A stretch of 64,000 bases of DNA from Rubritalea profundi. GTDB lineage: Bacteria > Verrucomicrobiota > Verrucomicrobiia > Verrucomicrobiales > Akkermansiaceae. Numbering within the stretch: position 1 is the first letter of the stretch; each line of letters begins with the position of its first letter. The translations under genes and the position numbers were made by a program. The notes under the pieces were generated by a model, which made no database searches, was not told the origin of the DNA, and saw only the letters and a program-made list of their open reading frames with translations. Of this stretch, positions 1 through 64,000 are shown piece by piece. The stretch is from contig NZ_MQWA01000001.1 in assembly GCF_002954445.1 (NCBI RefSeq), positions 1,196,421 to 1,260,420 on the forward strand, read 5' to 3'.

Positions 1-2
1 TA

Positions 3-536
3 TTGGCTTCATTTGACTCCACAGAAGAAGTCGAGAAGTTTGCCCAGCTCACTGACGCCTACTATACAGCTCAAGGACGATCTCCACGAACCTTCTCAAC
101 TTTAACTCTTTTGAAGGACATAAACACTCTCAATGAATTTCAAGTCTATGTCAGAATTGGCATTACGGTATCCTGCGGCATCATACTTTCTTTTATTATC
201 GGCACTATAGCCTGGCTAGAGTACAGACAAGAGTCATACTTATTAGCCCTATTACAAAGCTTTGGCACATCCAAATTAATCTTACTAATACACACCTTCT
301 TTGAGAATTTTCTACTAGTTACTGTAGGTCTCTTTTCGGCACTTTTTAGCTGGGAGTACATTTATGATCAACTTAGTAGCAAAATCTCAATTCTCACTCT
401 ACAATCAGCAGCTCAAATAAGCATCCCTCAAACTGACATATCCATACTTTTTATAGCGGCTTCCTCTAGTGTCCTTATAGCGATGTTCCCTATCGCCATC
501 GGCCTTCGCAAACCCCCTGGCCTTATTCTCCAATAG
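3..536 (+). CDS. FtsX/MacB-like ABC transporter permease, C-terminal part
   Basis: The gene begins to the left of the window, so only about 177 C-terminal residues are visible and no start codon can be assigned. They hold three strongly hydrophobic stretches, around residues 50-72, 93-118 and 145-170. Between the first two lies a short cytoplasmic-looking loop with the pattern EYRQESYLLALLQSFG. This matches the C-terminal core of FtsX/MacB-type permeases, where a loop reading roughly 'R..E...L...G' links the last membrane helices. Such permeases pair with an ATPase; none is visible here because the upstream DNA is cut off. Whether it is FtsX itself (division) or a lipoprotein/export permease cannot be decided. 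Its stop codon overlaps a possible GTG start of trpF by one base, so the two may be co-transcribed. Confidence 0.55.
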   Translation: MASFDSTEEVEKFAQLTDAYYTAQGRSPRTFSTLTLLKDINTLNEFQVYVRIGITVSCGIILSFIIGTIAWLEYRQESYLLALLQSFGTSKLILLIHTFFENFLLVTVGLFSALFSWEYIYDQLSSKISILTLQSAAQISIPQTDISILFIAASSSVLIAMFPIAIGLRKPPGLILQ

Positions 537-550
537 TGTTACTTATTACT

Positions 551-1207
551 ATGAACTCATTCTTCGATCCTTCGACCACCTCACTTAAAGTCTGTGGCAT
601 CACGCTGGCTGAAGATGCCCAGCGACTCGTCAGCGAAGGCATTGCCGCGCTAGGTGTCAACTTCTGGCCTAAGTCCAAGCGCTTCATCGCGCCAGCCAAA
701 GCTGCAGAGTTCCTCCCAGCGCTCAAAGGTCAAATTCTTCGTGTCGGCGTTTTTGTTAATGCTGAACCTCAGCAGGTATTAGAATTGCTCAAAAACGACA
801 TCATCGATGTAGCACAGTTCCATGGTGATGAATCACCTGAATATTGCCGGGCTTTTGCCGAAGCTGGACATGCTTTCATCCGCGCTCTTGGAGTAAAAAA
901 TGCTGACTCGATCAGCAACCTCCTCGACTACCAAGCCACTGCCATATTACTCGATGCGCATGCCCCGGGAGTGTATGGCGGCACAGGAGACACCTTCGAC
1001 TGGAACCTCGCTCAGAAAGTGGTGGCAGAAAACCCCGAACTTCCGATCCTTTTAGCGGGTGGAATCACTTCGGAAAACGCAGAGCAAGCAACCCGTGCCG
1101 TGCGACCAGCAGGCCTCGATCTAGCCTCAGGATCTGAGTCCTCTCCTGGCATCAAGGACTTTGAAAAAATTCGCGCGATCCAAGCCGGAATCCGAGCCGC
1201 CGGATAA
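551..1207 (+). CDS. trpF: Phosphoribosylanthranilate isomerase (TrpF)
   Basis: TrpF catalyses the isomerisation of N-(5-phosphoribosyl)anthranilate in tryptophan biosynthesis, in the cytoplasm. The 218-residue product fits the family length. Family motifs appear in the expected order: KVCGIT near residue 13 (catalytic Cys), VGVFVN, QFHGDE, LLDAHAPG-YGGTG-FDW (catalytic Asp), LLAGGI, and LDLASGSE followed by PGIKD, the phosphate-binding end of the TIM barrel. I chose the ATG at 551 over a GTG at 536 because the GTG would add only five untypical residues and overlaps the previous stop. No other trp gene is visible, and the start of the gene shows no leader peptide or attenuator. Confidence 0.93.
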   Translation: MNSFFDPSTTSLKVCGITLAEDAQRLVSEGIAALGVNFWPKSKRFIAPAKAAEFLPALKGQILRVGVFVNAEPQQVLELLKNDIIDVAQFHGDESPEYCRAFAEAGHAFIRALGVKNADSISNLLDYQATAILLDAHAPGVYGGTGDTFDWNLAQKVVAENPELPILLAGGITSENAEQATRAVRPAGLDLASGSESSPGIKDFEKIRAIQAGIRAAG

Positions 1208-1267
1208 CGCAAAATTCTTGCAATTAGCAATTTCTTTCATTAACTCAGTAGGAAACCAGTTTTATTT

Positions 1268-1741
1268 ATGAAAGGCTCACCCATCATTGCAACAGCGATC
1301 ACGATAGTTGTCCTGCTCGGACTCTACATTGGCATGCGCGCCATCATCCTGCCGGAGCAACTCAAAAGTGCTACAGTTGACGCCCACGCAGGCCACGATC
1401 ACAGCAGCCACCAAGAATCGACAGGCGGTCATGATGACAACGCCCTAGAGACCGACTTTGAACTCTATTTTTCATCCATTCCAAAAACGGTGACTATCAC
1501 CCAGCCATCGACCAAAAAGGAAATCGTTAAGATCACTGATTTAGACTCAGCTGAGTGGACTGGCTCTGGTACGATGAGCCTCAATGGTCATTTTGTAGAA
1601 CTTCAGATCGATGTCGAATGGCAGACTCCGAGCGAAATGAATTTCGCTCAAATCGTCGTCAGCCCGGCACGCCACGATTCGCGCGATAAAACCCTCCGCA
1701 GTGATGGCGACATCTCTGACATAGCAGAGTTCAACTGGTAA
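1268..1741 (+). CDS. Membrane-anchored His-rich protein next to metal ABC importer
   Basis: This 157-residue protein has one N-terminal membrane segment (about residues 5-25), then a His/Asp-rich stretch with HAGHDHSSH around residues 41-50 and GGHDD, then an ordinary-looking soluble domain of about 100 residues. I do not recognise the C-terminal domain. The His-rich linker is the kind of sequence seen in zinc-handling proteins, and the gene sits directly before the ATPase and permease of a metal ABC importer. A role in metal capture or delivery at the membrane is therefore plausible, but it is inferred from context and composition only. It is not a recognisable ZnuA-type binding protein: it is too short and lacks that fold's length. 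The stop codon is in the same frame as the ATPase gene that follows. Confidence 0.6.
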   Translation: MKGSPIIATAITIVVLLGLYIGMRAIILPEQLKSATVDAHAGHDHSSHQESTGGHDDNALETDFELYFSSIPKTVTITQPSTKKEIVKITDLDSAEWTGSGTMSLNGHFVELQIDVEWQTPSEMNFAQIVVSPARHDSRDKTLRSDGDISDIAEFNW

Positions 1742-1831
1742 ACCCATCTCACCCGAGATCACTTCCCACCAAGCCTCATTATCGAAGCTTCAGAACATAC
1801 TTGTTGTGCACACCACAGTCATCACCACGAC

Positions 1832-2527
1832 TTGGTCATCACGGATCTTTGCGTGCTATACCGTAAGATCACCGCGCTAAAAGATATTTCTTTTAACACA
1901 TCGTGCGGTAATCGCGTAGCGCTCGTTGGCCCCAATGGCGCGGGTAAGTCCACACTACTGAAAGCGATCGCCGGACTCGTCCCCAAATCGAGTGGCCACA
2001 TCCGCTGGCGTGGCACACAGATCAAAAAATGGTCACGTGAGTTTGCCTACCTCCCTCAGAGAGAAGAAGTCGATTGGGATTTTCCTGTCACCGTACGTGG
2101 GCTCGTTGAAATGGGCCGCTACCCGCAGCTCGGAATGTGGAAGCGCTTTAGCAAGAAGGATGCCGCCACCGTAGATCAGGCTCTCCAAGCTCTCGATCTT
2201 ACTGAACTGCAGAACCGCCAAATCAAAGAACTCTCTGGCGGCCAACAACAGCGTGCCTTTTTAGCCCGCGCCATTGCTCAGGAAGCCCACGTACTACTGT
2301 TAGATGAACCATTCACCGGACTCGACCGCACCTCCTCTGAGGCATTAGGTAAACTGCTCAACCAGCTCGCTCAGGAAGGACGTCTCATCATTGCCTCCCA
2401 CCACGACATGTCCACGGTCAAAAATTTGTTCAACAAAGTACTGCTGGTGAACCAGAGTTCTTGTGGATTTGGTAACAGCGATGAACTCATCACTGAGGAA
2501 AACCTTGCCGCCACCTTCACTCACTAA
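1832..2527 (+). CDS. Metal (Zn/Mn) ABC transporter ATP-binding protein
   Basis: This is the ATPase of a ZnuC/TroB-type importer. Walker A is GPNGAGKST, the Q-loop region is FAYLPQREEVDWDFPVTV (typical of metal-ion ABC ATPases), the signature is LSGGQQQR, Walker B is VLLLDEPF and the H-loop is IIASHHD. The length of 231 residues is normal but the start is uncertain. The first conventional codon is the TTG at 1832, which lies right at the beginning of the domain. The frame stays open upstream to 1742 and encodes a Cys/His-rich segment (CCAHHSHHHD) that looks like a genuine N-terminus. The only start-like codons there are rare ATT/ATC at 1778-1783. The permease follows after 8 bp, so the two are one operon. 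Confidence 0.9.
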   Translation: MVITDLCVLYRKITALKDISFNTSCGNRVALVGPNGAGKSTLLKAIAGLVPKSSGHIRWRGTQIKKWSREFAYLPQREEVDWDFPVTVRGLVEMGRYPQLGMWKRFSKKDAATVDQALQALDLTELQNRQIKELSGGQQQRAFLARAIAQEAHVLLLDEPFTGLDRTSSEALGKLLNQLAQEGRLIIASHHDMSTVKNLFNKVLLVNQSSCGFGNSDELITEENLAATFTH

Positions 2528-2535
2528 CTAACAGC

Positions 2536-3372
2536 ATGTCGTTCATTCAAACAGTCATTGACAATCAGTTCATGCAGAATGCGCTGATCGGCGCAGCCTT
2601 GATAGGATTTGCCAATGGCTTCTTTAGCGGCTTTGTAAACCTTCGCCGCAATGCTCTATCTGTATCAGCACTGTCGCACACCATGCTCCCAGGCATCGCC
2701 ATTGCCATTCTCGTCACCCAAACTCTCAACCACACCAATGCCTTCATTGGAGCGCTTCTTGCCTGTTTAGCTGTAGGGCTTGGCTCTACTTTAGTGAGCC
2801 GAAATTCGCGTATTCACCAAGACACCGCGCTCTCCATCATTTATACCACCGCCTTCGCCGGCGGCATAGCGCTACTCCCCCATTTACCTGTGGCAACTAA
2901 CCTTCACGATTGGCTCTTCGGTAATATCATTCACATTTCAGAACAGGATCTCAATCTAGTGTTCACAGTCAGCGCTATCACCTTAGTGCTCTCAAACCTC
3001 TTCATGCGTCCGATGCTGCTCACCTTGTTTGAGCCCAATGTGGCTGCGGCCCAAGGGGTCCCGGTCCGCAGCATGCAATACCTAGGTTTCACCCTGCTCA
3101 TCCTCATGCTAGTTGCCTCACTCCAGGCTGTTGGCACCATCCTCTCAGTCGGGCTGTTAGTCACGCCGGGAGCGATTATGCTGCTCTTCACGGACCGCAC
3201 TTCAGCCATTTTCTGGGGCGGAGCAATCATCGGCTCACTCAGCAGTATCGCCGGCATCTTCGTAGCACAGCTGATCGATATCCAAGCCGGCCCCGCCATC
3301 ATCATTCTGCTAGGCTTGCTATTCCTACTCTCTTTCCTGCTCAGCCCCCGCCACGGCATGCTCAAGAAATAG
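2536..3372 (+). CDS. Metal (Zn/Mn) ABC transporter permease
   Basis: A 278-residue polytopic membrane protein of the ABC-3 (ZnuB/TroC/MntB) family, with about eight hydrophobic segments. Family features include GFANGFFSGFVNLRRNALSVSALSHTMLPG in the first cytoplasmic region and a later AAAQGVPVRSMQY segment of the type that contacts the ATPase, followed by LQAVGTILSVGLLVTPGA. It starts with ATG 8 bp after the ATPase stop. No substrate-binding protein is seen on either side, unless the His-rich protein upstream fills that role or the binding protein lies elsewhere. The metal cannot be told from sequence alone; zinc or manganese is usual for this family. Confidence 0.9.
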   Translation: MSFIQTVIDNQFMQNALIGAALIGFANGFFSGFVNLRRNALSVSALSHTMLPGIAIAILVTQTLNHTNAFIGALLACLAVGLGSTLVSRNSRIHQDTALSIIYTTAFAGGIALLPHLPVATNLHDWLFGNIIHISEQDLNLVFTVSAITLVLSNLFMRPMLLTLFEPNVAAAQGVPVRSMQYLGFTLLILMLVASLQAVGTILSVGLLVTPGAIMLLFTDRTSAIFWGGAIIGSLSSIAGIFVAQLIDIQAGPAIIILLGLLFLLSFLLSPRHGMLKK

Positions 3373-3394
3373 AGTCACCCCGCCTAATAGAAAA

Positions 3395-4525
3395 TCAATC
3401 CCTCCAACAATCCTCGTCCATCATCCAGACGACGCTGGTATGGTTGATTTCTTGGTGTCGTAGCTTGTACACTTTTTGGGCCTTCACGAGATCACGCTTA
3501 GGGTCATCACTCGAGACCTTTCCGGGGTCTAATAAACTGAGTTCAGCCTGAGTGCTCTTCATTTCACGCCAATTACTAATCAAAGTTCGCACCTCTCCAC
3601 GCACCTTGTCAGTGCTTAAAGTAACAGCATACTCGGCTCTTTGGTTTAACATTTCAGCCACTTTTTCTTTCATCACTCTTGTGCCAGGCACAGCAGGCTT
3701 ACTCTTTTTATGATTTTCTTTCAGCGCTTTGACCAAGCTTTGAGAGCGGCTGAGAAAGCACCATCTTTGCCATTCTGTGAGATCTGGCGCACTCACACTT
3801 CGGTAAGACGGTTTTGCCGAAGCATCTTTACGAAAAATCACATCGTAATACTCAGCATTAAAGAAATCTCGCACCTCACCGATCCAGTCGTCACGGTCTT
3901 TCATTACACTTGCTACCCATTTCTCTTGAGCCACTTTTAGTTTCGGATCTATCTGGTCACTTGGCTCAGACGCCTCTGCATCGATGCGCTTGATTTCCCG
4001 ATCGATCACCTCTCCCTTGCATAGCAAGGTGTAGAGCTTCACTTGCTCCTTTCTCATCAACAACTTAGCCTCTACAGAATCACCTTCTTTACTCCAGACC
4101 GTTTGCTCCATTTCATGAGAAATATCCTTCAAAGCACTGATCGATCCCAGCTGTTTAGGCAAGGCTGTGATCGGATCCTGAAAACTCTTCGCTAAAGACT
4201 GAGGCTTCAGAACATCGTTAAGAGAAACTTTTACGGAGGTTTTCAACTGACTACGAATCTGTGAGACCATCGGGGTTTCTTGATTCGCCGCCAGATAAGA
4301 ATTCATAGCCTTCCGGTAGGCTAGATTGCGTTCTTCCATCAACTGTAAAGCACCACTCCATGATACTTCGACGGTTTCGAAGGGAGACTGAGCTGCCACC
4401 TCATCCGCATAGCGTAAGCCCTCATGCTGGGCGTGATTCCCTAAACAATCAGTCACCTCTTGCTGAGCACAACTCAAGAACAGTGAAGAAGCTGCCGCTG
4501 AAATGATCAACATCGGAATGCGCAT
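3395..4525 (-). CDS. Predicted lipoprotein of unknown function, helix-rich
   Basis: I do not recognise this 376-residue protein. I start it at the ATG at 4525 because this gives a short signal peptide (MRIPMLIISAAASSLFLSC) ending in a clear lipobox, LFLSC; the frame is open 12 codons further to a TTG that would bury the signal. The mature protein is charged and rich in Lys, Glu and Gln, with long stretches that look alpha-helical or coiled-coil (for example SLVKALKENHKKSK and EKVAEMLNQRAEY). No enzyme motif is evident. It converges on the metal transporter with a 22-bp gap and faces away from the kinase-phosphatase pair. The 216 bp between its start and the kinase gene presumably hold divergent promoters, but I see no convincing box. 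Confidence 0.6.
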   Translation of the reverse strand: MRIPMLIISAAASSLFLSCAQQEVTDCLGNHAQHEGLRYADEVAAQSPFETVEVSWSGALQLMEERNLAYRKAMNSYLAANQETPMVSQIRSQLKTSVKVSLNDVLKPQSLAKSFQDPITALPKQLGSISALKDISHEMEQTVWSKEGDSVEAKLLMRKEQVKLYTLLCKGEVIDREIKRIDAEASEPSDQIDPKLKVAQEKWVASVMKDRDDWIGEVRDFFNAEYYDVIFRKDASAKPSYRSVSAPDLTEWQRWCFLSRSQSLVKALKENHKKSKPAVPGTRVMKEKVAEMLNQRAEYAVTLSTDKVRGEVRTLISNWREMKSTQAELSLLDPGKVSSDDPKRDLVKAQKVYKLRHQEINHTSVVWMMDEDCWRD

Positions 4526-4741
4526 AAAAACTATACGCAAGTCGTGTGGTCTTCCTTCCAAAAATATAGTTTCTCTCCTCCACTAATATACTGATGAGAT
4601 TTCTATGACAAAGGCCCTCAGCCACTCCTCTAGCAAATTTTCACTCTCTACCCTTCTCAGGGTGCACGGATACATGTTAAGAATAACTAGACTCTTGGAA
4701 CTAAGCATCCGCCAACAAACTCTATTCTCAATCTCTCACCT

Positions 4742-5134
4742 ATGAAAAACCTTAAAGATGGCATCCGCTCGTTGGTCAGAATCGACTTCTACGGCCACGT
4801 CCACAAATACTTCCGAGGAACTGACGCAGATCAGCGCTGTGCGACTGAAGTCAAAATCCTCAAAGAGCTCGAGCTGCGTAAGTGTCCCTTTGTACCTGTT
4901 CTCATAGACTATAAGCTGGAGGAGAATTATCTCTGCACCACTAACTGTGGATCGCCAGCTCCTAATATTTCACGCAAAAAATCAGACTCACTCTTTGCTA
5001 AACTGGAGAATGACTTCGGCATTCGCCACGACGATCCAGAACCGCGCAATATCACCTACGACCCAAATGCTGGTCAATTCTGTGTGATCGACTTCGAACT
5101 AGCAACTTTGCTAGCCGACCCATCTAAAAGCTAA
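4742..5134 (+). CDS. Minimal protein-kinase-like protein (130 residues)
   Basis: Despite its size, this protein carries the key kinase landmarks in order. There is a possible beta-3 lysine (K22 in VHKYF), a possible alpha-C glutamate (E36 in RCATEVKIL), a catalytic loop H96-D-D98-P-E-P-R-N103 that lines up with HxDxxxxN, and a metal-binding D117-F-E (VIDFELA) in place of DFG. DFE-type motifs occur in atypical RIO/Bud32/lipopolysaccharide kinases, which also lack most of the C-lobe. Nothing resembling an activation segment or C-lobe follows DFE; the protein ends 11 residues later. A glycine-rich loop is not obvious. The gene is 6 bp upstream of a PP2C phosphatase, which supports a signalling role. 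I cannot tell whether the substrate is a protein or a small molecule. Confidence 0.6.
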   Translation: MKNLKDGIRSLVRIDFYGHVHKYFRGTDADQRCATEVKILKELELRKCPFVPVLIDYKLEENYLCTTNCGSPAPNISRKKSDSLFAKLENDFGIRHDDPEPRNITYDPNAGQFCVIDFELATLLADPSKS

Positions 5135-5140
5135 GCCTAG

Positions 5141-5947
5141 ATGACTCCCACATTTGATTGGTCAGCTCTCACAACCTCGGGCTTCAGAAAAACCAGAAAC
5201 GACGACTCTTTCCTGATTTTCTCAGCAGGAATCGAAGGAGCAATAGAGCTCTCGGCTGAATCTTCATCTCCTCTGAGTAACGAAGATCTTATCTTCGGTG
5301 TCTCTGATGGAATGGGTGGAGGCAATGCTGGGCACCTAGCATCATCTATGATTTTGCAAACTCTCAGCGAGACTATCCCTAAAACTTTTAAAACGGCAGC
5401 CCAAGGATTGCACCCAGACTACCTCGAACTACTCGAACAAAAGGTCAAAGATGTCCACCTCGGCATTAACCAAAAGGCGGCCACCGACGAACAATTCAAG
5501 GGCATGGGGGCCACACTCACTCTCGCATGGTTTACACCTGAGAACCTGTACATTGCTCACGCTGGTGACTCGCGCCTCTACCTCTTCCGAAGCGAAGAAA
5601 CCCAACAGCTCACCGAAGACCACTCATTCTGCTGGAGAAAATTTCAGCGTGGTGAACTAACAGAGCGCCAATACCGTAACAATCCTAAGCGCTCAGTACT
5701 CTGTGAAGTCATCGGCGGTGGTCATTCAAAAGTGACCCCGTCAGTCGCTTCTATCCCCTACCAAAAAGGAGACCGGTTCATGCTCTGTTCAGATGGAATT
5801 ATTGACGGATTATGGGAAAAACACATCCATTCGGCACTTGGTAAAAACAGAGACTCGACAAGTGCTGCCGCAAACGCTCTTATGGATCGCGCCATTGATA
5901 ATGACGGGTCAGATGATACGACTCTCATTGTCATTGATGTCCGATAA
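5141..5947 (+). CDS. PP2C-family Ser/Thr protein phosphatase
   Basis: PP2C/PPM phosphatases remove phosphate from Ser or Thr using two metal ions. In this 268-residue soluble protein the metal- and phosphate-binding motifs are all present: TRNDD near residue 18, VSDGMGGG with D56, GMGATLT near 122, HAGDSRLYL near 140, LTEDHS near 157, LCSDGIIDGL with D218 and DDTTLIVI with D258/D259. It should be catalytically competent. It has no transmembrane segment or extra regulatory domain, so it appears to be the stand-alone bacterial type (PrpC/Stp-like). The preceding mini kinase and this gene almost certainly form one transcript, and the natural inference is that they act on the same substrate in opposite directions. 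Confidence 0.9.
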   Translation: MTPTFDWSALTTSGFRKTRNDDSFLIFSAGIEGAIELSAESSSPLSNEDLIFGVSDGMGGGNAGHLASSMILQTLSETIPKTFKTAAQGLHPDYLELLEQKVKDVHLGINQKAATDEQFKGMGATLTLAWFTPENLYIAHAGDSRLYLFRSEETQQLTEDHSFCWRKFQRGELTERQYRNNPKRSVLCEVIGGGHSKVTPSVASIPYQKGDRFMLCSDGIIDGLWEKHIHSALGKNRDSTSAAANALMDRAIDNDGSDDTTLIVIDVR

Positions 5948-5974
5948 AATAGAGTGAAATCTAATTTTAAAGAC

Positions 5975-5991
5975 TTGGCACACATCATGCT
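5975..5991 (+). promoter_or_regulatory. Sigma-54 (RpoN) type -24/-12 promoter of glnII
   Basis: TTGGCACACATCATGCT matches the sigma-54 consensus (TGGCAC-N5-TTGC): TGGCAC is perfect, the invariant GG (5977-5978) and GC (5989-5990) are separated by exactly ten bases, and only one core base differs (ATGC for TTGC). It lies 62 bp before the glutamine synthetase start, which would give a leader of about 50 nt. Nitrogen genes are classical RpoN targets. No rpoN gene or activator is visible in the window. Confidence 0.55.
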
Positions 5992-6052
5992 TGATGCATA
6001 AGTATCAAGCAGCTGGAGATAAACTCCACTACTCTAAAGTAAACACATCATT

Positions 6053-7069
6053 ATGTCCAAATTCAGACTCGATTACGTATGGCTCGACGGTTACACACCA
6101 GTCGCTAACCTCCGCACAAAGTGCATGATGCGCGAATTCGATGAGTTCCCAACTCTCGAGCAACTCCCAGAGTGGGGCTTCGACGGCTCATCTACAAAGC
6201 AAGCAGCAGGCGGAGATTCCGACTGTGTACTTAAGCCAGTAGCTCTCTATCCAGATCCTACACGCCTCAACGGCGTCCTCGTCATGTGTGAAGTGATGCT
6301 TCCTGACGGTTCAGCTCACCCATCTAACTCACGCGCTACAATCGCTGATGACGAAGGCACATGGTTCGGCTTCGAGCAGGAGTACTTCCTCATGCAAGGC
6401 GGTCGCCCACTCGGTTTCCCAGTTGGCGGATACCCAGAGCCACAAGGTGAGTACTACTGTGGTGTTGGCTTCAAGAACGTCAGTTCACTTGGCCGCGAAA
6501 TTTCTGACACCCACCTCGATCTCTGTATCGAAGCTGGCATCAACCACGAAGGCATCAACGCAGAAGTTGCTGCTGGTCAGTGGGAATTCCAAATCTTCGG
6601 CAAGGGCTCTAAGCGTTGCGCTGACGAAATGTGGATGGCTCGCTTCCTCCTTCTCCGTCTCTGTGAAGAGTACGAGATCGACGTAGAGTGGCACTGCAAG
6701 CCAGTCAAAGGCGACTGGAACGGTTCAGGCATGCACTGTAACTTCTCCACTACACACCTTCGTGAAGTGGGTGGTAAGGAATACTTCCTCAAGCTTATGG
6801 ATGCATTTGAAGAGTTCACTGAAGAGCACATCGCTGTTTACGGACCTGAGAACGAACTCCGCCTCACCGGCCTTCACGAGACTCAGTCAATCGACAAGTT
6901 CTCATGGGGTGTTGCTGACCGTGGCGCTTCTGTTCGCGTTCCACACAGCTTCGTTAAAGACGACAAGTACCAAGGCTACCTTGAAGACCGTCGTCCTAAC
7001 TCCGAGGGTGACCCGTACCTCATCGCTTCACGCGTTATCCAGACTATCCAGTCTGTACCAACTGCGTAA
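6053..7069 (+). CDS. glnII: Glutamine synthetase type II
   Basis: Glutamine synthetase makes glutamine from glutamate, ammonia and ATP. At 338 residues this is the short, eukaryote-like type II enzyme rather than the roughly 470-residue type I. The N-terminus (VWLDGY, then EWGFDGSSTKQA) and the catalytic segments FGFEQEYFL, AGINHEGINAEVAAGQWEFQ, GDWNGSGMHCNFST, ENELRLTGLHETQ and FSWGVADRGASVRVP are all type II hallmarks. They include the metal-binding Glu residues and the flap and ATP-site Arg residues. Codon use is strongly biased towards C-ending codons compared with its neighbours, as expected for a highly expressed gene. It is monocistronic: a sigma-54-like promoter precedes it and a strong hairpin terminator follows 43 bp after the stop. 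Confidence 0.96.
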   Translation: MSKFRLDYVWLDGYTPVANLRTKCMMREFDEFPTLEQLPEWGFDGSSTKQAAGGDSDCVLKPVALYPDPTRLNGVLVMCEVMLPDGSAHPSNSRATIADDEGTWFGFEQEYFLMQGGRPLGFPVGGYPEPQGEYYCGVGFKNVSSLGREISDTHLDLCIEAGINHEGINAEVAAGQWEFQIFGKGSKRCADEMWMARFLLLRLCEEYEIDVEWHCKPVKGDWNGSGMHCNFSTTHLREVGGKEYFLKLMDAFEEFTEEHIAVYGPENELRLTGLHETQSIDKFSWGVADRGASVRVPHSFVKDDKYQGYLEDRRPNSEGDPYLIASRVIQTIQSVPTA

Positions 7070-7111
7070 TCACCACGTAAAAGAGCGCTTCCAGCCTCTT
7101 CCTACAATTTC

Positions 7112-7144
7112 AAAACCGGCAGAGTTCGCTCTGCCGGTTTTTTA
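7112..7144 (+). terminator. Intrinsic terminator of glnII
   Basis: A perfect 9-bp GC-rich stem (CCGGCAGAG / CTCTGCCGG) closes a TTCG tetraloop and is followed by six T residues. It stands 43 bp after the glutamine synthetase stop. A-residues before the stem also allow weak function in the opposite direction, for the DUF1653 gene. Confidence 0.92.
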
Positions 7145-7243
7145 TTGCCCTGATGTTTCATCATGATCGATAAACTCCACGGAGGTAAACATCGATCGCG
7201 GCGCACTACAAAAGTTGGGTGCGCTCACTCGACATTTGATTCA

Positions 7244-7468
7244 TTACGCCCCCAAGTACTCAAACCTCTCGAAGGTTTTTCCGTCGCGCTCGATGGTCTC
7301 TAGAAACATTTCTAAAGGTCGAACCCACAAGCCTTGGCCGTCGTCGTCGTAGAGCGGCTTGTATATCACTAGCTGAGCATCCGTCTCGCTACAGCGAGCC
7401 ACGTCGACCACTTGATACTCATTCCCTTTAAAGTGTCTATATTTCCCCTTCTTTAGTTCGCTTTGCAT
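7244..7468 (-). CDS. DUF1653 domain protein
   Basis: A 74-residue protein consisting almost entirely of a DUF1653 domain: KKGKYRHFKGNEYQVVDVARCSET near the start and LWVRPLEMFLE near the end are the conserved blocks. The biochemical role of the family is not established as far as I know; members are small cytoplasmic proteins. I begin it at the ATG at 7468 because the domain follows directly. A further ATG at 7513 would add 15 residues (starting MRIRWSFWG) that do not resemble the family, but it cannot be excluded. The gene converges on glnII and has no obvious partner. Confidence 0.8.
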   Translation of the reverse strand: MQSELKKGKYRHFKGNEYQVVDVARCSETDAQLVIYKPLYDDDGQGLWVRPLEMFLETIERDGKTFERFEYLGA

Positions 7469-7679
7469 TCCGCTAGTTAGCAGATCACCCCAGAAGCTCC
7501 ACCTAATTCTCATACTCTAGTGCCACAGCGATGTTCCATTTGCCCGCCAACCGAAGCTGTGCTATCACTCTCAGCGTTCACGTAACATCCCACGTATTCA
7601 CACTTCCCTGAGAAAACGTAAGCCAGCACCAGCGCCAGGTCTCGACCATGCGACGCAAGTTTGCTCCCCGGCCAATTGG

Positions 7680-10600
7680 TTGGCGGAGGCGAAGAATCAC
7701 ACACCTAAAAAACTCGGCCCGGTTGAGCCCGCCGCCGCAGCTTTCCTTACATCCTTGCTGGCTCACCCCTACGCTGAGGTAAACCCGAATGGTCGGCTTT
7801 GGCTGCTTTGTGATCTACCACGACTACGCGAGCGCATTGCCGACGAGCTTCCGCTCTGGCGCACCAAATGCCATTTACTCAAAGAGACCACCCAAGCCGA
7901 CCAAGACAGCGAGATTGCCGATCCAGAATCTGCAGCTGATCGGCTCGCTAGCCTCCATGCATTATCAGTCACTCCGTCAGCGGACTATCCTGAGGTGGTC
8001 ATCCTCCACCCAAGCGTGCTCGGCGAAGCTGCTCCAGCACCTAAGGCCTTAGAGTCTGCCAGATTATACTTTGAACTCGGCCAAGAGGTGGACATCGAAT
8101 CCTTGCTCAGCGACCTAGCTGAGCAAGGATTCGAACGCGTAAGCCAGGTCCACAACCGCGGTCAATTCGCCCAACGCGGTGGTATCCTCGACATCTACAC
8201 TTGGCAAAACCCCGATCCTATCCGACTGGAATTTTTCGATATCGAGATCGACTCGATCCGCGCCTTTGATCTCGACACTCAAACGTCGCGCAAAAAGTTA
8301 GACTCGGTAGAGATCGCGGTCGGCGAACCAGATTGCTCTGGGACATTAGCCGATTTCTTAGGCACCCAAGATGCTATCATCTCTCTAGCTGAAGATGCTC
8401 ACCCCGACGCTCTCTTTCATTTTTCTCCATCGGCTCCGATACTGGACAGTGGCGAGGCGGATTTCTCTACCGCACTGCACGGCAGCCCGCTTGGAGCCTT
8501 TGAGGCTGGTGACTTTGTGTTGCAGGAATCAAAGCGTCACACCTTCCACCAACAGATCGCTGAATGGGCCAAGGATGAGTGGCGGGTCCACCTCGTGTTT
8601 GCCAACAACGGAGAAAAAGAACGCTTCGCCGAGCTCATGGGGGAAGCAATTTTTAAAACTATTCAGAGCTGCCGTGGCGAACTAGCACAGGGTTTTACCT
8701 TCCCCGAGGCAAAGCTTGCTATCCTTTCTTCAGCCGAGCTCTTTGGACGCTACCAGAACCAACACTCCCGCCGCGCAAACAAGCTCGACCACCAACGCCG
8801 AGCCCGAGCTCAGACGAACATCGAGGACATCAACGAAGGTGATCTAGTGGTCCATTCTGAGTATGGAGTTGGCCGATTTGAAGGCATTGAGACGAACAAC
8901 GAAGGTGAGGAAGAAATCCATATTGAGTACCGCGATGGCGCCATACTCTCGGTTCCGATTGACCAATCCCACCTGCTAGCCCGCTATGTTGGCATGGGAG
9001 GGAAAACTCCACCGCTCTCTAAACTCGGCGACGCTAAGTGGGGGAAATCCCGCCGTGCTGCAGAAAAATCGATTCTCGATTACGCCGCCCAGTTGCTAAA
9101 AATTCAAGCCGAGCGCCACACCCAGACCAGTCAAAGCCACCCGCCCGACACCAAGTGGATGCGGGAGTTCGAAAATTCCTTTCGTTTCACCGAAACTCCG
9201 GGGCAGCTCGAAGCGATTGGCGACACCAAGGCCGACATGGAATCTGGCAAGCCGATGGATCGCTTGATCTGTGGTGACGTCGGCTTCGGAAAAACGGAAG
9301 TCGCCATCCGCGCCGCCTTCAAAGCGGTCACAGGTGGCAGGCAGGCCTGCATGATGGCGCCGACCACGGTACTCGCTGAACAACATTGGCGGACCTTCCG
9401 CGAACGCATGTCGGACTACCCGATCCGCATTGAGTTGCTCAACCGCTTCCGCACCCCTGCCGAAGTTCGATCCACCTTGAAAGGTCTCGCTGATGGCTCA
9501 GTCGACATTGTCATCGGCACCCATCGATTGGTTTCAGACGACATCGAATTTAAAAACCTCGGGGTCGCCATCGTCGATGAAGAGCAACGCTTTGGCGTGC
9601 GCCATAAGGAGAAATTTAAAGAACGTATGCGTGGGGTCGACATGCTCACACTCTCCGCCACTCCTATCCCCCGCACCCTCTATCTCTCGCTGATGGGCGC
9701 ACGCGACATGTCTACTATCGACACAGCACCGCCAAATAAAGTCCCCATACAGACTTCGATCTGCTCCTACGACGAACGCATCATCCGCGATGCTATCCAG
9801 CGCGAGCTCAAGCGCGGCGGCCAAGTATTCTTCCTCCACAACCGAGTTCAAACCATCGATCTGATGAAGAAAAAGCTGCTCGACCTAGTCCCGGAAGCAC
9901 GGATTTCAATCGGCCACGGCCAAATGCCGAAAGAAGAACTCGAGGTCGTGATGCGCGACTTTGTCAATGGCGACTCCGATATCTTGCTCGCCACCACCAT
10001 CATCGAGTCGGGCATCGACATCCCGAACGCCAACACCATTCTGATCGACCGAGCCGATCGCTTTGGTCTCTCAGATCTGTACCAGCTACGAGGAAGAGTT
10101 GGCCGAGCGGGTGAACAAGCCTACGCTATCCTCCTGCTTCCCCCGCAAATGGTCACCGGCGATGCACGGAAGCGCATCAATGCCATCAAGCAATACACCG
10201 CTCTGGGCTCTGGATTTAAAATTGCGATGCGCGACCTCGAAATTCGCGGCGCAGGCAACCTATTAGGCACCAAGCAATCTGGCCACATCGCGGCGGTCGG
10301 TTTTGACCTGTATTGCCAGCTGCTGCGCCAGTCGATCGACCGCCTCAGGGGAAATCACGTCCACGCCCGCATTGACGTCACTCTCAGAGCCGACTTTCTC
10401 ACCTTCAACGAAACCGAGTTCTCGCATTCCGACCCAGACACCAATCTACCAGCCTACATCCCAGCTGCCTACATGGCTGAGCCAAGCATGCGCATCCGCG
10501 CCTATAAACAATTGGCTGAGACCGTCTCGGAAAAAGAACTCAGAAGGATCGCCGACGACTGGAAAGACCAATTTGGCCGCCACCCAATGTCAGTGAAATA

Positions 10601-10796
10601 CCTACTCCAAGCCACTAGCCTCAAGCTCGCCGCCGCTAAAGCTATGATCACAAGCATCGAACTCCAAGGCCAGCGACTGATGCTCACCAGAAACGGCAAC
10701 TACATCACGCTGAACGAGTCTAGGTTCCCACGGCTCACCGAAGGGCAACCTGCTAAAAAACTCACCGAAGCTATCCAATTGTTAAAATCGATCTGA
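7680..10796 (+). CDS. mfd: Transcription-repair coupling factor (Mfd)
   Basis: Mfd displaces RNA polymerase stalled at DNA lesions and recruits the UvrA nucleotide-excision machinery. In order, I see: an N-terminal UvrB-like, UvrA-binding region (about residues 1-300, including RGQFAQRGGILDIYTW); the CarD-like RNA-polymerase interaction domain (about 380-450, with EGDLVVHSEYGVGRFEGI); the helicase core with Walker A GDVGFGKTE near 533, DEEQ near 631, LSATPIPRTLYLSL, and IESGIDIPN with YQLRGRVGR; and a C-terminal TRCF domain. At 1038 residues it is about 100 shorter than the E. coli enzyme, mostly at the N-terminus. The TTG start at 7680 is only the best conventional choice: the frame stays open upstream, so the real start may be earlier. 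Confidence 0.95.
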   Translation: MAEAKNHTPKKLGPVEPAAAAFLTSLLAHPYAEVNPNGRLWLLCDLPRLRERIADELPLWRTKCHLLKETTQADQDSEIADPESAADRLASLHALSVTPSADYPEVVILHPSVLGEAAPAPKALESARLYFELGQEVDIESLLSDLAEQGFERVSQVHNRGQFAQRGGILDIYTWQNPDPIRLEFFDIEIDSIRAFDLDTQTSRKKLDSVEIAVGEPDCSGTLADFLGTQDAIISLAEDAHPDALFHFSPSAPILDSGEADFSTALHGSPLGAFEAGDFVLQESKRHTFHQQIAEWAKDEWRVHLVFANNGEKERFAELMGEAIFKTIQSCRGELAQGFTFPEAKLAILSSAELFGRYQNQHSRRANKLDHQRRARAQTNIEDINEGDLVVHSEYGVGRFEGIETNNEGEEEIHIEYRDGAILSVPIDQSHLLARYVGMGGKTPPLSKLGDAKWGKSRRAAEKSILDYAAQLLKIQAERHTQTSQSHPPDTKWMREFENSFRFTETPGQLEAIGDTKADMESGKPMDRLICGDVGFGKTEVAIRAAFKAVTGGRQACMMAPTTVLAEQHWRTFRERMSDYPIRIELLNRFRTPAEVRSTLKGLADGSVDIVIGTHRLVSDDIEFKNLGVAIVDEEQRFGVRHKEKFKERMRGVDMLTLSATPIPRTLYLSLMGARDMSTIDTAPPNKVPIQTSICSYDERIIRDAIQRELKRGGQVFFLHNRVQTIDLMKKKLLDLVPEARISIGHGQMPKEELEVVMRDFVNGDSDILLATTIIESGIDIPNANTILIDRADRFGLSDLYQLRGRVGRAGEQAYAILLLPPQMVTGDARKRINAIKQYTALGSGFKIAMRDLEIRGAGNLLGTKQSGHIAAVGFDLYCQLLRQSIDRLRGNHVHARIDVTLRADFLTFNETEFSHSDPDTNLPAYIPAAYMAEPSMRIRAYKQLAETVSEKELRRIADDWKDQFGRHPMSVKYLLQATSLKLAAAKAMITSIELQGQRLMLTRNGNYITLNESRFPRLTEGQPAKKLTEAIQLLKSI

Positions 10797-10915
10797 ACAT
10801 CCTCCGCTTCATTGCTTCAAACTTGTCACTCAATTCTTCTACCAAGTTAGACTAATAGGTCTTCCCATGGCGCTCAATTCGCGTTAAACCACCTCAAACA
10901 AAGCCACCATCGCTT

Positions 10916-11899
10916 ATGAAATTTCTACTCCACCTCGCCATAGGTATTGGCCTCGCACTCTCAGCTACTGCAGCTGTCGAACTCAACGGCATTGCAGCCA
11001 AAGTCAACGGCCGCGTCGTTACCAAAAATGAGGTCGCCTTTGCCCTCGCGCCACTCCGCGCCTATCTCTCCACCAAATACCCGAGAAAGACTCCCAGCTA
11101 CTACAAAGAGCTGAAAGAAGCTCAAACCAAGATCGTCGACGAGCTGATTGAGCGTGAACTCGTTCTGCACGAATTCAAAACAATCGGAGCCCAAATCCCC
11201 GAGCATATTGTCGACTCTGAGATCCGCAGAAAGATCAGAGCTGATTACAACAACAACGTCGGACTCTTCCGCGAAGAACTTCAATCAAAAGGCCTTTCCT
11301 TCAAGAAGTACCGCGAGCTCATCCACCGCCAGCTGATTGTCCAAGCCATGCGCTCCCAGCAGTTTTCGGACACTCCACCAGCCACTCCAGAAGAGATGCG
11401 CAAAGAATACGCCAAGCTCAAACCTGAGCTCCGAGATACCGCGAAAGATAAGTGCGACTTCGAGAAAATTTATATCCCAAAAATCGATGAAGACAACCTT
11501 CTCGCCACAGCTGATTCCCAGCTCGAACTGACAGAAGGGATTGTCGCGAAGCTCAAAAAAGGAGATGAATTTACACCTCTCGCTAAGGAGCACTCGAAAG
11601 ACGCTTGGGCGGAAGACGGTGGACTCCAACAAGACGTCGACCGCATCGACCTTTCCCCCGTCATCGCCACAATGATTTTCGAAGAGCCTACTGGCACAGT
11701 GATTGGCCCCCTAGAAGACGCCGGTGGATACCACATCATTGTCGTGAACAAAAAATCTTTGGGGCCAGCCCCTGACATGGCCGATCCAGAAGTCCGTAAA
11801 ATTGTCCGTCGCAATGTCGAACGAGAGAAGTCTTCAGCACGCTACAAGCGCTGGATCAAAGGCCTCAAGCGCACTGCCATGATCGACATCAAGGTTTAA
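10916..11899 (+). CDS. Periplasmic SurA/PpiC-type peptidyl-prolyl isomerase
   Basis: The 327-residue product starts with a signal peptide (cleavage probably after ATAA near residue 20), followed by a SurA-like N-terminal helical region (VNGRVVTKNEVAF, then IVDELIERELVLHEF). A rotamase (parvulin) domain lies at about residues 180-290, with FTPLAKEHSKDAWAEDGG, TGTVIGPLEDAGGYHIIVV and other conserved parvulin positions. The family assists folding of exported and outer-membrane proteins. Length is shorter than E. coli SurA (428) because only one rotamase domain is present, as in many SurA-like proteins. It follows mfd after 119 bp and ends 17 bp from the convergent lipase-like gene. Confidence 0.88.
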   Translation: MKFLLHLAIGIGLALSATAAVELNGIAAKVNGRVVTKNEVAFALAPLRAYLSTKYPRKTPSYYKELKEAQTKIVDELIERELVLHEFKTIGAQIPEHIVDSEIRRKIRADYNNNVGLFREELQSKGLSFKKYRELIHRQLIVQAMRSQQFSDTPPATPEEMRKEYAKLKPELRDTAKDKCDFEKIYIPKIDEDNLLATADSQLELTEGIVAKLKKGDEFTPLAKEHSKDAWAEDGGLQQDVDRIDLSPVIATMIFEEPTGTVIGPLEDAGGYHIIVVNKKSLGPAPDMADPEVRKIVRRNVEREKSSARYKRWIKGLKRTAMIDIKV

Positions 11900-11916
11900 C
11901 TAGCTGCTTCAACAGC

Positions 11917-13324
11917 TTATTCTTCGAGCAATCGGAACAGTAAATTATCTGAAAACATAGGATCTTTGGTCATGCTCAGATGATCTCTGAATAGAAATGT
12001 GACGTCATGCAAGTGGATCGGACTTTGCAGTTTCGGCTGATAGTCTCCGCCTGCCCGCTCATCAGCCAAGGCACTGCTTCTCAACACTGTCCCGTCACCT
12101 GGTCCATACTTTGTGACCTCGAACGCGCCAATCGTTAGATCTAGCTGAACTCGTTCCTTAGTTTGTTCAGCATCACCAGCCACTAGGCTAATTTTCAAAT
12201 TAGCCGGCGGCTTGGCTGCTCGATCCAGAGCTTGGTGAAACCTCTGCGCATTGCGTAAACACTTTGCTATATGCTCAAGGGCTATCTCACGCCTCTGCTC
12301 CACGGTCTGTGTTTGTGGCAGGATAACCTGCAAATCCTTATCCTGATCAGCAGCCAATGGCCCCCAGCCATACTTTTCCCAAAGCTCCACATCATAGACA
12401 TCGACATTCTGGTCGCTCAGGTTCTCAACAAAGGCTCGGTGACGCACGCGAGGCATCAACTCGTAAATCGATGGATAGGTACCCATCACAGCCGCCGAAT
12501 AGGATGGAATACTCACAGCCCCGATAGCTCTCAGCCACTTTGGAGCAAAGTGTTTACCGTGCACCAGATCTTCAAAAGCTAACACCGAACCTGCATTGGG
12601 AGTTCCCACCATGATCAAGCGATTGACGTTCTTCGCTCCCGCCCAATTGAGATTCGGTGGTGAACCATCCTTTGGTAAACTTTGATCCCCATAGCGCAGC
12701 AGATAGTAGCGCGCTATCAGACCTCCCATAGAATGCACCACAATATCAAATTTGATCTCCCCTCTCTCTTTTCCAAACACTTCACGATGCTTCTTTCTGA
12801 CAAATTCCTTCTTCTCTCTGATATAGACATCTAGAGCCGCAGCATTTTTCTACATTGGATTTCCTCCAGTCATACGGAAATTGAAAGCAGGTGAAATGGT
12901 CAGAGCCGTAATCGATAGCACCACTCTCAGCCAACTGCTGGTCCCTATAGCATGCTGCCCCAAAAGTTTCTAAAATACCTGCATACGTTCTAGACTCCAC
13001 TGGTATCCCCAGCACCCGCACACGCAATCGATCTAAGGCTGCAGTAGCAACCACTGAGCTCTGAAGTTGATCCAGACTTCTACCCTGCTCCATAGGTAGT
13101 GCCACGAGTGCTGTATTTTCAGGCTTCTCCGGATTGAGGAATTTCCCTTCAAATACTCCCCAGACGGATCTCCCCGTTCGCTGGTCTGCCAGCTTTGACC
13201 CCAGCACGCCTGGAATCACAATCACTGGATTTCTAAACTCGTGGTGGCTTTGAGCCGCCTCAGAATAGATCGCATTTAGATCTGGTGGACTAAGATCACG
13301 CGTCATGCACGAGACCAAACTCAC
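11917..13324 (-). pseudogene. Frameshifted secreted alpha/beta-hydrolase (LCAT/PGAP1-like lipase)
   Basis: Two adjacent frames together make one hydrolase. The first part (13324-12782) carries NPVIVIPGVLGSKL and GRSVWG, the oxyanion-side motif of LCAT/PGAP1-type lipases, and FQFPYDWRKSN. The second (12780-11917) carries VVHSMGGL with the nucleophile Ser and VGTPNAGS. They join perfectly if one A is removed from the A5 run (T5 on the plus strand at 12845-12849): the reading then continues NVENAALDVYIREKK. A Cys of a lipobox (SLVSC) sits six codons after the GTG at 13324, too close to the start. The frame upstream encodes a good signal sequence (KWKIGIAALCG) but has no ATG, GTG or TTG before a stop codon. 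Either a rare start near 13366 or a second lesion is implied. Confidence 0.72.
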
Positions 13325-13431
13325 TCCACATAACGCAGCTATGCCAATCTTCCACTTTGCTATCAGTCACATACTCAGCAACCTAACCGAGTTCCAACGG
13401 TGGAACAAACTTTCAATTCTAGTCAAAAAAT

Positions 13432-13839
13432 CTACTTCGCTTCAGCTCGGATCTTCCCCTCTGGACTAATTGTTAGGAAAGCAGTCAGCACCTTATCTTT
13501 GTACGCCTCTCGAGGGAGGAAGAAAGTAATTTCTCGACTAACATGAGCCGCACCATTTTGCCTCCAGCTAAGCTGGGCAGGTCGACCGCGGTACTCTTTA
13601 GCCTGAAATGCTGTAGCGAACTCGCTCATCGGTAACACCCGGTTCACATTCACCTGCCGAGTAGACTCCGCTATTGTCAGCTTCACCTCAGTGATGTCTG
13701 ACTCCGTGTTATTTATGATCACCAAGCCATCGATATCAGCCATCGCTAACTTTGATTGGGCCTTTAACACTTGCGGGGCTGTGCAACTGGCACACAGAAA
13801 CGCTAATAGAAAACTCAAGCCAAATAGCATTTTCATCAT
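13432..13839 (-). CDS. Small predicted lipoprotein, DUF1425-like size, function unknown
   Basis: A 135-residue protein with a clear lipoprotein signal: MMKMLFGLSFLLAFLCASC, lipobox LCASC near residue 19. I start it at the ATG at 13839 because the longer frame would put about 33 charged residues in front of the signal. The mature domain reads DGLVIINNTESDITEVKLTI and ends with a beta-rich segment (EITFFLPREAY, VLTAFLTISPEG). This suggests a small beta-sandwich domain displayed from the membrane. I do not recognise the family with certainty. It follows the preceding leftward gene by 16 bp and lies about 110 bp upstream of the broken lipase, so all three may share a transcript. Confidence 0.65.
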   Translation of the reverse strand: MMKMLFGLSFLLAFLCASCTAPQVLKAQSKLAMADIDGLVIINNTESDITEVKLTIAESTRQVNVNRVLPMSEFATAFQAKEYRGRPAQLSWRQNGAAHVSREITFFLPREAYKDKVLTAFLTISPEGKIRAEAK

Positions 13840-13855
13840 CAATTTGCGTGGAAAC

Positions 13856-14284
13856 TTAAGTGAGTAGGTCTCGGAGTTTCTCCTGAAACTTGATGAGGTC
13901 TTCTTCCTCCGCTTCATAGCCAGGAGTTTCGGGATCAAGAGCTAGACTGCCAGATTGGTCAATCATCCATAAAGCCTGCTCTCCGTCGCTAAAGGTAACT
14001 GAACCCGACTTCAATGCTCCCGGTCGTTCGACCTCATCGACGCTCGCATCGACAAATCCTGTTGGAACTTTCACTACTTCAGCCTCTGCTGGTTCCTCAA
14101 CCACCACTTCTTTTATTAACTCAATTCCGAGATCTAACACTAAAAAGCGTGTGTCCATATAGGTGATTTGAATTTTAAAATTCTCCTGCAGATTTTTCTG
14201 GATATCAGGAAGTTGGGCACCGGCTTCAGCCCATGCTACAATCTGCTTTTTCTGGTCGTCGGATAGTTGGGATACACTGAACAT
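13856..14284 (-). CDS. Hypothetical cytoplasmic protein
   Basis: I do not recognise this 142-residue protein. The N-terminal 45 residues (LSDDQKKQIVAWAEAGAQLPDIQKNLQENF) look like a helix-turn-helix-type or otherwise helical module in which an 'ADIQK..' helix repeats, as if sensing sequence or partner position. The middle is acidic and Val/Glu/Pro-rich (KEVVVEEPAEAEVVKVP), and the C-terminal part ends in an acidic helix (EAEEEDLIKFQEKLRDLLT). There is no signal peptide or membrane segment. It starts with ATG at 14284 and its stop is 16 bp before the lipoprotein start, so the two genes are probably co-transcribed. Confidence 0.6.
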   Translation of the reverse strand: MFSVSQLSDDQKKQIVAWAEAGAQLPDIQKNLQENFKIQITYMDTRFLVLDLGIELIKEVVVEEPAEAEVVKVPTGFVDASVDEVERPGALKSGSVTFSDGEQALWMIDQSGSLALDPETPGYEAEEEDLIKFQEKLRDLLT

Positions 14285-14335
14285 GTCAGTCGTTTTCTAA
14301 TACTTTAGTCCCTTCTTGGGAAGTCAGATCTACAC

Positions 14336-15093
14336 TTAAGTCATTCCAGAAAACTTACGCACCAGATCCGTTTGTGAATGCACGTCGAAATGGCGGTAGA
14401 CGTCTTTGACATAGCCTGAAATCGTATTCTCAGAAATCTCTAGAGCCGAGGCCATCTCTTTGCGAGAGTGCCCACCAGTGAGCATGGTGAGCACTGAGCG
14501 CTGACGCGGAGTCAACTTAGGTATCGTGGCGCCTCGATCTTCTGGCCAGCCTTGAGCATGCAGCCATTTAACTTCGGATAATACAATGTGTGCCATCTGG
14601 GTTTGTCGTTCAGTAAAAGCTCCCTTACTCATTTTTCTATAAATGACAATATGGCTATAGGATTCCTCGTCGACAGGATGCCCACTCATGATCAATCCAT
14701 CAAAGCCTGTACGATCCCACATTTCCTTAAGCTCTCCTTCACGAGCCACATTCTCTGGGTCGATCTTCTCACGGTTCATTGTTATTGGCTCACGGGTATT
14801 CATCCAAGCTTCTCCGAATCCTTTGGCCGCGCTAGCCATAGCTGGGTGTTCTACCGCTGCAGCCACCGCTGTCCACTGCCCTTCACCCATCCCCCCTGTT
14901 TGATTTGTGAGATAAAAAATCTGATGCTTCTTAGGGTCCACGCCCACGCATCGGCATCAACAAGCTCTATTAGCCCACTCAGTAAAAAATCTCGGCTTTT
15001 CTGATAGCTGCCCGTAGCTGCGACTGCAGCGGTTTCACCGACCAGCCGCACCATCGCACGCGCATCTTCTTCTGACACAGTAGAAACACTCAT
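14336..15093 (-). pseudogene. Frameshifted LuxR-type transcriptional regulator
   Basis: The N-terminal frame (15093-14950 or so) reads MSVSTVSEEDARAMV...LIELVDADAW, and the C-terminal frame continues GVDPKKHQIFYLTNQ. Adding one G to the GGG run near 14945 makes the join seamless (DADAW-GVDPKK). The C-terminus is a LuxR/GerE DNA-binding domain: LTPRQRSVLTMLTGGHSRKEMASALEISENTISGYVKDVYRHF spans both helices of the helix-turn-helix. The upstream half (about 150 residues) resembles a sensing domain but I cannot name its ligand. The gene lies 54 bp downstream of the SNF2-family helicase on the same strand. As sequenced, the C-terminal frame alone would start at a GTG (14947) and yield a truncated regulator. 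Confidence 0.72.
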
Positions 15094-15147
15094 GGAGTAA
15101 ATCTCTCAAAATTCTAACTGCTCAGCAAGAATGTATTAGAGGTGATT

Positions 15148-18100
15148 CTAGCCTAACAAATCACGCATATCATCCCCACTGAGACCAGTCATCATTGGCT
15201 CGGATTCATCACCGATGGCTGCTCCGATGAGACCACGCTTCCTTTCTTGGAGTTTGAGGATCTTCTCTTCCACCGTCCCCTTCGCGATCAGCTTATAGAC
15301 GGTCACTGGCTTGGTTTGACCAATCCGGTACGCTCGATCAGTCGCTTGAGCTTCCACTGCTGGGTTCCACCAGGGGTCGAAGTGTACCACTGTGTCAGCC
15401 GCAGTAAGGTTCAGTCCGTAACCACCAGCTTTCAGACTGATCAAGAACACATCTGGACCATTGGCGGCTTGAAACTTCTTCACTTCTCCCGATCTGTCAC
15501 GAGTAGAACCATCAAGGTAGGCAAAGCTAATTCCCTCCCTCTCCAGCTCGACCTTGATAAACCCTAACATCTTAGTGAATTGACTAAATACGAGCACTCT
15601 GTGGCCCCCGCGTTTGGCTTCGTTTAGGAGTTCGACCAACATCGACAACTTTGAAGATAGTGACGAGAGCTCGTGCTCAGACATCGATTCGTCCCCTAGA
15701 AGACGTAGATCACAGCTCGCCTGTCGTAGGCGTAATAAGACTGTCAACATCTGCATCCTAGCGCGTCCACCTTCTAGTTCATCCACTTTAACCACTCCTT
15801 GACGTAGAATTTCTTGATAAGCTTCTTTTTGTAATTTAGATGGCTCACACCAAAGCGTTTGCTCTAACTTCTGTGGTAGATCCTTGGCTACTTGCGCTTT
15901 TGTCCTACGGATCATGAATGGCTCTACGCGCAACCGCAGTCGACGCAGAGCATTTTCATCTGGCTGAGCACCAGCGAGAGCGAGTTCGTAGCGATTCTTA
16001 AAATCCTCTTTAGACCCCAAATAGCCTGGTAATAGGAAGGCGTAGAGCGACCACAGATCACGCACGGCATTCTCCACTGGAGTTCCAGTCAGAGCCACAC
16101 GAGCTCCAGCCTGAAGCTTGCGCAATGCCTTTGCTGACTGGGTGTCTGGATTACGGATCACACTGGCTTCATCTAATACCAATGTATTAAGATCTAACTT
16201 TTGATACTCCGCAAGGTCGCGAACGACGAGAGCATAGCTTGTGATGATCACATCCACTGAGGAAATGGATTTAAAAAGGTCTTTCCTCTGCGGCCCGTGC
16301 ATAATCTGCACTTTCAACTGCGGCGCCCACTTTGCTGCCTCGTCCGCCCAGTTACCTAACAGCGAGGTCGGACACACTACTAAGGACGGCTTTCCTACTT
16401 CCTGTCGGAGGCATAGTAGAGCGAGAGTCTGTAGGGTTTTACCTAGTCCCATATCATCGGCTAACAAGGCTGCCGATTCATTCTCACAGCGCTCATAGAG
16501 CCAAGCTATGCCGTCCTCCTGATAACCTCGTAAAGCATCAGTGATAACGGCAGGCAAACGCTGTAATATTGAGCGGTCCGGTTCGGGTCGGCTTTCCCCT
16601 TGGTAGTATTCTCGAATGCGCTTGAGGTAGGCTCCTTGATTTTTTGGCACATAGTACTTCCCGCCCTCCTGTCGAGGATCCGTGTCGCGAAGGACAGCCT
16701 CCATCATCTCGGCATCAAACTGGGAAATCACGACTTGCTTGCCATTCTTCGTAGTGCCGGTCCGTTTACCTGATGCCAACATTTTTTGGATCGCCTCGCG
16801 TGGGATTTCTCGTCCAGTGTCGGTTTGGAAACCATAGTCGAATGCCAACCAATCTTCACCACTCCCTTGGACTTCCATATGTGGCCGCACTCGCACTAAG
16901 TTGCCTTTGATAGAGCTCAGCTTACCGCCGGTTTTTACTGACCATTTTTCTTCTAACTCAGGAAGCGCATCGGTCAGGAAGTCGATCACAGCGTCATCGC
17001 CGGACAATTCCCATTCACCTTTGCTTCCGGTAATTTGGAATCCGTAGCGCATCAAATGCCCTGCCGCATCATCTTCCGCATCACGGTTACGGTCGATCCA
17101 ATGCCCTTCATTGCTAGAATCAGCCACCGGGAAATTGAATGGATCTGCACCGAACAGTCCAAGAACCAGCGCCACCTCTGGGGTGTAGCATGCCGTGAGT
17201 GTGGCTCGGAGTTTATTCGTGGAACCCTCTAAGCTGAGTTTAAACTCGGGTTGCCCTTCGACGATTGGAATTTCACCCAACGCTGAGTCATCATCCCATA
17301 GCGCGAGACTCTGCCAAGCAGCCATCTGCTGCATAAAACTTTTCAGTGGAACAAAAACTGGGTTGCCGCTCGCGACTCGAAGCCACTGCCGCTCATTCAG
17401 CACCGAAGAGACGTCAATCACTACCAGCACAGCTTGTTCTTGATCCCAAAGCCAAAGCTCACCCTCAGCGAACCATGCCGCACCATGCTCGGTCACGCTG
17501 TGACACAGGCCGAGCTCAACACGCTCATCATCCATTCCTACATACATAGGTACACGCACTCCACTGGAGCCTACACGCAACTGGCGCGCACCAGACAACA
17601 ATTCAGCATGCCCATCTAGCGCCTTGAGTAACTGCAATGCCTGTTTCCCTCTCACGCCTAGCATTGGTGGGATTTTACCCGCAGCATTTTGGTCTAGCCA
17701 ACGAGCGAGTTGGACGTCTCCTGCAGCTAATGGACGCTCGGTCTCGCATTTCTCAAGTTTGACGGAAAGTCCACCTTCTGGTAGCCCCTTGGGGAAATTG
17801 GGAGGAACCAATACTCGGAGCTGAGGAATGTTTGATGGAAGTGGCTCGGTAGTGCCTCCGCTGGACTCGCGCCCTGGAGCTTGCTTTTGCTCGCCCGCTC
17901 CATGGATGACTCCCAGCATGACGGCGACGGCATGCTGACAGATTTCACCGGTCCGTCGGCATGCCATGCGTGGGCACACTGTATCGATGTCAGTGTCGCT
18001 ATGGATGCGTAAGGTCACTCTGAGAGGTTTTCCACCACCGGAAATTTCGCCGACAATGAGCCCTTGGTTTTGACTAGCCTTGGTCACCACTCCGCGAGCA

Positions 18101-18174
18101 AAAATTTCTTTCCCCTCCTTCATCGCTTTCCAGCCAGCAGCTTTTCGTATCCATTGTTCGTCTATATTCATCAC
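15148..18174 (-). CDS. SWIM zinc-finger SNF2-family helicase
   Basis: A 1008-residue SNF2/Rad54-type ATPase. Near the N-terminus there is a SWIM-like zinc motif (C67-x4-C72, then C79-Q-H81). About 400 residues of a bacterial SNF2-associated region follow, then the ATPase core: Walker A DDMGLGKT at about residue 565, a DEAS box (LVLDEAS), LTGTPVENAVRDLW, and in the second lobe VLVFSQFTKML, LISLKAGGYGLNLT and DRAYRIGQTKPV. These enzymes translocate on double-stranded DNA and remodel protein-DNA complexes; the bacterial members (HepA/RapA-like and others) act in transcription or repair, and the exact role here is not shown. Translation may begin at either of two consecutive ATGs (18174, 18171). 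A LuxR-type gene follows on the same strand. Confidence 0.9.
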   Translation of the reverse strand: MMNIDEQWIRKAAGWKAMKEGKEIFARGVVTKASQNQGLIVGEISGGGKPLRVTLRIHSDTDIDTVCPRMACRRTGEICQHAVAVMLGVIHGAGEQKQAPGRESSGGTTEPLPSNIPQLRVLVPPNFPKGLPEGGLSVKLEKCETERPLAAGDVQLARWLDQNAAGKIPPMLGVRGKQALQLLKALDGHAELLSGARQLRVGSSGVRVPMYVGMDDERVELGLCHSVTEHGAAWFAEGELWLWDQEQAVLVVIDVSSVLNERQWLRVASGNPVFVPLKSFMQQMAAWQSLALWDDDSALGEIPIVEGQPEFKLSLEGSTNKLRATLTACYTPEVALVLGLFGADPFNFPVADSSNEGHWIDRNRDAEDDAAGHLMRYGFQITGSKGEWELSGDDAVIDFLTDALPELEEKWSVKTGGKLSSIKGNLVRVRPHMEVQGSGEDWLAFDYGFQTDTGREIPREAIQKMLASGKRTGTTKNGKQVVISQFDAEMMEAVLRDTDPRQEGGKYYVPKNQGAYLKRIREYYQGESRPEPDRSILQRLPAVITDALRGYQEDGIAWLYERCENESAALLADDMGLGKTLQTLALLCLRQEVGKPSLVVCPTSLLGNWADEAAKWAPQLKVQIMHGPQRKDLFKSISSVDVIITSYALVVRDLAEYQKLDLNTLVLDEASVIRNPDTQSAKALRKLQAGARVALTGTPVENAVRDLWSLYAFLLPGYLGSKEDFKNRYELALAGAQPDENALRRLRLRVEPFMIRRTKAQVAKDLPQKLEQTLWCEPSKLQKEAYQEILRQGVVKVDELEGGRARMQMLTVLLRLRQASCDLRLLGDESMSEHELSSLSSKLSMLVELLNEAKRGGHRVLVFSQFTKMLGFIKVELEREGISFAYLDGSTRDRSGEVKKFQAANGPDVFLISLKAGGYGLNLTAADTVVHFDPWWNPAVEAQATDRAYRIGQTKPVTVYKLIAKGTVEEKILKLQERKRGLIGAAIGDESEPMMTGLSGDDMRDLLG

Positions 18175-18297
18175 TCAGCGCTTTTATCTTCCGTGTCCGC
18201 CCCCTTTTATGCAAGTCTCACGCCGTGCTGCAACGCTAAGCCATAAGTTTTTCGACTTAGCTGCCAACCTCCCCAAATTCTCAGCCATTTTATCACC

Positions 18298-19086
18298 ATG
18301 AACGTAGTCGCAATTGCCAACCAAAAAGGAGGAGTCGGGAAAACCACCACTGCCATTTCACTCTCAGCAGCACTCGCAGAGGCAGGCCAGCGTGTGCTTT
18401 TACTCGACCTCGACCCACAGGCGAATGCGACTTCTGGCTTAGGAATTGAGCCCGACAGTGAAGGATCCATGTACTACCCACTTATTGGTGAGGCGAAAAT
18501 CAAAGACAAAATCATCCCTACGCGTATCGAGAATCTCTCCATCGTCCCATCGGGCATGGACCTCGCAGGAGTAGAAATCGAACTGGCCCGCAGCGACGAC
18601 CACCTCACTCGTCTCAGAAAACTACTCACAGCTCTCAAGCGTGGTAAACAATACGATTACGTCATCCTCGACACCCCGCCCTCACTTGGCGTGCTGATGA
18701 CCACCTCCTTAGCATCAGCCGACGAAGTTCTCATCCCGCTCCAATGCGAGTGGTTCGGCCTCGAAGGACTTGCAAAAATCGTCCATATCATCGAACAGAT
18801 CCGCGAATCTGGTGCCGCGCCTAAGCTAAAGCTCGAAGGCATACTCATGACTATGTTTGACGGACGCACCAACCTCTCTCGTCAGGTCGTCGAAGAAGTC
18901 TCCAACTACTTCCCTGATCAACTCTACGAGAATGTCATTCCTCGCACCATCCGTATCGGCGAGGCTCCTTCTCACGGAAAAACAATTTTCGAGCACGACC
19001 CTAGCGGCATAGGCTCTCGCTCCTACCGTGCTGCGGCACAGGAATTCTTGCTCCGCCACTCAGAAGTCGGCGGCCCGATTGCTTAA
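18298..19086 (+). CDS. parA: ParA/Soj-family chromosome partitioning ATPase
   Basis: A 262-residue ParA-type ATPase. The deviant Walker A motif KGGVGKTTT (residues 10-18) sits right at the N-terminus, followed by LLLDLDPQANATSG, ILDTPPSLG (Walker B) and VIPRTIRIGEAPSHGKTI, the nucleotide-sandwich and membrane/DNA-contact region of chromosomal ParA/Soj proteins. The lack of an N-terminal helix-turn-helix marks it as the chromosomal rather than the plasmid P1 type. ParA normally works with ParB bound at parS. ParB does not follow here: the next gene is leuD on the other strand. ParB must be elsewhere, or this is an orphan ParA positioning another cargo. Confidence 0.92.
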   Translation: MNVVAIANQKGGVGKTTTAISLSAALAEAGQRVLLLDLDPQANATSGLGIEPDSEGSMYYPLIGEAKIKDKIIPTRIENLSIVPSGMDLAGVEIELARSDDHLTRLRKLLTALKRGKQYDYVILDTPPSLGVLMTTSLASADEVLIPLQCEWFGLEGLAKIVHIIEQIRESGAAPKLKLEGILMTMFDGRTNLSRQVVEEVSNYFPDQLYENVIPRTIRIGEAPSHGKTIFEHDPSGIGSRSYRAAAQEFLLRHSEVGGPIA

Positions 19087-19099
19087 TCGACTAAACTAA

Positions 19100-19131
19100 A
19101 AGGCCCCATAAGCGGAAACTTAAGTGGCCTT
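19100..19131. terminator. Bidirectional terminator between parA and leuD
   Basis: An imperfect 13-bp stem (11 of 13 pairs; AAGGCC pairs with GGCCTT at the base) encloses a 6-base loop. It sits between the convergent parA and leuD genes and is flanked by short A/T runs on both sides, so it could serve either gene. Confidence 0.55.
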
Positions 19132-19150
19132 AAAAAAGTGTGTTTCACTC

Positions 19151-19750
19151 TTACTGAACGTAAGCGAGTGATGCGGCCGTCGCATCGATAGCATCGACGT
19201 TGTCGGCTAGTTCACCGATGGTATCCCATTTGCCATTGATGAGGGCTTCACGAGCGCCATTTGGCATCTCCATTGTGAAGATCACACCACCACAAGTGAC
19301 AGTTTTAGCTTCAAGGTCCACTGCTACCTCAAGGCTTGGATCAGACTGCACCATTGAAGAAAGTTTTTCGTTATCAGAAAGGGTGAGGGAAACGCAAGGC
19401 ATCCCGAGGTTGACTGAATTCCCAAAGAAAATCTCGGCGAAGGAAACTCCCACAATCGCGTTGAATCCTGAACGGCGGATCGACTGAGGTGCATGCTCGC
19501 GTGAGGAACCACACCCAAAGTTTGGACCTACAATCATGACGCTAGCTTCTGAGTATTCTGGGTTATCAATCGGATGACCCTTGCTTGAACCGTCTTGCTC
19601 GAAACGTTCGTCATAGAACATTCCTTCAGAGAGATCATCAAAAGTCACACACTTGAGGAATCGCGCAGGGATAATACGGTCGGTATCCACATCTGCACCC
19701 GGCACTGGAACTGCCTTACCTACTACTGATTTGATCGATTCGATTGCCAT
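19151..19750 (-). CDS. leuD: 3-isopropylmalate dehydratase small subunit (LeuD)
   Basis: LeuD, with LeuC, converts 2- to 3-isopropylmalate in leucine biosynthesis. The 199-residue product shows the family blocks: GADVDTDRIIPARFLK near the start, VGPNFGCGSSREHAPQSI (the substrate-binding loop) and FAEIFFGNSVNLG. I use the ATG at 19750; an ATG ten codons upstream adds MESSEWSAQV, which looks like leader rather than protein. No leuC is seen on this side: the upstream gene is an unrelated amidase, so leuD appears to be transcribed alone from its own control region. That region, 19751-20052, contains a leucine leader peptide and a terminator (see separate entries). Confidence 0.94.
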   Translation of the reverse strand: MAIESIKSVVGKAVPVPGADVDTDRIIPARFLKCVTFDDLSEGMFYDERFEQDGSSKGHPIDNPEYSEASVMIVGPNFGCGSSREHAPQSIRRSGFNAIVGVSFAEIFFGNSVNLGMPCVSLTLSDNEKLSSMVQSDPSLEVAVDLEAKTVTCGGVIFTMEMPNGAREALINGKWDTIGELADNVDAIDATAASLAYVQ

Positions 19751-19841
19751 AACTTGGGCAGACCATTCGCTAGATTCCATGGGAAATCAAGCCCACAAAC
19801 AACCCGCATCTAGGTATTCTCGTCCAAAGGAGTCTTTTACT

Positions 19842-19879
19842 AAAAAAATGAGGCCTCCAGGGGAGAACCTGAAGACCTC
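19842..19879 (-). terminator. Attenuator terminator in the leuD leader
   Basis: On the minus strand a 12-bp stem (GAGGTCTTCAGG with CCTGGAGGCCTC, ten Watson-Crick pairs plus two G-U) encloses a 6-base loop and is followed by A and seven T residues. It lies about 90 bp before the leuD start and 2 bp after the stop codon of the leader peptide. This is exactly where an attenuator must be to stop transcription before leuD. It cannot serve the amidase gene well, since the leader peptide and a separate hairpin lie between them. Confidence 0.78.
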
Positions 19880-19881
19880 TT

Positions 19882-19932
19882 TTACAATAAGCTCAGTACA
19901 AGACTGAGCTCCCTGCGGTTTGGCAGAGCCAT
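19882..19932 (-). CDS. leuL: Leucine leader peptide (attenuator) of leuD
   Basis: A 16-residue reading frame, MALPNRRELSLVLSLL, in which six of sixteen codons are Leu (CTG, CTC, CTT, CTG, TTA, TTG; five different codons). Its sequence folds on itself: an 8-bp hairpin AGCTCAGT/ACTGAGCT covers the middle Leu codons. A strong terminator begins 2 bp after the stop, and leuD follows. By analogy with enterobacterial leuL, scarce Leu-tRNA would stall the ribosome here and prevent the terminator from forming. I could not pick out one definite antiterminator helix by eye. No good ribosome-binding site precedes the ATG. Confidence 0.62.
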   Translation of the reverse strand: MALPNRRELSLVLSLL

Positions 19933-19933
19933 C

Positions 19934-19960
19934 AGTGTACTTTTACTCGGACATTGTCAA
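19934..19960 (-). promoter_or_regulatory. Possible promoter of the leu leader
   Basis: On the minus strand a perfect -35 hexamer TTGACA (19960-19955) is followed after 15 bp by TACACT (19939-19934). Spacing is short of the 17-bp optimum, and the transcript would begin inside or immediately before the leader peptide, leaving almost no leader. The true -10 box may differ. Weak. Confidence 0.28.
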
Positions 19961-20052
19961 CCTATGTTTCGAGTCGTGAAAATTAGTAATATTACATGCT
20001 ACCGATCGACGCGGTGGAGGGTCACCGGTTTATGTCGCCTCACTTAAAGCAG

Positions 20053-20847
20053 TTAAATACCGGCGAAACGCGGGGAAGAAGATGTGATCTGATCGTGGTA
20101 ATGCTTCACACGACCTTGGTACCAACGCCATTTCTTGCCAGGCCTCCCATTGTCTAGTAGGTAGTGCGGGCAATTCTTATGTGGCTTAGAAAGCCCCTTA
20201 CGCGCCCAATGATAATGAGGGACCACATTTTTGAGCGGAATCTTGTGTTGGTGCATCAAATACGCTGTAAGCTTCGCTGTGCGTTCGATTGTTTTTGAAC
20301 GGCTATTCCCGCGATTTTCACACATTTCAATGCCAATCGAATAAAGGTTTCCTGGACCACTAAAGTCAGCATGTTCACCTTGCTCATTGGTTGGCAAATG
20401 CTGCACTGCTCTGGTTTGATCGACACTATAGTGCCAGACAAGATAGCCAATGCGATTGCCACCCTTGCGTTTGTATGCCCGTAGCGCTCCATTTTTTAAA
20501 GCGAGTGAATGCTTCATGGCATCTGCCCCTGATGAGAAATTCTGAGTGCTATGAATAGTTATATACCTAGGTTTCATATAACGCTTATATTTACGCGCGT
20601 GCACCCCACGTGGGATAATGTCTTTGTAAACATTCACCTCTCCCAGCAAATCGCCCGGACGCTTGCGTGGACGTTCCATCACAGATCGATAAGAACCACC
20701 ATTCACATACGAAGCGGTGGACCCTAGGCTTGGATCGCCAGACACTGGCTTCACCATCACTACGGGTGGTGAGGACGATGAGCATGAGATCACCGCAGCA
20801 AAAATTGCCACAACACTCAGAGGTAGAAGAAAAAGTAAACCGCGCAT
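20053..20847 (-). CDS. Lipoprotein N-acetylmuramoyl-L-alanine amidase (Amidase_2)
   Basis: The 264-residue product begins with a lipoprotein signal (LFLLPLSVVAIFAAVISC, lipobox VISC). The C-terminal 190 residues form an amidase_2/PGRP-like fold: YITIHSTQNFSSGADAM holds a zinc-ligand His, VWHYSVDQ matches the substrate strand, EHADFSGPGNLYSIGIEMCEN follows, VVPHYHWARK contributes another His and KNCPHYLL a Cys ligand. Enzymes of this family cleave the amide between N-acetylmuramate and the peptide stem. A membrane anchor suits a role in wall turnover or peptidoglycan recycling. A short Pro/Arg-rich linker separates the anchor from the domain. It is separated from leuD by the attenuator region, so it is probably its own unit. 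Confidence 0.87.
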   Translation of the reverse strand: MRGLLFLLPLSVVAIFAAVISCSSSSPPVVMVKPVSGDPSLGSTASYVNGGSYRSVMERPRKRPGDLLGEVNVYKDIIPRGVHARKYKRYMKPRYITIHSTQNFSSGADAMKHSLALKNGALRAYKRKGGNRIGYLVWHYSVDQTRAVQHLPTNEQGEHADFSGPGNLYSIGIEMCENRGNSRSKTIERTAKLTAYLMHQHKIPLKNVVPHYHWARKGLSKPHKNCPHYLLDNGRPGKKWRWYQGRVKHYHDQITSSSPRFAGI

Positions 20848-20874
20848 TACGCTAGATTGTTAACATAAGTACGT

Positions 20875-20922
20875 AAAAATGGCGAGGTGTGTTTCATAAA
20901 AACGTCACCTCGCCACTCTTTT
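20875..20922 (-). terminator. Terminator of the secreted-protein operon
   Basis: A perfect 10-bp stem (TGGCGAGGTG at 20880-20889 with CACCTCGCCA at 20906-20915) is followed on the minus strand by five T. It lies about 110 bp past the end of the 21031-22221 gene. A T-run on the other side (CTCTTTTT) means it could also act rightward, though no rightward gene ends here. Confidence 0.8.
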
Positions 20923-21030
20923 TGACTTACCTCGCATATTCTGGTGGATTTTAGGATCACCACCTCTGTTATCGTCCCCGTCGATTATTTCAATTAATTG
21001 GAGGCTAGCCTCTTTCACATGTATGGGAAA

Positions 21031-22221
21031 TTATTCTGAACCGCTCACCATGACTCCATTGACATTGATTGAGCGCATGATCTCGAAGGCGGTAGACTTG
21101 ATCGTTTCTGGAGTCTCACCCTTACCGTCGTCATTCGTATCAGAAAAAACAGTAAGGGTTACGAGGTTAGCTGTGTATGTCCCGTCATTGACGGCAAGAT
21201 GCTGGTACTTAGAAGCGCTGATAGAGAGTTCATCATCCTGTGACACCGTCGTGCTATTATGGTATAAAACATCTGATGTATAGATATCCAGTCCGGCTGG
21301 ATTTTTGATAGAGATATATGTCCGGCTATCTGGATATAGATTACGCACAGCGAATTTCACATCGGGAGCAGCGGCATGCTGGACCGAGTTTAGTGGAACA
21401 CCATTAAGGTCCACAGCAACGTCAGCTTCCTCTACACCCAAAATATTGACGTGTGTTTGCGCCACGGGTATCCACCCAGGATTATTTACGTCATCTGTCG
21501 TCATCTGGTAAACTTGGATCGTGTCCTCGCCCTGAACCAAACCATTTTCATCCGGCCTGAGTTCTGTCAAAGCGCCTACAGTCAAGGTGCCAGAAACGAC
21601 GCCATCAACAATATCATTGCCAATGAGCTTCAATATACCGGCTGCAGTGACTAAGCGGTATGAAATAACACGGGTTTCATCATTGGCTTCTTCATAAGCG
21701 GATTGACGATCACTGGGGCCCTCATAATCCAGTGTGAACCGCTCAATCAATAGGCGTCTTGTAGATATACCTAGGGCCACACCGTCTTTATCCAAAGCTC
21801 CTTCTGCCGAAAATCGAGATAAATTTAGATCTGCGTAGAACTTCTCATTCGCACGTGTCCTCGGGTACGGACCGGTATTGTTGGTATCTTTAGACCATAT
21901 ATTGATCGATGCTAGCGGGGCATTGCTCATTACTGTCGAGTCTAAGTAAAGACTTGCCTGATCTAAGAGGTCGTAACCATAAAGACCGAGCCAGAGCCCC
22001 TTTAGAACGGGCATGGACGAATTGTAGGTTCCAGTTGTCTCGCCTTCTTCATTAGCGTTCAGCTCAACGATGGAAAATACCCACCGAGAGCTATCACCTT
22101 GATTTAAACCATAGGACTCGATGTCCAGTTCTAACACATAGTCACCGCTCGCTACTACTTGTCCATAACTCGGTAGACTGAGCGCCGCTATCGTCATTAT
22201 TGTTGTGTAAAATTTGTTCAT
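21031..22221 (-). CDS. Secreted protein of unknown function (operon gene 3)
   Basis: A 396-residue protein with a signal peptide (MNKFYTTIMTIAALSLPSYG) and no other membrane segment. The mature part is acidic and Asn/Thr-rich, with motifs such as DTNDDGKGE near the C-terminus (looks like a calcium-binding, dockerin-like loop DTNDDG) and repeating beta-strand-like sequences. I do not recognise a family. Its ATG overlaps the stop of the preceding gene by the ATGA arrangement, a sign of translational coupling. It is the last gene of the three-gene operon and ends about 110 bp before a strong terminator. A surface or extracellular structural/adhesive role is possible but speculative. Confidence 0.6.
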   Translation of the reverse strand: MNKFYTTIMTIAALSLPSYGQVVASGDYVLELDIESYGLNQGDSSRWVFSIVELNANEEGETTGTYNSSMPVLKGLWLGLYGYDLLDQASLYLDSTVMSNAPLASINIWSKDTNNTGPYPRTRANEKFYADLNLSRFSAEGALDKDGVALGISTRRLLIERFTLDYEGPSDRQSAYEEANDETRVISYRLVTAAGILKLIGNDIVDGVVSGTLTVGALTELRPDENGLVQGEDTIQVYQMTTDDVNNPGWIPVAQTHVNILGVEEADVAVDLNGVPLNSVQHAAAPDVKFAVRNLYPDSRTYISIKNPAGLDIYTSDVLYHNSTTVSQDDELSISASKYQHLAVNDGTYTANLVTLTVFSDTNDDGKGETPETIKSTAFEIMRSINVNGVMVSGSE

Positions 22222-22685
22222 TTTCTAATTTCTACTATTTGTGCGTCATTCGCGGGTTTCATAGGTGTCCTTACTGCTATGGGGTGACCATTGTGTACTG
22301 CCAGCACCACTTTACCTAACTTTGTTGCTCGATTTAGCTTCTCTATATTAATCAATGTATCGCCTCTGGCTTCCGCCATCGTGATTTCCATCTTGAATAT
22401 CCAAGTCTGATTCTTTCTATAAAATTCGCTAAATTTCGCGTATTTTTGATTTGGTTTCCTAGCTATCTTGTTTTCTAGTCCAGCAGGTAAATGCAACACA
22501 CACCTCTTTGGGATAACGGTGCTATCTCCATTTGAACTCAATACATCTGTAATCTTATTGATATCAATAGAAACAATACCTCTCCTAGATAAACCTTCTG
22601 CGGACACTCCGTCTGATAAGCCTATGGCGAGCAACGCTACACTAAGTACAGTCACTCGCACTTGGCGGAATAAATGATAAGTCAT
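22218..22685 (-). CDS. Secreted protein of unknown function (operon gene 2)
   Basis: A 155-residue protein with an N-terminal hydrophobic signal ending near SDGVSAEG. I use the ATG at 22685 because it places the hydrophobic core after a normal short n-region; a start ten codons earlier exists but overlaps the previous gene. The mature domain (SRRGIVSIDINKITDVLSSNGDS..., later EITMAEARGDTLINIEKLNRA) is unfamiliar. The gene overlaps its neighbours at both ends: 4 bp with gene 3 (ATGA) and a near-contact of 7 bp with gene 1, consistent with one operon. Confidence 0.58.
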   Translation of the reverse strand: MTYHLFRQVRVTVLSVALLAIGLSDGVSAEGLSRRGIVSIDINKITDVLSSNGDSTVIPKRCVLHLPAGLENKIARKPNQKYAKFSEFYRKNQTWIFKMEITMAEARGDTLINIEKLNRATKLGKVVLAVHNGHPIAVRTPMKPANDAQIVEIRK

Positions 22686-22692
22686 CGGATTT

Positions 22693-23481
22693 CTATTTCC
22701 GGCGACCTTCGTCAAGGTCTTCCGTTAACATGACATTGTCATCGGCTATTGCTTGAGTAATTTTACCCGAGTCTAACCAAGCACTACAAGCATTACCTGT
22801 ATTATTAGAATCTACACTATCTTCGTTATTACCGTGACCTTTGTTATCGCGTGAAACAGTAGTGAACACAACGGGAACTACATCAAGTTCGATGGTTCTA
22901 TAGATACCTTCAGAGCGAGATATTTTCCAGGACACTAGACAGTGGTCATCACTGCCGAGGACTGCGTTGATTTCACCTTCTGGTCCCGGAGGCTCTTTGA
23001 GGCCTTTACCTTTCACCACAGCATAACTTTCTGAATCACCGGTCATATTCGTGCTCTGCTCGAAGTTCACACTGATGTTCACTTTATCATTGCTATGAAA
23101 TACGATTGGGGTCGTAAAATCTACATCTTCACTACGCGATTCACCAATTTTCCCACAGTAGAGCGTTTCTCCAGCAACAACATTTGTTCCATTCACTGTG
23201 ATACTTAGGTGGGATTGACCTTGAAAGCTGGAGTTTCCATTAGATCCAAGTAGGTTACCGTTGGTCGCTACAAAACCGTCTAGAGGGGTTGCCGCAACAA
23301 GCTGCCATTTGATACCTTCTACGGTGTATTTCCAATACATACCAAGATCTTCAGTCTCACTAATACTTTGGCCTGTAACCTTTTTGGCTAAGAACATTCC
23401 TGGCGCAGAATAAGCAAGATCAGCGCGGGAATCGACAGCTAGAAAAGTAGCCAAGGCTGCAGTCGTAACAATAATTTTCAT
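22693..23481 (-). CDS. Secreted protein of unknown function (operon gene 1)
   Basis: A 262-residue protein whose N-terminus MKIIVTTAALATFLAVDSRA is a good Sec signal peptide (cleavage around residue 20). I take ATG 23481; a frame reaching 14 codons upstream would need to read through the poly-C run and gives an all-Pro/Thr leader. The mature domain has Gly/Ser-rich beta-strand-like sequence and contains no enzyme motif I recognise. The DNA just before the start codon is a C10-A-C5-AA-C5 tract (on the coding strand), 7 bp from the ATG. Changes in its length could alter translation or transcript folding. It is the first gene of the operon. Confidence 0.6.
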   Translation of the reverse strand: MKIIVTTAALATFLAVDSRADLAYSAPGMFLAKKVTGQSISETEDLGMYWKYTVEGIKWQLVAATPLDGFVATNGNLLGSNGNSSFQGQSHLSITVNGTNVVAGETLYCGKIGESRSEDVDFTTPIVFHSNDKVNISVNFEQSTNMTGDSESYAVVKGKGLKEPPGPEGEINAVLGSDDHCLVSWKISRSEGIYRTIELDVVPVVFTTVSRDNKGHGNNEDSVDSNNTGNACSAWLDSGKITQAIADDNVMLTEDLDEGRRK

Positions 23482-23488
23482 TTTCTTA

Positions 23489-23511
23489 GGGGGGGGGGTG
23501 GGGGTTGGGGG
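23489..23511 (+). repeat. Poly-G/poly-C tract, potential G-quadruplex, before operon start
   Basis: G10-T-G5-TT-G5 on the plus strand (so C-rich on the coding strand), ending 7 bp upstream of the ATG of the secreted-protein operon. Runs of ten G are rare in ordinary coding DNA and are prone to slipped-strand changes. Four G-tracts with 1-2 base loops fit an intramolecular G-quadruplex pattern. Confidence 0.75.
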
Positions 23512-23583
23512 ATGAATTCTCAATCAGCATCATCGCACGTGGCTTTTACACCACATGCACCTCTTTTGAATTCACTTATCATC

Positions 23584-23612
23584 ATTATAAGTAGAACGAA
23601 TATACACAAGTG
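23584..23612 (-). promoter_or_regulatory. Possible sigma-70 promoter of the secreted-protein operon
   Basis: On the minus strand a perfect TATAAT box (23589-23584) is preceded, 17 bp upstream, by CACTTG (23612-23607), a weak -35. Its position would give a leader of about 95 nt that includes the poly-C tract in the 5' untranslated region. Low confidence because the -35 is poor. Confidence 0.4.
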
Positions 23613-23771
23613 TTCATTCCAACATTTTTTAAATCTTTGGTAGGCAAAGGGATTGATGACACTGACTTACAAAAAACAATAATTAACTATTATTAATGAT
23701 ATCACTAATCTAACTTCACACCGAAAAATCAAAGATGATAAAATTAGGAGAATCGATAACGAATCTCGCAG

Positions 23772-24230
23772 CTATGACAAGGCTGCGATTGCTTCTAGTG
23801 CGGCAGCATATGCAATGGCTGCGTCGCCCTTCGCCTTCTTGGAGTAGTGCTTCAGTGTCTTCTCCTGGCTGAGAAGCACGTCACGTAAGGTCTTACCCCA
23901 TTCTTCGCTCACTCCAGAGGCAGACACGGCACAGCTCTTTAATGTGTCGCAGATTTCAATCTGCACATCGCTTATCGATATTTCGAGGGTTTCCACAAGA
24001 TAGGGTACAACCACCACTGCGGCAGAGTGCACACCATCCTTACAAAGCATACGCCAGACATCGTGGCTAGCTTTCATGGAACGCCCGCGCTTGCGGCACG
24101 CTAAGTCTTGAAGTACTTTAGGAAAACGATCAGCACTACTCTCGGCCACGGCATAGTTCTCCCATTTCTCTTCCCGTAACCTCATCCAAAGTGCCTGCGC
24201 CATAGTGGAAACATAGTCCAGAGGAGACAC
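23772..24230 (-). CDS. Hypothetical protein, helical
   Basis: A 152-residue protein that I do not recognise. It is strongly helical in appearance (WENYAVAESSADRFPKVLQDLACRKRG, VEEWGKTLRDVLLSQEKTLKHYSKKAKG, and an Ala-rich tail) with no signal peptide or membrane segment. The start is GTG at 24230; an ATG nine codons in, at 24203, is an alternative. Upstream and downstream stretches are non-coding, so it stands alone between the secreted-protein operon and the nucleotidyltransferase gene. No domain or motif is evident. Confidence 0.5.
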   Translation of the reverse strand: MSPLDYVSTMAQALWMRLREEKWENYAVAESSADRFPKVLQDLACRKRGRSMKASHDVWRMLCKDGVHSAAVVVVPYLVETLEISISDVQIEICDTLKSCAVSASGVSEEWGKTLRDVLLSQEKTLKHYSKKAKGDAAIAYAAALEAIAALS

Positions 24231-24437
24231 CCGCCAAGCTCTAATACCCCGATCTCTGATAAATATCAGACAGCTGTGTCTCTCACTGGATTCCTGAGGA
24301 TGCGACCCAGTATAGATGGTTCAGATGGCTTCGGTAATTCACCTTGAATCTAGCCCGTGGTTTGCCCATTTTCACTTTGTTTGTGAAGCTTGAGTTCTCA
24401 CTTCACAAACAAAGGATCTGAATGCAGACTACCAGCC

Positions 24438-25352
24438 GTGAGCGACCTACACAAAGCCTTCATTCTCGGAGCCGGACTTGGCACGCGACTGCGCCCTCTA
24501 ACTGAAAAGTTACCCAAGCCCCTCATTCCATACTATCACGAGCCTCTCGTTCACCAGGCACTGGTTCATTGTATGGCAGCAGGCATCGATTCTTTTGCCA
24601 TCAACACTCACCACCTTGCAGAGGAATGGCAGCGTGCATTTCCCGATAAAAATTTTGGCTCGGCCAGCCTCGAATTCTTTAACGAACCCGTATTGCTAGA
24701 GACTGGTGGCGGCATTAAGAATATAGCTAAATGGATTGGAGCAGATCCAGTGCTCATCTATAATGGTGACATCCTTACCGATCTCGACCTGAAAAGACTA
24801 ATCGCCAGCCACAAGGCGTCTGGCAACATCGCGACACTCGCGCTCTTTTCTGATGGGCCGAATTGCAATGTAGCGGTCGAAGGAGATAAAGTCATTGACC
24901 TACGCCACGCGCGAGGACTACACGCTGGCACTCACCAGTTCACCGGAATCTACATCATCGAACCCGAGATTCTCGATCTGATCCCAGCCAATGAAAAAAC
25001 CTCAATTGTTCCCGCATTTTTAGCCTTGGCCGAACAAGGAAAGCTAGGAGCGCACATTGCAGATGGAGCGCGGTGGCAAGACCTCGGAACCCGCGAAGAA
25101 TACCTCGCCGCGCACCTAAACCCACAAGTCCCAGAACGACAGCCAGCCATCCATCCTAGCGCAAAAATCGACCCTAGCGCAGAGATTGAATCAGATTCCT
25201 GTTTCATTGGACCGAATTGTGTGATTGAAAAGGGCGTAAAACTTCGCAACACCATTGTATGGCCATCAGCAAAGGTCGCCGAACATACTGATCTCGACGG
25301 TTGTATTGTGCGTGACTATGCTGCTGGAGTCCACCAAAACGAAGATCTCTAA
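24438..25352 (+). CDS. Sugar-phosphate nucleotidyltransferase (MurU/GMPP-like) with hexapeptide tail
   Basis: The enzyme activates a sugar-1-phosphate with an NTP. The nucleotide-binding motif GAGLGTRLRPLTEKLPKPL is at residues 9-28, followed by LETGGGIKN and YNGDILTDLD (metal-binding Asp), the classical NTP_transferase core. The last 60 residues (IHPSAKIDPSAEIESDSCFIGPNCVIEKGVKL) are hexapeptide repeats of a left-handed beta-helix, absent in Pseudomonas MurU but common in mannose-1-phosphate guanylyltransferases. I start at GTG 24438 (MSDLHKAFILGAG); a TTG at 24390 would add 16 untypical residues. The next gene is a kinase of the AmgK type, so the pair may recycle N-acetylmuramate or activate another hexose. 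The sugar is not determinable here. Confidence 0.85.
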   Translation: MSDLHKAFILGAGLGTRLRPLTEKLPKPLIPYYHEPLVHQALVHCMAAGIDSFAINTHHLAEEWQRAFPDKNFGSASLEFFNEPVLLETGGGIKNIAKWIGADPVLIYNGDILTDLDLKRLIASHKASGNIATLALFSDGPNCNVAVEGDKVIDLRHARGLHAGTHQFTGIYIIEPEILDLIPANEKTSIVPAFLALAEQGKLGAHIADGARWQDLGTREEYLAAHLNPQVPERQPAIHPSAKIDPSAEIESDSCFIGPNCVIEKGVKLRNTIVWPSAKVAEHTDLDGCIVRDYAAGVHQNEDL

Positions 25353-25394
25353 ACTTAAACACAATTTAGTTTCACCTACTAAATTCCTTTCGCT

Positions 25395-26375
25395 ATGCCT
25401 ACTGACACCCTTCTCACCGCAACTCGCGCCCACCTCAAACTTGAGCCTACACACTCGGTCGTTATCGAACCAATCGTTAAAGGTGGCTCAGGCCGCACCA
25501 TCGTGCGCATTTTACCCAAAGGCTTCCCGACCTACATCGGCATCTATTACACACTTGAGCGCGCTGATAACGCTAACTACCTACCGGTTTCAGTCTTTCT
25601 AAAGAAGGCCAACCTCAACGTCCCAGAGGTACTCTACGACAATACCGGCCGTCGCTGCGCCTTGATCGAAGACCTCGGCGAAGTCGACTTGCTTTCGCTC
25701 AAAGATGAGCCTTGGGAAGTGCGCGAACCGATCTATCGCTCCGCCCTCACTCAACTCGACAAACTCTTTTACACCCGCGCGCCAAAAGACCTCGAGTTCC
25801 AGCCCTCATTCACCCCAGAGCTCTACACTTGGGAACAAGACTACTTCTACGACAACTTCGCCGAAATCTACCTTGGCATGAGCAGTGGTGAGACTGCGCT
25901 CCTGCGCAATGACCCAGCGGTCAAGAAGATGGCTAAGTCCCTCGGAGCCTCAGCCCGCCACCTCGTGCACCGCGATTTCCAGTCGCAGAACATCATTGTA
26001 AAGGACAACGAGGCCTACCTCATCGACTTCCAAGGCATGCGCCGTGGTCGCCAGGAGTACGATATAGCCTCACTTATCTTTGATCCTTACATGGAGCACT
26101 CCGCCGAAGAGCAGGAGAAGCTGCTCGACCTTTGGGAAGAAATCAGTGAGGAACGGCCGATCGATGACATTTTAAAGAAATGCGCCACTCAGCGCCTGAT
26201 GCAGGCTCTCGGAGCTTACGGCAACCTTGTCTCTAATAAAGGCGAAGAATGGTTTGAGCAACACATCCCGGCCGCTTGTCGCCTGCTTTCAGAAGTGATC
26301 AAAGGAACTGACGTGGAACATGCGATCCAACCAGTGCTCGATATCGCCAAAGTGAAATACCAAGCCTCTAATTAG
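25395..26375 (+). CDS. Aminoglycoside-phosphotransferase-fold sugar kinase (AmgK-like)
   Basis: A 326-residue APH-fold kinase. The catalytic loop HRDFQSQN (H192-R-D194...N199) and the metal-binding IDFQG are clearly present, with an early VKGGSGRTIVR segment. AmgK phosphorylates the anomeric carbon of N-acetylmuramate or N-acetylglucosamine and works with MurU, bypassing de novo UDP-MurNAc synthesis. The adjacent nucleotidyltransferase makes this the most likely assignment. An alternative is a kinase acting on another hexose in a GDP- or UDP-sugar route. The gene begins 42 bp after the nucleotidyltransferase stop, and the CHASE2-like gene follows 8 bp later. Confidence 0.82.
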   Translation: MPTDTLLTATRAHLKLEPTHSVVIEPIVKGGSGRTIVRILPKGFPTYIGIYYTLERADNANYLPVSVFLKKANLNVPEVLYDNTGRRCALIEDLGEVDLLSLKDEPWEVREPIYRSALTQLDKLFYTRAPKDLEFQPSFTPELYTWEQDYFYDNFAEIYLGMSSGETALLRNDPAVKKMAKSLGASARHLVHRDFQSQNIIVKDNEAYLIDFQGMRRGRQEYDIASLIFDPYMEHSAEEQEKLLDLWEEISEERPIDDILKKCATQRLMQALGAYGNLVSNKGEEWFEQHIPAACRLLSEVIKGTDVEHAIQPVLDIAKVKYQASN

Positions 26376-26383
26376 TCAGCGAC

Positions 26384-27661
26384 TTGTCACTCTTTCGATT
26401 AGCTCAGGCATTCATCTTACTCCTCGCATTTGCGGTGGGTATGTTCGCGCTTTTTGCATGGCAACCTGCAGGGAAGTTGATCTGGGCTGACAACCTGCTC
26501 TCGCCTGTTAAAAATGAGGCATTTGGGATTGGAGCCAAAATCGAAGATAACTCCAGCTCCGATACGAGGGATAGGGTCATCCGCGAAGTTGCTCCCCCAT
26601 CGCATTCAGCGCTCGATTATGTGGTATGTGAGATCGATGACGACCCTGAGCAAGTCAATGCCTTTGGGATCTATCACCCAGCCGACCTAGCCATCACGCT
26701 ACACAACCTCAAAGAACAAGGAGCCAAAAGGGTTTTTCTGAGCACACACCTGCACTGGCCCGCGCATGAGCCAGAAGAGAACAGCACTCTAGCCACAGCC
26801 ATGCGCGGCTTCGAAAGCGTAGTCGTCACAGCGCCATTGCGTCGCACGCTCAGTTCAGAGCCATTGCCGCCAGCATTCATGCTAGCATCGATCCCAGCAT
26901 CTGAAGTCGTGGGTGGCTCCGAGTTCTTCCCCATCGTCAACAGCCTGAGTATACCACCCTGTATCGACTTTCCACAGAACACCTTCGCTGGATTCAACGT
27001 TCTCGAGTCAGAGAAGCCTAGCGAATCACTGCCGATGTTAGCACGCTGGAATGACCGTATCGTGTTTTCCTCAGTATTATTGGGCTTAATGCAGAATAGT
27101 AAAATCACACCCGACCAACTTCTCGTTCAAGCGGGTGAATACATTCGCATAGGCAATTCAGGCAACATCATCCCGATCGATCTATTTGGCCATTTCCACC
27201 CAGACCTTAGCTTTGCCGCAAAATCACCACCCAGGACAATCACCTCTGCCCTCAGTGCTGAAGCCAGTATTATTGGCGCCACCCAGAGAAATGCCATCCT
27301 TACTGCTACTGGTAATAGGACCTCGAAATTTGAAGCCATCGGCGATCCCTACTTTAAACTATCTCAACTAGCCTACACCCCCCGAGTGTCTGGGGCCGAG
27401 ACCCTCAGCCGCCTCCCCAGCTGGCTCGAATGCATCCTCACCGCCGACATTGCCATTCTCGCAGCTTGGTTATTAGCCTACGGCCACATGCGCCGGAACA
27501 CTGCATTCCTGATCTCATTGATCGCCATCTGGCTCATTTTCCTGACCCTCTACCACATTCTCCACTACTGGAGTCCAGTTTCAGTCTACACTCTCACATT
27601 ACTCGCAGGCTGGGCGCTCAGCGCCATCCTCGCTAAACCAGCCCGCCGTGCGCTGACTTAA
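26384..27661 (+). CDS. CHASE2-like membrane protein
   Basis: A 425-residue protein with an N-terminal membrane helix (residues 5-25), a large extracytoplasmic region, and about three C-terminal helices (from residue 350: [51 protein letters not shown]). The extracytoplasmic part contains [20 protein letters not shown] and [11 protein letters not shown], which resemble the CHASE2 sensing domain. Unlike typical CHASE2 receptors it has no C-terminal kinase, cyclase or histidine-kinase module. It begins with TTG at 26384, 8 bp after the kinase stop, so it is co-transcribed with the sugar kinase pair. A role as a companion or sensor for that pair is inferred only from position. Confidence 0.62.
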
Positions 27662-27686
27662 ATTCCCCAACTCCTCAATTCCACTC

Positions 27687-28567
27687 ATGATGTCTCTCGA
27701 AGCCTACACAGCCAAAGCCGCCACATTAATCGAAGCCCTGCCCTACCTTCAGGCTTTCCGCGGTCAGACATTTCTCATCAAAATGGGAGGCTCCGCTATG
27801 GAAAATCCAGAATTGGTCAAGAAAGTCATGCGCGACATCGTCTTTCTCGAAGTAGTTGGCGTCAACCCAGTCATCGTCACGGTGGAGGCAAAGCAATCTC
27901 AGCAGCCATGGCTGAGGCCGGCCTCAAGGCTGAATTCATCGGCGGATTCCGCGTCACTTCGCCTGAAGCAATTACCATCGTCGAAAAAACTCTCACTGAC
28001 ATCCTCAACCCAGGACTCGTGGATATGCTCCGTGAGTTCGGCGGCAAGGCTGTCGGCGTTCCCGGCACTGACGTTTTCATCGGCGAGCGCATCAAAGGCA
28101 TCAACGATGACGGCGAACACGTCGACATCGGTCGCGTCGGTCAAGTTGTCGGCTCGCAAAAAGAGCAAATGCTGGAAGCGCTCAATGCAAACATAGTGCC
28201 GGTCATTTCACCGCTCGCCTCCGAGCTCGGCACCGGTAAGCCGCTCAATGTCAATGCCGACCTCGCCGCTGCAGCACTCGCAAAAGACCTGCGTGCCGCA
28301 AAATTGATTTACCTTTCCGATGTTCCAGGCCTGATGCAAGAGCCATCCAAGCCAGAGACCCTCATCCCCTCTATCAACACAGAGCGAGCCGCCGCCCTAA
28401 TAGCTGATGGCACAATCTCCGGCGGCATGATTCCTAAAATCAACTCCGCCCTCGACGCGCTAAACAACGGAGTCGACAAAGTCCACTTCATCGACGGCCG
28501 CCAAGCCCACTCCCTCCTCCTAGAAATCTTCACCAACTCAGGAATTGGTACAGAGATTACCAAGTGA
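27687..28567 (+). pseudogene. argB: Acetylglutamate kinase (ArgB), frameshifted
   Basis: ArgB phosphorylates N-acetylglutamate, the second step of arginine biosynthesis. The first frame holds [27 protein letters not shown] (the Lys and Gly-rich phosphate loop), and breaks at VIVTVEAK. The second frame resumes [18 protein letters not shown] and continues to the end with [39 protein letters not shown] and ISGGMIPKI. One missing C near 27878 explains it: GTCAC in place of GTCCAC, restoring the conserved [11 protein letters not shown]. Total length is then about 293 residues, normal for ArgB. Because argB is normally needed for arginine prototrophy, a sequence error is as likely as a true pseudogene. 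It converges on the oxidoreductase gene. Confidence 0.88.
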
Positions 28568-28585
28568 TGCTGAGTCCGCTCTCTC

Positions 28586-28607
28586 ATTATAGGGATCAGC
28601 CTATAAT
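28586..28607. repeat. Perfect inverted repeat between convergent genes
   Basis: ATTATAGG and CCTATAAT form a perfect 8-bp stem around a 6-base loop (GATCAG), between the argB and oxidoreductase stop codons. There is no T-run on either side, so it is a weak terminator at best. Confidence 0.45.
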
Positions 28608-28621
28608 TACAGCTTTCCTAA

Positions 28622-29665
28622 CTAGACTCGCTCGACCCGTTCGAGCGAGAGCTCTGGGTCGAGGTCTGATTCTCCTAGGAGGTAGCTGGTGAAATGTTCT
28701 GCCACGCTGGGGGCTGTAATCACGCCTTTCGATCCTAGACCATTGAAGAAGCCTAGCTGCGGGCAGCTGGGGTCCAGTCCGATCACCGGTTGGCTACGGT
28801 GGATGATGGGTCTCACTCCGGCGGCGTGGCCGACCACCTCGAACGGGAGAGATGTGAGATCTGCCACTTTTTGCTCTACTTCGGCTCGTCCTTGTTTGGT
28901 GGGATTCGTGCTGAGGTCATCCCATTCATAGGTTGCTCCGGCACGCCATAAACCATCGCCTAAAGGCACCATCCAGCTATTGCGGCTGAGAATTCTATCA
29001 GAACCTAACTGATCAACTCGGACAGTCAGCATTTCACCTTTGGCACTGCGGTGCTTGAGCTGTGAGAACCGACCAGTAGCCAATCCCGCATAGCCTTGGC
29101 ATAAAATTATTTTTTGAGCGCTGATGCCATTCCAGCAGACCCCTTGCTCTGAAAGCTCTAGCGATGTTTCATCGAAGGCTTGCTCAAGATAAACTCCTTC
29201 GGCCTCAATTTTCTCACGCACCACTCTGAGGTAGGCCAAGGTATCAAGCCTACCACCGTGTGCCATTTCAAATCCCCCAAACTCAGCATGGAGTTGGTTC
29301 GGTGGGATTTCGACGACGTCTTTAGCCACCCATTCTGAGACCGATTCCGCCTTACAGCTAAACTTAGCAGCTTCCTTAGCATCGGCAAATAAGCGTAGCA
29401 CTGGATGTGGATAGAACAATTGGATTCCAGTCTCCTGTTCCAGAGTCCGGTAGTAGTCCATCGCCTCTGGCAGGTATTCTGATTGGCGCCACGCGGGGTT
29501 CATCCCTTTGCCCGCGAGAGTGGTCACGAGCCCTGCAGCCACACGGCTGGCGGCGGATGGGTCATTACTATCGACCACGGCCACGGACTTGCCACGGCGG
29601 ATGAGTGCCATAGCGAGCGCGGAGCCGGCTAGGCCTTGACCTACGATGATGAAATCTACTTCCAT
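28622..29665 (-). CDS. DAO-family FAD-dependent oxidoreductase
   Basis: A 347-residue D-amino-acid-oxidase/glycine-oxidase-fold flavoenzyme. The N-terminal dinucleotide-binding motif is DFIIVGQGLAGSALAMAL (GxGxxG), and the C-terminal FAD block is GFFNGLGSKGVITAP. AGLVTTLAGKGMNP and the middle strands match the family. The specific substrate is unknown; the fold is shared by glycine oxidase, sarcosine oxidase and the C-terminal half of MnmC. The absence of an MnmC methyltransferase half argues against MnmC itself. Gene order gives no clear clue: a small helix-turn-helix-like protein lies 21 bp upstream, and argB converges on the other side. Confidence 0.85.
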   Translation of the reverse strand: MEVDFIIVGQGLAGSALAMALIRRGKSVAVVDSNDPSAASRVAAGLVTTLAGKGMNPAWRQSEYLPEAMDYYRTLEQETGIQLFYPHPVLRLFADAKEAAKFSCKAESVSEWVAKDVVEIPPNQLHAEFGGFEMAHGGRLDTLAYLRVVREKIEAEGVYLEQAFDETSLELSEQGVCWNGISAQKIILCQGYAGLATGRFSQLKHRSAKGEMLTVRVDQLGSDRILSRNSWMVPLGDGLWRAGATYEWDDLSTNPTKQGRAEVEQKVADLTSLPFEVVGHAAGVRPIIHRSQPVIGLDPSCPQLGFFNGLGSKGVITAPSVAEHFTSYLLGESDLDPELSLERVERV

Positions 29666-29686
29666 CAGGATCTTCTCTAAGTTGAA

Positions 29687-30025
29687 TTAAGCTTCTTCGC
29701 TACCGGCTGCGATGACTTTGCGAAGCGCTTCATTTGGGTCAGCGAAGTCGGCATCATAGCCTTTGGCGTAGTTGAAGAGGTGCTTGTGCATGTACTCGAA
29801 GTACGTTTCTTTTTGCACATCGCTGAGCTTGAACCAGATAGTGACATTGAAGGCGCGATTGACCTTCTGCATCATCTTGAGTGACAAACGGCGGCCATTG
29901 CGAGCACGTTGAATTTGCTTATGCGTTAGCTGCTCAGTAGAGACAGCAACCACCTCGTTGTTGCTCATGCCCCATGCTGTCATCATAGCATCCAATGGCT
30001 GTGTTCCTAGATCTCTCTCTTCCAT
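29687..30025 (-). CDS. Small helix-turn-helix-like protein
   Basis: A 112-residue protein whose N-terminal 60 residues resemble an XRE-type helix-turn-helix: LDAMMTAWGMSNNEVVAVSTEQLTHKQIQRARNGRRLSLKMMQKV reads as four short helices, with THKQIQRARNGRR in the recognition position. The C-terminal part (YFEYMHKHLFNYAKGYDADFADP) is not recognised. It lacks a signal or membrane segment. The gene is 21 bp upstream of the oxidoreductase gene, on the same strand, and could regulate or accompany it. Function otherwise unknown; DNA binding is inferred from the pattern. Confidence 0.6.
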   Translation of the reverse strand: MEERDLGTQPLDAMMTAWGMSNNEVVAVSTEQLTHKQIQRARNGRRLSLKMMQKVNRAFNVTIWFKLSDVQKETYFEYMHKHLFNYAKGYDADFADPNEALRKVIAAGSEEA

Positions 30026-30113
30026 GCCAATCCCTTACGCTCTGAGTCCCAACTTGAACAGCCTATTCTCATTTACGACATAAATACGAATACCATTCCA
30101 TCTTCCAAATTCT

Positions 30114-30272
30114 CTACGCCTCCGGCAATCTATTCCCAAATTTATCGAGTGCTTTCTTTTCTTCGGGGCTGACTAGTTCCTCCTCCTCTTCCGCTTTTTT
30201 CTCAGGGAACATTTTATCACAGCTCACCAAAGTGAGAGTAAGGATTAGCAAAAAGTAACGAGCAAGAGCCAT
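30114..30272 (-). CDS. Very small lipoprotein (52 residues)
   Basis: A short frame that standard length cut-offs would miss. MALARYFLLILTLTLVSC gives a complete lipoprotein signal with lipobox LVSC at residues 15-18, followed by a very acidic tail (EKKAEEEEELVSPEEKKALDKF). Small outer-membrane-type lipoproteins with charged tails are common in Gram-negative bacteria. It sits 24 bp downstream of the TPR protein stop, on the same strand, and could be part of its transcript. No function is known. Confidence 0.6.
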   Translation of the reverse strand: MALARYFLLILTLTLVSCDKMFPEKKAEEEEELVSPEEKKALDKFGNRLPEA

Positions 30273-30296
30273 TGGGATAGTTGACCTCAAAAGAGG

Positions 30297-31922
30297 CTAT
30301 TGATTGAGAGAATCGAGCTCAATTTGCGCTTTTAGATAGAGCGGGCGGCGCTTTAGAGCCTTCTGAAACGATTCTTTCGCTTGGTTTTTCTTCCCCACTT
30401 TCTTTTGGTAGAGACCCATCCGGTATTCTATTGGGAAAAGAATTTCAGGAGGAAGCAGCCGCGATTCAGAGGACTGAGCTTCGATAGAGGCTTGGTACCA
30501 ATTATAAGCGAGCCCGTCTTCCTCTGAGATGTGAGCAGTAAGTTCCTTATGTAGGACAACCAGCGCGCTCAAAACTGGTAAGAAGTATGGAAACTCGTAG
30601 CTCTGGCTGACCTGCGCCTGCATTTTTTGCATATCGGACAAGATCAATGCCAGTTTTGTATGATACTTACGCGCTGTGATGACATCAGACTTTTCAACGG
30701 CATTAATGGCATTGGCGTAAAGTTTGTACGCTAACAAGATAGCACTGTAAGGGTCCATATCACGACGATTGGTCGTTGCCGGCTTAGGTAATGAATCCTT
30801 AGCCGAAAGCAATTTCCCTTGCTCTAGATGCATTTTGAATGGCATCAACTGACCACACCATTTGAGTGTGAGGGCTCCAGCGGAATACTCGCGACCACTC
30901 ACAATTTTCACTTTGAGAATTGAGGCTACTAATTCAGCAGCTACTTTGGTTTTCCCTTGAGCGTGCAGTACTGTGGCTAAAAACAACTGCGCTCTGACAA
31001 GCCCTGGGTTATCAGCAATACCCAGCTTGTTCGCTTCTTGCCATTGTTGGAAGAGTGCAATGGCTTCGCGAAAAGATTTTTCAGCTAGCTCAGCATCTCC
31101 GCTACGCCAAGCTATGAAGCCTAACAAGGACTTCCAGGTTGCAACTTTACCCTCACTCATCTGAGTGAGCTTGAGAGCGAGAGGCAGCAATTCATTTTTA
31201 AAATCTACGGCCCCGTATGGGGCCTCAGCCTGAGCCATGATCAGAAAGTTCAGAGCCATCGGGTCCTCGGGGTTTTGCTTTACTAGATCTTTGAACCGTG
31301 CGATCGCTTGCCGCTGAGTTACCCGAGGGTTTCCAAGGGCATTATAGCCACCACGTGAAAGGTAAGTCACGAGGAGCTGAGCCTGTAGATCATTGGGGTA
31401 ATTGTTGGCTAATTGTTTAAGGACGCGCAAACTATTGCCTAGGCCATTGGCTACCAACTCTGCGATAGCAACCGCGTACATCCGCTCGCTCTCAGGGTAG
31501 TAGAATTCCCCATCGGCTTTGAATTCCGCTAGAGTGAGCATTCGGTTGTAAGCTTTTGCTCGTTGTTCGTGGAATTCGTGCTGTGGACTGGTGAGAGATA
31601 GAACGATGCCAACATACGCCATCAGACACTGGGGATCAACCTGCACAGCGGTGGTGAAATGACGGTAGGCTTCAAAATCCCATGAAGCATGGATCATGGC
31701 AAACCCCTGACGCACATGTTCCTGAGCCTCAAGGCTAGAGGAAAATATCAACAACTGGGGTTCTCCAGCCTGAGGTAGCATCGCCGGCTTGGCTAGTTTT
31801 CTCACGGGTTCCGCAATCACGCCCTTCACATCAAAGGTCTCGGTCACGGTTAACTCCTTAGCCTTTTCTTGCGCCAGCACGACAACTGAGAGTGCGATCC
31901 AGTACGCCAAAATCCATTTCAT
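30297..31922 (-). CDS. Secreted TPR-type repeat protein
   Basis: A 541-residue protein starting with a signal peptide (MKWILAYWIALSVVVLAQ). I prefer the ATG at 31922 because a start 20 codons earlier would put Cys/His residues before the signal. The rest consists of repeated 34-residue-like helical pairs: FEAYRHFTTAVQVDPQCLMAYVGI, AELAEKSFREAIALFQQW and, near the C-terminus, NQAKESFQKALKRRPLYLKAQIEL match the tetratricopeptide consensus (A...A....P....). Such proteins act as scaffolds in the periplasm or on membranes. I cannot name a partner. The very small lipoprotein gene follows downstream. Confidence 0.72.
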   Translation of the reverse strand: MKWILAYWIALSVVVLAQEKAKELTVTETFDVKGVIAEPVRKLAKPAMLPQAGEPQLLIFSSSLEAQEHVRQGFAMIHASWDFEAYRHFTTAVQVDPQCLMAYVGIVLSLTSPQHEFHEQRAKAYNRMLTLAEFKADGEFYYPESERMYAVAIAELVANGLGNSLRVLKQLANNYPNDLQAQLLVTYLSRGGYNALGNPRVTQRQAIARFKDLVKQNPEDPMALNFLIMAQAEAPYGAVDFKNELLPLALKLTQMSEGKVATWKSLLGFIAWRSGDAELAEKSFREAIALFQQWQEANKLGIADNPGLVRAQLFLATVLHAQGKTKVAAELVASILKVKIVSGREYSAGALTLKWCGQLMPFKMHLEQGKLLSAKDSLPKPATTNRRDMDPYSAILLAYKLYANAINAVEKSDVITARKYHTKLALILSDMQKMQAQVSQSYEFPYFLPVLSALVVLHKELTAHISEEDGLAYNWYQASIEAQSSESRLLPPEILFPIEYRMGLYQKKVGKKNQAKESFQKALKRRPLYLKAQIELDSLNQ

Positions 31923-32151
31923 ATGGCAATGACTATTCAAGAATCTGTGGACATAGCAACTCGTAAAAAATAGCCCCTCCACTTGTTAATATACTGACAC
32001 GCATCAATATTTGTAAAATTGTGAGCTAGCTCTGAAACTAAAGGAATTCGTTTCTTTCATAGCTGCGTAGATTTACGTATTGAGTTATTAGGGCCGAATC
32101 CCAAAACATGGTGCGTAACACTATACCAGTCCAACACTCTAGATGTTCAAA

Positions 32152-33668
32152 TTATAGGTCGATGACAAATCCCCCTCGGGAAGTCACCGCTTTGGCAATG
32201 TCAATGTGTACCCAGCGTAAAGCATAACGCGCGCCCCATGAGTCGCTCACAGCAAGCTCATTGGTCTCCTCATTGTAGCCAATAATCATACAGATATGAT
32301 AATTACTTTCGTTGAGCTCAAGCCGTTTAGATACATATTCGGCTTCGAGCGAAATAGTTTTTCCCCACTGAAAAAAATCCTTCACAGAAGCTCGTTCCTT
32401 GGAGCGAACATTGGCTATGGCATTGTATTCTTCAAGACTCCTCATGCACCAAAGAATCGGTACTCCTTTGTCGATGTAGGTCTTTACTTTTCTCATTTTA
32501 AGGTCCTTCTCTAGGTCCAAGTCCTTAATTCTTCTCGCCTTGCTGCGTACAATCCTTTTACAGCTATCAGCGAGGGCTGAAGTATTTGTCCCGCCCCCAG
32601 CTGAAGTGGCTAATGTAGCGAGCAGGTACATATCAGCAGGCACTAACATATAGCGCATTGCCCGCTCAAAAGTAGCAGGAGCACAATAGCCTTTGGGTCC
32701 TTGATCGACCATAGGTATATTATCAATGAAGGTATCTCCATTATCATTTTTCTTCACATTTTTGGATACTATTTTCTTTAACTCAGAATCCTTCACAAAT
32801 GCGACTTTGCCTTCCATGTCCGCATTTTTTTTGAAACCACCAGCAGGCTCGTGTACTCACCCTCAACTTCGGACAAAAGAAATGCATGACTCTCAAGATT
32901 CCAACGCTTCACTTTACGGCGATCTTCCTTTTCCCCATAGTATTGCTTCACAGACTCACCTAAAGCGGAACTGAGAGATTCTGAAATCAGCTCAGCATCC
33001 ATTTCGATAGTTTCCTCTAATGTGTTTGGTAAGACTTTCTCTGGGTGCAACTTCTTGAAATGATTTGGGCCCATTCCTGATGTACTGCCAAAGTCACCTT
33101 TATTAGCAAATACCAATGACAGATGGCTTGTCGCCCCACCCTGGCCGCCATAGAGAGTCGCTGAATAAGGGTGCGTTCCAAGAAATTGGTAGTCCCTCGG
33201 AGGATAGTAGCGGTAGCTGCTCGATTGGTCGGTCTGTGACTCTCTAGGCCACCCCAAACGTTTAGCAACCACTCCTGCCGGCTGCTCCCACAAACCTTTG
33301 TCTCCGGTAAAAAGCGGCTGACCAAGACACCCATTCACTTTAGAATAGAGCTCTTGCTGAGCGGTCGATTTCACTTTTGCCTTTGATTTCAATGCCTTGA
33401 GGGAATCTTCAGTGAGCAAATTGGAGTCGATTGTATATTTCTTCCCATGGCGCGTGACGAATGTGATCTCGCTTCCATCAAAACTGAGAATTTCTACCGA
33501 GAGGGTCTTCTTTGATTTCTTCTGAGTGATCTCAACATATTCAGCTGAAGTGGCTGTTAAATTAGCGGACAACAACACCGCGAGAACCATTAAAAAACTA
33601 CGCGACGCGCAGCCACGAAAACTACTTCTTTTACATGAAGAAAGTGATATTTTTTTAGCCGATTTCAT
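32152..33668 (-). pseudogene. SHD1-like/C39-peptidase-like secreted protein, frameshifted at A8
   Basis: Two frames form one protein of about 500 residues. The N-terminal part has a signal peptide, an SLA1-homology-like domain (EYVEITQKKSKKTLSVEILSFDG, then KKYTIDSNLL) and a linker. The C-terminal part is a C39-like papain-type peptidase: MVDQGPKGYCAPATF with the catalytic Cys, YHICMIIGY with the His, and SDSWG. The frames meet at an A8 run (plus strand T8 at 32825-32832): with one more A the reading continues SKKNADMEGKV. The site (S-AAA-AAA) is also a typical slippage sequence, so a programmed -1 shift or slippery expression is a possibility. The stand-alone C-terminal frame would lack export. 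Confidence 0.65.
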
Positions 33669-33833
33669 TAGACACATTTCATTAGAGACGAAAGAAAGCT
33701 ATCTTAGCAAAGCAAGTCAGTCATCAAAATTCCCGCTAAAGTTATATCCTAGTAACGAGGCTAGAATAGAAGCAACAAAGCCAACGACAAGCTTTTCTCG
33801 ACAGCAACACCAAGTAGTTCTAACATTGAAGTC

Positions 33834-34643
33834 ATGAAACTAGGATTGATTGGTTGCGGTAAAATGGGTCGTGCTCTGCTTGAGGGAGCACTGAAAAATG
33901 GAATCGTAAAAGCGAAGGATGTTTATGTGTCCTCCCGCACGGAAGAAACCCGAGCAGCTCTAGCTAAAGAGCTCGGAGTCAATGCTGTAGCTAGCAACAC
34001 CGACCTCGCGAACAAAGCCGACGTTGTCTACATTTGCACCAAGCCCAATATTACCCCCATCGTACTGATCGAACTGGCGGAGTCTCCTGAGTGCCTCGAT
34101 GGCACGTTGCTCATCTCTGCTGTTGCTGGAATGGCACTCGTGCAGATCGAACAAGCCCTTCCCGGCTCAGCTCGTGTTGTTCGATGTATGCCAAACACCC
34201 CAGCTCTAATCGGTAAAGGAGCGGCAGCCTACACAACAGGCTCCAATGCCTGCTCAGCCGATGCTGAAACAACCTGCAAATTACTCGGATCTGTGGGATC
34301 GGTGGTAGAAGTACCCGAATCACTGATGGATGCAGTCACAGGAGTTTCAGGAAGTGGCCCAGCCTATGTCTATACTTTTATAGAGGCCATGGCAGATGGT
34401 GGTGTACTCAAGGGACTACCACGTCCTCAAGCGCTTGAACTTGCTACTCAAACTGTCTTAGGTGCCGCCTCAATGGTGGCTGAGACAGGACTTCATCCAG
34501 CAATATTACGCGACATGGTGACCTCCCCTGGTGGCACCACCATTGCCGCTATCAAAGCTCTCGAAGACAACGGATTTCGCTCTGCAACGATCGCTGCGGT
34601 GGAAGCCTCGACAGAAAAATCGAAAGAACTTGGTCGTAAGTAG
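33834..34643 (+). CDS. proC: Pyrroline-5-carboxylate reductase (ProC)
   Basis: ProC reduces pyrroline-5-carboxylate to proline with NAD(P)H. The 269-residue sequence has the Rossmann motif LIGCGKMGRALLEG at residues 4-17, the VRCMPNTPALIGKG loop near 115 and the catalytic-domain blocks AVTGVSGSGPAYVYTFIEAM and LRDMVTSPGGTT. These are the hallmark proline-biosynthesis motifs. It starts with ATG at 33834 and diverges from the C39-peptidase gene. tatA follows after about 90 bp. Full length and intact. Confidence 0.96.
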   Translation: MKLGLIGCGKMGRALLEGALKNGIVKAKDVYVSSRTEETRAALAKELGVNAVASNTDLANKADVVYICTKPNITPIVLIELAESPECLDGTLLISAVAGMALVQIEQALPGSARVVRCMPNTPALIGKGAAAYTTGSNACSADAETTCKLLGSVGSVVEVPESLMDAVTGVSGSGPAYVYTFIEAMADGGVLKGLPRPQALELATQTVLGAASMVAETGLHPAILRDMVTSPGGTTIAAIKALEDNGFRSATIAAVEASTEKSKELGRK

Positions 34644-34735
34644 CGTAACTTCAAACGGGATAAGCTTGACAGGAGCTCATTTTCACATAGCGAATGCGTT
34701 TGCATTTCGCCCATTTACACACTAGTATAACAATT

Positions 34736-34987
34736 ATGAACACAACACTTTCTTTCATCTCTCTGCCGCAAGGTGGCGAGATGGTTCTCATCTTCATTGT
34801 GATCCTTCTTTTATTTGGAGCGAAGAAGCTTCCACAACTGGCCCGCGGCGTAGGTAAGAGCATGGGCGAATTCAAGCGAGCTCGCGAAGAATTTGAACAC
34901 GAAATCACTCGTGCTGAGCACGAGGAGGTCAATAAGACTGAAAAACCTACAGAAAAGAAGAAAATCGAAGATGACGAAGAAGCTTAA
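34736..34987 (+). CDS. tatA: Twin-arginine translocase subunit TatA/E
   Basis: The TatA/E family forms the protein-conducting part of the Tat pathway for folded proteins. The 83-residue product has a single N-terminal membrane helix with a preceding Gly-Gly-Glu (SLPQGGEMVLIFIVILLLFGAKKLPQLARGVGK). The FGAKKLP motif and following amphipathic helix (LARGVGKSMGEFKRAREEF) are diagnostic, and a charged tail follows. The ATG at 34736 gives the normal TatA N-terminus; an upstream ATG at 34694 would add an unlikely leader. No tatB or tatC is seen nearby; in many bacteria they are elsewhere. Confidence 0.92.
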   Translation: MNTTLSFISLPQGGEMVLIFIVILLLFGAKKLPQLARGVGKSMGEFKRAREEFEHEITRAEHEEVNKTEKPTEKKKIEDDEEA

Positions 34988-34992
34988 GCTTT

Positions 34993-36000
34993 ATGCTTTT
35001 TCTCACTAAATTTCTAGCCCCACAAGCATTGCTTCGTGGGGCTTTTTGTTGCGTGGTCGGCTGCTTACTGAGTCATTGTGACTCAAAACAAGAGACGCCC
35101 GACTGGGTCGAGCCTGAAGGCCCAGTTGAGGCTAGCAACACGGGTAGCGCACTCGCCGATGCAATAGCCCGACCAATAACAGCAGAGGACAAAGCCATAA
35201 GCTTTATGTCATATAACCTTCGCAACTACCTCAGCATGCAGAGGGGGTCTAATAAGAAAAATGTCCGGCCAAAGCCAGCACTTGAGATTGAAGATCTCAT
35301 CGGCAACATCAAGAAAGTGTCCCCAGATATACTAGGAGTCTGCGAAATCGGCACGCAGGCAGACCTCGACCACCTCAGCGCCCAGCTCAAGACTGTAGGC
35401 CTCCTCTACCCTTACACTTATCTACATGGAGGTGCGGATAGCTATAGGCGGCTAGCTATACTCTCTAAACTCCGACTCAAGACCCACAAGCCAAGTGAGC
35501 TGACTTACCTACTCGATGGTAAGCGACACATGATGCTGCGAGGCATTCTCGATGTCAGCATTGAGCTTCCATCTGGATCGACGCGTTTCATAGGCGTGCA
35601 TCTCAAATCTAAGCGCCCGAGCAAGTACTGGGACCAAGCACAAATCCGGAGACGCGAAGCTGCCCTTTTACGTAAGCATATCGACAGCGTGTTCGCTGCT
35701 GGTGATTCTCACTTGATCGTCTACGGCGACTTCAACGACACAAAACAATCTCCCGCTGTTCGAACTATCGCGGGGCACCAGCACCAACCTAATTTCCTAC
35801 GCTCTCTCACCCTTAAGGATTCGAATGGCGATAAATGGACTCACTATTGGAGCTATGAGGATGTCTACTCACGCTTTGACTACGTCTTCGTCTCGCCAAG
35901 TATGCGCGGCCATGTTGATTTACAGAAATCTTTCATTCTTGATTTACCAGCCACGGACAAAGCGAGCGACCACCGACCGCTAATCTTAAGCATTCGCTGA
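34993..36000 (+). CDS. Lipoprotein of endonuclease/exonuclease/phosphatase family
   Basis: A 335-residue protein beginning with a lipoprotein signal (FCCVVGCLLSHC; lipobox LLSHC). The rest is an EEP (DNase I-like) fold: SFMSYNLRNY near residue 70, DILGVCEIG (metal-binding Glu), LIVYGDFND (Asp/Asn), and SDHRPL at the end (catalytic His). These are the EEP catalytic landmarks. The substrate could be nucleic acid, phosphoinositide or another phosphodiester; sequence alone does not settle it. A lipid-anchored, outward-facing location suggests extracellular nucleic acid or phosphate scavenging. It follows tatA by 5 bp and is probably co-transcribed. Confidence 0.85.
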   Translation: MLFLTKFLAPQALLRGAFCCVVGCLLSHCDSKQETPDWVEPEGPVEASNTGSALADAIARPITAEDKAISFMSYNLRNYLSMQRGSNKKNVRPKPALEIEDLIGNIKKVSPDILGVCEIGTQADLDHLSAQLKTVGLLYPYTYLHGGADSYRRLAILSKLRLKTHKPSELTYLLDGKRHMMLRGILDVSIELPSGSTRFIGVHLKSKRPSKYWDQAQIRRREAALLRKHIDSVFAAGDSHLIVYGDFNDTKQSPAVRTIAGHQHQPNFLRSLTLKDSNGDKWTHYWSYEDVYSRFDYVFVSPSMRGHVDLQKSFILDLPATDKASDHRPLILSIR

Positions 36001-36136
36001 CACCACGTTATACCAATTGAACAGTCATCTTACCATAATGATGGGTTTTTAAGGTTGAGTGAGATCGTCAGCGGAGCTGAGGCCGAAGGGGCGCCGAATG
36101 ATTGGATTCTAGCCGCGCTGCGCGTCAGTCACATAG
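36001..36136. repeat. Intergenic segment with composition unlike its neighbours (possible dispersed repeat)
   Basis: This 136-bp gap between two convergent genes contains no reading frame of note. Its central part is GC-rich and partly palindromic (GGCGCC, GCGCTGCGCG). It resembles the kind of short repeat that is scattered between genes in many genomes. There is no second copy in this window, so this is only a suspicion. Confidence 0.25.
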
Positions 36137-37201
36137 CTACAGGACTTTTGTAAACGCTTGAGACTCTCGCCCACTATCGTGAAGTTCTCTCAGCCGTTCA
36201 GCCGGCAAAGTATCGACAGCTGATGGTTGATACTCCATTTGTTCCGTAAAAAACTTAGCAGCTCGGTTCGTCAGGGCGAAGACAGACTGTATTCCTCGTT
36301 CTCTACCGCGTTCTTCCATAAAGCGTACGAGATCGGCTCCATAGCCAGTCCCTTCATGCGTTTGCTTCACGTAAAGGCAGGCGATTTCACCGACCTCGCC
36401 ATGTTGGTAAAGAGCGACGCAACCAACTACGTGTCCGTCGACCTCCATCACCGCGTAATCGTCTAAAGATTCAGCAATTTGCTCGTAACTCCGAGGCACT
36501 AGGTGCGTACTGCGAACAGATCGCCCGATCAAGCCGAGAAGCTCAGAAATGTCCTCTTCCTTCAAGATCCGAATCTGTCGATAGATACCACCGTACACCA
36601 TCGTCCCTACACCTTCGTGAGAAAATAGCTCATTAAGTAAAACGCCTGGCACAGATGCATCCAGTAAATGTACCCGCTCAACCCCAGAAGCGCAGGCTGA
36701 AGCTGCGGCATTTAGCAGCTGTTGTTCTTTACCTGTTAGCTGGGAACTCAGAGTTTTGATTTCTCTCACCCGCAAGAACTTGAGCTGCTGACCCTTTTCT
36801 TCCAATGGCTGGAAATCAGTCAACGCGATCAACTTAGCCGCCCCTAATGAGACAGAGGTTTCAATCACATTTCCGGCTAAAAGTATGTTACCACGCTTGA
36901 GTAAAGCCGCCTGACCACGTCCTAAAACCCCCTTGAGCTGATCGACAGGAGAACCTTCAGCAACCACCGATGACCGGAAGTCGTGATCAACCGCCCAGTC
37001 AATAATAGACTCCAATTCTTGCTCAGTTGAAACAATCAGCAGACGCACACCGATCGACTGCAGAGCGCTCAAGTCCATCACTATCTCGGCCTGGGAAGAC
37101 TCGGAGAGGATTCCCCAGTCAATATCCACCACAAAAAGTTTCCCTAAAAACTGGGGAACGTAGTGAAGTAAGCCTCGAAGGTCTGTTACAGATGGATCCA
37201 T
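36137..37201 (-). CDS. N-acetylglutamate synthase-like protein (AAK plus GNAT)
   Basis: A 354-residue protein with two parts. The N-terminal 200 residues resemble an amino-acid-kinase fold (LGKLFVVDID, SIGVRLLIVST, LLLNEL-type strands, LLNELFSHEGVGTMVYGG) but lack the phosphate-loop Gly/Lys signature, as is typical of the regulatory AAK domain of ArgA. The C-terminal 140 residues form a GNAT acetyltransferase domain (YAVMEVDGHVVGCVALYQH, LYVKQTHEGTGYGADLVRFMEE). This AAK-GNAT pairing is that of N-acetylglutamate synthase, the first step of arginine biosynthesis. It is the last gene of the leftward run starting with the PBP; argB is elsewhere, at 27.7 kb. Confidence 0.8.
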   Translation of the reverse strand: MDPSVTDLRGLLHYVPQFLGKLFVVDIDWGILSESSQAEIVMDLSALQSIGVRLLIVSTEQELESIIDWAVDHDFRSSVVAEGSPVDQLKGVLGRGQAALLKRGNILLAGNVIETSVSLGAAKLIALTDFQPLEEKGQQLKFLRVREIKTLSSQLTGKEQQLLNAAASACASGVERVHLLDASVPGVLLNELFSHEGVGTMVYGGIYRQIRILKEEDISELLGLIGRSVRSTHLVPRSYEQIAESLDDYAVMEVDGHVVGCVALYQHGEVGEIACLYVKQTHEGTGYGADLVRFMEERGRERGIQSVFALTNRAAKFFTEQMEYQPSAVDTLPAERLRELHDSGRESQAFTKVL

Positions 37202-37210
37202 AGTCAGTCG

Positions 37211-38605
37211 TTAATGAATGTGCATTGCTGCTTTATGGGCTATTTGAGGCACCAGATCTTTCCATTCCTCACTGCCCTCAGCGATCATTTTTTGAATCTC
37301 GCGGCCAGTATAGTTCAGCAGACTCTCGTCGCCAGATTCTACTGAGCGTACCAATCTATTTTGAAGCAGGTACTGGTAGAGGTGCTGAGCTTTCTCATGT
37401 GCGTTGAAGCTTTCGGCGGTCACGAGTTCTCCATCTTTTCGATTCTTCCATGGGTAGACATAGAGCGACACTTTATTTTTAAATAATCGACCAAAGGACT
37501 CTAATATTCCTCCTTCAAGATTTTCTGACCACTTCTCTTTGAACAGTTCATTGAGTAATCCAATACTCAAGATAATAGCTATTGGCTCCTTGGTGTAACG
37601 ACTCAAGTAGGTTGCAATCCGATGAAACTCGGGGCAATTTGATATCAACAATGTCTGACCTAATGCCTGCAAAGCATCTGCTCTATCTATAAATTTCACG
37701 TGGTCAATTTCTCCTCCATCACCGCGCAAAAGGTTATTCATGGAGATCTCACACAGGCTAATGAAGCGTCCTTTTTGATCGTCGTCTAATTCTCCACAAA
37801 AACTCTTCTTTGTCTGCTTCATCATATCTAGATGCAGATGAGTGACTGGATCAAAGCTACCGCGGAGCAAGGCTACGGACTTTTTATAGAGAATTTCAGC
37901 GGGTTGTACAACTTCACCCTCTGGTGTAAACATAGCAGCAGCGGTGAGTCCACTCTGCACCAGTTGGAGTGAGCACAACCGGTTGTCAACAAAGCGGAAT
38001 CCTTCTCCAAGAAATTTCAACATGTCGACTTCGACTCGGCCAGCGGTAAGATTATCTACTAATGAGTCAACGAAGCGTCCGAGATTATCACGATGGTAGA
38101 AGGATGCGTACATCAAGTTCAGACCAATGATGCCTAAGGCTTCCATTTGATCCATATTCTCCTCATCTAGTAATCTAACGTGACATAAAATATCACACGG
38201 TTTTTCACCCGGTTTAAGCTGCAAACGGACACCCATCCACCCGTGGCATTCCTCTTTATCTTTATACCCACGGGCTCTCACCGTGTTACAGTAGCTAAAG
38301 AAAGTAGTTTTATTGTGGCGTTCTTCAGCGAGACGCTCAATCAAGAGTTCATATTCATGATCCAGCATGGCCGTCACACGCTCACGCGAAACATAACGAT
38401 GGGACTTTCCATAGATCTCATCGCTCATTGTCATGTCGTATGCCGAGATGGACTTGGCGACTGTGCCCGCCGTAGCCGAAGCGCGGAAGAACCAATTCAC
38501 CACTTCTTGACCAGCACCAATTTCAGCAAAAGTTCCGTACTTGGTTTGATCCAAGTTGATTCTTAGAGCTTTGTTATAAGAGCTCAGGACTTCTCTAGTC
38601 TTCAT
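37211..38605 (-). CDS. Conserved protein of unknown function (464 residues)
   Basis: I recognise this as a conserved family but cannot give it a function. The ATG at 38605 gives MKTREVLSSYNKALRINL; further upstream are 13 residues that look unnatural. Internal features include KYGTFAEIGAGQEV near residue 25, SAYDMTMSDEIYGKSHRYVSRER, and VALLRGSFDPVTHLHLDMM. The last superficially resembles a nucleotidyltransferase HxGH loop, but the characteristic G-H is replaced, so I do not call it one. No signal peptide or membrane segment is visible. The gene lies 10 bp before the argA-like gene and 4 bp after the zinc-ribbon membrane protein, so it is within an operon. Confidence 0.55.
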   Translation of the reverse strand: MKTREVLSSYNKALRINLDQTKYGTFAEIGAGQEVVNWFFRASATAGTVAKSISAYDMTMSDEIYGKSHRYVSRERVTAMLDHEYELLIERLAEERHNKTTFFSYCNTVRARGYKDKEECHGWMGVRLQLKPGEKPCDILCHVRLLDEENMDQMEALGIIGLNLMYASFYHRDNLGRFVDSLVDNLTAGRVEVDMLKFLGEGFRFVDNRLCSLQLVQSGLTAAAMFTPEGEVVQPAEILYKKSVALLRGSFDPVTHLHLDMMKQTKKSFCGELDDDQKGRFISLCEISMNNLLRGDGGEIDHVKFIDRADALQALGQTLLISNCPEFHRIATYLSRYTKEPIAIILSIGLLNELFKEKWSENLEGGILESFGRLFKNKVSLYVYPWKNRKDGELVTAESFNAHEKAQHLYQYLLQNRLVRSVESGDESLLNYTGREIQKMIAEGSEEWKDLVPQIAHKAAMHIH

Positions 38606-38609
38606 AAAG

Positions 38610-39668
38610 TTATTTTGTTTTCGTAACGATCCAGTCAGCAGCAATCACTTCATCAATGATCACAAGTCTTGGGTCACTCACATTCTTAGGATAGTGAATT
38701 TTAAGTGTCACTTTCATCGCTCCGAATCGATTTCCAATCGGCAATAGCTGGTTAATCGAATAATCATTCCGACGCACGTAACCAATCAAGGTTTTTTCTG
38801 ATTTGGGATAGCTCAGCTTAAACGACTGCCACTCTTTAGAGTTAAACCCTTGGTTATAGTATTCGTTTCTCTCACGAATGGCACGCACTAGGCTTGGTTG
38901 TTTTGGCTGCAGCTTAGGTAACTCATCCCATGATATATCACAGTAACCTACATAGGACTCCCAATCGACTACCCAATTTTCACTGGAATTTTGCGACACC
39001 ACACCAGCCCTGCTAACCCCATCATCTAACAACGCTCTAAATGGATAGAATCCTGTTTTATTCGAGAACCCCTTAACTTCGAAAACGTTCACTGGGCCAC
39101 TCACAGAAACTTCCCCACTTTTATAGTAGTTAGCCAATTTCGTCTGAAGATCTGGGACATCTCGGAGCCACTGCGTGACTTCGCTAAGAGTCTTCGCCTG
39201 AGAAAGCTGAGTCAAAAGTTCTTTCACTTCAGCTGCAGTCGGAGCAACTACAGCTTTAGAGGTTTGGACACGATTCTCCACCCTAGCAACCTCTACAGGA
39301 TGGACCTGTTCAACTGGTCCCAAATCTGTAAAGAATAGCAATACGATGAGGCTCACCAAAAGACCACTCCCAACAGCGAATGCGGGCAATAGCATAGCCC
39401 ACGGAAGATATCTAGTTTGAGCTGCTAATACCTCTATCGGCAAGTCGTCCCTCCAATTCTCGGAAGAAAAATTTTGGGGTGGTATATAAAAGTCAATTGT
39501 CTGAACAATGGGACCTTCAGAGCTCATAGACGGATCAATGCTTGGGATTCGAATGCTTGAACGACAACCTGGGCACGCGACGTCTGCCCCTAACATCTCG
39601 GTACTTGCCGAGACCAATAGGCGGCAACGAGGGCAAATAAATCCCTTTATCGCATTTCCTTCTACCAT
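38610..39668 (-). CDS. Zinc-ribbon membrane protein of unknown function
   Basis: A 352-residue protein with an N-terminal zinc ribbon: FICPRCRLLVSAS then VACPGCRSSIRIP (two CxxC pairs, residues about 11-38). A single membrane helix follows around residue 110 (AMLLPAFAVGSGLLVSLIVLLFF), then a C-terminal domain of about 220 residues that I do not recognise. The ribbon is predicted to be cytoplasmic and the C-terminal region outside. The ATG at 39668 is chosen because it brings the first CxxC close to the start. The gene lies 66 bp downstream of the class A PBP and 4 bp from the next gene, so it belongs to the same leftward operon. Confidence 0.65.
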   Translation of the reverse strand: MVEGNAIKGFICPRCRLLVSASTEMLGADVACPGCRSSIRIPSIDPSMSSEGPIVQTIDFYIPPQNFSSENWRDDLPIEVLAAQTRYLPWAMLLPAFAVGSGLLVSLIVLLFFTDLGPVEQVHPVEVARVENRVQTSKAVVAPTAAEVKELLTQLSQAKTLSEVTQWLRDVPDLQTKLANYYKSGEVSVSGPVNVFEVKGFSNKTGFYPFRALLDDGVSRAGVVSQNSSENWVVDWESYVGYCDISWDELPKLQPKQPSLVRAIRERNEYYNQGFNSKEWQSFKLSYPKSEKTLIGYVRRNDYSINQLLPIGNRFGAMKVTLKIHYPKNVSDPRLVIIDEVIAADWIVTKTK

Positions 39669-39734
39669 AGCCACGCGCAAGACTAACGAGAGACTCCCAA
39701 TAGGCAAGCCACCAATATTGAAAATGATGCTGTA

Positions 39735-42185
39735 TCAATCGACAATGATTAGCACCTTACCAGGACGTTTCATGTGAATAGCTGAAACATCATCTTGGTC
39801 GGTCAAAACATCTGGATTTACGGCCTCTAGCCCCCTAGATGTGGCAGAAATAGTGAGATCCTTTGGGACAAATGCAGGTTGCGATGAATTGTAAGGATCA
39901 TCCCCTAACAAGGTCGGAGCAACCGGTTGCACTGGTTGAATATCCTTATAGTTCCTTGGTCCTCCGATTTTTGTAATTATAAACGCGCTCGCATCAGAAC
40001 CTCTGGAGCCACTGCCATGCTTATCACAGTAACTCAATGGCCGATTTTTCACGTAATAGAATTCATTTGCGACAGTACTCACAGTCTCCATTTTTCCAGT
40101 CTTGAGATTCCGTTCGTATTCCTCGCATTCGAGAGTGACCCGTAGACCCGAGGTCTTACAAATTTTCATCACCTCAATGTCAGCGGGTCGGGCAATCGGT
40201 CCTGGCTTATACTTATCCTGATAGATTTTCATCGCATCAGCCCAAACTGGCATCACCGTGTCGACACTGAACGCGCCTGGATAAATTTCCTTACGCGAGC
40301 CATCCCAGAAACCAGCCCAAACGGCACAACTCACCTTACTGTTATAACCGACGAACCAATTGTCGGCAAAGTCGCTCGTCGTCCCCGTCTTTCCACCACC
40401 AGTGAATCCTTTCATGCCTGCAGCATCATAACCACGTTTACCACTGCCTTCTTTGAGCGCAGACTCCAACATCGAATGCGTCAGGTAAGCTGTCGCGGGA
40501 TGTAAAATAGGAGTCTGTTTAGTGCGCCTTTCATTTCCACCGTTTGAATACACTACAGTCCCGTCTCCCCGCTCAATACGCGTCACCCACACCATACTCG
40601 ATGGTGTAGAGCCATTACTGGCAAATGCGGCATAAGCTCGCACCAATTCGGAGAGAGAGACTGACTCAGTCCCCATCAACTCACGTGGTAATTCCTTGGT
40701 CGTTGGGATTGCAAATCCAAAGCGCTTGGCTATCACGCGTACCTTATCTAATCCGACTTTACGGCCTAAGCGGACAGTCGCCGCAATTTTTGAATTTGCT
40801 AGAGCGTGGCGTAAAAGCACCTCACCCTCATAGCGAGGCTCATACACCTCACTTCCCCACTCCCCTAGAATTCCCTCCACTCCGTCAATCATCACTTGCC
40901 GGTTATCCATGGCTTCATCGATTAGCCTTGAAGAAAGTGTCTCGCCAGCTTCTAGAGCAGCCGCATAGATGAATGGAAAAAAGGCGGTTCCCAAAGGCTT
41001 TCTACCCGCCTCGATAAAGTCATACTGCGAGTGAGAGAAATCCCGTCCGCCAACATAGGCAATGACCTCTCCAGTGCTGTTATCAATCATCAAAGCAGCA
41101 CCTTGCAAGTATTTCGGCCGGCTAGTGGCGGTACGCTTATACTCCGCATAAAGTGGGTGCTTATAGTTTTCTTGCGTCTCAGCGAGGGCTAACTGCTTCT
41201 TCAACCTCTTTTCCAAGGCCCGCTGGACATCCCGATCAATCGAAGTAAAGATACGTAAATCCCCCTTTGCTAAGGCATCCACTGAGACATGATTTTTCAC
41301 AGTTGCCGCAATACGGTCATAGATGTGGGTGGTATTGCGCTGAATTGGATTGGGATTCGTCACCACCGGTAAGGCCTGAAGTCGATTTCGCTCAAATGAG
41401 GTAATCCTCCCCTCCAGCGCCATACGATTGAGCACGTGATCACGAGCCTTCTTGTTGTTTTTCTTACTTCTGAGTGGCGAGAAAATAGAGGGGTTCTTTA
41501 TACAGCCCACTAGAGATGCGCATTCCTGAGTATCCAGGTCTTTTGGCTCCTTACCGAAATAGCCTAAAGAGGCGGACCTCACACCAAAATAGCCACTACC
41601 GAAAGCCACGCGGTTGAGGTAGAACTCGAGGATTTTCTGCTTGGTATAATGCTTCTCAATTCTCTGGGCCAAGTAGATTTCGACCAATTTTCTCTCATAA
41701 TTACTCTCCTCTCGTTCCAGAGCCTCGCCTTTAAGGTCATAGGCATTCCGAGCCAGCTGCATGGTGAGACTACTCGCTCCCGAATCTTCATCACCGGATT
41801 TAAAATTCAAATACGCCGCGCGACCGATACCAATAAAGTCGACCCCATTGTGATCAAAAAAGCGCTTATCCTCGCCAGAAACCAAGGCGTCTATCATTTT
41901 CTGAGGGATCTCTTCGATCGGAATAGGGCTCCGATTCTCTACAAATAGACGTCCAATCTCACGTTCTTCACGATCATAGATCAAACTTGGAAGCTCAATC
42001 ACATTCACTAAAGCCATATCATACTCATTGGCTCGCTCTCTATACGACTCAGAGACAATGCGATAGCCAATCAAAGCCCCCACCACTCCAAGTATACCGA
42101 CAAAGACTAATGTAAGAAACCACACCCTTAGGAAGATTGCCTTCTTGCGGACTTTTCTACGTGAGTTAAACTTCTTACGAATCAT
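39735..42185 (-). CDS. Class A penicillin-binding protein (PBP1A-like), transpeptidase motifs degenerate
   Basis: An 816-residue bifunctional-type PBP with a short cytoplasmic tail and one membrane helix (about residues 20-45), then a glycosyltransferase-51 domain (EDKRFFDHNGVDF, SSLTMQLARN, RKLVEIYLAQRIEKHYTKQKILEFYLN), which looks active. The transpeptidase domain keeps K599-T-G (GGGKTGTTSDF) but the first motif, normally SxxK, reads T400-A-F-F403, and SxN reads S465-K-I. If these are real, the enzyme cannot acylate penicillin or cross-link peptide. Family length is normal, so the domain has not been deleted. It begins an operon with the zinc-ribbon protein, an unknown protein and an ArgA-like protein. 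Start: ATG at 42185, overlapping the midA ATG on the other strand. Confidence 0.9.
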   Translation of the reverse strand: MIRKKFNSRRKVRKKAIFLRVWFLTLVFVGILGVVGALIGYRIVSESYRERANEYDMALVNVIELPSLIYDREEREIGRLFVENRSPIPIEEIPQKMIDALVSGEDKRFFDHNGVDFIGIGRAAYLNFKSGDEDSGASSLTMQLARNAYDLKGEALEREESNYERKLVEIYLAQRIEKHYTKQKILEFYLNRVAFGSGYFGVRSASLGYFGKEPKDLDTQECASLVGCIKNPSIFSPLRSKKNNKKARDHVLNRMALEGRITSFERNRLQALPVVTNPNPIQRNTTHIYDRIAATVKNHVSVDALAKGDLRIFTSIDRDVQRALEKRLKKQLALAETQENYKHPLYAEYKRTATSRPKYLQGAALMIDNSTGEVIAYVGGRDFSHSQYDFIEAGRKPLGTAFFPFIYAAALEAGETLSSRLIDEAMDNRQVMIDGVEGILGEWGSEVYEPRYEGEVLLRHALANSKIAATVRLGRKVGLDKVRVIAKRFGFAIPTTKELPRELMGTESVSLSELVRAYAAFASNGSTPSSMVWVTRIERGDGTVVYSNGGNERRTKQTPILHPATAYLTHSMLESALKEGSGKRGYDAAGMKGFTGGGKTGTTSDFADNWFVGYNSKVSCAVWAGFWDGSRKEIYPGAFSVDTVMPVWADAMKIYQDKYKPGPIARPADIEVMKICKTSGLRVTLECEEYERNLKTGKMETVSTVANEFYYVKNRPLSYCDKHGSGSRGSDASAFIITKIGGPRNYKDIQPVQPVAPTLLGDDPYNSSQPAFVPKDLTISATSRGLEAVNPDVLTDQDDVSAIHMKRPGKVLIIVD

Positions 42186-43398
42186 GATGAGGAACAATAC
42201 GCCAGCCGCTTTGGAAACTGACTCTCAAGACACTTACCCTGTTGACGAGAATACTGCAACCCCCAGATGCTTAGTTTCTCACTTGAAAACGAAAATTTCC
42301 ACCACTGGACCACTGCCCTTCGACAAATGGATGAGCGATTGCCTCTATCACCCACAATGGGGATACTACAGTAAAGGCGATGCGCGAGTTGGCAGAAGTG
42401 GAGACTTTTTTACTTCGGTCAGTGTCGGTAAATGCTTTGGAATGCTACTTTGCTACCGCCTTGCCGACTACGCTAGAGTCAACCACATCGAAGGGCAATT
42501 CGACCTCATCGAGCTCGGCGCTAACACCGGTCAGCTAGCCTGCGACATCCTAGACTCGCTTCGCTCCGACTTCCCTCATCTATACAAAAAAGTCCGCTAC
42601 ACCATCTGCGAGCCACTCGCGAGCATGCAAAAAGTACAGGTATCCACTCTAAAAGAGCACAGCGCAATTGTGGAATTTCACGCAACTCTCAGCGGCATCA
42701 AACAGGCTAAAAAGCATGGAATCCTGCTCAGCAACGAACTCATCGATGCCTTCCCAGTCAAACTCATCACAAAAAAGGACGGCCAGTGGCGTGAGCTGCA
42801 CGTAGTCAATCATAATGACGACTTCACCTCCATCACAGAAGCTATTCACTCGCCTCAGCTTTTAGAGTCTTGCAACAACCTGCCGCCACTCCCCGATGGC
42901 TACACCACCGAATACCGACCTGGGCTCGAAGCATACGCCAAAGTATGCGCCTCAGTTCTCGAACATGGCATGGTGCTAACCATCGATTACGGCCACATTC
43001 GCAGCGACTACTACGCCGAGAGAAGAACCACTGGCACACTCAGAACATTTTATAATCAGACCGCCGATGAAACTCCATTGGTGAACGCCGGTGAGCAAGA
43101 CATCACCGCGCATGTCGACTTCACTCAGCTAGCGCTAGCCTATCAGTCAGCTGGATTCGAACCTCAGTATTTCGACAGTCAGTCACGCTTTCTTATCCAG
43201 ATTGCCAAACCATGGTTCAAGGCTATCGAGAATAAGCAACAAGCACCGCCAGCTAAGTTGATACGTCAATTCCAAACTCTCACTCACCCCGGCATGATGG
43301 GCAACCAATTCTCCATCCTCGAATGCTCGCTAAACCACGCTCCCGATAAAGCAGTCCTCGCTAAACTAGAACTACCAGAGGCCCTCACCAGAAAATAA
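42184..43398 (+). CDS. SAM-dependent methyltransferase (MidA/NDUFAF7 family)
   Basis: A protein of about 404 residues of the MidA/DUF185 class. Family features: LPFDKWMSDCLYHPQWGYYSKG near residue 47, GRSGDFFTSVSVGKCFG, IELGANTGQLACDIL (SAM-binding motif I), LLSNELIDAFPVK, and EYRPGLEAY with TIDYGH. The mitochondrial relative, NDUFAF7, methylates an arginine of complex I; bacterial substrates are not well established. Two consecutive ATGs (42184 and 42187) could start it. Both lie on top of the PBP start on the opposite strand, so upstream control signals for each must sit within the other gene. sppA follows 7 bp after the stop. Confidence 0.85.
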   Translation: MMRNNTPAALETDSQDTYPVDENTATPRCLVSHLKTKISTTGPLPFDKWMSDCLYHPQWGYYSKGDARVGRSGDFFTSVSVGKCFGMLLCYRLADYARVNHIEGQFDLIELGANTGQLACDILDSLRSDFPHLYKKVRYTICEPLASMQKVQVSTLKEHSAIVEFHATLSGIKQAKKHGILLSNELIDAFPVKLITKKDGQWRELHVVNHNDDFTSITEAIHSPQLLESCNNLPPLPDGYTTEYRPGLEAYAKVCASVLEHGMVLTIDYGHIRSDYYAERRTTGTLRTFYNQTADETPLVNAGEQDITAHVDFTQLALAYQSAGFEPQYFDSQSRFLIQIAKPWFKAIENKQQAPPAKLIRQFQTLTHPGMMGNQFSILECSLNHAPDKAVLAKLELPEALTRK

Positions 43399-43405
43399 AA
43401 CGCAT

Positions 43406-45198
43406 ATGAAACTCCGTCTCACCCACTTCCTCACCACCAGTATTGGAGCTGCGATAATCAGCGCTACCACGCTCAACTCCGCCCCTACAGTTGCCATCTA
43501 CGACATTGAAAACCCCGTCAGCGAAACAGGCATCAGCTCCGATAGTTTATCTGGTCTGCTCAGCATAGGTAACCCATCACGCCCCCTCACCCATTTCGAC
43601 ATCATCCAGAGTTTGCAGAGCGCCGCCAGTGATACTGAGGTCAAGGCCGTTGTGCTCGATGTCGACTCATCAGGCTTGTCGCTCGCTCAGATTCAGGAAA
43701 TCCGCGACCATCTACTCAGCATCCGCTCGGCAGGTAAAGACGTCTGGCTCTACACCGAATACCTCTCTACCACCACAGCTCTACTAGGCAGCGCAGCTAA
43801 CCACATGACACTGATGCCAGCAGGCAACGTCATGCTCACTGGGCTCTACGGAGAAAACATGTACTTCAAAAAACTGCTCGATAAGGTGGGAGTTAAAGTC
43901 GAAGTCATCCACATTGGCGACTTCAAGTCCGCCGGTGAAACATTCTACCGTGATTGCCCGAGCGAATACGCCGCCAAGCAGCAAGCCGCTTTGCTCGACT
44001 CATTGTTCGAACAAATCACCAGCCAGATCGCTGAAGGGCGCGGTATTTCCTCTGAGAAAATGAAGGCTATCATCGATCGCGGCCTCATCACCCCACAGCA
44101 GGCACTCGAATTCAAATTAGTCGACCACCTCGACTACCGAACAGACTTCATCGCTAAAATTCGCGGCCACTACGCCGAGGAGACGAAGTTCGACCGCTCA
44201 TACCAACTCCCCGACCTAAACGGCCCTGAGATCAATGGTATTTTCGACCTCGTCAAGGTCATGCTCAACTCTGGTGGTGAAGACAAATTTAACTCCCCCT
44301 ACATAGCCGTCATCCCGCTGGAAGGCACCATCACCGACGCTCTATCGCCCCTGTGCGGCTGGAAATCCTCAAGGCAGCCCGCAACAAGAACTGTAAAGCT
44401 CTCGTGCTGCGTGTGAACTCACCAGGTGGATCCGCCCTCGCCAGCGATGTGCTATGGGAAGCCACTGATGAATTCAAAGCCACTGACCGTCCCTTCGTCG
44501 TATCCATGGGGGCTGTCGCTGCCAGTGGCGGCTACTACGTCGCAGCAGGTGCCGACCACATTTTCGCCGAACCCGGTACGATTACTGGCTCTATTGGTGT
44601 AGTCGGTATGAAGTTTATCATCGGTAACGCCCTCGAAAAACTCGGCATCGATGTGCACGCCACCAAACGTGGCAAGCACGCCGACCTCATGAATACCACC
44701 CGAGGCTACACCCCCGAAGAAGCCAAAATCATTCGCGACTCAATGCTCGACGTCTATGCGACCTTTAAACAACGCATCATCGATGGACGTGGTGACCGAC
44801 TCAAAGGCTCACTCGAAAAACTCGCTGGCGGTCGCGTCTACTCAGGTAAAGACGCCCTCACCATCGGTCTAATAGACGAGCTAGGCGGGCTCAACCAAGC
44901 GATCGATCACGCGATTATCCAAGCCAAGCTTGACGAGGTCAAAGTCCACCTTCTACCTGAGCCAAAAAGCGCAATCGAAGGCATGTTCACCCAACCACAG
45001 CAAGATAAGCACGAGTTCATCCAGGCCTCCCAGCCTCAGACTCCTGTATTGCAGTTGCGCCAGGAATTGCTCAATAGCCAGACCCTCGGTCTGCTCGGCA
45101 GCCACAAGCTCCAACAGATAGACAGCTTCCTCAATCAGCTAGAAGCCTTCCAAAACCAGCGCGTGCTACTCATCGCCCCCAGTATCAACGTCAAATAA
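43406..45198 (+). pseudogene. sppA: Signal peptide peptidase SppA (67K type), frameshifted
   Basis: SppA degrades cleaved signal peptides. The two-domain (67K) form has its catalytic Lys in the first domain and its Ser in the second. The first frame (43406-44416) carries a signal sequence and the Lys-bearing GDFKSAGETFYR; the second (from 44353) carries ALVLRVNSPGGSA and the Ser-bearing AVAASGGYYVAAGAD. They meet near 44340-44353, where IAVIPLEGTITDALSP runs out and RLEILKAARNKN resumes. About a dozen residues usually found here (the GGD-type loop) are absent, so this is not just one base but perhaps a small deletion plus frameshift. As sequenced, the Lys and Ser are on separate polypeptides. 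The gene is directly downstream of midA (7 bp). Confidence 0.82.
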
Positions 45199-45224
45199 AC
45201 GACCTAACAGCTATTTTCAGCAAC

Positions 45225-46031
45225 CTATCTCCCCATCCATCCGCCATCGACGACTAGGATCTCACCGCTCACATAGCTTGCCGCATCAGATGCTAAGAAG
45301 ACAGTAGGCCCGACGAAGTCTTCAGGGCTCCCCCATCGCCCAACTGGAATACGCGAGAGAATTTGCTCAGCGCGGTTTGGGTCATTTCTGAGAGCTTCGG
45401 TATTGTCGGTCGCGATGTATCCTGGAGCGATGGCATTGACGTTGATCCCTTTACTTGCCCATTCGTTAGCAAGAGCTTTGGTCAACTGGCCAATCGCACC
45501 TTTAGACGCTGCATACCCGGGGACTGTCATCCCACCTTGGAATGTGAGTAATGATGCCGTGAAAATGATTTTCCCACTACCTCGCTCTATCATCTTTGCG
45601 CCAATTTCACGGCTGAGGATAAATTGAGCATTTAGATTCACCTCGATCACTTTGTCCCAGTACTCATCTGAATGTTGGGCCGCTGGATCACGGAGGATTG
45701 TCCCTGCGTTATTCACAAGAATATCGGGGGCTCCATTCTCTGAAAGCATCTTTGCTGAAAATGCCTTGAGCGACTCTCTGTCTGAGAAGTCGCACTGGTA
45801 AGCTGTAAATTTGCGACCGAGTGCCATCACAGCTTTTTCTATTGCAGAACCAGACAACTCCAGTCTGGCTGAGACACCAATGATGTCTGCACCTGCTGCG
45901 GCCAGGCCTTTTGCCATTGCCATTGCCATTGCCATTGCCATTGCCATTGCCATTGCCATTGCCATACCTATGCCACGCTTACAGCCAGTCACTAAGGCTA
46001 CTTTTCCAGTTAGATCGAAGAGATTCATCAT
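45225..46031 (-). CDS. kduD: KduD-like 2-dehydro-3-deoxy-D-gluconate 5-dehydrogenase with (Met-Ala)9 insert
   Basis: A short-chain dehydrogenase of 268 residues that fits KduD, acting in unsaturated uronate catabolism. VALVTGCKRGIG (nucleotide-binding), NNAG, the catalytic S-Y-K set (ASLLTFQGG with Tyr in VPGYAASKGA) and a C-terminal VDGGWMGR are present. The striking feature is nine MetAla repeats (18 residues) immediately after TGCKRGIG, encoded by nine identical ATGGCA hexamers. A normal enzyme would have one or two such residues before KGLAAAGADI. The insert lengthens the helix after the Gly-rich turn and very likely disturbs NAD(P) binding. Because the unit is six bases, the frame is kept. 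It is the last gene of the operon. Confidence 0.85.
   Translation of the reverse strand: MMNLFDLTGKVALVTGCKRGIGMAMAMAMAMAMAMAMAMAKGLAAAGADIIGVSARLELSGSAIEKAVMALGRKFTAYQCDFSDRESLKAFSAKMLSENGAPDILVNNAGTILRDPAAQHSDEYWDKVIEVNLNAQFILSREIGAKMIERGSGKIIFTASLLTFQGGMTVPGYAASKGAIGQLTKALANEWASKGINVNAIAPGYIATDNTEALRNDPNRAEQILSRIPVGRWGSPEDFVGPTVFLASDAASYVSGEILVVDGGWMGR
45912..45965 (-). repeat. Hexanucleotide microsatellite (ATGGCA)9 in kduD
   Basis: Nine perfect tandem copies of ATGGCA (minus strand), 54 bp, coding (Met-Ala)9. Perfect copies point to recent slippage, or to a sequencing or assembly artefact. Copy number changes are in-frame because the unit length is a multiple of three. Confidence 0.95.
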
Positions 46032-46074
46032 AATTTTTTATCGAGTTAAATTTTCTATTTGCAGGTCTCCCCTG

Positions 46075-47358
46075 CTATTTGAGTAAATTTGGCAACCAAG
46101 TTGACAGCACTGGGATGTAAGTGATCGCCATGAGCACAATGATCATCGCTCCATAAAACGGCAGCATCTGACGAGACACCCCTGCTATCCTAGCCTTGCC
46201 AACACTACAGCCGACAAACAAACAAGTGCCGACAGGCGGCGTGCATAGGCCAATGCTCAGGTTGGCAATAAGTAGAATACCAAAGTGGATAGGGTCTAGT
46301 CCCAGACCTATCGCCACTGGTAAGAAAATAGGGGTGAAGATCAAAATCGCTGGAGTGATATCCATGAAAGTTCCCACTAACAGGAGCACCACATTGATGA
46401 TCAATAATATCAATATCGGATTTTAGGTTAGCCCTAACAGAGCTGCACTCACCATTTGAGGAACTTGCTCAGAGGTTAGCAAGCGACTCATCGCCGAGCT
46501 CGTTGCAACAAGAAATAAAACCACTCCAGTCGTCCGGGCAGATCGAGCAACCAAAGCCGGCAACTCCTTCAATGGTAAATCACGATAGATCACACATGTG
46601 AGCAACAATGACCAAACCACAGCAACCGCCGAAGCCTCAGTCGGCGTGAACCAACCAGAAAAAATACCGCCGAGCACAAAGATAATCAGCAATAAAGAAG
46701 GTAGAGCAACGAAAAAAGAAGATCTAAACTTAGGCAACTCACCCTCTACGGTCTGACCATATCCACGCCTCTTACAGACCAGAAGACAAACACCCATCAA
46801 GACGACACCGAGTAAAAGCCCAGGTATGATTCCCGCCAAAAACAGAGATGAAACTGAGACTCCTGATGCCACCACAGCATAGACAATCATCACATTGCTC
46901 GGTGGGATAAGTAAGCCTGTGATAGATCCTGCGATGGTGACTGCCACGTTGAAGTCTTTATCGTACCCCTTAGCATTCATCTCAGGGATGAGAGTGTTTC
47001 CTATCGATGAAACGGCGGCAGCAGCTGAACCGGAAATGGATCCGAACAACATGCAGGTCAGTGTATTGATCAGCGACAACCCGCCAGGGAGGCGTCCTAC
47101 GATTGCAGACGCAAAATGAATCAGACGCTTCGCTAAACCACCTGACCCCATGAGGTCGCCAACGAGTATAAAGAAGGGTATCGCTAGCAGTGAAAATGAA
47201 CTCACGCCATTGAGCATATCACTAGCAACATTTTCGAACACGTTGATCTCACCCAGAGAGATAGCAGCTAACAGGGTAGCGATGCCTACGGAAAAGGCGA
47301 TGGGAACTTCTAGTAAGAGAAGGCAAACGAAAGTAACAATGAGAATAGCTAGAAACAT
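46075..47358 (-). pseudogene. dctM: TRAP transporter large permease (DctM) with in-frame stop
   Basis: DctM is the large membrane subunit of TRAP sugar-acid importers. The frame runs 427 codons, normal for the family, but is interrupted by one in-frame TAA at about 46426: VSAALLGLT-stop-NPILILLIINVVLLLVGTFMD. Both sides align with the DctM family, for example IPFFILVGDLMGSGG, GSISGSAAAAVSS, PPSNVMIVYAV, GWFTPTEASAVA and, after the stop, MDITPAILIFTPIFLP and PPVGTCLFVGC. A one-base change (for example GAA or CAA to TAA) explains it. Readthrough, pseudogenisation or a sequence error are all possible. It overlaps dctQ by 10 bp, so the order was a normal TRAP operon. Confidence 0.85.
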
Positions 47359-47840
47359 GACTTAGGACTCTTCTTCCCCTGTTGAGCTGGACTTAGCGCC
47401 AGCAGGTGAGCCACGGCCGTGAGCGAAATCATCCCACCAGCTAATGGCAAACTCAGGTAGAACCAAGCTTTTGAAATGTTTAAGGCAGGGATGGTCTGCC
47501 CCATATCGGCCCTACCCTGTACCAGCGCCCCACCACCATAAAGCATCACGCCTAAGGAGAAGAGCAGCACGATAACATGCCCTACACGGGTAGATGCTAG
47601 ACGCGTCTCAGGGGCAAATCTCTCGGAAAGTATATCGAGTCCAAGGTGGCTTTTCTCAGCATAAGCAAGCGCCCCGCAAAACATAACAATCCATCCCAAC
47701 AAAAACGTAGATAGCCCGGATGCCCAGACTGCGCCTAGCTTTAACTTGGTATCTATAATCACAATGATCACGACAAGCAACAACACTCCTAGACAAAGGG
47801 CGCAAACAATCCTCAATATTTTTGTGATCTTACTAAGCAT
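47349..47840 (-). CDS. dctQ: TRAP transporter small permease (DctQ)
   Basis: The small membrane subunit of a TRAP importer. The 163-residue product has about four hydrophobic helices (ILRIVCALCLGVLLLVVIIVII, ASGLSTFLLGWIVMFCGALAYAE, VGHVIVLLFSLGVMLYGGGA, LSLPLAGGMISLTAVAHLLA) and the usual E-K-H-L-G-L-D-I-L loop. The ATG at 47840 gives a normal start; an earlier TTG or GTG would add charged residues. It overlaps dctM by 10 bp and lies just after the dctP remnant. It is intact, but with dctM and dctP broken the importer is unlikely to work. Confidence 0.82.
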   Translation of the reverse strand: MLSKITKILRIVCALCLGVLLLVVIIVIIDTKLKLGAVWASGLSTFLLGWIVMFCGALAYAEKSHLGLDILSERFAPETRLASTRVGHVIVLLFSLGVMLYGGGALVQGRADMGQTIPALNISKAWFYLSLPLAGGMISLTAVAHLLALSPAQQGKKSPKSCF

Positions 47841-47844
47841 CGAA

Positions 47845-48147
47845 TTACTTATGGTTTGCGATGGATCGCTTAATTGCTTCCACCTCTTGGCTTGCATCAC
47901 CTTTAGCCGAACCAACTGCCACGTCTCGGAAAAGTTGAGCATCCCAACGGTGGATAGTAACCCCCTCTTTCACCATCACCTCCACGGCTTCATCAGATCG
48001 CTGCTGCCACAAACGTCTCTGAAAGGCACTTGATTCACGGGCGGCTGTGAGCACCCATTTTTGCTCTTGCTCGCTTAGGCGCTGCCACAGGGATGATGAA
48101 ATCGAAAGTACATCGGGAATGCGCGAATGATGGTCAAAGGTGAAATT
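47845..48147 (-). pseudogene. dctP: Truncated TRAP solute-binding protein (DctP), C-terminal remnant
   Basis: Only the C-terminal 100 codons of a DctP-type binding protein remain. The preserved part reads FTFDHHSRIPDVLSISSSLWQRLSEQEQKWVLTAARESS and continues to VGSAKGDASQEVEAIKRS, matching the DctP C-terminal region. The frame stops upstream at a TAA, and the residues that would form the signal and binding lobe are missing. About 230 residues are lost. The upstream 156 bp show no recognisable sequence, so the truncation junction lies near 48147. Position between eda and dctQ fits a former dctP-dctQ-dctM order. Confidence 0.7.
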
Positions 48148-48303
48148 TTACACACCTCATAATGTTGCTGAGCAACGAAGGTCGGTGGATTATTCTCAGC
48201 CACCTTCGCTGGAGGTGAACTCGGAAGCTAACCTTAGCGGTTTATCCGCTGGGAAAAACCTCAGCATTATCTCTCCTAAACTTAAAAACATAAGAAGTGG
48301 GTT
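48148..48303. other. Non-coding junction replacing the dctP 5' part
   Basis: 156 bp between the dctP remnant and eda. No frame of note. It contains short inverted repeats: GAAGGTCGGTGG with CCACCTTCG (one base offset) and a perfect AGCGG-TTTAT-CCGCT hairpin. It may be an inserted element or the scar of a deletion. I do not recognise it. Confidence 0.4.
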
Positions 48304-48914
48304 TTATTTTGTGAGCTCTGAAGCCGCTCTCACTAGCTCGCCAATCTCCTCAAAATCACCAGCAGCTAGCTCTGAGGCCGGTATCATCCAGGAACCACCG
48401 CAAGCCACCACATTTGGCAAATCCAGATAGCCCGAAATATTGCTAGGACTGATACCACCAGTAGGCATCACAGCCACATCAGGGTACACACTGCCGATTG
48501 CTTTGAGCAACCTCACGCCACCCAGCGCTTCAGCTGGGAAAAACTTCACCAGATCTAAACCCAGTGAAATAGCTCGCGCCATTTCCGAAGGTGTCGCGAT
48601 GCCTGGTATAATTGGCACATTCACTGACTGAGCGTAGCGGATCACATCCTCATGTAAGCCTGGGCTCACTAGGAAGCAGGCTCCTGCATCCACCGCTGCT
48701 GTTGCCTGATCGACAGTGAGCACAGTTCCTGCACCCACCTGTAAGCCGGGTACCTCGCACATTCTGCGAATGGAACTGAGCGCTGCGGGCGTACGCAAAG
48801 TGACCTCAGCCACCGGCATGCCATTCTCCACTAAGCAACGCACCAAAGGAAGAGCGCTCGCTTCATCAGTAATTACATCACTGGGACAATCTTTGATTTA
48901 AATTTAAGCATCAT
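48304..48914 (-). pseudogene. eda: KDPG aldolase (Eda), frameshifted near the start
   Basis: Eda splits 2-keto-3-deoxy-6-phosphogluconate. The catalytic core is complete: VAEVTLRTPAALSSI, VGAGTVL (catalytic Lys region downstream at FFPAEALGG), PGIATPSEM and GGISPSNI. The first codons are in another frame: MLKFKSKIVPV runs into a stop at ATG-TAA (plus strand 48873-48878). Adding one base restores KIVPVIVITDEASALPLVRCLVENG, a normal Eda N-terminus. The real start is then the ATG at 48914, which overlaps the GH105 stop (ATGA), so the two were translationally coupled. As sequenced, only an N-terminally truncated product could be made from the TTG at 48846. Confidence 0.82.
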
Positions 48915-51127
48915 TTCACGGCGATTGGATTAGTCACGATATGACTTAGCTCATAGAGTGAATTATCAAAGGATTTTTTCTCGACCGACTCAGCCTTGCT
49001 CCAAATAGCTCCAGCATGATAGCCCACAGGCTTATTCAGGTTAGTTGAAAGTACTTTAAGAATATGATTTTTATTAGTCTTATAATTCAGCGGGGCTCCC
49101 TTTTGGCTCAAGATGAAAGTGCCAATGTGGCCATTCCCACCATCGGACATTACAGGATCCCAATACCCGAGGAATGAGCCACTGAATGCTGCAGGTTTGG
49201 ACTTCGGTTTTCGCACAGCCAATCCAGCTACTGGCCGAATCCCCTTGGAATCACCTTCCACCGAGAATCTAGATGACACGTGAAATGCATGAGATCCTGC
49301 ATTCATAGTGATGGTGCGTTTCTCTGTAATTTTAGCCTCCCCAATTTCGACCGCACCATACTTCAGCTCAAACTTCAATCGGACTGGGCCACTCTCAAGA
49401 ACCTTATATGACTCGAACACTGGGCTCGTGAACAACTTCCCGCTAGCGTCAAGATAACCAAGACCACCGCAACCTAGGCCGCTTCCTACCTTGTAACCAT
49501 CAAGTCCAGTACCATTATCTGAATGGTAGTCATCATTTTTATACCAAGTATTTACCACAGGAGTCCGTACCGACTTAGTCCAAACATCTACTCCGCCACG
49601 GGCATTTTCCGCAGCGAGTGCTGGACCATAAACACGAAAGGCAACTCGGTCGTTCTCCCACGCAAAATCATCCTTACGCTCAGGGACAAACCTCGCTGTG
49701 AGTTGATTCTCTCCATAGCTTGGCCTATTCTCACCAAAGGCTAACAGCTGAAACTTACGTTTTTCATTAGGAGTGAAGTCAGAGCTAAAGAGCAATGCAT
49801 CTGGCTTACCGTCGCGGTCTTCATCAACCACCTGAACGGGAAGGAAATGCCCTCGAACAGTATCACGAACACCAATATTAGTCACGTTTGCCATCGGTAG
49901 TTTATTGCTAACTACATCCCATGAAACGGTAACAACCTCATTGAGACGCACTCGACTGCTAGCGTTCGTAGCTGAGATCGAAGCCTGCTGAGATCCTTGC
50001 AGAATCAGATAAGTGCGTAACTCACAGCCTAGTTGCAGGAATCCACCTACTCCGTAGACTGCAGTCATATCGAAATTTACCTTCTTTGGGTTCTCACCGA
50101 TCGGCTGGACGTAGCCCAGTTTGCCATCGCCGTGGACATTCTTAACCAAACGTCTCCAAGCCCTCATTACTGACGGCTGGTACTCTTCCTCGGACAGAAT
50201 GCCATTATTGACCCCCCACATGAAGCCGTAAGCGAAAAATGCTGTGCCTGATGACTCTGGAGCCGTGTAGCTATCTGGGTCGAGCAATGAAGCACGCCAT
50301 GATCCATCAGCTAGCTGCAGACTCTTTAGCTTGGCAGCCATTTCTTTGAACAAAGCGACATACTTAGGACGACTAGGGTAATCATCCGGCATGTGCTGCA
50401 TCACATGACAAAGTCCTGCAAAAACCCAACCATTGCCGCGTGACCAATACATGTTTGCCCCATTGTCCTCCTTGGATTTGAAGTATCTAGAATCGCGGAA
50501 GAACAGGTCTTCCTCTGTGTTGTAGAGGTAGTCGGTGGTTTTCCACCACAATCCATCCATCGCATCGAGGAAGCGATCTTCACCAGTTGCAGAGTAGAGG
50601 GCTGCCAGAGTCGGTGGGGACATATAAAGTGCGTCACACCACGCCCATTCACGCATGGAAATTTGATTCACCCAAAGTAAATCCTCATCATGAGGACGAT
50701 TTACATAGTCAGACATCACATCATAAGTAGCGGTAAGTTGCTGAGACTTTTCATCACGAAGGTAGTTCCAAAGATGCAACTGACCAACACAATGGTCATC
50801 TCCAAACCCCTTACGCGGCCCCAACTTGAACTCTATACCAGCTGAGATATTTTTGAGGTAATCCTCATATTTTTTATCTCCAGTGATATCCGCGTGAGCA
50901 GTTAGCCCTGTCCATAAAGCAGCCTCGGTCCAATCCCAATCTGGCTGTTTATAAGGATTCGCTATTTGCCAGTCTGCCACAGCACGTGTCACTTTATCAA
51001 TACTAGCAAGATCCTGAGTTGGTGAAAACGCATCTGACTCCTGGATGACTTTAATCACGGCCAGATCGGATGCTTGTAGGCCTACGCAGAACTGAACAAC
51101 AGCCAGAGCTATATAAGGTAGTTTCAT
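48911..51127 (-). CDS. GH105 unsaturated uronyl hydrolase fused to DUF4861 domain
   Basis: A 738-residue secreted enzyme. I start it at the ATG at 51127 to give the signal peptide MKLPYIALAVVQFCVGLQA. The first 350 residues form an (alpha/alpha)6-barrel of family GH105: DWTEAALWTGLTAH, the DDHCVGQLHLW and MREWAWCDALYMSPP (catalytic/active-site Asp) blocks, and NMYWSRGNGWV. These hydrolases remove unsaturated uronic acid from pectin or similar oligosaccharides released by lyases. The C-terminal 330 residues match a DUF4861-type beta-sandwich (FRVYGPALAAENARGGVDVWTKS, TITMNAGSHAFHVSSRF). It is the first gene of the uronate operon; eda overlaps by four bases. A PAS-AraC regulator diverges 94 bp away. 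Confidence 0.88.
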   Translation of the reverse strand: MKLPYIALAVVQFCVGLQASDLAVIKVIQESDAFSPTQDLASIDKVTRAVADWQIANPYKQPDWDWTEAALWTGLTAHADITGDKKYEDYLKNISAGIEFKLGPRKGFGDDHCVGQLHLWNYLRDEKSQQLTATYDVMSDYVNRPHDEDLLWVNQISMREWAWCDALYMSPPTLAALYSATGEDRFLDAMDGLWWKTTDYLYNTEEDLFFRDSRYFKSKEDNGANMYWSRGNGWVFAGLCHVMQHMPDDYPSRPKYVALFKEMAAKLKSLQLADGSWRASLLDPDSYTAPESSGTAFFAYGFMWGVNNGILSEEEYQPSVMRAWRRLVKNVHGDGKLGYVQPIGENPKKVNFDMTAVYGVGGFLQLGCELRTYLILQGSQQASISATNASSRVRLNEVVTVSWDVVSNKLPMANVTNIGVRDTVRGHFLPVQVVDEDRDGKPDALLFSSDFTPNEKRKFQLLAFGENRPSYGENQLTARFVPERKDDFAWENDRVAFRVYGPALAAENARGGVDVWTKSVRTPVVNTWYKNDDYHSDNGTGLDGYKVGSGLGCGGLGYLDASGKLFTSPVFESYKVLESGPVRLKFELKYGAVEIGEAKITEKRTITMNAGSHAFHVSSRFSVEGDSKGIRPVAGLAVRKPKSKPAAFSGSFLGYWDPVMSDGGNGHIGTFILSQKGAPLNYKTNKNHILKVLSTNLNKPVGYHAGAIWSKAESVEKKSFDNSLYELSHIVTNPIAVK

Positions 51128-51220
51128 GAACAAACTATACACTGCCACATCTACAAAAAAATAGGAATTCCTTGCCAAACTCAGCTGAAATGTTCCCATA
51201 AATATGTAATTTTGTGACAG

Positions 51221-51979
51221 ATGAAAAAGAATCCTGAAACTAGTTCACTCATACCGCCAGACCTAGGACCACTCAACTTCCTACTCGACACACATGATGA
51301 TATTCGATTTGTAGTCAAAGACTTAGAGCATAAATACATCTATATCAATAACACTTGGATGGATAATTTCGGCTACAATGACGCCTCTAAAATTTTAGGA
51401 AAAACCGCATGGGACCTTTTCCCCAAATGGCGAGCCAAACGCTATATTGAGGAGGAGAAAAACGTCATGACTAGTCAACTCACTCAAGACTACGAGGAAT
51501 TCCAGCTTAATAGTGAGGGAATCCCTGAAAGATGGAGGACAATCAAAGCCCCATGGGTCAAAAACGGCAAAGCCGTAGGATTCATCAATATAGGCATTAA
51601 GCTCAAAGCCCCAGACCAACTCGAGAAGCGAACAGACATCCTCCCTCCTATCGTCCAGGCTATTGCTAAACATGCATGCACAGATGTATCTCTCGACAAT
51701 ATGTCTGCAGATTTGGGATTTTCCAGACGCACCATGGATCGTCGATTCAAAGAACTCATGAGAGAAAGTCCTCAAAAGTTCCGCATGCGCTGCAGAATAG
51801 CTACAGCCAAGGCCCACTTACGCAAAGGTGTCAAAGTTGCAGATACGGCTCATCTATGCGGATTCAATGATCAAAGCCACTTCTCAAAAGCATTTAAATC
51901 TCACGAAGGGATCAGCCCTAAAAAGTTTCAGCAGATCGAAGAAACAAAATCTCCCATCTCGCAAAAAAACACAACTTAA
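51221..51979 (+). CDS. PAS-domain AraC-family regulator
   Basis: A 252-residue cytoplasmic regulator. Residues 20-130 form a PAS domain (FVVKDLEHKYIYINNTWMDNFGY, ILGKTAWDLFPKW, GKAVGFINIGIKLK) that probably senses a small ligand or metabolite. Residues 150-240 form a tandem AraC-type helix-turn-helix (DVSLDNMSADLGFSRRTMDRRFKELM, then VKVADTAHLCGFNDQSHFSKAFKSHEGISPKKF). It diverges from the GH105 operon with a 93-bp gap, the usual arrangement for a pathway-specific activator. It likely responds to an unsaturated uronate intermediate. Start: ATG 51221. Intact. Confidence 0.88.
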   Translation: MKKNPETSSLIPPDLGPLNFLLDTHDDIRFVVKDLEHKYIYINNTWMDNFGYNDASKILGKTAWDLFPKWRAKRYIEEEKNVMTSQLTQDYEEFQLNSEGIPERWRTIKAPWVKNGKAVGFINIGIKLKAPDQLEKRTDILPPIVQAIAKHACTDVSLDNMSADLGFSRRTMDRRFKELMRESPQKFRMRCRIATAKAHLRKGVKVADTAHLCGFNDQSHFSKAFKSHEGISPKKFQQIEETKSPISQKNTT

Positions 51980-51987
51980 TTTGGCCA

Positions 51988-52030
51988 CAAAAAAGCCGCT
52001 TTCCCTTATCCCGTAAGGTGAGCGGCTATT
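51988..52030. terminator. Bidirectional terminator between araC-type gene and tRNA-Leu
   Basis: AGCCGCT (51994-52000) pairs with AGCGGCT (52021-52027) in a 7-bp stem. On the minus strand six T follow, making it a terminator for the tRNA; on the plus strand TATTTT follows, giving weaker termination for the PAS-AraC gene. Confidence 0.7.
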
Positions 52031-52040
52031 TTAGCAAAAA

Positions 52041-52122
52041 TACCGGGAACAGGAATCGAACCTGCACGCCCTAAGGCACCTGAACCTAAATCAGGCGCGT
52101 CTACCAATTCCGCCATCCCGGC
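52041..52122 (-). tRNA. tRNA-Leu (anticodon UAG)
   Basis: On the minus strand the sequence folds as a class II tRNA with a long variable arm. The acceptor arm is GCCGGGA with TCCCGGT (the first pair a G-U), the D-arm contains GGTAGACGC, the anticodon stem CCTGA/TCAGG surrounds TTTAGGT (anticodon TAG), and GGTTCGATTCC is the T-arm. The extended variable loop TGCCTTAGGGCGT is typical of Leu. The anticodon UAG reads CUN leucine codons. CCA is not encoded. Confidence 0.93.
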
Positions 52123-52174
52123 CTTTGCTGGGCGCAAGGTAACTAAAATTCTCGTTCGCGCAAACCAAATCTGT

Positions 52175-52207
52175 AAAAAAATAGCCTGACAGAAATCTGC
52201 CAGGCTA
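52175..52207 (-). terminator. Terminator of trxA
   Basis: TAGCCTG pairs with CAGGCTA (7 bp) and continues inward with CAGA/TCTG after one mismatch. On the minus strand seven T follow. It is 30 bp after the trxA stop. Confidence 0.88.
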
Positions 52208-52237
52208 TGGATGATATTCAAAATGCTGAGTCGTGAC

Positions 52238-52555
52238 CTAGAGGGCGAGAAGCTTCTCTTTAAGTGACTCTTTGGTAACGTTTGCTCCAACGATTTGATC
52301 CTTCACTTCACCATCTTTGAAAAAGAGCAGGAATGGGATGGAACGTACACCATACTTAGCTGCGAGGGCCTGTGCATTGTCCACCTCTACCTTGCCAACA
52401 ACGACGTCGTCACCAAGCTCTTCTGCTAGCGCATCGATTATAGGTGAGATCATCTTACAAGGACCACACCACTCAGCCCAAAAGTCTACGAGTACAGCTT
52501 TGCCGGAGTTAATTACTTCGGCTTCGAAATTTTCTTCAGTTAATACTAATGCCAT
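52238..52555 (-). CDS. trxA: Thioredoxin
   Basis: A 105-residue thioredoxin. The redox motif WAEWCGPCK is at residues 26-34, with DFWAEWCGPC and the cis-proline loop YGVRSIPFLLFF. It reduces disulfides in cytoplasmic proteins such as ribonucleotide reductase. The ATG at 52555 gives MALVLTEENFEAEV; six more residues are possible from an upstream start. It is monocistronic, flanked by its own terminator. Confidence 0.96.
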   Translation of the reverse strand: MALVLTEENFEAEVINSGKAVLVDFWAEWCGPCKMISPIIDALAEELGDDVVVGKVEVDNAQALAAKYGVRSIPFLLFFKDGEVKDQIVGANVTKESLKEKLLAL

Positions 52556-52684
52556 GTTTGGATTATGCCTCACCCCCCATAAACGTCAATAGCCGCCAGC
52601 GCATTTTCTGCGATCTGGCGGCTAATAATAAGATGTCGAATTGCTAATAATGTCCTCAAGTCATTCACACCTGAGGGCTAACAA

Positions 52685-52747
52685 TTACATGAACGAAACA
52701 GCAATTGAGATAATTGCTAGAATGATAAGTGAAACGGGTAGGGCCAT
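52685..52747 (-). CDS. Possible 20-residue membrane peptide
   Basis: A tiny frame, MALPVSLIILAIISIAVSFM, is almost entirely hydrophobic and could span the membrane once. It lies downstream of the Pro-rich protein on the same strand, with a weak hairpin (CCTCA...TGAGG) after it. Such short frames occur by chance; there is no independent support, so this is a hypothesis. Confidence 0.3.
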   Translation of the reverse strand: MALPVSLIILAIISIAVSFM

Positions 52748-52776
52748 ATACTTTGCTTTCAGTTAGTAGTGAATAA

Positions 52777-53613
52777 TTAATCCATTGAGGAGAAAATCGC
52801 ACCGTAAGATTCGTTTTCATGCTCGTTCACCCAAATACCAGCACGCTGGAATTGAGAAAAAAGAAGGAATAGTGAAAGCAAGAATGCCGCCACAACTAAA
52901 ATTGTCTGACCATTGCTTGCGCGATCAGCGGAAGACTCCCCATCGACTACTGTCTGAATGATTGGGGGTTGCTCACCTGGTGTTACCACACCTGGCTGTG
53001 TGAGTTGCTGAGTCTGCTGGAGCTGTACAGTTGCTTTAGGAAGTGGCCGGCTCGCATTGCCTAATGGCTGAGTTGCCAAAGGAATCGTTGCTGGGCCACC
53101 TAGAGAAGGACCAACATTCAATGACACGGTAGGAGCCGGAGCTGCAATTTTTAGAGCACCCATAGCTCCTCCACCGAGTGGAATCGTTGGCGCTGGAGCT
53201 GGCATTCTGGGAGCACCTCCACCGAGTGGAATCGTCGGTGCTGGGGCTGGCATTTTAGGCGCTGATGGTGGTGTTTTAGCTGGAGGCGTTGGAGTCTTCG
53301 GACCTACATCAGCCTTGAGCGTCACACGCATTGTTTCCTGTTTGAGAGGCACTGCTGAGGTTACGCCTGGGATATCAGGATTGTGCGAGCTTGGGGACTT
53401 TGTCGCATTCGGCGCCGTCCCTGGAGTCATTGACGTCGGCACTGAAGCCTTCGCCGCTGGTGCTGCTGGTTTAGCTCCAGCCGGAGTTGACTTAAGAGCC
53501 ACTCGTACAGTTTCCTTGCGGAGCGGCACGGATGAAGTCTTGCGCATTTGCTGCCTTAGCAGAGGCTCAGTATCAAGCGGCCCTGTGTGATTATTTTTAT
53601 TTTCTTCGCTCAT
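52777..53613 (-). CDS. Pro-rich membrane-anchored protein with VPLRKETVRV motifs
   Basis: A 278-residue protein in three parts. The N-terminal 100 residues include two copies of a VPLRKETVRVALK / VPLKQETMRVTLK motif. A low-complexity Pro/Ala middle contains 16-residue repeats (MPAPAPTIPLGGGA...), encoded by a 48-bp direct repeat (53168-53215 and 53216-53263). A single membrane helix sits near the C-terminus (ILVVAAFLLSLFLLFS). There is no signal peptide; the N-terminal bulk is probably cytoplasmic and the tail faces the periplasm. The role is unknown. Start ATG 53613; a frame 13 codons longer exists. Confidence 0.6.
   Translation of the reverse strand: MSEENKNNHTGPLDTEPLLRQQMRKTSSVPLRKETVRVALKSTPAGAKPAAPAAKASVPTSMTPGTAPNATKSPSSHNPDIPGVTSAVPLKQETMRVTLKADVGPKTPTPPAKTPPSAPKMPAPAPTIPLGGGAPRMPAPAPTIPLGGGAMGALKIAAPAPTVSLNVGPSLGGPATIPLATQPLGNASRPLPKATVQLQQTQQLTQPGVVTPGEQPPIIQTVVDGESSADRASNGQTILVVAAFLLSLFLLFSQFQRAGIWVNEHENESYGAIFSSMD
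53168..53263 (-). repeat. 48-bp tandem direct repeat in the Pro-rich protein
   Basis: Two near-identical 48-bp copies, each coding the 16-residue unit MPAPAPTIPLGGGA plus two residues, with a degenerate third copy downstream (IAAPAPTVSLNVGP). The copies differ at a few third positions, so the repeat is not very recent. Confidence 0.75.
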
Positions 53614-53793
53614 CCTCTGATGGGTTTCGTTAGGTGATGTGTTTAAAACCAAGTGATGGGCGAACCATCATCGGTACTGTTTCATCTAGTTTAGACTGGC
53701 GATGCCCCCATCTGTCAAACCTGCAAAATAACTTTTTTACATTACCAAAGTAGTTTTACCAAATTTGAGGGACGTTCGCTCGATTAAGATCGT

Positions 53794-54867
53794 TTAGGTA
53801 GTGCCGTTTATCAAGTCGATAAAGACTGGGAAAATTTTGCGGAACAATGAGTTTTTACCGCCGCGGGACAGCTGATCGCGCACCAGCCCGACAACATCTT
53901 CACTATCTGCAGGTGCGGACTGCTCTGACACGTGGCCTTGAGCTTCCATATTTAGGTGTAAAACCTGATTCCCTTTGCTTCTAGAAATAGTGAATTGCAC
54001 ATCGCCAGCATCAATTTTGATCAAGCCAATCGCAGCACTATCGCTATCAGTTACCACTGAGGCCTCTACTGATCCACCATGACTGTGCTCAAAATGAAAG
54101 CTATCGGCTACTGACTCAGAGGCAATCAATTCAGACGCCTTGCGCCAGTCACACTGAGCAGCAAACCAAGCAAGCAACTGAAGTCCTGCGATTCTCCCTT
54201 CAGGTGAGGTCACCACCCTGACTTTTTGAATAGCTGGAATTGCCGTTAGAGCGATCGGATCATCGAAAAGCGCGGCAATCGCAAGTCGGGCATGGTAAGT
54301 ACGCGTCCAAGAAAGATCCTGCACGACCAAGTTATACTCCTGCATGGCTGGAACAATTTTTTCAAATTGGGCAACAGGGTCTTGCCACTCCGAACTATCG
54401 ATGACGAGCCGCTGGATTAAAGAATAGAGACGGTCATTGAAGCGTTCTGACAATTCACCTTGCCACCAGAAAACCAGAGGTAAGTCACTATTGAGGTGCG
54501 CAAAGACTGTGTTAGAAAGCCGTCCGCTGGCTCGACCTCCCAGATGAAAAGCAATTTGCTCACTACAAACACTTTTGTTTCCATTCATCAGATTACAGTG
54601 TGCCGTGATCCAAGCTCTCATTGAAACTTCGGATTCTTCACAGTCCACCCCGATAAGAATAGCTCGGCAAGCATGCTCACTTGTAATCTCACGCACAGTG
54701 TCGGAATTCTGAGAAAGCGCTGAAGCATCCTCAGAGTAGACCGCAAAATTGATCAAAGATGCATTTGTACTAGCCTCATCAGCCTCCCACAAGCGCTTAA
54801 GTTCGACCTCAATTTGGCCAATTTCTACTTCGCGCCCGAGTTGATTGCAATCGTTAGGAACTGTCAT
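53794..54867 (-). CDS. opcA: Glucose-6-phosphate dehydrogenase assembly protein (OpcA-like)
   Basis: A 357-residue cytoplasmic protein resembling OpcA, which activates or assembles glucose-6-phosphate dehydrogenase. The conserved FWWQG block (LPLVFWWQGEL, near residue 130) and the flanking segments (VFAHLNSDLP, then SLIQRLVIDSSEW) are the recognisable parts. The C-terminal part is weakly conserved. It lies 12 bp after zwf on the same strand, as expected for the classical zwf-opcA pair, so the assignment has strong contextual support. With zwf frameshifted, its partner may be missing or the break may be an error. Confidence 0.85.
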   Translation of the reverse strand: MTVPNDCNQLGREVEIGQIEVELKRLWEADEASTNASLINFAVYSEDASALSQNSDTVREITSEHACRAILIGVDCEESEVSMRAWITAHCNLMNGNKSVCSEQIAFHLGGRASGRLSNTVFAHLNSDLPLVFWWQGELSERFNDRLYSLIQRLVIDSSEWQDPVAQFEKIVPAMQEYNLVVQDLSWTRTYHARLAIAALFDDPIALTAIPAIQKVRVVTSPEGRIAGLQLLAWFAAQCDWRKASELIASESVADSFHFEHSHGGSVEASVVTDSDSAAIGLIKIDAGDVQFTISRSKGNQVLHLNMEAQGHVSEQSAPADSEDVVGLVRDQLSRGGKNSLFRKIFPVFIDLINGTT

Positions 54868-54879
54868 CTGATACTTAGG

Positions 54880-56411
54880 TTAAAGTCTTCTCCAGGAATT
54901 ACCATCTTGTTCTAGCAAGTCGTCAGCAGCCTTTGGCCCCCAACTACCAGCCACAAAATCAGCCATCTCAGGAGCTTTCTCGCTCTCATGCCACGCTTTC
55001 TCAATGTGATCAATGAAGCGCCAAGCTTCCTCCACCTCATCGCGTCGAGCAAAGAGAGTGGCATCTCCAGCCATTGCGTCGAGCAAGAGACGTTCGTAGG
55101 CCTCTGGGCTACCTTTGCCAAAGCTTGTCGCATAGTGGAAATCCATTTTGACGGGCTCCATACGAAGGGTTGTACCTGGCAGTTTCGACACCATTCGAAG
55201 AGAAATTCCCTCGTCTGGCTGAATGCGAATAACCAAAACATTGCCGCCAGCCGCCGCTCCGGGAATGGCATTGAAGAGAACGTTTGGTGGTGCTTTAAAG
55301 TGCACGGAAATTTCAGTCGCCTTTTTAGGAAGCCGCTTACCCATACGGACATAAAATGGCACACCACTCCATCTCCAAGTATCAATATGCACCCTCAGAG
55401 CCACATACGCTTCCGTCATTGACTCAGGATCCACACGATCTTCCTCGCGGTAGCCGACTACTTGCTTAGCATCGACGTGACCTGCTGTGTACTGCGCACG
55501 CACGACATTTTCTTTGATCAACTCAGGAGTATCTAATTGGCGTAAAGACCTAAGGACTTTCACCTTTTCATCGCGCACACCGTCGGCGGAAAGATCGGTT
55601 GGCGGCTCCATTGCCACCAAACTGAGTAGTTGGAGTAAATGGTTCTGCACCATATCGCGCAGCGCACCTGCTTTATCGTAATAACCTCCGCGTCCACCTT
55701 CCATGCCAAGGTGCTCAGCACAAGTGATCTGCACTTGCTCGATATATTTATTGTTCCAGAGTGGTTCAAAAATGGCATTTGCGAAGCGCAGGACCATGAT
55801 GTTTTGCGCGGTCTCTTTACCTAGGTAATGATCGATCCGGTAAGTATCCTCCTCAGCAAATGTGTTATTTACCACCTTATTGAGGTGCTTTGCCGTTGCG
55901 AGATCGGTTCCAAATGGCTTCTCAACAATCACGCGCGACCAACAATCACCCACAGAGTCACTCAGGCCTACAGCTTGAGATTCTCTAGGATAATATCAAA
56001 AAATTCTGGCGCGCTCGCGACATAAAACAAGCGATTGCCTGCGCCACCGCGCTCGCGGTCGATGGCATCCAACCGATCCGCCAGTCTTTGATAGCCATCG
56101 AGGTCAGTGAACTCACTTTGGTGGTATTGGATACTCTCTTGGTACTCACTCCATAATTCTGGATCGTGGCCACTCCTTGAGACTTGTTTATTCAACTCCT
56201 CCAAACCTTCACGGAAAACAGTATCGCTCTTTTCTCGTCGAGCGAAGCCAATAATTTTCACGCCGTGAGGTAATTCACCATCCACAGCTAAGTTATAAAG
56301 CGCTGGAACCAGCTTGCGGTGGGTCAAGTCTCCAGTAGCTCCAAATATCACTACCGTACACGACTCCGCACGGGAGCGTGAAACCAAATCTTCTCTGAAA
56401 GGATTACTCAT
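54880..56411 (-). pseudogene. zwf: Glucose-6-phosphate 1-dehydrogenase (Zwf), frameshifted
   Basis: Zwf starts the oxidative pentose phosphate pathway. The N-terminal frame (from ATG 56411) has TVVIFGATGDLTHRKLVPALYNL (NADP-binding) and ends at ENLKL-stop. The C-terminal frame continues AVGLSDSVGDCWSRVIVEKPFGTDLATAKHLN and later RIDHYLGKETAQN (active-site RIDHYLGKE), through to the end. Adding one A near 55975 (AAA for AA) restores ENLKAVGLSDS, so the break is a single base. Total length is then about 510 residues, which is normal. The opcA partner directly downstream is intact. A sequence error is a serious possibility. Confidence 0.88.
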
Positions 56412-56549
56412 TGCTGCTGGCAGCATCCCCTAGGAAACATCTCTCGCCAAGTCGTAATTCTGTCAGATCACCATTTATTTTACCCCTTTTATAGGTTGAT
56501 CAGTCATACTCATTCAGCAGAGTTTACCATAAATCAGCAAATCCATAGC

Positions 56550-56954
56550 TTACTTCCCCTTCATCACCTTAGAAGCGGCTTCGATCACATTTCCGAGTTC
56601 AGCGAGCGGCTCAGAAAGCGCAATCAGCACCTCTGGCTGATTGCTCAACTTTTGCAGCAAAAATGCAGTTTCATCCTGAGTCGCTCGCACTTTTCTCTCG
56701 ATGATGATTCGCTCCTCTAGCGTAAGGAATTCTTCGGATTCCACCTGCTGGACGATCAACGCGATAGCGTCTCGCATTTGGTGAATCTTCCCAACGGCAA
56801 CATCAGCGCTCTCTTTATCCTTCACTTCTGTAATCACCGAGGGTAGTAGTTGCAGTTCAACAGTAAACTCATCGGCCAACTCTGGAGTCGTCTTCTTTGA
56901 AGAACACGCACACAGGAAGGTTAGCGAGATCAATAAAATAATCCGTCGTATCAT
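56550..56954 (-). CDS. Small predicted lipoprotein, helical
   Basis: A 134-residue protein with a lipoprotein signal (MIRRIILLISLTFLCAC; lipobox LCAC). The mature part is helical and Glu/Leu-rich (MRDAIALIVQQVESEEFLTLEERIIIERKVRATQDETAFLL). I do not recognise the family. It starts 13 bp after the RNase R stop on the same strand, so it is probably co-transcribed with rnr. Start ATG 56954; a second ATG two codons earlier is less likely. Function unknown. Confidence 0.62.
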   Translation of the reverse strand: MIRRIILLISLTFLCACSSKKTTPELADEFTVELQLLPSVITEVKDKESADVAVGKIHQMRDAIALIVQQVESEEFLTLEERIIIERKVRATQDETAFLLQKLSNQPEVLIALSEPLAELGNVIEAASKVMKGK

Positions 56955-56967
56955 CACCAATAGAACA

Positions 56968-59211
56968 TTAAGCTTGCTCTTCTATTAGAACAAAATCGAC
57001 CAGTTGCCGTTCCATATCTACTCGAGCAATCTGCACATCGACTCGCTGTCCTAGCTTGTAGTCCTTTTTCTCATTGTAATTGCGGAACGCCATCACGCCA
57101 GGTTCGAAGACCCATTTCCCTTCAGGCAAGGCTTCTTTTTTCACCACGCCTTTGACCTGCATGTCTGTAATTTCAACAAATAGCCCCATACGGCGCACAT
57201 CTGTAATCAGTGCGTTAAATGTCCGCTTTCCTTCCTGCTGAGCGATATCAAACAGGTACTCCATCATCTTCATACGCTTGGTGGCGTTCTCAGCCTCGCC
57301 ACTGTTGCGCTCAGTAGCTGAAATGTGTTGAGCCACCTCTTCCAGCTTTCCAGATTTTGGCAACCTTACTGGATTTGCTGGTGGATTCGTCAGGACATGT
57401 TGTAGAGCTCTATGCACCACTAGATCGGCATAACGTCGGATCGGGCTGGTAAAGTGACAATAATCCATTTTTGCCAGACCATAGTGACCCAGCCCCTCCA
57501 CGCTGTACGCTGCGCGTTTGAGGCTCTTCAGCAGGCCGATCTTGATCGACTGCTCAACTGCCGAGCCTTTTGCTGATCTAAGCAAATCTTGAACGTGTTT
57601 TTTGTTGGTTAGATCACCTACTCTAAACCCGTGAATCCGTGCAATTTCGGCAAACTCATTGAGCCTGTCGGCATCTGGATCTTCGTGAATACGGTGCAAA
57701 GCATTACGGCGTTTCATCTTCAACTCCACGGCCACAGCCTCGTTCGCTGACAGCATGAACTCTTCAATCATCTGGTGACTTTCATTATACACCAATTTTC
57801 TGACCTCAATAGGCTTCTTCGTCTTTTCGTCTAAAATTACTTTGACTTCTGGGAAGTCGAGGTCGAGCGCTCCATTCTTGAATCGACGCTTACGCAATAC
57901 TTCAGCCAAGGACCACGCTGTGCGTATGGCATCACCGATCTCACCACCACCGCTTCCTTTGATAAAGACCTGTGCATCTTCATAGGCGAGCTTAGCTTTA
58001 CTATTGATGACTGCATCACAGAAATACGCACTCTTGCGCGTTCCATTTAGGTCAAATTCGATTACTGCACACTTAGTCAGTCGGTCCACATTTGGGCGCA
58101 GGCTACATATGTTATTAGAAAGTTTTTCCGGCAACATCGGCAAGACTCGGTCGACTAGGTAGGTAGAATTACCACGTAATTCAGCCTCTTTATCCAGAGC
58201 TGAGTGAGGCGTCACGTAATGAGACACATCAGCAATGTGCACAACGAGCTTCCAGCCTGTCTCCGTTTTCTCCACCAGCACGGCATCATCATGATCTTTC
58301 GCATCACCAGGGTCCACAGTCATCACCAAAGCATCACGCCAATCTTCCCGGCGCTCTAACTCTTTTCTTGGGATCTCCTCAGAAACCGCATCAGCTTCCT
58401 GCTGCACTTCTGGCTCGAAATCTACGCGCAAGTTGTGTTTGTGAATCACCGAAATTATGTCCACTCCTGGCGCGTCTGGAAAGCCGATCACCTTGATGAC
58501 TTTACCCACTGGAGCCGCTTGCCGTGAGCTCCACTTGGTAATCTCCACCGCCACCAATTGGCCAGGCTTCGCTCCACCAGTGTCCAGTAAATCAACCTCC
58601 GGCGGCATAGCCTTGGCTTCAGGCACGACAAAGCAATACTTGCCCTCTTCTCGGTAAATGCCAATCACTGTGGTGTTTTTGTGCTCTAGGACTTTTAGCA
58701 CTCTCCCAGCAGCTTCGTCTCTCAATTCTTTCTCAGGTCCCTTCTTCTCTTTGATCGGGCGACCTCTCTTATCAAATTTTGATTTGTGTCCTTTATCCGC
58801 AAATTGCTTCCATTTCGGCACTCCCACACGAGTCACCTTTAGGCTCACGTGATCGCCGTCCAGAGCGACACTGAGATCCCGACCATCCACGAAGATACGA
58901 TCGTACTTTTTCAGATCCATCCCCGTCGATATATTAGCCTCATCAGTCAACACGGGGAAAAACCATCCATTACCATTCGGCTGAAAGCGCAATTTCCCTA
59001 CCAGTACAATTTGAGCCCGCTCCCGCAACTTATAGCACCTTTTAGCTCCGATTTTCACTCGACCCTCTTTTTCAAGCTTAGTCAGCAAAACTCGAAACCC
59101 ACGACGCTCAGAACCTTGAACTCCTAGACTGCGCGCAAGCTCGGCATTGTCCATTGGTTTATAATTTTTCCCACCCATTAGCTTGAGTAGATCGTCGCGA
59201 AGGTTGTTCAT
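56968..59211 (-). CDS. rnr: Ribonuclease R
   Basis: A 747-residue 3'-5' exoribonuclease of the RNB family. From the N-terminus: a winged-helix-like segment (MNNLRDDLLKLMGG, NAELARSLGVQGSERRGFRVLL), cold-shock-like regions, then the RNB core with MTVDPGDAKDHDDAVLV (catalytic Asp residues), NICSLRPNVDRL and YCHFTSPIRRYADLVVHR, and an S1 domain (TDVRRMGLFVEITDMQVKGVV) at the end. RNase R degrades structured RNA and acts in quality control. The ATG at 59211 gives a normal N-terminus; six codons upstream another is possible. The small lipoprotein gene follows. Intact and of normal length. Confidence 0.94.
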   Translation of the reverse strand: MNNLRDDLLKLMGGKNYKPMDNAELARSLGVQGSERRGFRVLLTKLEKEGRVKIGAKRCYKLRERAQIVLVGKLRFQPNGNGWFFPVLTDEANISTGMDLKKYDRIFVDGRDLSVALDGDHVSLKVTRVGVPKWKQFADKGHKSKFDKRGRPIKEKKGPEKELRDEAAGRVLKVLEHKNTTVIGIYREEGKYCFVVPEAKAMPPEVDLLDTGGAKPGQLVAVEITKWSSRQAAPVGKVIKVIGFPDAPGVDIISVIHKHNLRVDFEPEVQQEADAVSEEIPRKELERREDWRDALVMTVDPGDAKDHDDAVLVEKTETGWKLVVHIADVSHYVTPHSALDKEAELRGNSTYLVDRVLPMLPEKLSNNICSLRPNVDRLTKCAVIEFDLNGTRKSAYFCDAVINSKAKLAYEDAQVFIKGSGGGEIGDAIRTAWSLAEVLRKRRFKNGALDLDFPEVKVILDEKTKKPIEVRKLVYNESHQMIEEFMLSANEAVAVELKMKRRNALHRIHEDPDADRLNEFAEIARIHGFRVGDLTNKKHVQDLLRSAKGSAVEQSIKIGLLKSLKRAAYSVEGLGHYGLAKMDYCHFTSPIRRYADLVVHRALQHVLTNPPANPVRLPKSGKLEEVAQHISATERNSGEAENATKRMKMMEYLFDIAQQEGKRTFNALITDVRRMGLFVEITDMQVKGVVKKEALPEGKWVFEPGVMAFRNYNEKKDYKLGQRVDVQIARVDMERQLVDFVLIEEQA

Positions 59212-59390
59212 AGCCCCACAGTGTGCCATCTAACCACATCCCGCAAGATAACTTTCACTTGCCGCCAGGCGACCAAACACCTACACTCACAGAGTACACA
59301 TTGTAGATACGATGATCTTAAATTCCGAATGGGGAGTTGCGGTCATCCATTTTTCCTGCCATCCATACTCCACTTCATTTTAAACAACCT

Positions 59391-59990
59391 ATGAAAAAGC
59401 TTATCCATCCTCGCGCTCACAAAGGTTTCTCCCTCGTGGAACTGCTCGTCGTTATTACCATCATCGCAGTTCTAGCTGGAGCATCCTACCCGGCTATCAT
59501 TGGAGCTATAAAGACAGCTAAAATCGCAGAAGGTAAGAAAGTTGCCAACGACATCGTCGTTGCTATTGAAGGTTTTGAACAGAAATACGACTACCTCCCA
59601 TACACCGCTGGAACAACCCCAGATGAAGTGGAAGTTTACACAACTGACAATGCTGACCTTCTTGAGGTTCTCATGGGAATGGAAAGCACACCTGACATAA
59701 ACCCGAACAATATGTCATTCTTAAGTGCTGACTCAACATCTAAGGGCGTCAACGGCCTCATATATACCGGCGACACTCTCGAGGAATTAGTTGACCCCTG
59801 GGGCTACCACTTCATCATTGCTATTGATTACACTGGTGAGAACGAAATCGACCTTGGAACAGTTGCTGGTTTCGAGGCGTATAAGGATAACGATGATTCT
59901 CCTATTGTCGCACGCTCAAGACCTGCAGTGGCTGCATCCCCAGGTCCAGATGCCCTTTTTGATGACGTAGACGACGTCAAATCTTGGTAA
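59391..59990 (+). CDS. Type II secretion/type IV pilin-like pseudopilin
   Basis: A 199-residue prepilin-like protein. The N-terminal prepilin peptidase site is HKGFSLVELLVVITIIAVLAGASYPAI: cleavage after Gly leaves the N-methyl Phe and the conserved Glu at position 5, followed by a long hydrophobic helix. The C-terminal part ends acidic. Such pseudopilins assemble into pilus-like fibres in type II secretion or type IV pili. The rest of the machinery is not visible. The ATG at 59391 is chosen because it gives a short basic leader (MKKLIHPRAHKG). A clear terminator follows. Single gene, perhaps with a specialised role. Confidence 0.85.
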   Translation: MKKLIHPRAHKGFSLVELLVVITIIAVLAGASYPAIIGAIKTAKIAEGKKVANDIVVAIEGFEQKYDYLPYTAGTTPDEVEVYTTDNADLLEVLMGMESTPDINPNNMSFLSADSTSKGVNGLIYTGDTLEELVDPWGYHFIIAIDYTGENEIDLGTVAGFEAYKDNDDSPIVARSRPAVAASPGPDALFDDVDDVKSW

Positions 59991-60013
59991 AACACCCCCA
60001 CCAAACAACTCTA

Positions 60014-60045
60014 AACACGTGCACCCTACCGCACGTGTTTTTTTA
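60014..60045 (+). terminator. Terminator of the pseudopilin gene
   Basis: AACACGTGC (60014-60022) pairs with GCACGTGTT (60031-60039) in a perfect 9-bp stem, followed by seven T. It lies 24 bp after the pseudopilin stop and directly before the M16 peptidase start. Confidence 0.9.
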
Positions 60046-60060
60046 TACCCTACACCAAAC

Positions 60061-62952
60061 ATGAAAAAATCGATCCCACTCATCACCACCATAGGCATTG
60101 CTTGTGTGGGTGGCTTTGTACTAGCGCAAAAAGAAGCGAACAAACCGACGTCACTCGTCGCAGCTAAAACCGATACCCAGCGCGCAACGGGAAAGGCCCG
60201 ACCATGGGCTCAAAGCGATTCAGACATTTCTGTCGACGAGAAAGTTGTCTACGGAACCTTAGAGAACGGCATGCGCTACATCATCTGTAAGAACCCACTC
60301 CCACCCAAGCGTGTGAGCATGCGTCTCCACGTCGATGCCGGTTCGCTCAATGAAGCGGAGAACCAGCGTGGCGTAGCACACTTCCTCGAGCACATGGTAT
60401 TCAACGGCACCAAACATTTCCCAGATGCTACTAAGTTGATTCCTCAAATGCAGCGCCTCGGCATTGCTTTCGGAGCACACGCTAACGCCTACACCTCCTT
60501 TGACGAAACAGTCTACATGTTAGACCTCCCTAACATTGATAAATCAACTCTAAATCTCGGTTTCGCGGTCATGGGAGATTTCGCTGACGGAGCATTGTTA
60601 GAAAATTCTGAGATTAATGAAGAACGCGGAGTCATTTCCTCTGAGAAAACCTCTAGAGATTCTGTTGGATTGCGTATGTTCGAGAAGCAGTTCTCAGCAC
60701 TCCTCCCCAATTCGATCATTCCCAAGCGCCTCCCTATCGGCACTGACGAAGTCATCGCTAAAGCTCCGCGCGAGCGATTCGTAGATTTCTACACACGCTT
60801 TTACACTCCAGAGAAAATGACCTTCGTCTATGTAGGCGACCTCGATGTAGCTACTGCAGAGCAACGTATCCAGGATACCTTTGGGTCGATTAAGAACCCA
60901 AAAAAACCTGGGCCGAAAGCTAATTTAGGAGACATTTCCTCCCAGCAAGGCTTCAATATATCCGTTTTCACGGACAAGGAACTCAGCTCCACCGAGATCT
61001 CATTGATTCACACTCAGCCACATTCCTACAAGACTGACAGCAAGACGAAACGCATAGAGTCGCTTAAATTCAATATCGCTCACGCTATCATCAATCGTCG
61101 TTTTTCACGTCTAGCGAAAGAAGAAGGAGCAGTAATCACATCTGGCTCAGCATCACGTAGCGTCTTTATGCGCGACCTCGTGCTTGGCAGCTTTGATGTC
61201 ACAGCTCTCAACAACGATTGGAAAGCAGCCCTAGCAGTACTCGAAAATGAATTCCGCAGAGCTCAGCTCTATGGTTTCACTCAGTCTGAGTACAAGGAAG
61301 TCGTAGCTGAGTTCATCAATGCGTATGAGCAATCCGTAGAAACTGCCCCAACTCGCAAGTCCGACAGCATTGCTTCAAACCTCACCGAGCACGCCCACAC
61401 CGATGCCGTTTACTCTACACCAGAGACCGACCTAGTTATTCTTAAAGAGAACTTGAAGAGTCTCAGCCCAACCCAAGTGCATGATGCGTTCAAAGCATTC
61501 TGGAACACACCAGACCTCCACCTCATTTTAAGCACCCAAGCTGCCGAAGCTGACTCAAAAGAACAGCTCAAAGAAATTTATAAATTCCAAACAGGGATCG
61601 CGTTGGAGGCTCCAATTGACAAAAAAGTTTCGGCATTTGCCTATACCGATTTTGGTAAAGCGGGAACAGCAGGCCCTACCACACACATCAAAGACCTAGA
61701 CATCCATCAATGGACTTACCCGAACGGCGTGAAGGTCAACTTCAAGCAAACTAACTTTGACAAAAACTCCATTAGCATGGTTGCCAGCTTTGGTACGGGA
61801 AAGGCCGGCATGCCTATGACCACCATAGGACTAGACACTCTAGCTGGCGCTATCTTCAGCGCAGGGGGACTAGGGAAACACAGCAGTGACGAGCTACGCA
61901 CTATCCTAGCGGGCCGCAATGTCGGCGTGGGATTCAATATTGGTGATGACAGTTTCTCTCTCAGTGGCAGCACCACACCAAAGGATCTCGATCTCCAACT
62001 CCAGCTTCTCACCGCCTATCTCACAGACCCAAGTTTCCGGCCAGAGGCTGAACGCCAATTCAAAGCAATGCTACCGAAGATTTATGCGCAACTAAAGCAC
62101 ACAGAACAAGGACCTCTAGGTAAAATGTCTGCCTGGTTCGTTAACAACGATCCACGCTTCGTATTCCCAAGCGAAGAACAGGCAAAGGCTCTATCAAGCA
62201 GTCAAGTGAAAGCCTGGATAAGCCCGCAACTTACACATAATTCGTTAGAAATATCAATCGTTGGTGACACATCAATTGACACAGTCCAGGCAGCTTTAAG
62301 TAAAACGCTAGCAGCTTTACCTACGAGAAACACAAGCAACGACATTCCCATCGAGAACCGGACACTAACAATAGCTAAAACACCAACAGAGAAAACCTTC
62401 ACCTATCAAAGTGAAATAGAAAAGGCCATCGCCATTGTTCTCTGGAAGGCTGATGATGCAACGGATAGAAACCTCAAAAAGGTGAGACGAGCTGGACTCC
62501 TTGCAGATATACTCGATGAACGCATGAGAGTCGAACTCCGAGAAAAACTGGGTGAAGCATATAGCCCGTTTGCTAGAGCATCACTCTCGCAAACCTTTAA
62601 AAATAAAGGTTCTATCATGGCGTATAGCCCAGGAAAACCAGCCAACACTGAAAAAGTGGGTAAAATCATCGTCGAACTCGCTAACACACTTGCCAAGGAA
62701 GGCGCCACACAAGATGAACTCGATCGTTGTCTTAAACCAAAATTCGGACTTCTTGAAAAATCGTTACGTCAGAACTCCTACTGGCTCGGCACAGTGATGG
62801 ACAGAAGCCAGGCCTACCCCGACAAGATCGAGGCGGCACGCTCCCGTGACGCCGACTACGCCAGCATCACCCTTGAAGAAATAAATACCCTTGCCAAAAA
62901 ATTCTGCCTGAAAGAGAACAGTGCTAGAATATCCATTTCGCCTTCTAAATAA
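60061..62952 (+). CDS. M16-family zinc peptidase (insulinase-like), two-domain
   Basis: A 963-residue secreted-type peptidase with an N-terminal hydrophobic signal (IPLITTIGIACVGGFVLA). The inverted zinc motif H107-F-L-E-H111 (GVAHFLEHMVFNGTKHFP) is complete, and the third ligand Glu is expected in NEERGVISSE near residue 190. The C-terminal half (RVELREKLGEAYSPFARASLSQ) is the second M16 repeat, carrying the Arg/Tyr substrate motif. These enzymes trim peptides in the periplasm or outside the cell. Start ATG 60061 matches the signal peptide; the terminator of the upstream pilin gene lies immediately before it. Intact. Confidence 0.9.
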   Translation: MKKSIPLITTIGIACVGGFVLAQKEANKPTSLVAAKTDTQRATGKARPWAQSDSDISVDEKVVYGTLENGMRYIICKNPLPPKRVSMRLHVDAGSLNEAENQRGVAHFLEHMVFNGTKHFPDATKLIPQMQRLGIAFGAHANAYTSFDETVYMLDLPNIDKSTLNLGFAVMGDFADGALLENSEINEERGVISSEKTSRDSVGLRMFEKQFSALLPNSIIPKRLPIGTDEVIAKAPRERFVDFYTRFYTPEKMTFVYVGDLDVATAEQRIQDTFGSIKNPKKPGPKANLGDISSQQGFNISVFTDKELSSTEISLIHTQPHSYKTDSKTKRIESLKFNIAHAIINRRFSRLAKEEGAVITSGSASRSVFMRDLVLGSFDVTALNNDWKAALAVLENEFRRAQLYGFTQSEYKEVVAEFINAYEQSVETAPTRKSDSIASNLTEHAHTDAVYSTPETDLVILKENLKSLSPTQVHDAFKAFWNTPDLHLILSTQAAEADSKEQLKEIYKFQTGIALEAPIDKKVSAFAYTDFGKAGTAGPTTHIKDLDIHQWTYPNGVKVNFKQTNFDKNSISMVASFGTGKAGMPMTTIGLDTLAGAIFSAGGLGKHSSDELRTILAGRNVGVGFNIGDDSFSLSGSTTPKDLDLQLQLLTAYLTDPSFRPEAERQFKAMLPKIYAQLKHTEQGPLGKMSAWFVNNDPRFVFPSEEQAKALSSSQVKAWISPQLTHNSLEISIVGDTSIDTVQAALSKTLAALPTRNTSNDIPIENRTLTIAKTPTEKTFTYQSEIEKAIAIVLWKADDATDRNLKKVRRAGLLADILDERMRVELREKLGEAYSPFARASLSQTFKNKGSIMAYSPGKPANTEKVGKIIVELANTLAKEGATQDELDRCLKPKFGLLEKSLRQNSYWLGTVMDRSQAYPDKIEAARSRDADYASITLEEINTLAKKFCLKENSARISISPSK

Positions 62953-62971
62953 TTTGCAAAACACACCTATT

Positions 62972-64000
62972 ATGAAAACGCCATTCATCCTAACATGCTC
63001 ACTCGCCGCTGGCCTACTTTCGGCACAGGCCGACACATACAAGCTAAAGAACGGTCGCTCCTTCGAAGGTAAAATCGCAATGGAGACCGAAGACTCCTAC
63101 ATTCTACTTATTGAAATCCAAAAAGGCGTCCGTGATGAAATTACAGTGAAAAAATCAGACGTCGAGTCCATCTTAAAAGAAGACAAGTCACATGACGCTT
63201 TCAAAAAAATTCTAACGTTGCTCCCCATTAGCGACCTTCTAACTGAAAAAGACTATCAAAACCTCATCAGTAAAAATCTCACTCCATTTCTAGAGGAATA
63301 CCCAACATCAGAGCACTTGGCTGATGTCAAAAAAATTGAACTACGTTATTAGACGAGCAAGCAAGGGTGAAGGCTGGGGAACTCAAGATCAATGGAAAGT
63401 GGCTCAACACTGAAGACCGCGCTGCTAATAAATATGAAATTGAGTCAGCTCTGGCTCTGAAACCAGTTCTCGTCCATGCCAGAAATCGTAGATTCGGTGC
63501 GGCGCTCATTGCTTTAGCTGCACAAGAAAAGACATACCAGAATACCATACCCTATCACGAAGCATTGAATTTGAGTCTTCGCTTCCTTCCTATCTACAAA
63601 TCGCAAGCGCAAAAAATTGTCAATAACGCCGATGAGCTCATCAGAAAGCGTGACCTCTCACTCTCCCGTCTCTCTAGCGGAGATAAAACTCGAATCGAAA
63701 GAATTCTAGCGGAGGAAGAAGCTCAGTACCAATCGCAGCTTACCAAGGCCAAGGGATCAGGTGGGAAGTGGCTCCCACTCAACCGATTCCATCCAGAATC
63801 GGCAGAGACTGTTTTGAAATCCATTGAGTCCGAATCTAATCGTCTCCAAAAGATCGCATCTGAAAAGTACATCGATGGAGGTGCTCTCTATCGCGAATTT
63901 CTTCAATCTATCGACAAGAACGACCTCGATTCGGCAAAACTCCAACTGAGTGAGTTCGGTCGTACTCGTCCACCTAAGGAGTACAGCGATGACCTTCGGG
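62972..64000 (+). pseudogene. PTPDL-like secreted protein, frameshifted, runs off the window
   Basis: The first frame has a signal peptide (MKTPFILTCSLAAGLLSAQA) followed by DTYKLKNGRSFEGKIAMETEDSYIL and FKKILTLLPISDLLTEKDY, close to the PTPDL motif family known from Verrucomicrobia. It stops at IELRY. The remaining sequence stays open in another frame to the end of the window, reading LDEQARVKAGELKINGKWLNTEDRAAN and so on. One missing T (TTT to TT) near 63350 explains the break. The rest of the gene is beyond 64000. Function unknown; family members appear to be secreted and helical. The gene follows the M16 peptidase by 19 bp. Confidence 0.65.

Follow-up and report, generated by a model that had tools for sequence, protein, structure and literature searches.

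Kinase/PP2C pairs and minimal kinases are already known. In the PrkC/PrpC and PknB/PstP systems, the gene of a Hanks kinase is paired with that of a PP2C phosphatase of the Stp1/PstP family, and Hanks kinases contain a full bilobal domain, often together with a membrane anchor and a sensor. PP2C phosphatases act on phosphoproteins, and the classical covalent control of glutamine synthetase is adenylylation. GlnA from B. subtilis is reportedly phosphorylated by the Hanks kinase PrkC (PMC6213207), and the cyanobacterial PP2C phosphatase PphA is described as dephosphorylating PII (PMC10651672). OspG and SteC are described as secreted effectors, OspG being activated by E2~ubiquitin (PMC4197628, PMC13395416), and the compact fold of the tRNA 2'-kinase ArkI reportedly lacks the peptide-binding subdomain VIII (PMC9095486).

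The window, i.e., the whole stretch of 64,000 nucleotides from Rubritalea profundi that was analysed, contains a kinase gene, a PP2C gene and a glutamine synthetase gene one after another:

4742..5134, + strand: half-kinase, 130 aa from ATG, consisting of an N-lobe (beta1-beta5/alphaC), alphaE, the catalytic loop and DFE, followed by the end of the chain
5141..5947, + strand: PP2C (PPM) Ser/Thr phosphatase of the Stp1/PstP type, 268 aa, full length
6053..7069, + strand: type II glutamine synthetase (GSII), 338 aa, the next gene after PP2C

Neither a kinase family whose chain stops just past DFE nor a GSII–kinase–PP2C module was found on record in open-licence PMC papers. In its passages on these topics, the Global Ocean Sampling paper treats the neighbours of bacterial type II glutamine synthetases and kinase–PP2C adjacency separately, and the module is absent from them (PMC1821046), while the sections of a GSII evolution paper that place GSII in Verrucomicrobia do not mention a kinase (PMC2978018).

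Structure and distribution of the half-kinase

The initial annotation had described a kinase-like protein of unusual compactness with almost no C-lobe, a description that holds in every part. An AlphaFold2 model built on a 91-row alignment (pLDDT 96.6, pTM 0.89) displays the order beta1-beta2-beta3-alphaC-beta4-beta5-alphaE-catalytic loop-beta7-beta8, with strands and helices named by their order along the chain, and stops at residue 130, 13 residues past D117 of DFE, after a final strand at 121-123. The best PDB matches of this model in Foldseek are Ark1, PRPK/Bud32, Rio2 and CK2, with OspG lower, and the first of them is the Ark1 tRNA kinase (8yv5_B, E 7.7e-7, TMq 0.69). Comparison by VIA-align with solved kinases, covering the families in the VIA list, yielded Z values of 10-13, an rmsd of about 2.6-4.4 and 112-127 aligned residues, mostly in the first parts of kinase domains (e.g., PRPK 36-194 and Ark1 3-125). 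The three approaches agree on a kinase, so the non-kinase fold that had been considered as a refutation did not appear. The VAIK-type Lys, the alphaC Glu, HxD..N and DFx, together with the matches to solved kinases, place the protein in the protein-kinase-like superfamily; a full Hanks-type domain, on the other hand, is not present, since the model is devoid of the activation segment and the alphaF-alphaI C-lobe. As modelled, the half-kinase is a complete N-lobe joined to only the ATP-facing part of the C-lobe.

The motif positions proposed in that annotation (K22, E36, H96xD98xxxxN103 and D117FE) are all correct, the full pattern being K22, E36, H96-x-D98-x3-R102-N103 and DFE at 117-119. Their conservation lies far beyond chance: K22, E36, H96, D98, R102, N103, D117, F118 and E119 are each found in 94/94 aligned distinct relatives, a count that leaves out the weak out-of-class match L088, and K5, V12, G26, R32, G70, T105 and Y106 are likewise invariant (94/94). 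Outside the known catalytic motifs, three cysteines are conserved, namely C48 (92/94), C69 (90/94) and C114 (85/94), with a possible redox or metal role.

Among described families, the APH profile of Pfam (PF01636) matches the half-kinase of the window with 20.9 bits, below its cut-off of 23.2, and only over profile positions 157-199 out of 239. No residues remain in the half-kinase for the C-terminal helical substrate subdomain of APH. Nevertheless, APH matches all 91 of the 91 family members at E<=0.1 (best 2.7e-9), which makes a distant kinship likely at the sequence level; the Kdo kinase family matches 54/91. The NCBIfam Bud32 model TIGR03724 scores 17.6 bits, below its cut-off of 125. A GHKL/RsbW-type anti-sigma kinase, suggested by the size of the protein and its PP2C neighbour, was rejected, as Pfam points to APH and to no GHKL-type family and the fold contains an ePK-like N-lobe.

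The half-kinase gene is present as one copy in the R. profundi genome (genome search). A single-sequence search detected it in 54/58 close relatives and in 79/387 phylum-wide genomes, 78 of them from the same class, and a profile search matched 94/387. The 16 out-of-class profile matches all have E >= 1e-11, compared with about 1e-55 or better within the class; the best of them (G257, E 1.1e-11) is a protein that resembles methyltransferases and contains a kinase domain, followed by a long kinase (G417). In a draw of 286 genomes of the class, 161 contain the half-kinase, nearly always as a single copy, and it is kept across most families of this one Verrucomicrobiota class. Separate, unfused members comprise 127-171 aa (script extraction), and fused ones run directly into PP2C. 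Searches of 72,556 plasmid and 50,697 phage records (tblastn, E<=0.01) returned no match, an absence by which cargo of mobile elements was ruled out. The genes of the module are small and nearly always single-copy, and they are also present in Rubritalea marina DSM 17716 (L007).

Linkage to PP2C and type II glutamine synthetase

A full PP2C phosphatase placed 6 bp behind the kinase had been annotated as a possible signalling pair with it, and both the arrangement and its recurrence across genomes were confirmed. The product of 5141-5947 matches PF00481 above the cut-off (E 1.1e-14), it is full length, and the active-site Asp residues D22, D56, D218 and D258, which have a metal-site role in PP2C phosphatases, are conserved in 82/82 aligned sequences. 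The Stp1/IreP equivalog NF033484 (NCBIfam) matches it with E 2e-50 and 171.5 bits, below the cut-off of 230. The half-kinase and PP2C share a common reading frame across the 6-nt gap, with TAA GCC TAG between them. The two stop codons (TAA and TAG) at 5132-5141 are in frame with both genes, so that small changes would suffice for fusion.

The 179 loci collected correspond to 141 that are unique by kinase DNA, L088 and L119 being left out, and the downstream gene was judged in 134 of these, the other 7 being too short. A PP2C partner is found in 124 of the 134, as a separate gene directly downstream in 97 and fused in 27 to form a single ORF of about 400 codons; 10 loci have none. A quickly built tree of 140 rows, with 54/137 inner branches drawn open, shows at least 6 changes between the fused and the separate state; two groups of fused genes (SH-aLRT 99 and 100) branch from within the separate ones. 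The model of the fused homologue L173 (404 aa; pLDDT 95.0, pTM 0.79) comprises two domains, both well folded, joined by a linker of lower confidence. The matches of its PP2C part include PstP 1txo (E 4e-23) and tPphA 2xzv. The idea that PP2C completes the C-lobe of the kinase received no support from this fused model (pTM 0.79).

Where PP2C is missing, the half-kinase lies directly behind an MgtE-like gene on the same strand in 9/10 loci, the exception being L023. This gene, in L006, L051, L100-L105 and L149, would encode an Mg2+ transporter, and its end often touches or overlaps the half-kinase gene; the product, 465 aa in L105, was named by eye from its sequence. The R. profundi genome contains 14 Pkinase-domain matches versus 2 Stp1-type phosphatases. 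The other Stp1-type PP2C match (G000 C1:4002563-4004077) is apparently part of one 585-aa frame with a full Pkinase domain, and thus appears to be another kinase-phosphatase fusion.

The initial annotation had also pointed to an FHA or other substrate gene. No FHA gene was apparent among the recurrent neighbours as clustered by sequence, which comprise kinase/PP2C, GSII, the MgtE-like gene and unrelated families; the conserved neighbour is GSII. The nearest solved relatives of 6053-7069 are GSII-type enzymes from Streptomyces, yeast, plant and animal. The closest PDB match is 4bax (E 2.6e-94), 16 distinct sequences match at E<=1e-70, and type I glutamine synthetases match at E 5e-5 or worse. 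With PF00120, a model that matches in 14/14 control genomes, no further glutamine synthetase was detected in the R. profundi genome. Among the 100 unique loci whose flanks are long enough to judge, 73 have GSII in the vicinity and 27 do not; it is placed divergently just upstream of the half-kinase in 60, on the same strand downstream in 12, and otherwise in 1. In the divergent arrangement, found in most families, the distance from the GSII match to the half-kinase is about 125-500 bp, and in family f1 GSII is on the same strand after PP2C. The two arrangements are separated by a single change on the tree, and the linked and unlinked states by 15 changes. Moreover, in genera g7 and g10, where the half-kinase has moved away, PP2C is still divergent to GSII in 10/11 genomes (exception G032). 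The genome G025 harbours two modules with a kinase, a PP2C and a GSII gene each; in its loci L120 and L121, each fused kinase-PP2C is accompanied by its own GSII, in two different arrangements. Although it lies outside 4742-5947, GSII belongs to the same conserved unit as the kinase/PP2C pair. Directly upstream of the half-kinase and divergent to it, 3395-4561 (- strand) encodes a 388-aa protein with no Pfam match above the cut-off. No Rfam match to a glutamine riboswitch or RNA regulator was found near the locus in the window and 13 wide loci.

The co-occurrence of the three genes was assessed in three draws of 286 class genomes (kinase, GSII and PP2C), assumed to comprise the same genomes because they match in size and in the genome labels listed, with a presence threshold of E<=1e-20 for GSII and PP2C. 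The half-kinase is present in 161, GSII in 165, PP2C in 163 and all three in 158. Half-kinase and GSII are both present in 160 and both absent in 120; one genome has only the kinase (G482) and five only GSII, namely G442, G484, G562 and G581 of family f92, with weaker GSII matches (1e-77 to 1e-128), and G528. For half-kinase and PP2C, 159 genomes have both, 121 neither, two only the kinase (G565 and G572) and four only PP2C, all four with PP2C matches at E about 1e-22. The phi value is 0.96 for each pair, a statistic inflated by the shared ancestry of the genomes, which also deprives P-values for co-occurrence of meaning. The same 20 genomes of genus g3 are negative for all three genes, and G041 is negative for half-kinase and GSII; these lineages lie inside families that otherwise have the genes, which speaks for the link between half-kinase and GSII. 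Against it stand genus g5 (G015 and G027), with a divergent GSII (58% identity) and no half-kinase, and G014 and G030, which have a half-kinase but lack GSII, their assemblies being incomplete (69% and 84%).

Possible function of the module

By analogy with PrkC and PphA, it is most likely the phosphorylation state of GSII, or of a close regulator, that the half-kinase and PP2C determine. The more specific reading, in which GSII, half-kinase and PP2C constitute a nitrogen-assimilation module with a kinase/phosphatase switch acting on GSII or its immediate control, comes close to an even chance and is put forward tentatively. The fold, the invariant catalytic residues, the linkage and fusions, the co-occurrence and the single glutamine synthetase detected in the R. 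profundi genome are observations; catalysis, completion by a partner, the identity of the substrate, the direction of control and the signal are inferred. The half-kinase would bind ATP/Mg through a normal N-lobe, the HxD..RN catalytic loop and the DFE metal loop, and would be active only when docked on a partner, either GSII itself or the often-fused PP2C, because it has neither an activation segment nor alphaF-I to hold a substrate. The docked half-kinase would then phosphorylate GSII or a GSII-controlling protein, and PP2C would reverse this phosphorylation, so that glutamine synthesis would be set by a reversible switch.

Completion by a partner is probable in the light of two minimal kinases. 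OspG is described as a minimal kinase domain whose missing C-terminal region is occupied by ubiquitin, the bound partner stabilising the active state (PMC4197628), and inactivity is reported for the SteC fragments 210-375 and 200-377, whose ends near alphaEF roughly coincide with that of the half-kinase (PMC13395416). GSII and PP2C are the obvious candidates for this role. It is doubtful, although conceivable, that the half-kinases are a new family with the smallest conserved kinase domains encountered in these searches, that they are active only with a substrate platform provided by the GSII oligomer or PP2C, and that they form a dedicated GSII switch together with PP2C. The inactivity of the SteC fragments, the 27/100 loci with no GSII nearby and the 9/10 PP2C-less loci in which the kinase follows an MgtE-like gene instead all count against the switch. 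Furthermore, an alignment of 103 GSII sequences with 4 divergent ones yielded no clear candidate for a GSII phosphosite specific to kinase-bearing genomes; S186 and H298/S299 differ between the two sets and are not convincing, the grouping being by divergence, with two of the divergent-GSII genomes, G036 and G039, carrying the half-kinase.

The chief alternative as regards the target is another substrate and, as regards the mechanism, non-catalytic ATP sensing. In the former case, rather unlikely on present evidence, kinase and PP2C would be a real signalling pair acting on a PII-like protein, an MgtE/Amt transporter or Hanks kinases, and would share nitrogen control with GSII in expression, GSII being linked only via a common promoter region. 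The short intergenic region of the divergent arrangement suits shared regulation, and the position of the kinase behind MgtE-like genes suits a transporter; similarly, with only 2 Stp1-type phosphatases for 14 Pkinase matches, PP2C may serve larger kinases. However, a divergent promoter alone cannot explain the retention of GSII on the same strand in family f1, PP2C stays with GSII once the half-kinase leaves, and 120 of the 125 kinase-less genomes are also devoid of GSII. As for sensing, the half-kinase would be an ATP-binding regulatory subunit or sensor that responds to ATP/ADP and adjusts the activity of PP2C or of GSII, and not a phosphotransferase. This is improbable, given that the complete invariance of D98, N103, D117, K22 and E36 is hard to explain in the absence of catalysis, even though Mg-ATP binding alone would preserve most invariant residues except D98, and the frequent fusion to PP2C, the end point shared with inactive SteC fragments and the modelled lack of an activation segment, alphaF and a substrate platform would all fit a sensor.

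Phosphorylation of a small molecule or RNA, as in APH/choline kinases or ArkI, with the PP2C link reflecting control of the kinase, is very unlikely. The best family matches (APH and Kdo kinase) and the top Foldseek match, an RNA kinase, are in its favour, whereas PP2C phosphatases act on phosphoproteins and the C-lobe parts used by APH, choline kinases and ArkI are absent from the half-kinase. The alignment ends at residue 125 of the 173-residue Ark1 chain, and the half-kinase has no C-terminal lobe with the YKR motif. In TkArkI, this lobe is described as running to residue 216, with the YKR motif at 200-202 in alpha7, and K201A severely reduces activity (PMC9095486). Finally, the very short product could suggest a pseudogene derived from a larger kinase by decay or truncation, the remnant that had been named as a possible refutation. 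The same extent and end point in 161/286 genomes, the invariance of the catalytic residues and the lack of any longer kinase among the family members of the class refute a remnant and leave this explanation with practically no probability.

The conserved module suggests that nitrogen assimilation is subject to an on/off switch not noticed before. Should the module function in the proposed way, Verrucomicrobiota would possess a phosphorylation switch dedicated to the enzyme through which ammonium enters metabolism, a covalent control of glutamine synthetase distinct from adenylylation and conserved across a bacterial class, and the half-kinase would offer a test, provided by nature, of the minimum part of the kinase fold that catalysis requires.

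Comparison with known systems

Like the minimal effector kinases OspG and SteC, the half-kinase has a kinase fold in which the C-lobe is depleted. OspG (4q5h) is among its Foldseek matches (E 2.7e-5), with a longer chain of 169 residues, and SteC, unlike the half-kinase, is described as keeping alphaF and alphaG (PMC13395416). The tRNA 2'-kinase ArkI/Ark1, its top Foldseek match, is also compact, but its C-terminus extends about 45 residues further and it has an RNA-binding surface, and its eraser is given as KptA, not PP2C (PMC9095486). The cyanobacterial PII/PphA system is alike in that a PP2C phosphatase reverses serine phosphorylation in nitrogen control, and tPphA (2xzv) is among the fold matches of the PP2C part of the fused relative L173; however, that system targets PII, and its kinase is described as elusive, with SpkB as a candidate (PMC10651672).

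Bud32/PRPK and RIO kinases are structural neighbours with short kinase domains (VIA Z 11-13), whose chains extend past the end point of the half-kinase. A compact kinase domain of related sequence (G257/L119, 3060-4427), with the motifs RKTFRG, HRDMNRKN and IDFE, is fused behind a methyltransferase-like domain, and its neighbours look, by eye, like polysaccharide genes. This protein presumably resembles the WbdD methyltransferase-kinase. Lastly, the locus is similar to PrkC/PrpC and PknB/PstP in that a kinase gene lies beside a PP2C gene of the Stp1/PstP family; whereas the Hanks domain of those kinases is bilobal, the kinase of the window is a 130-aa half-domain linked to GSII.
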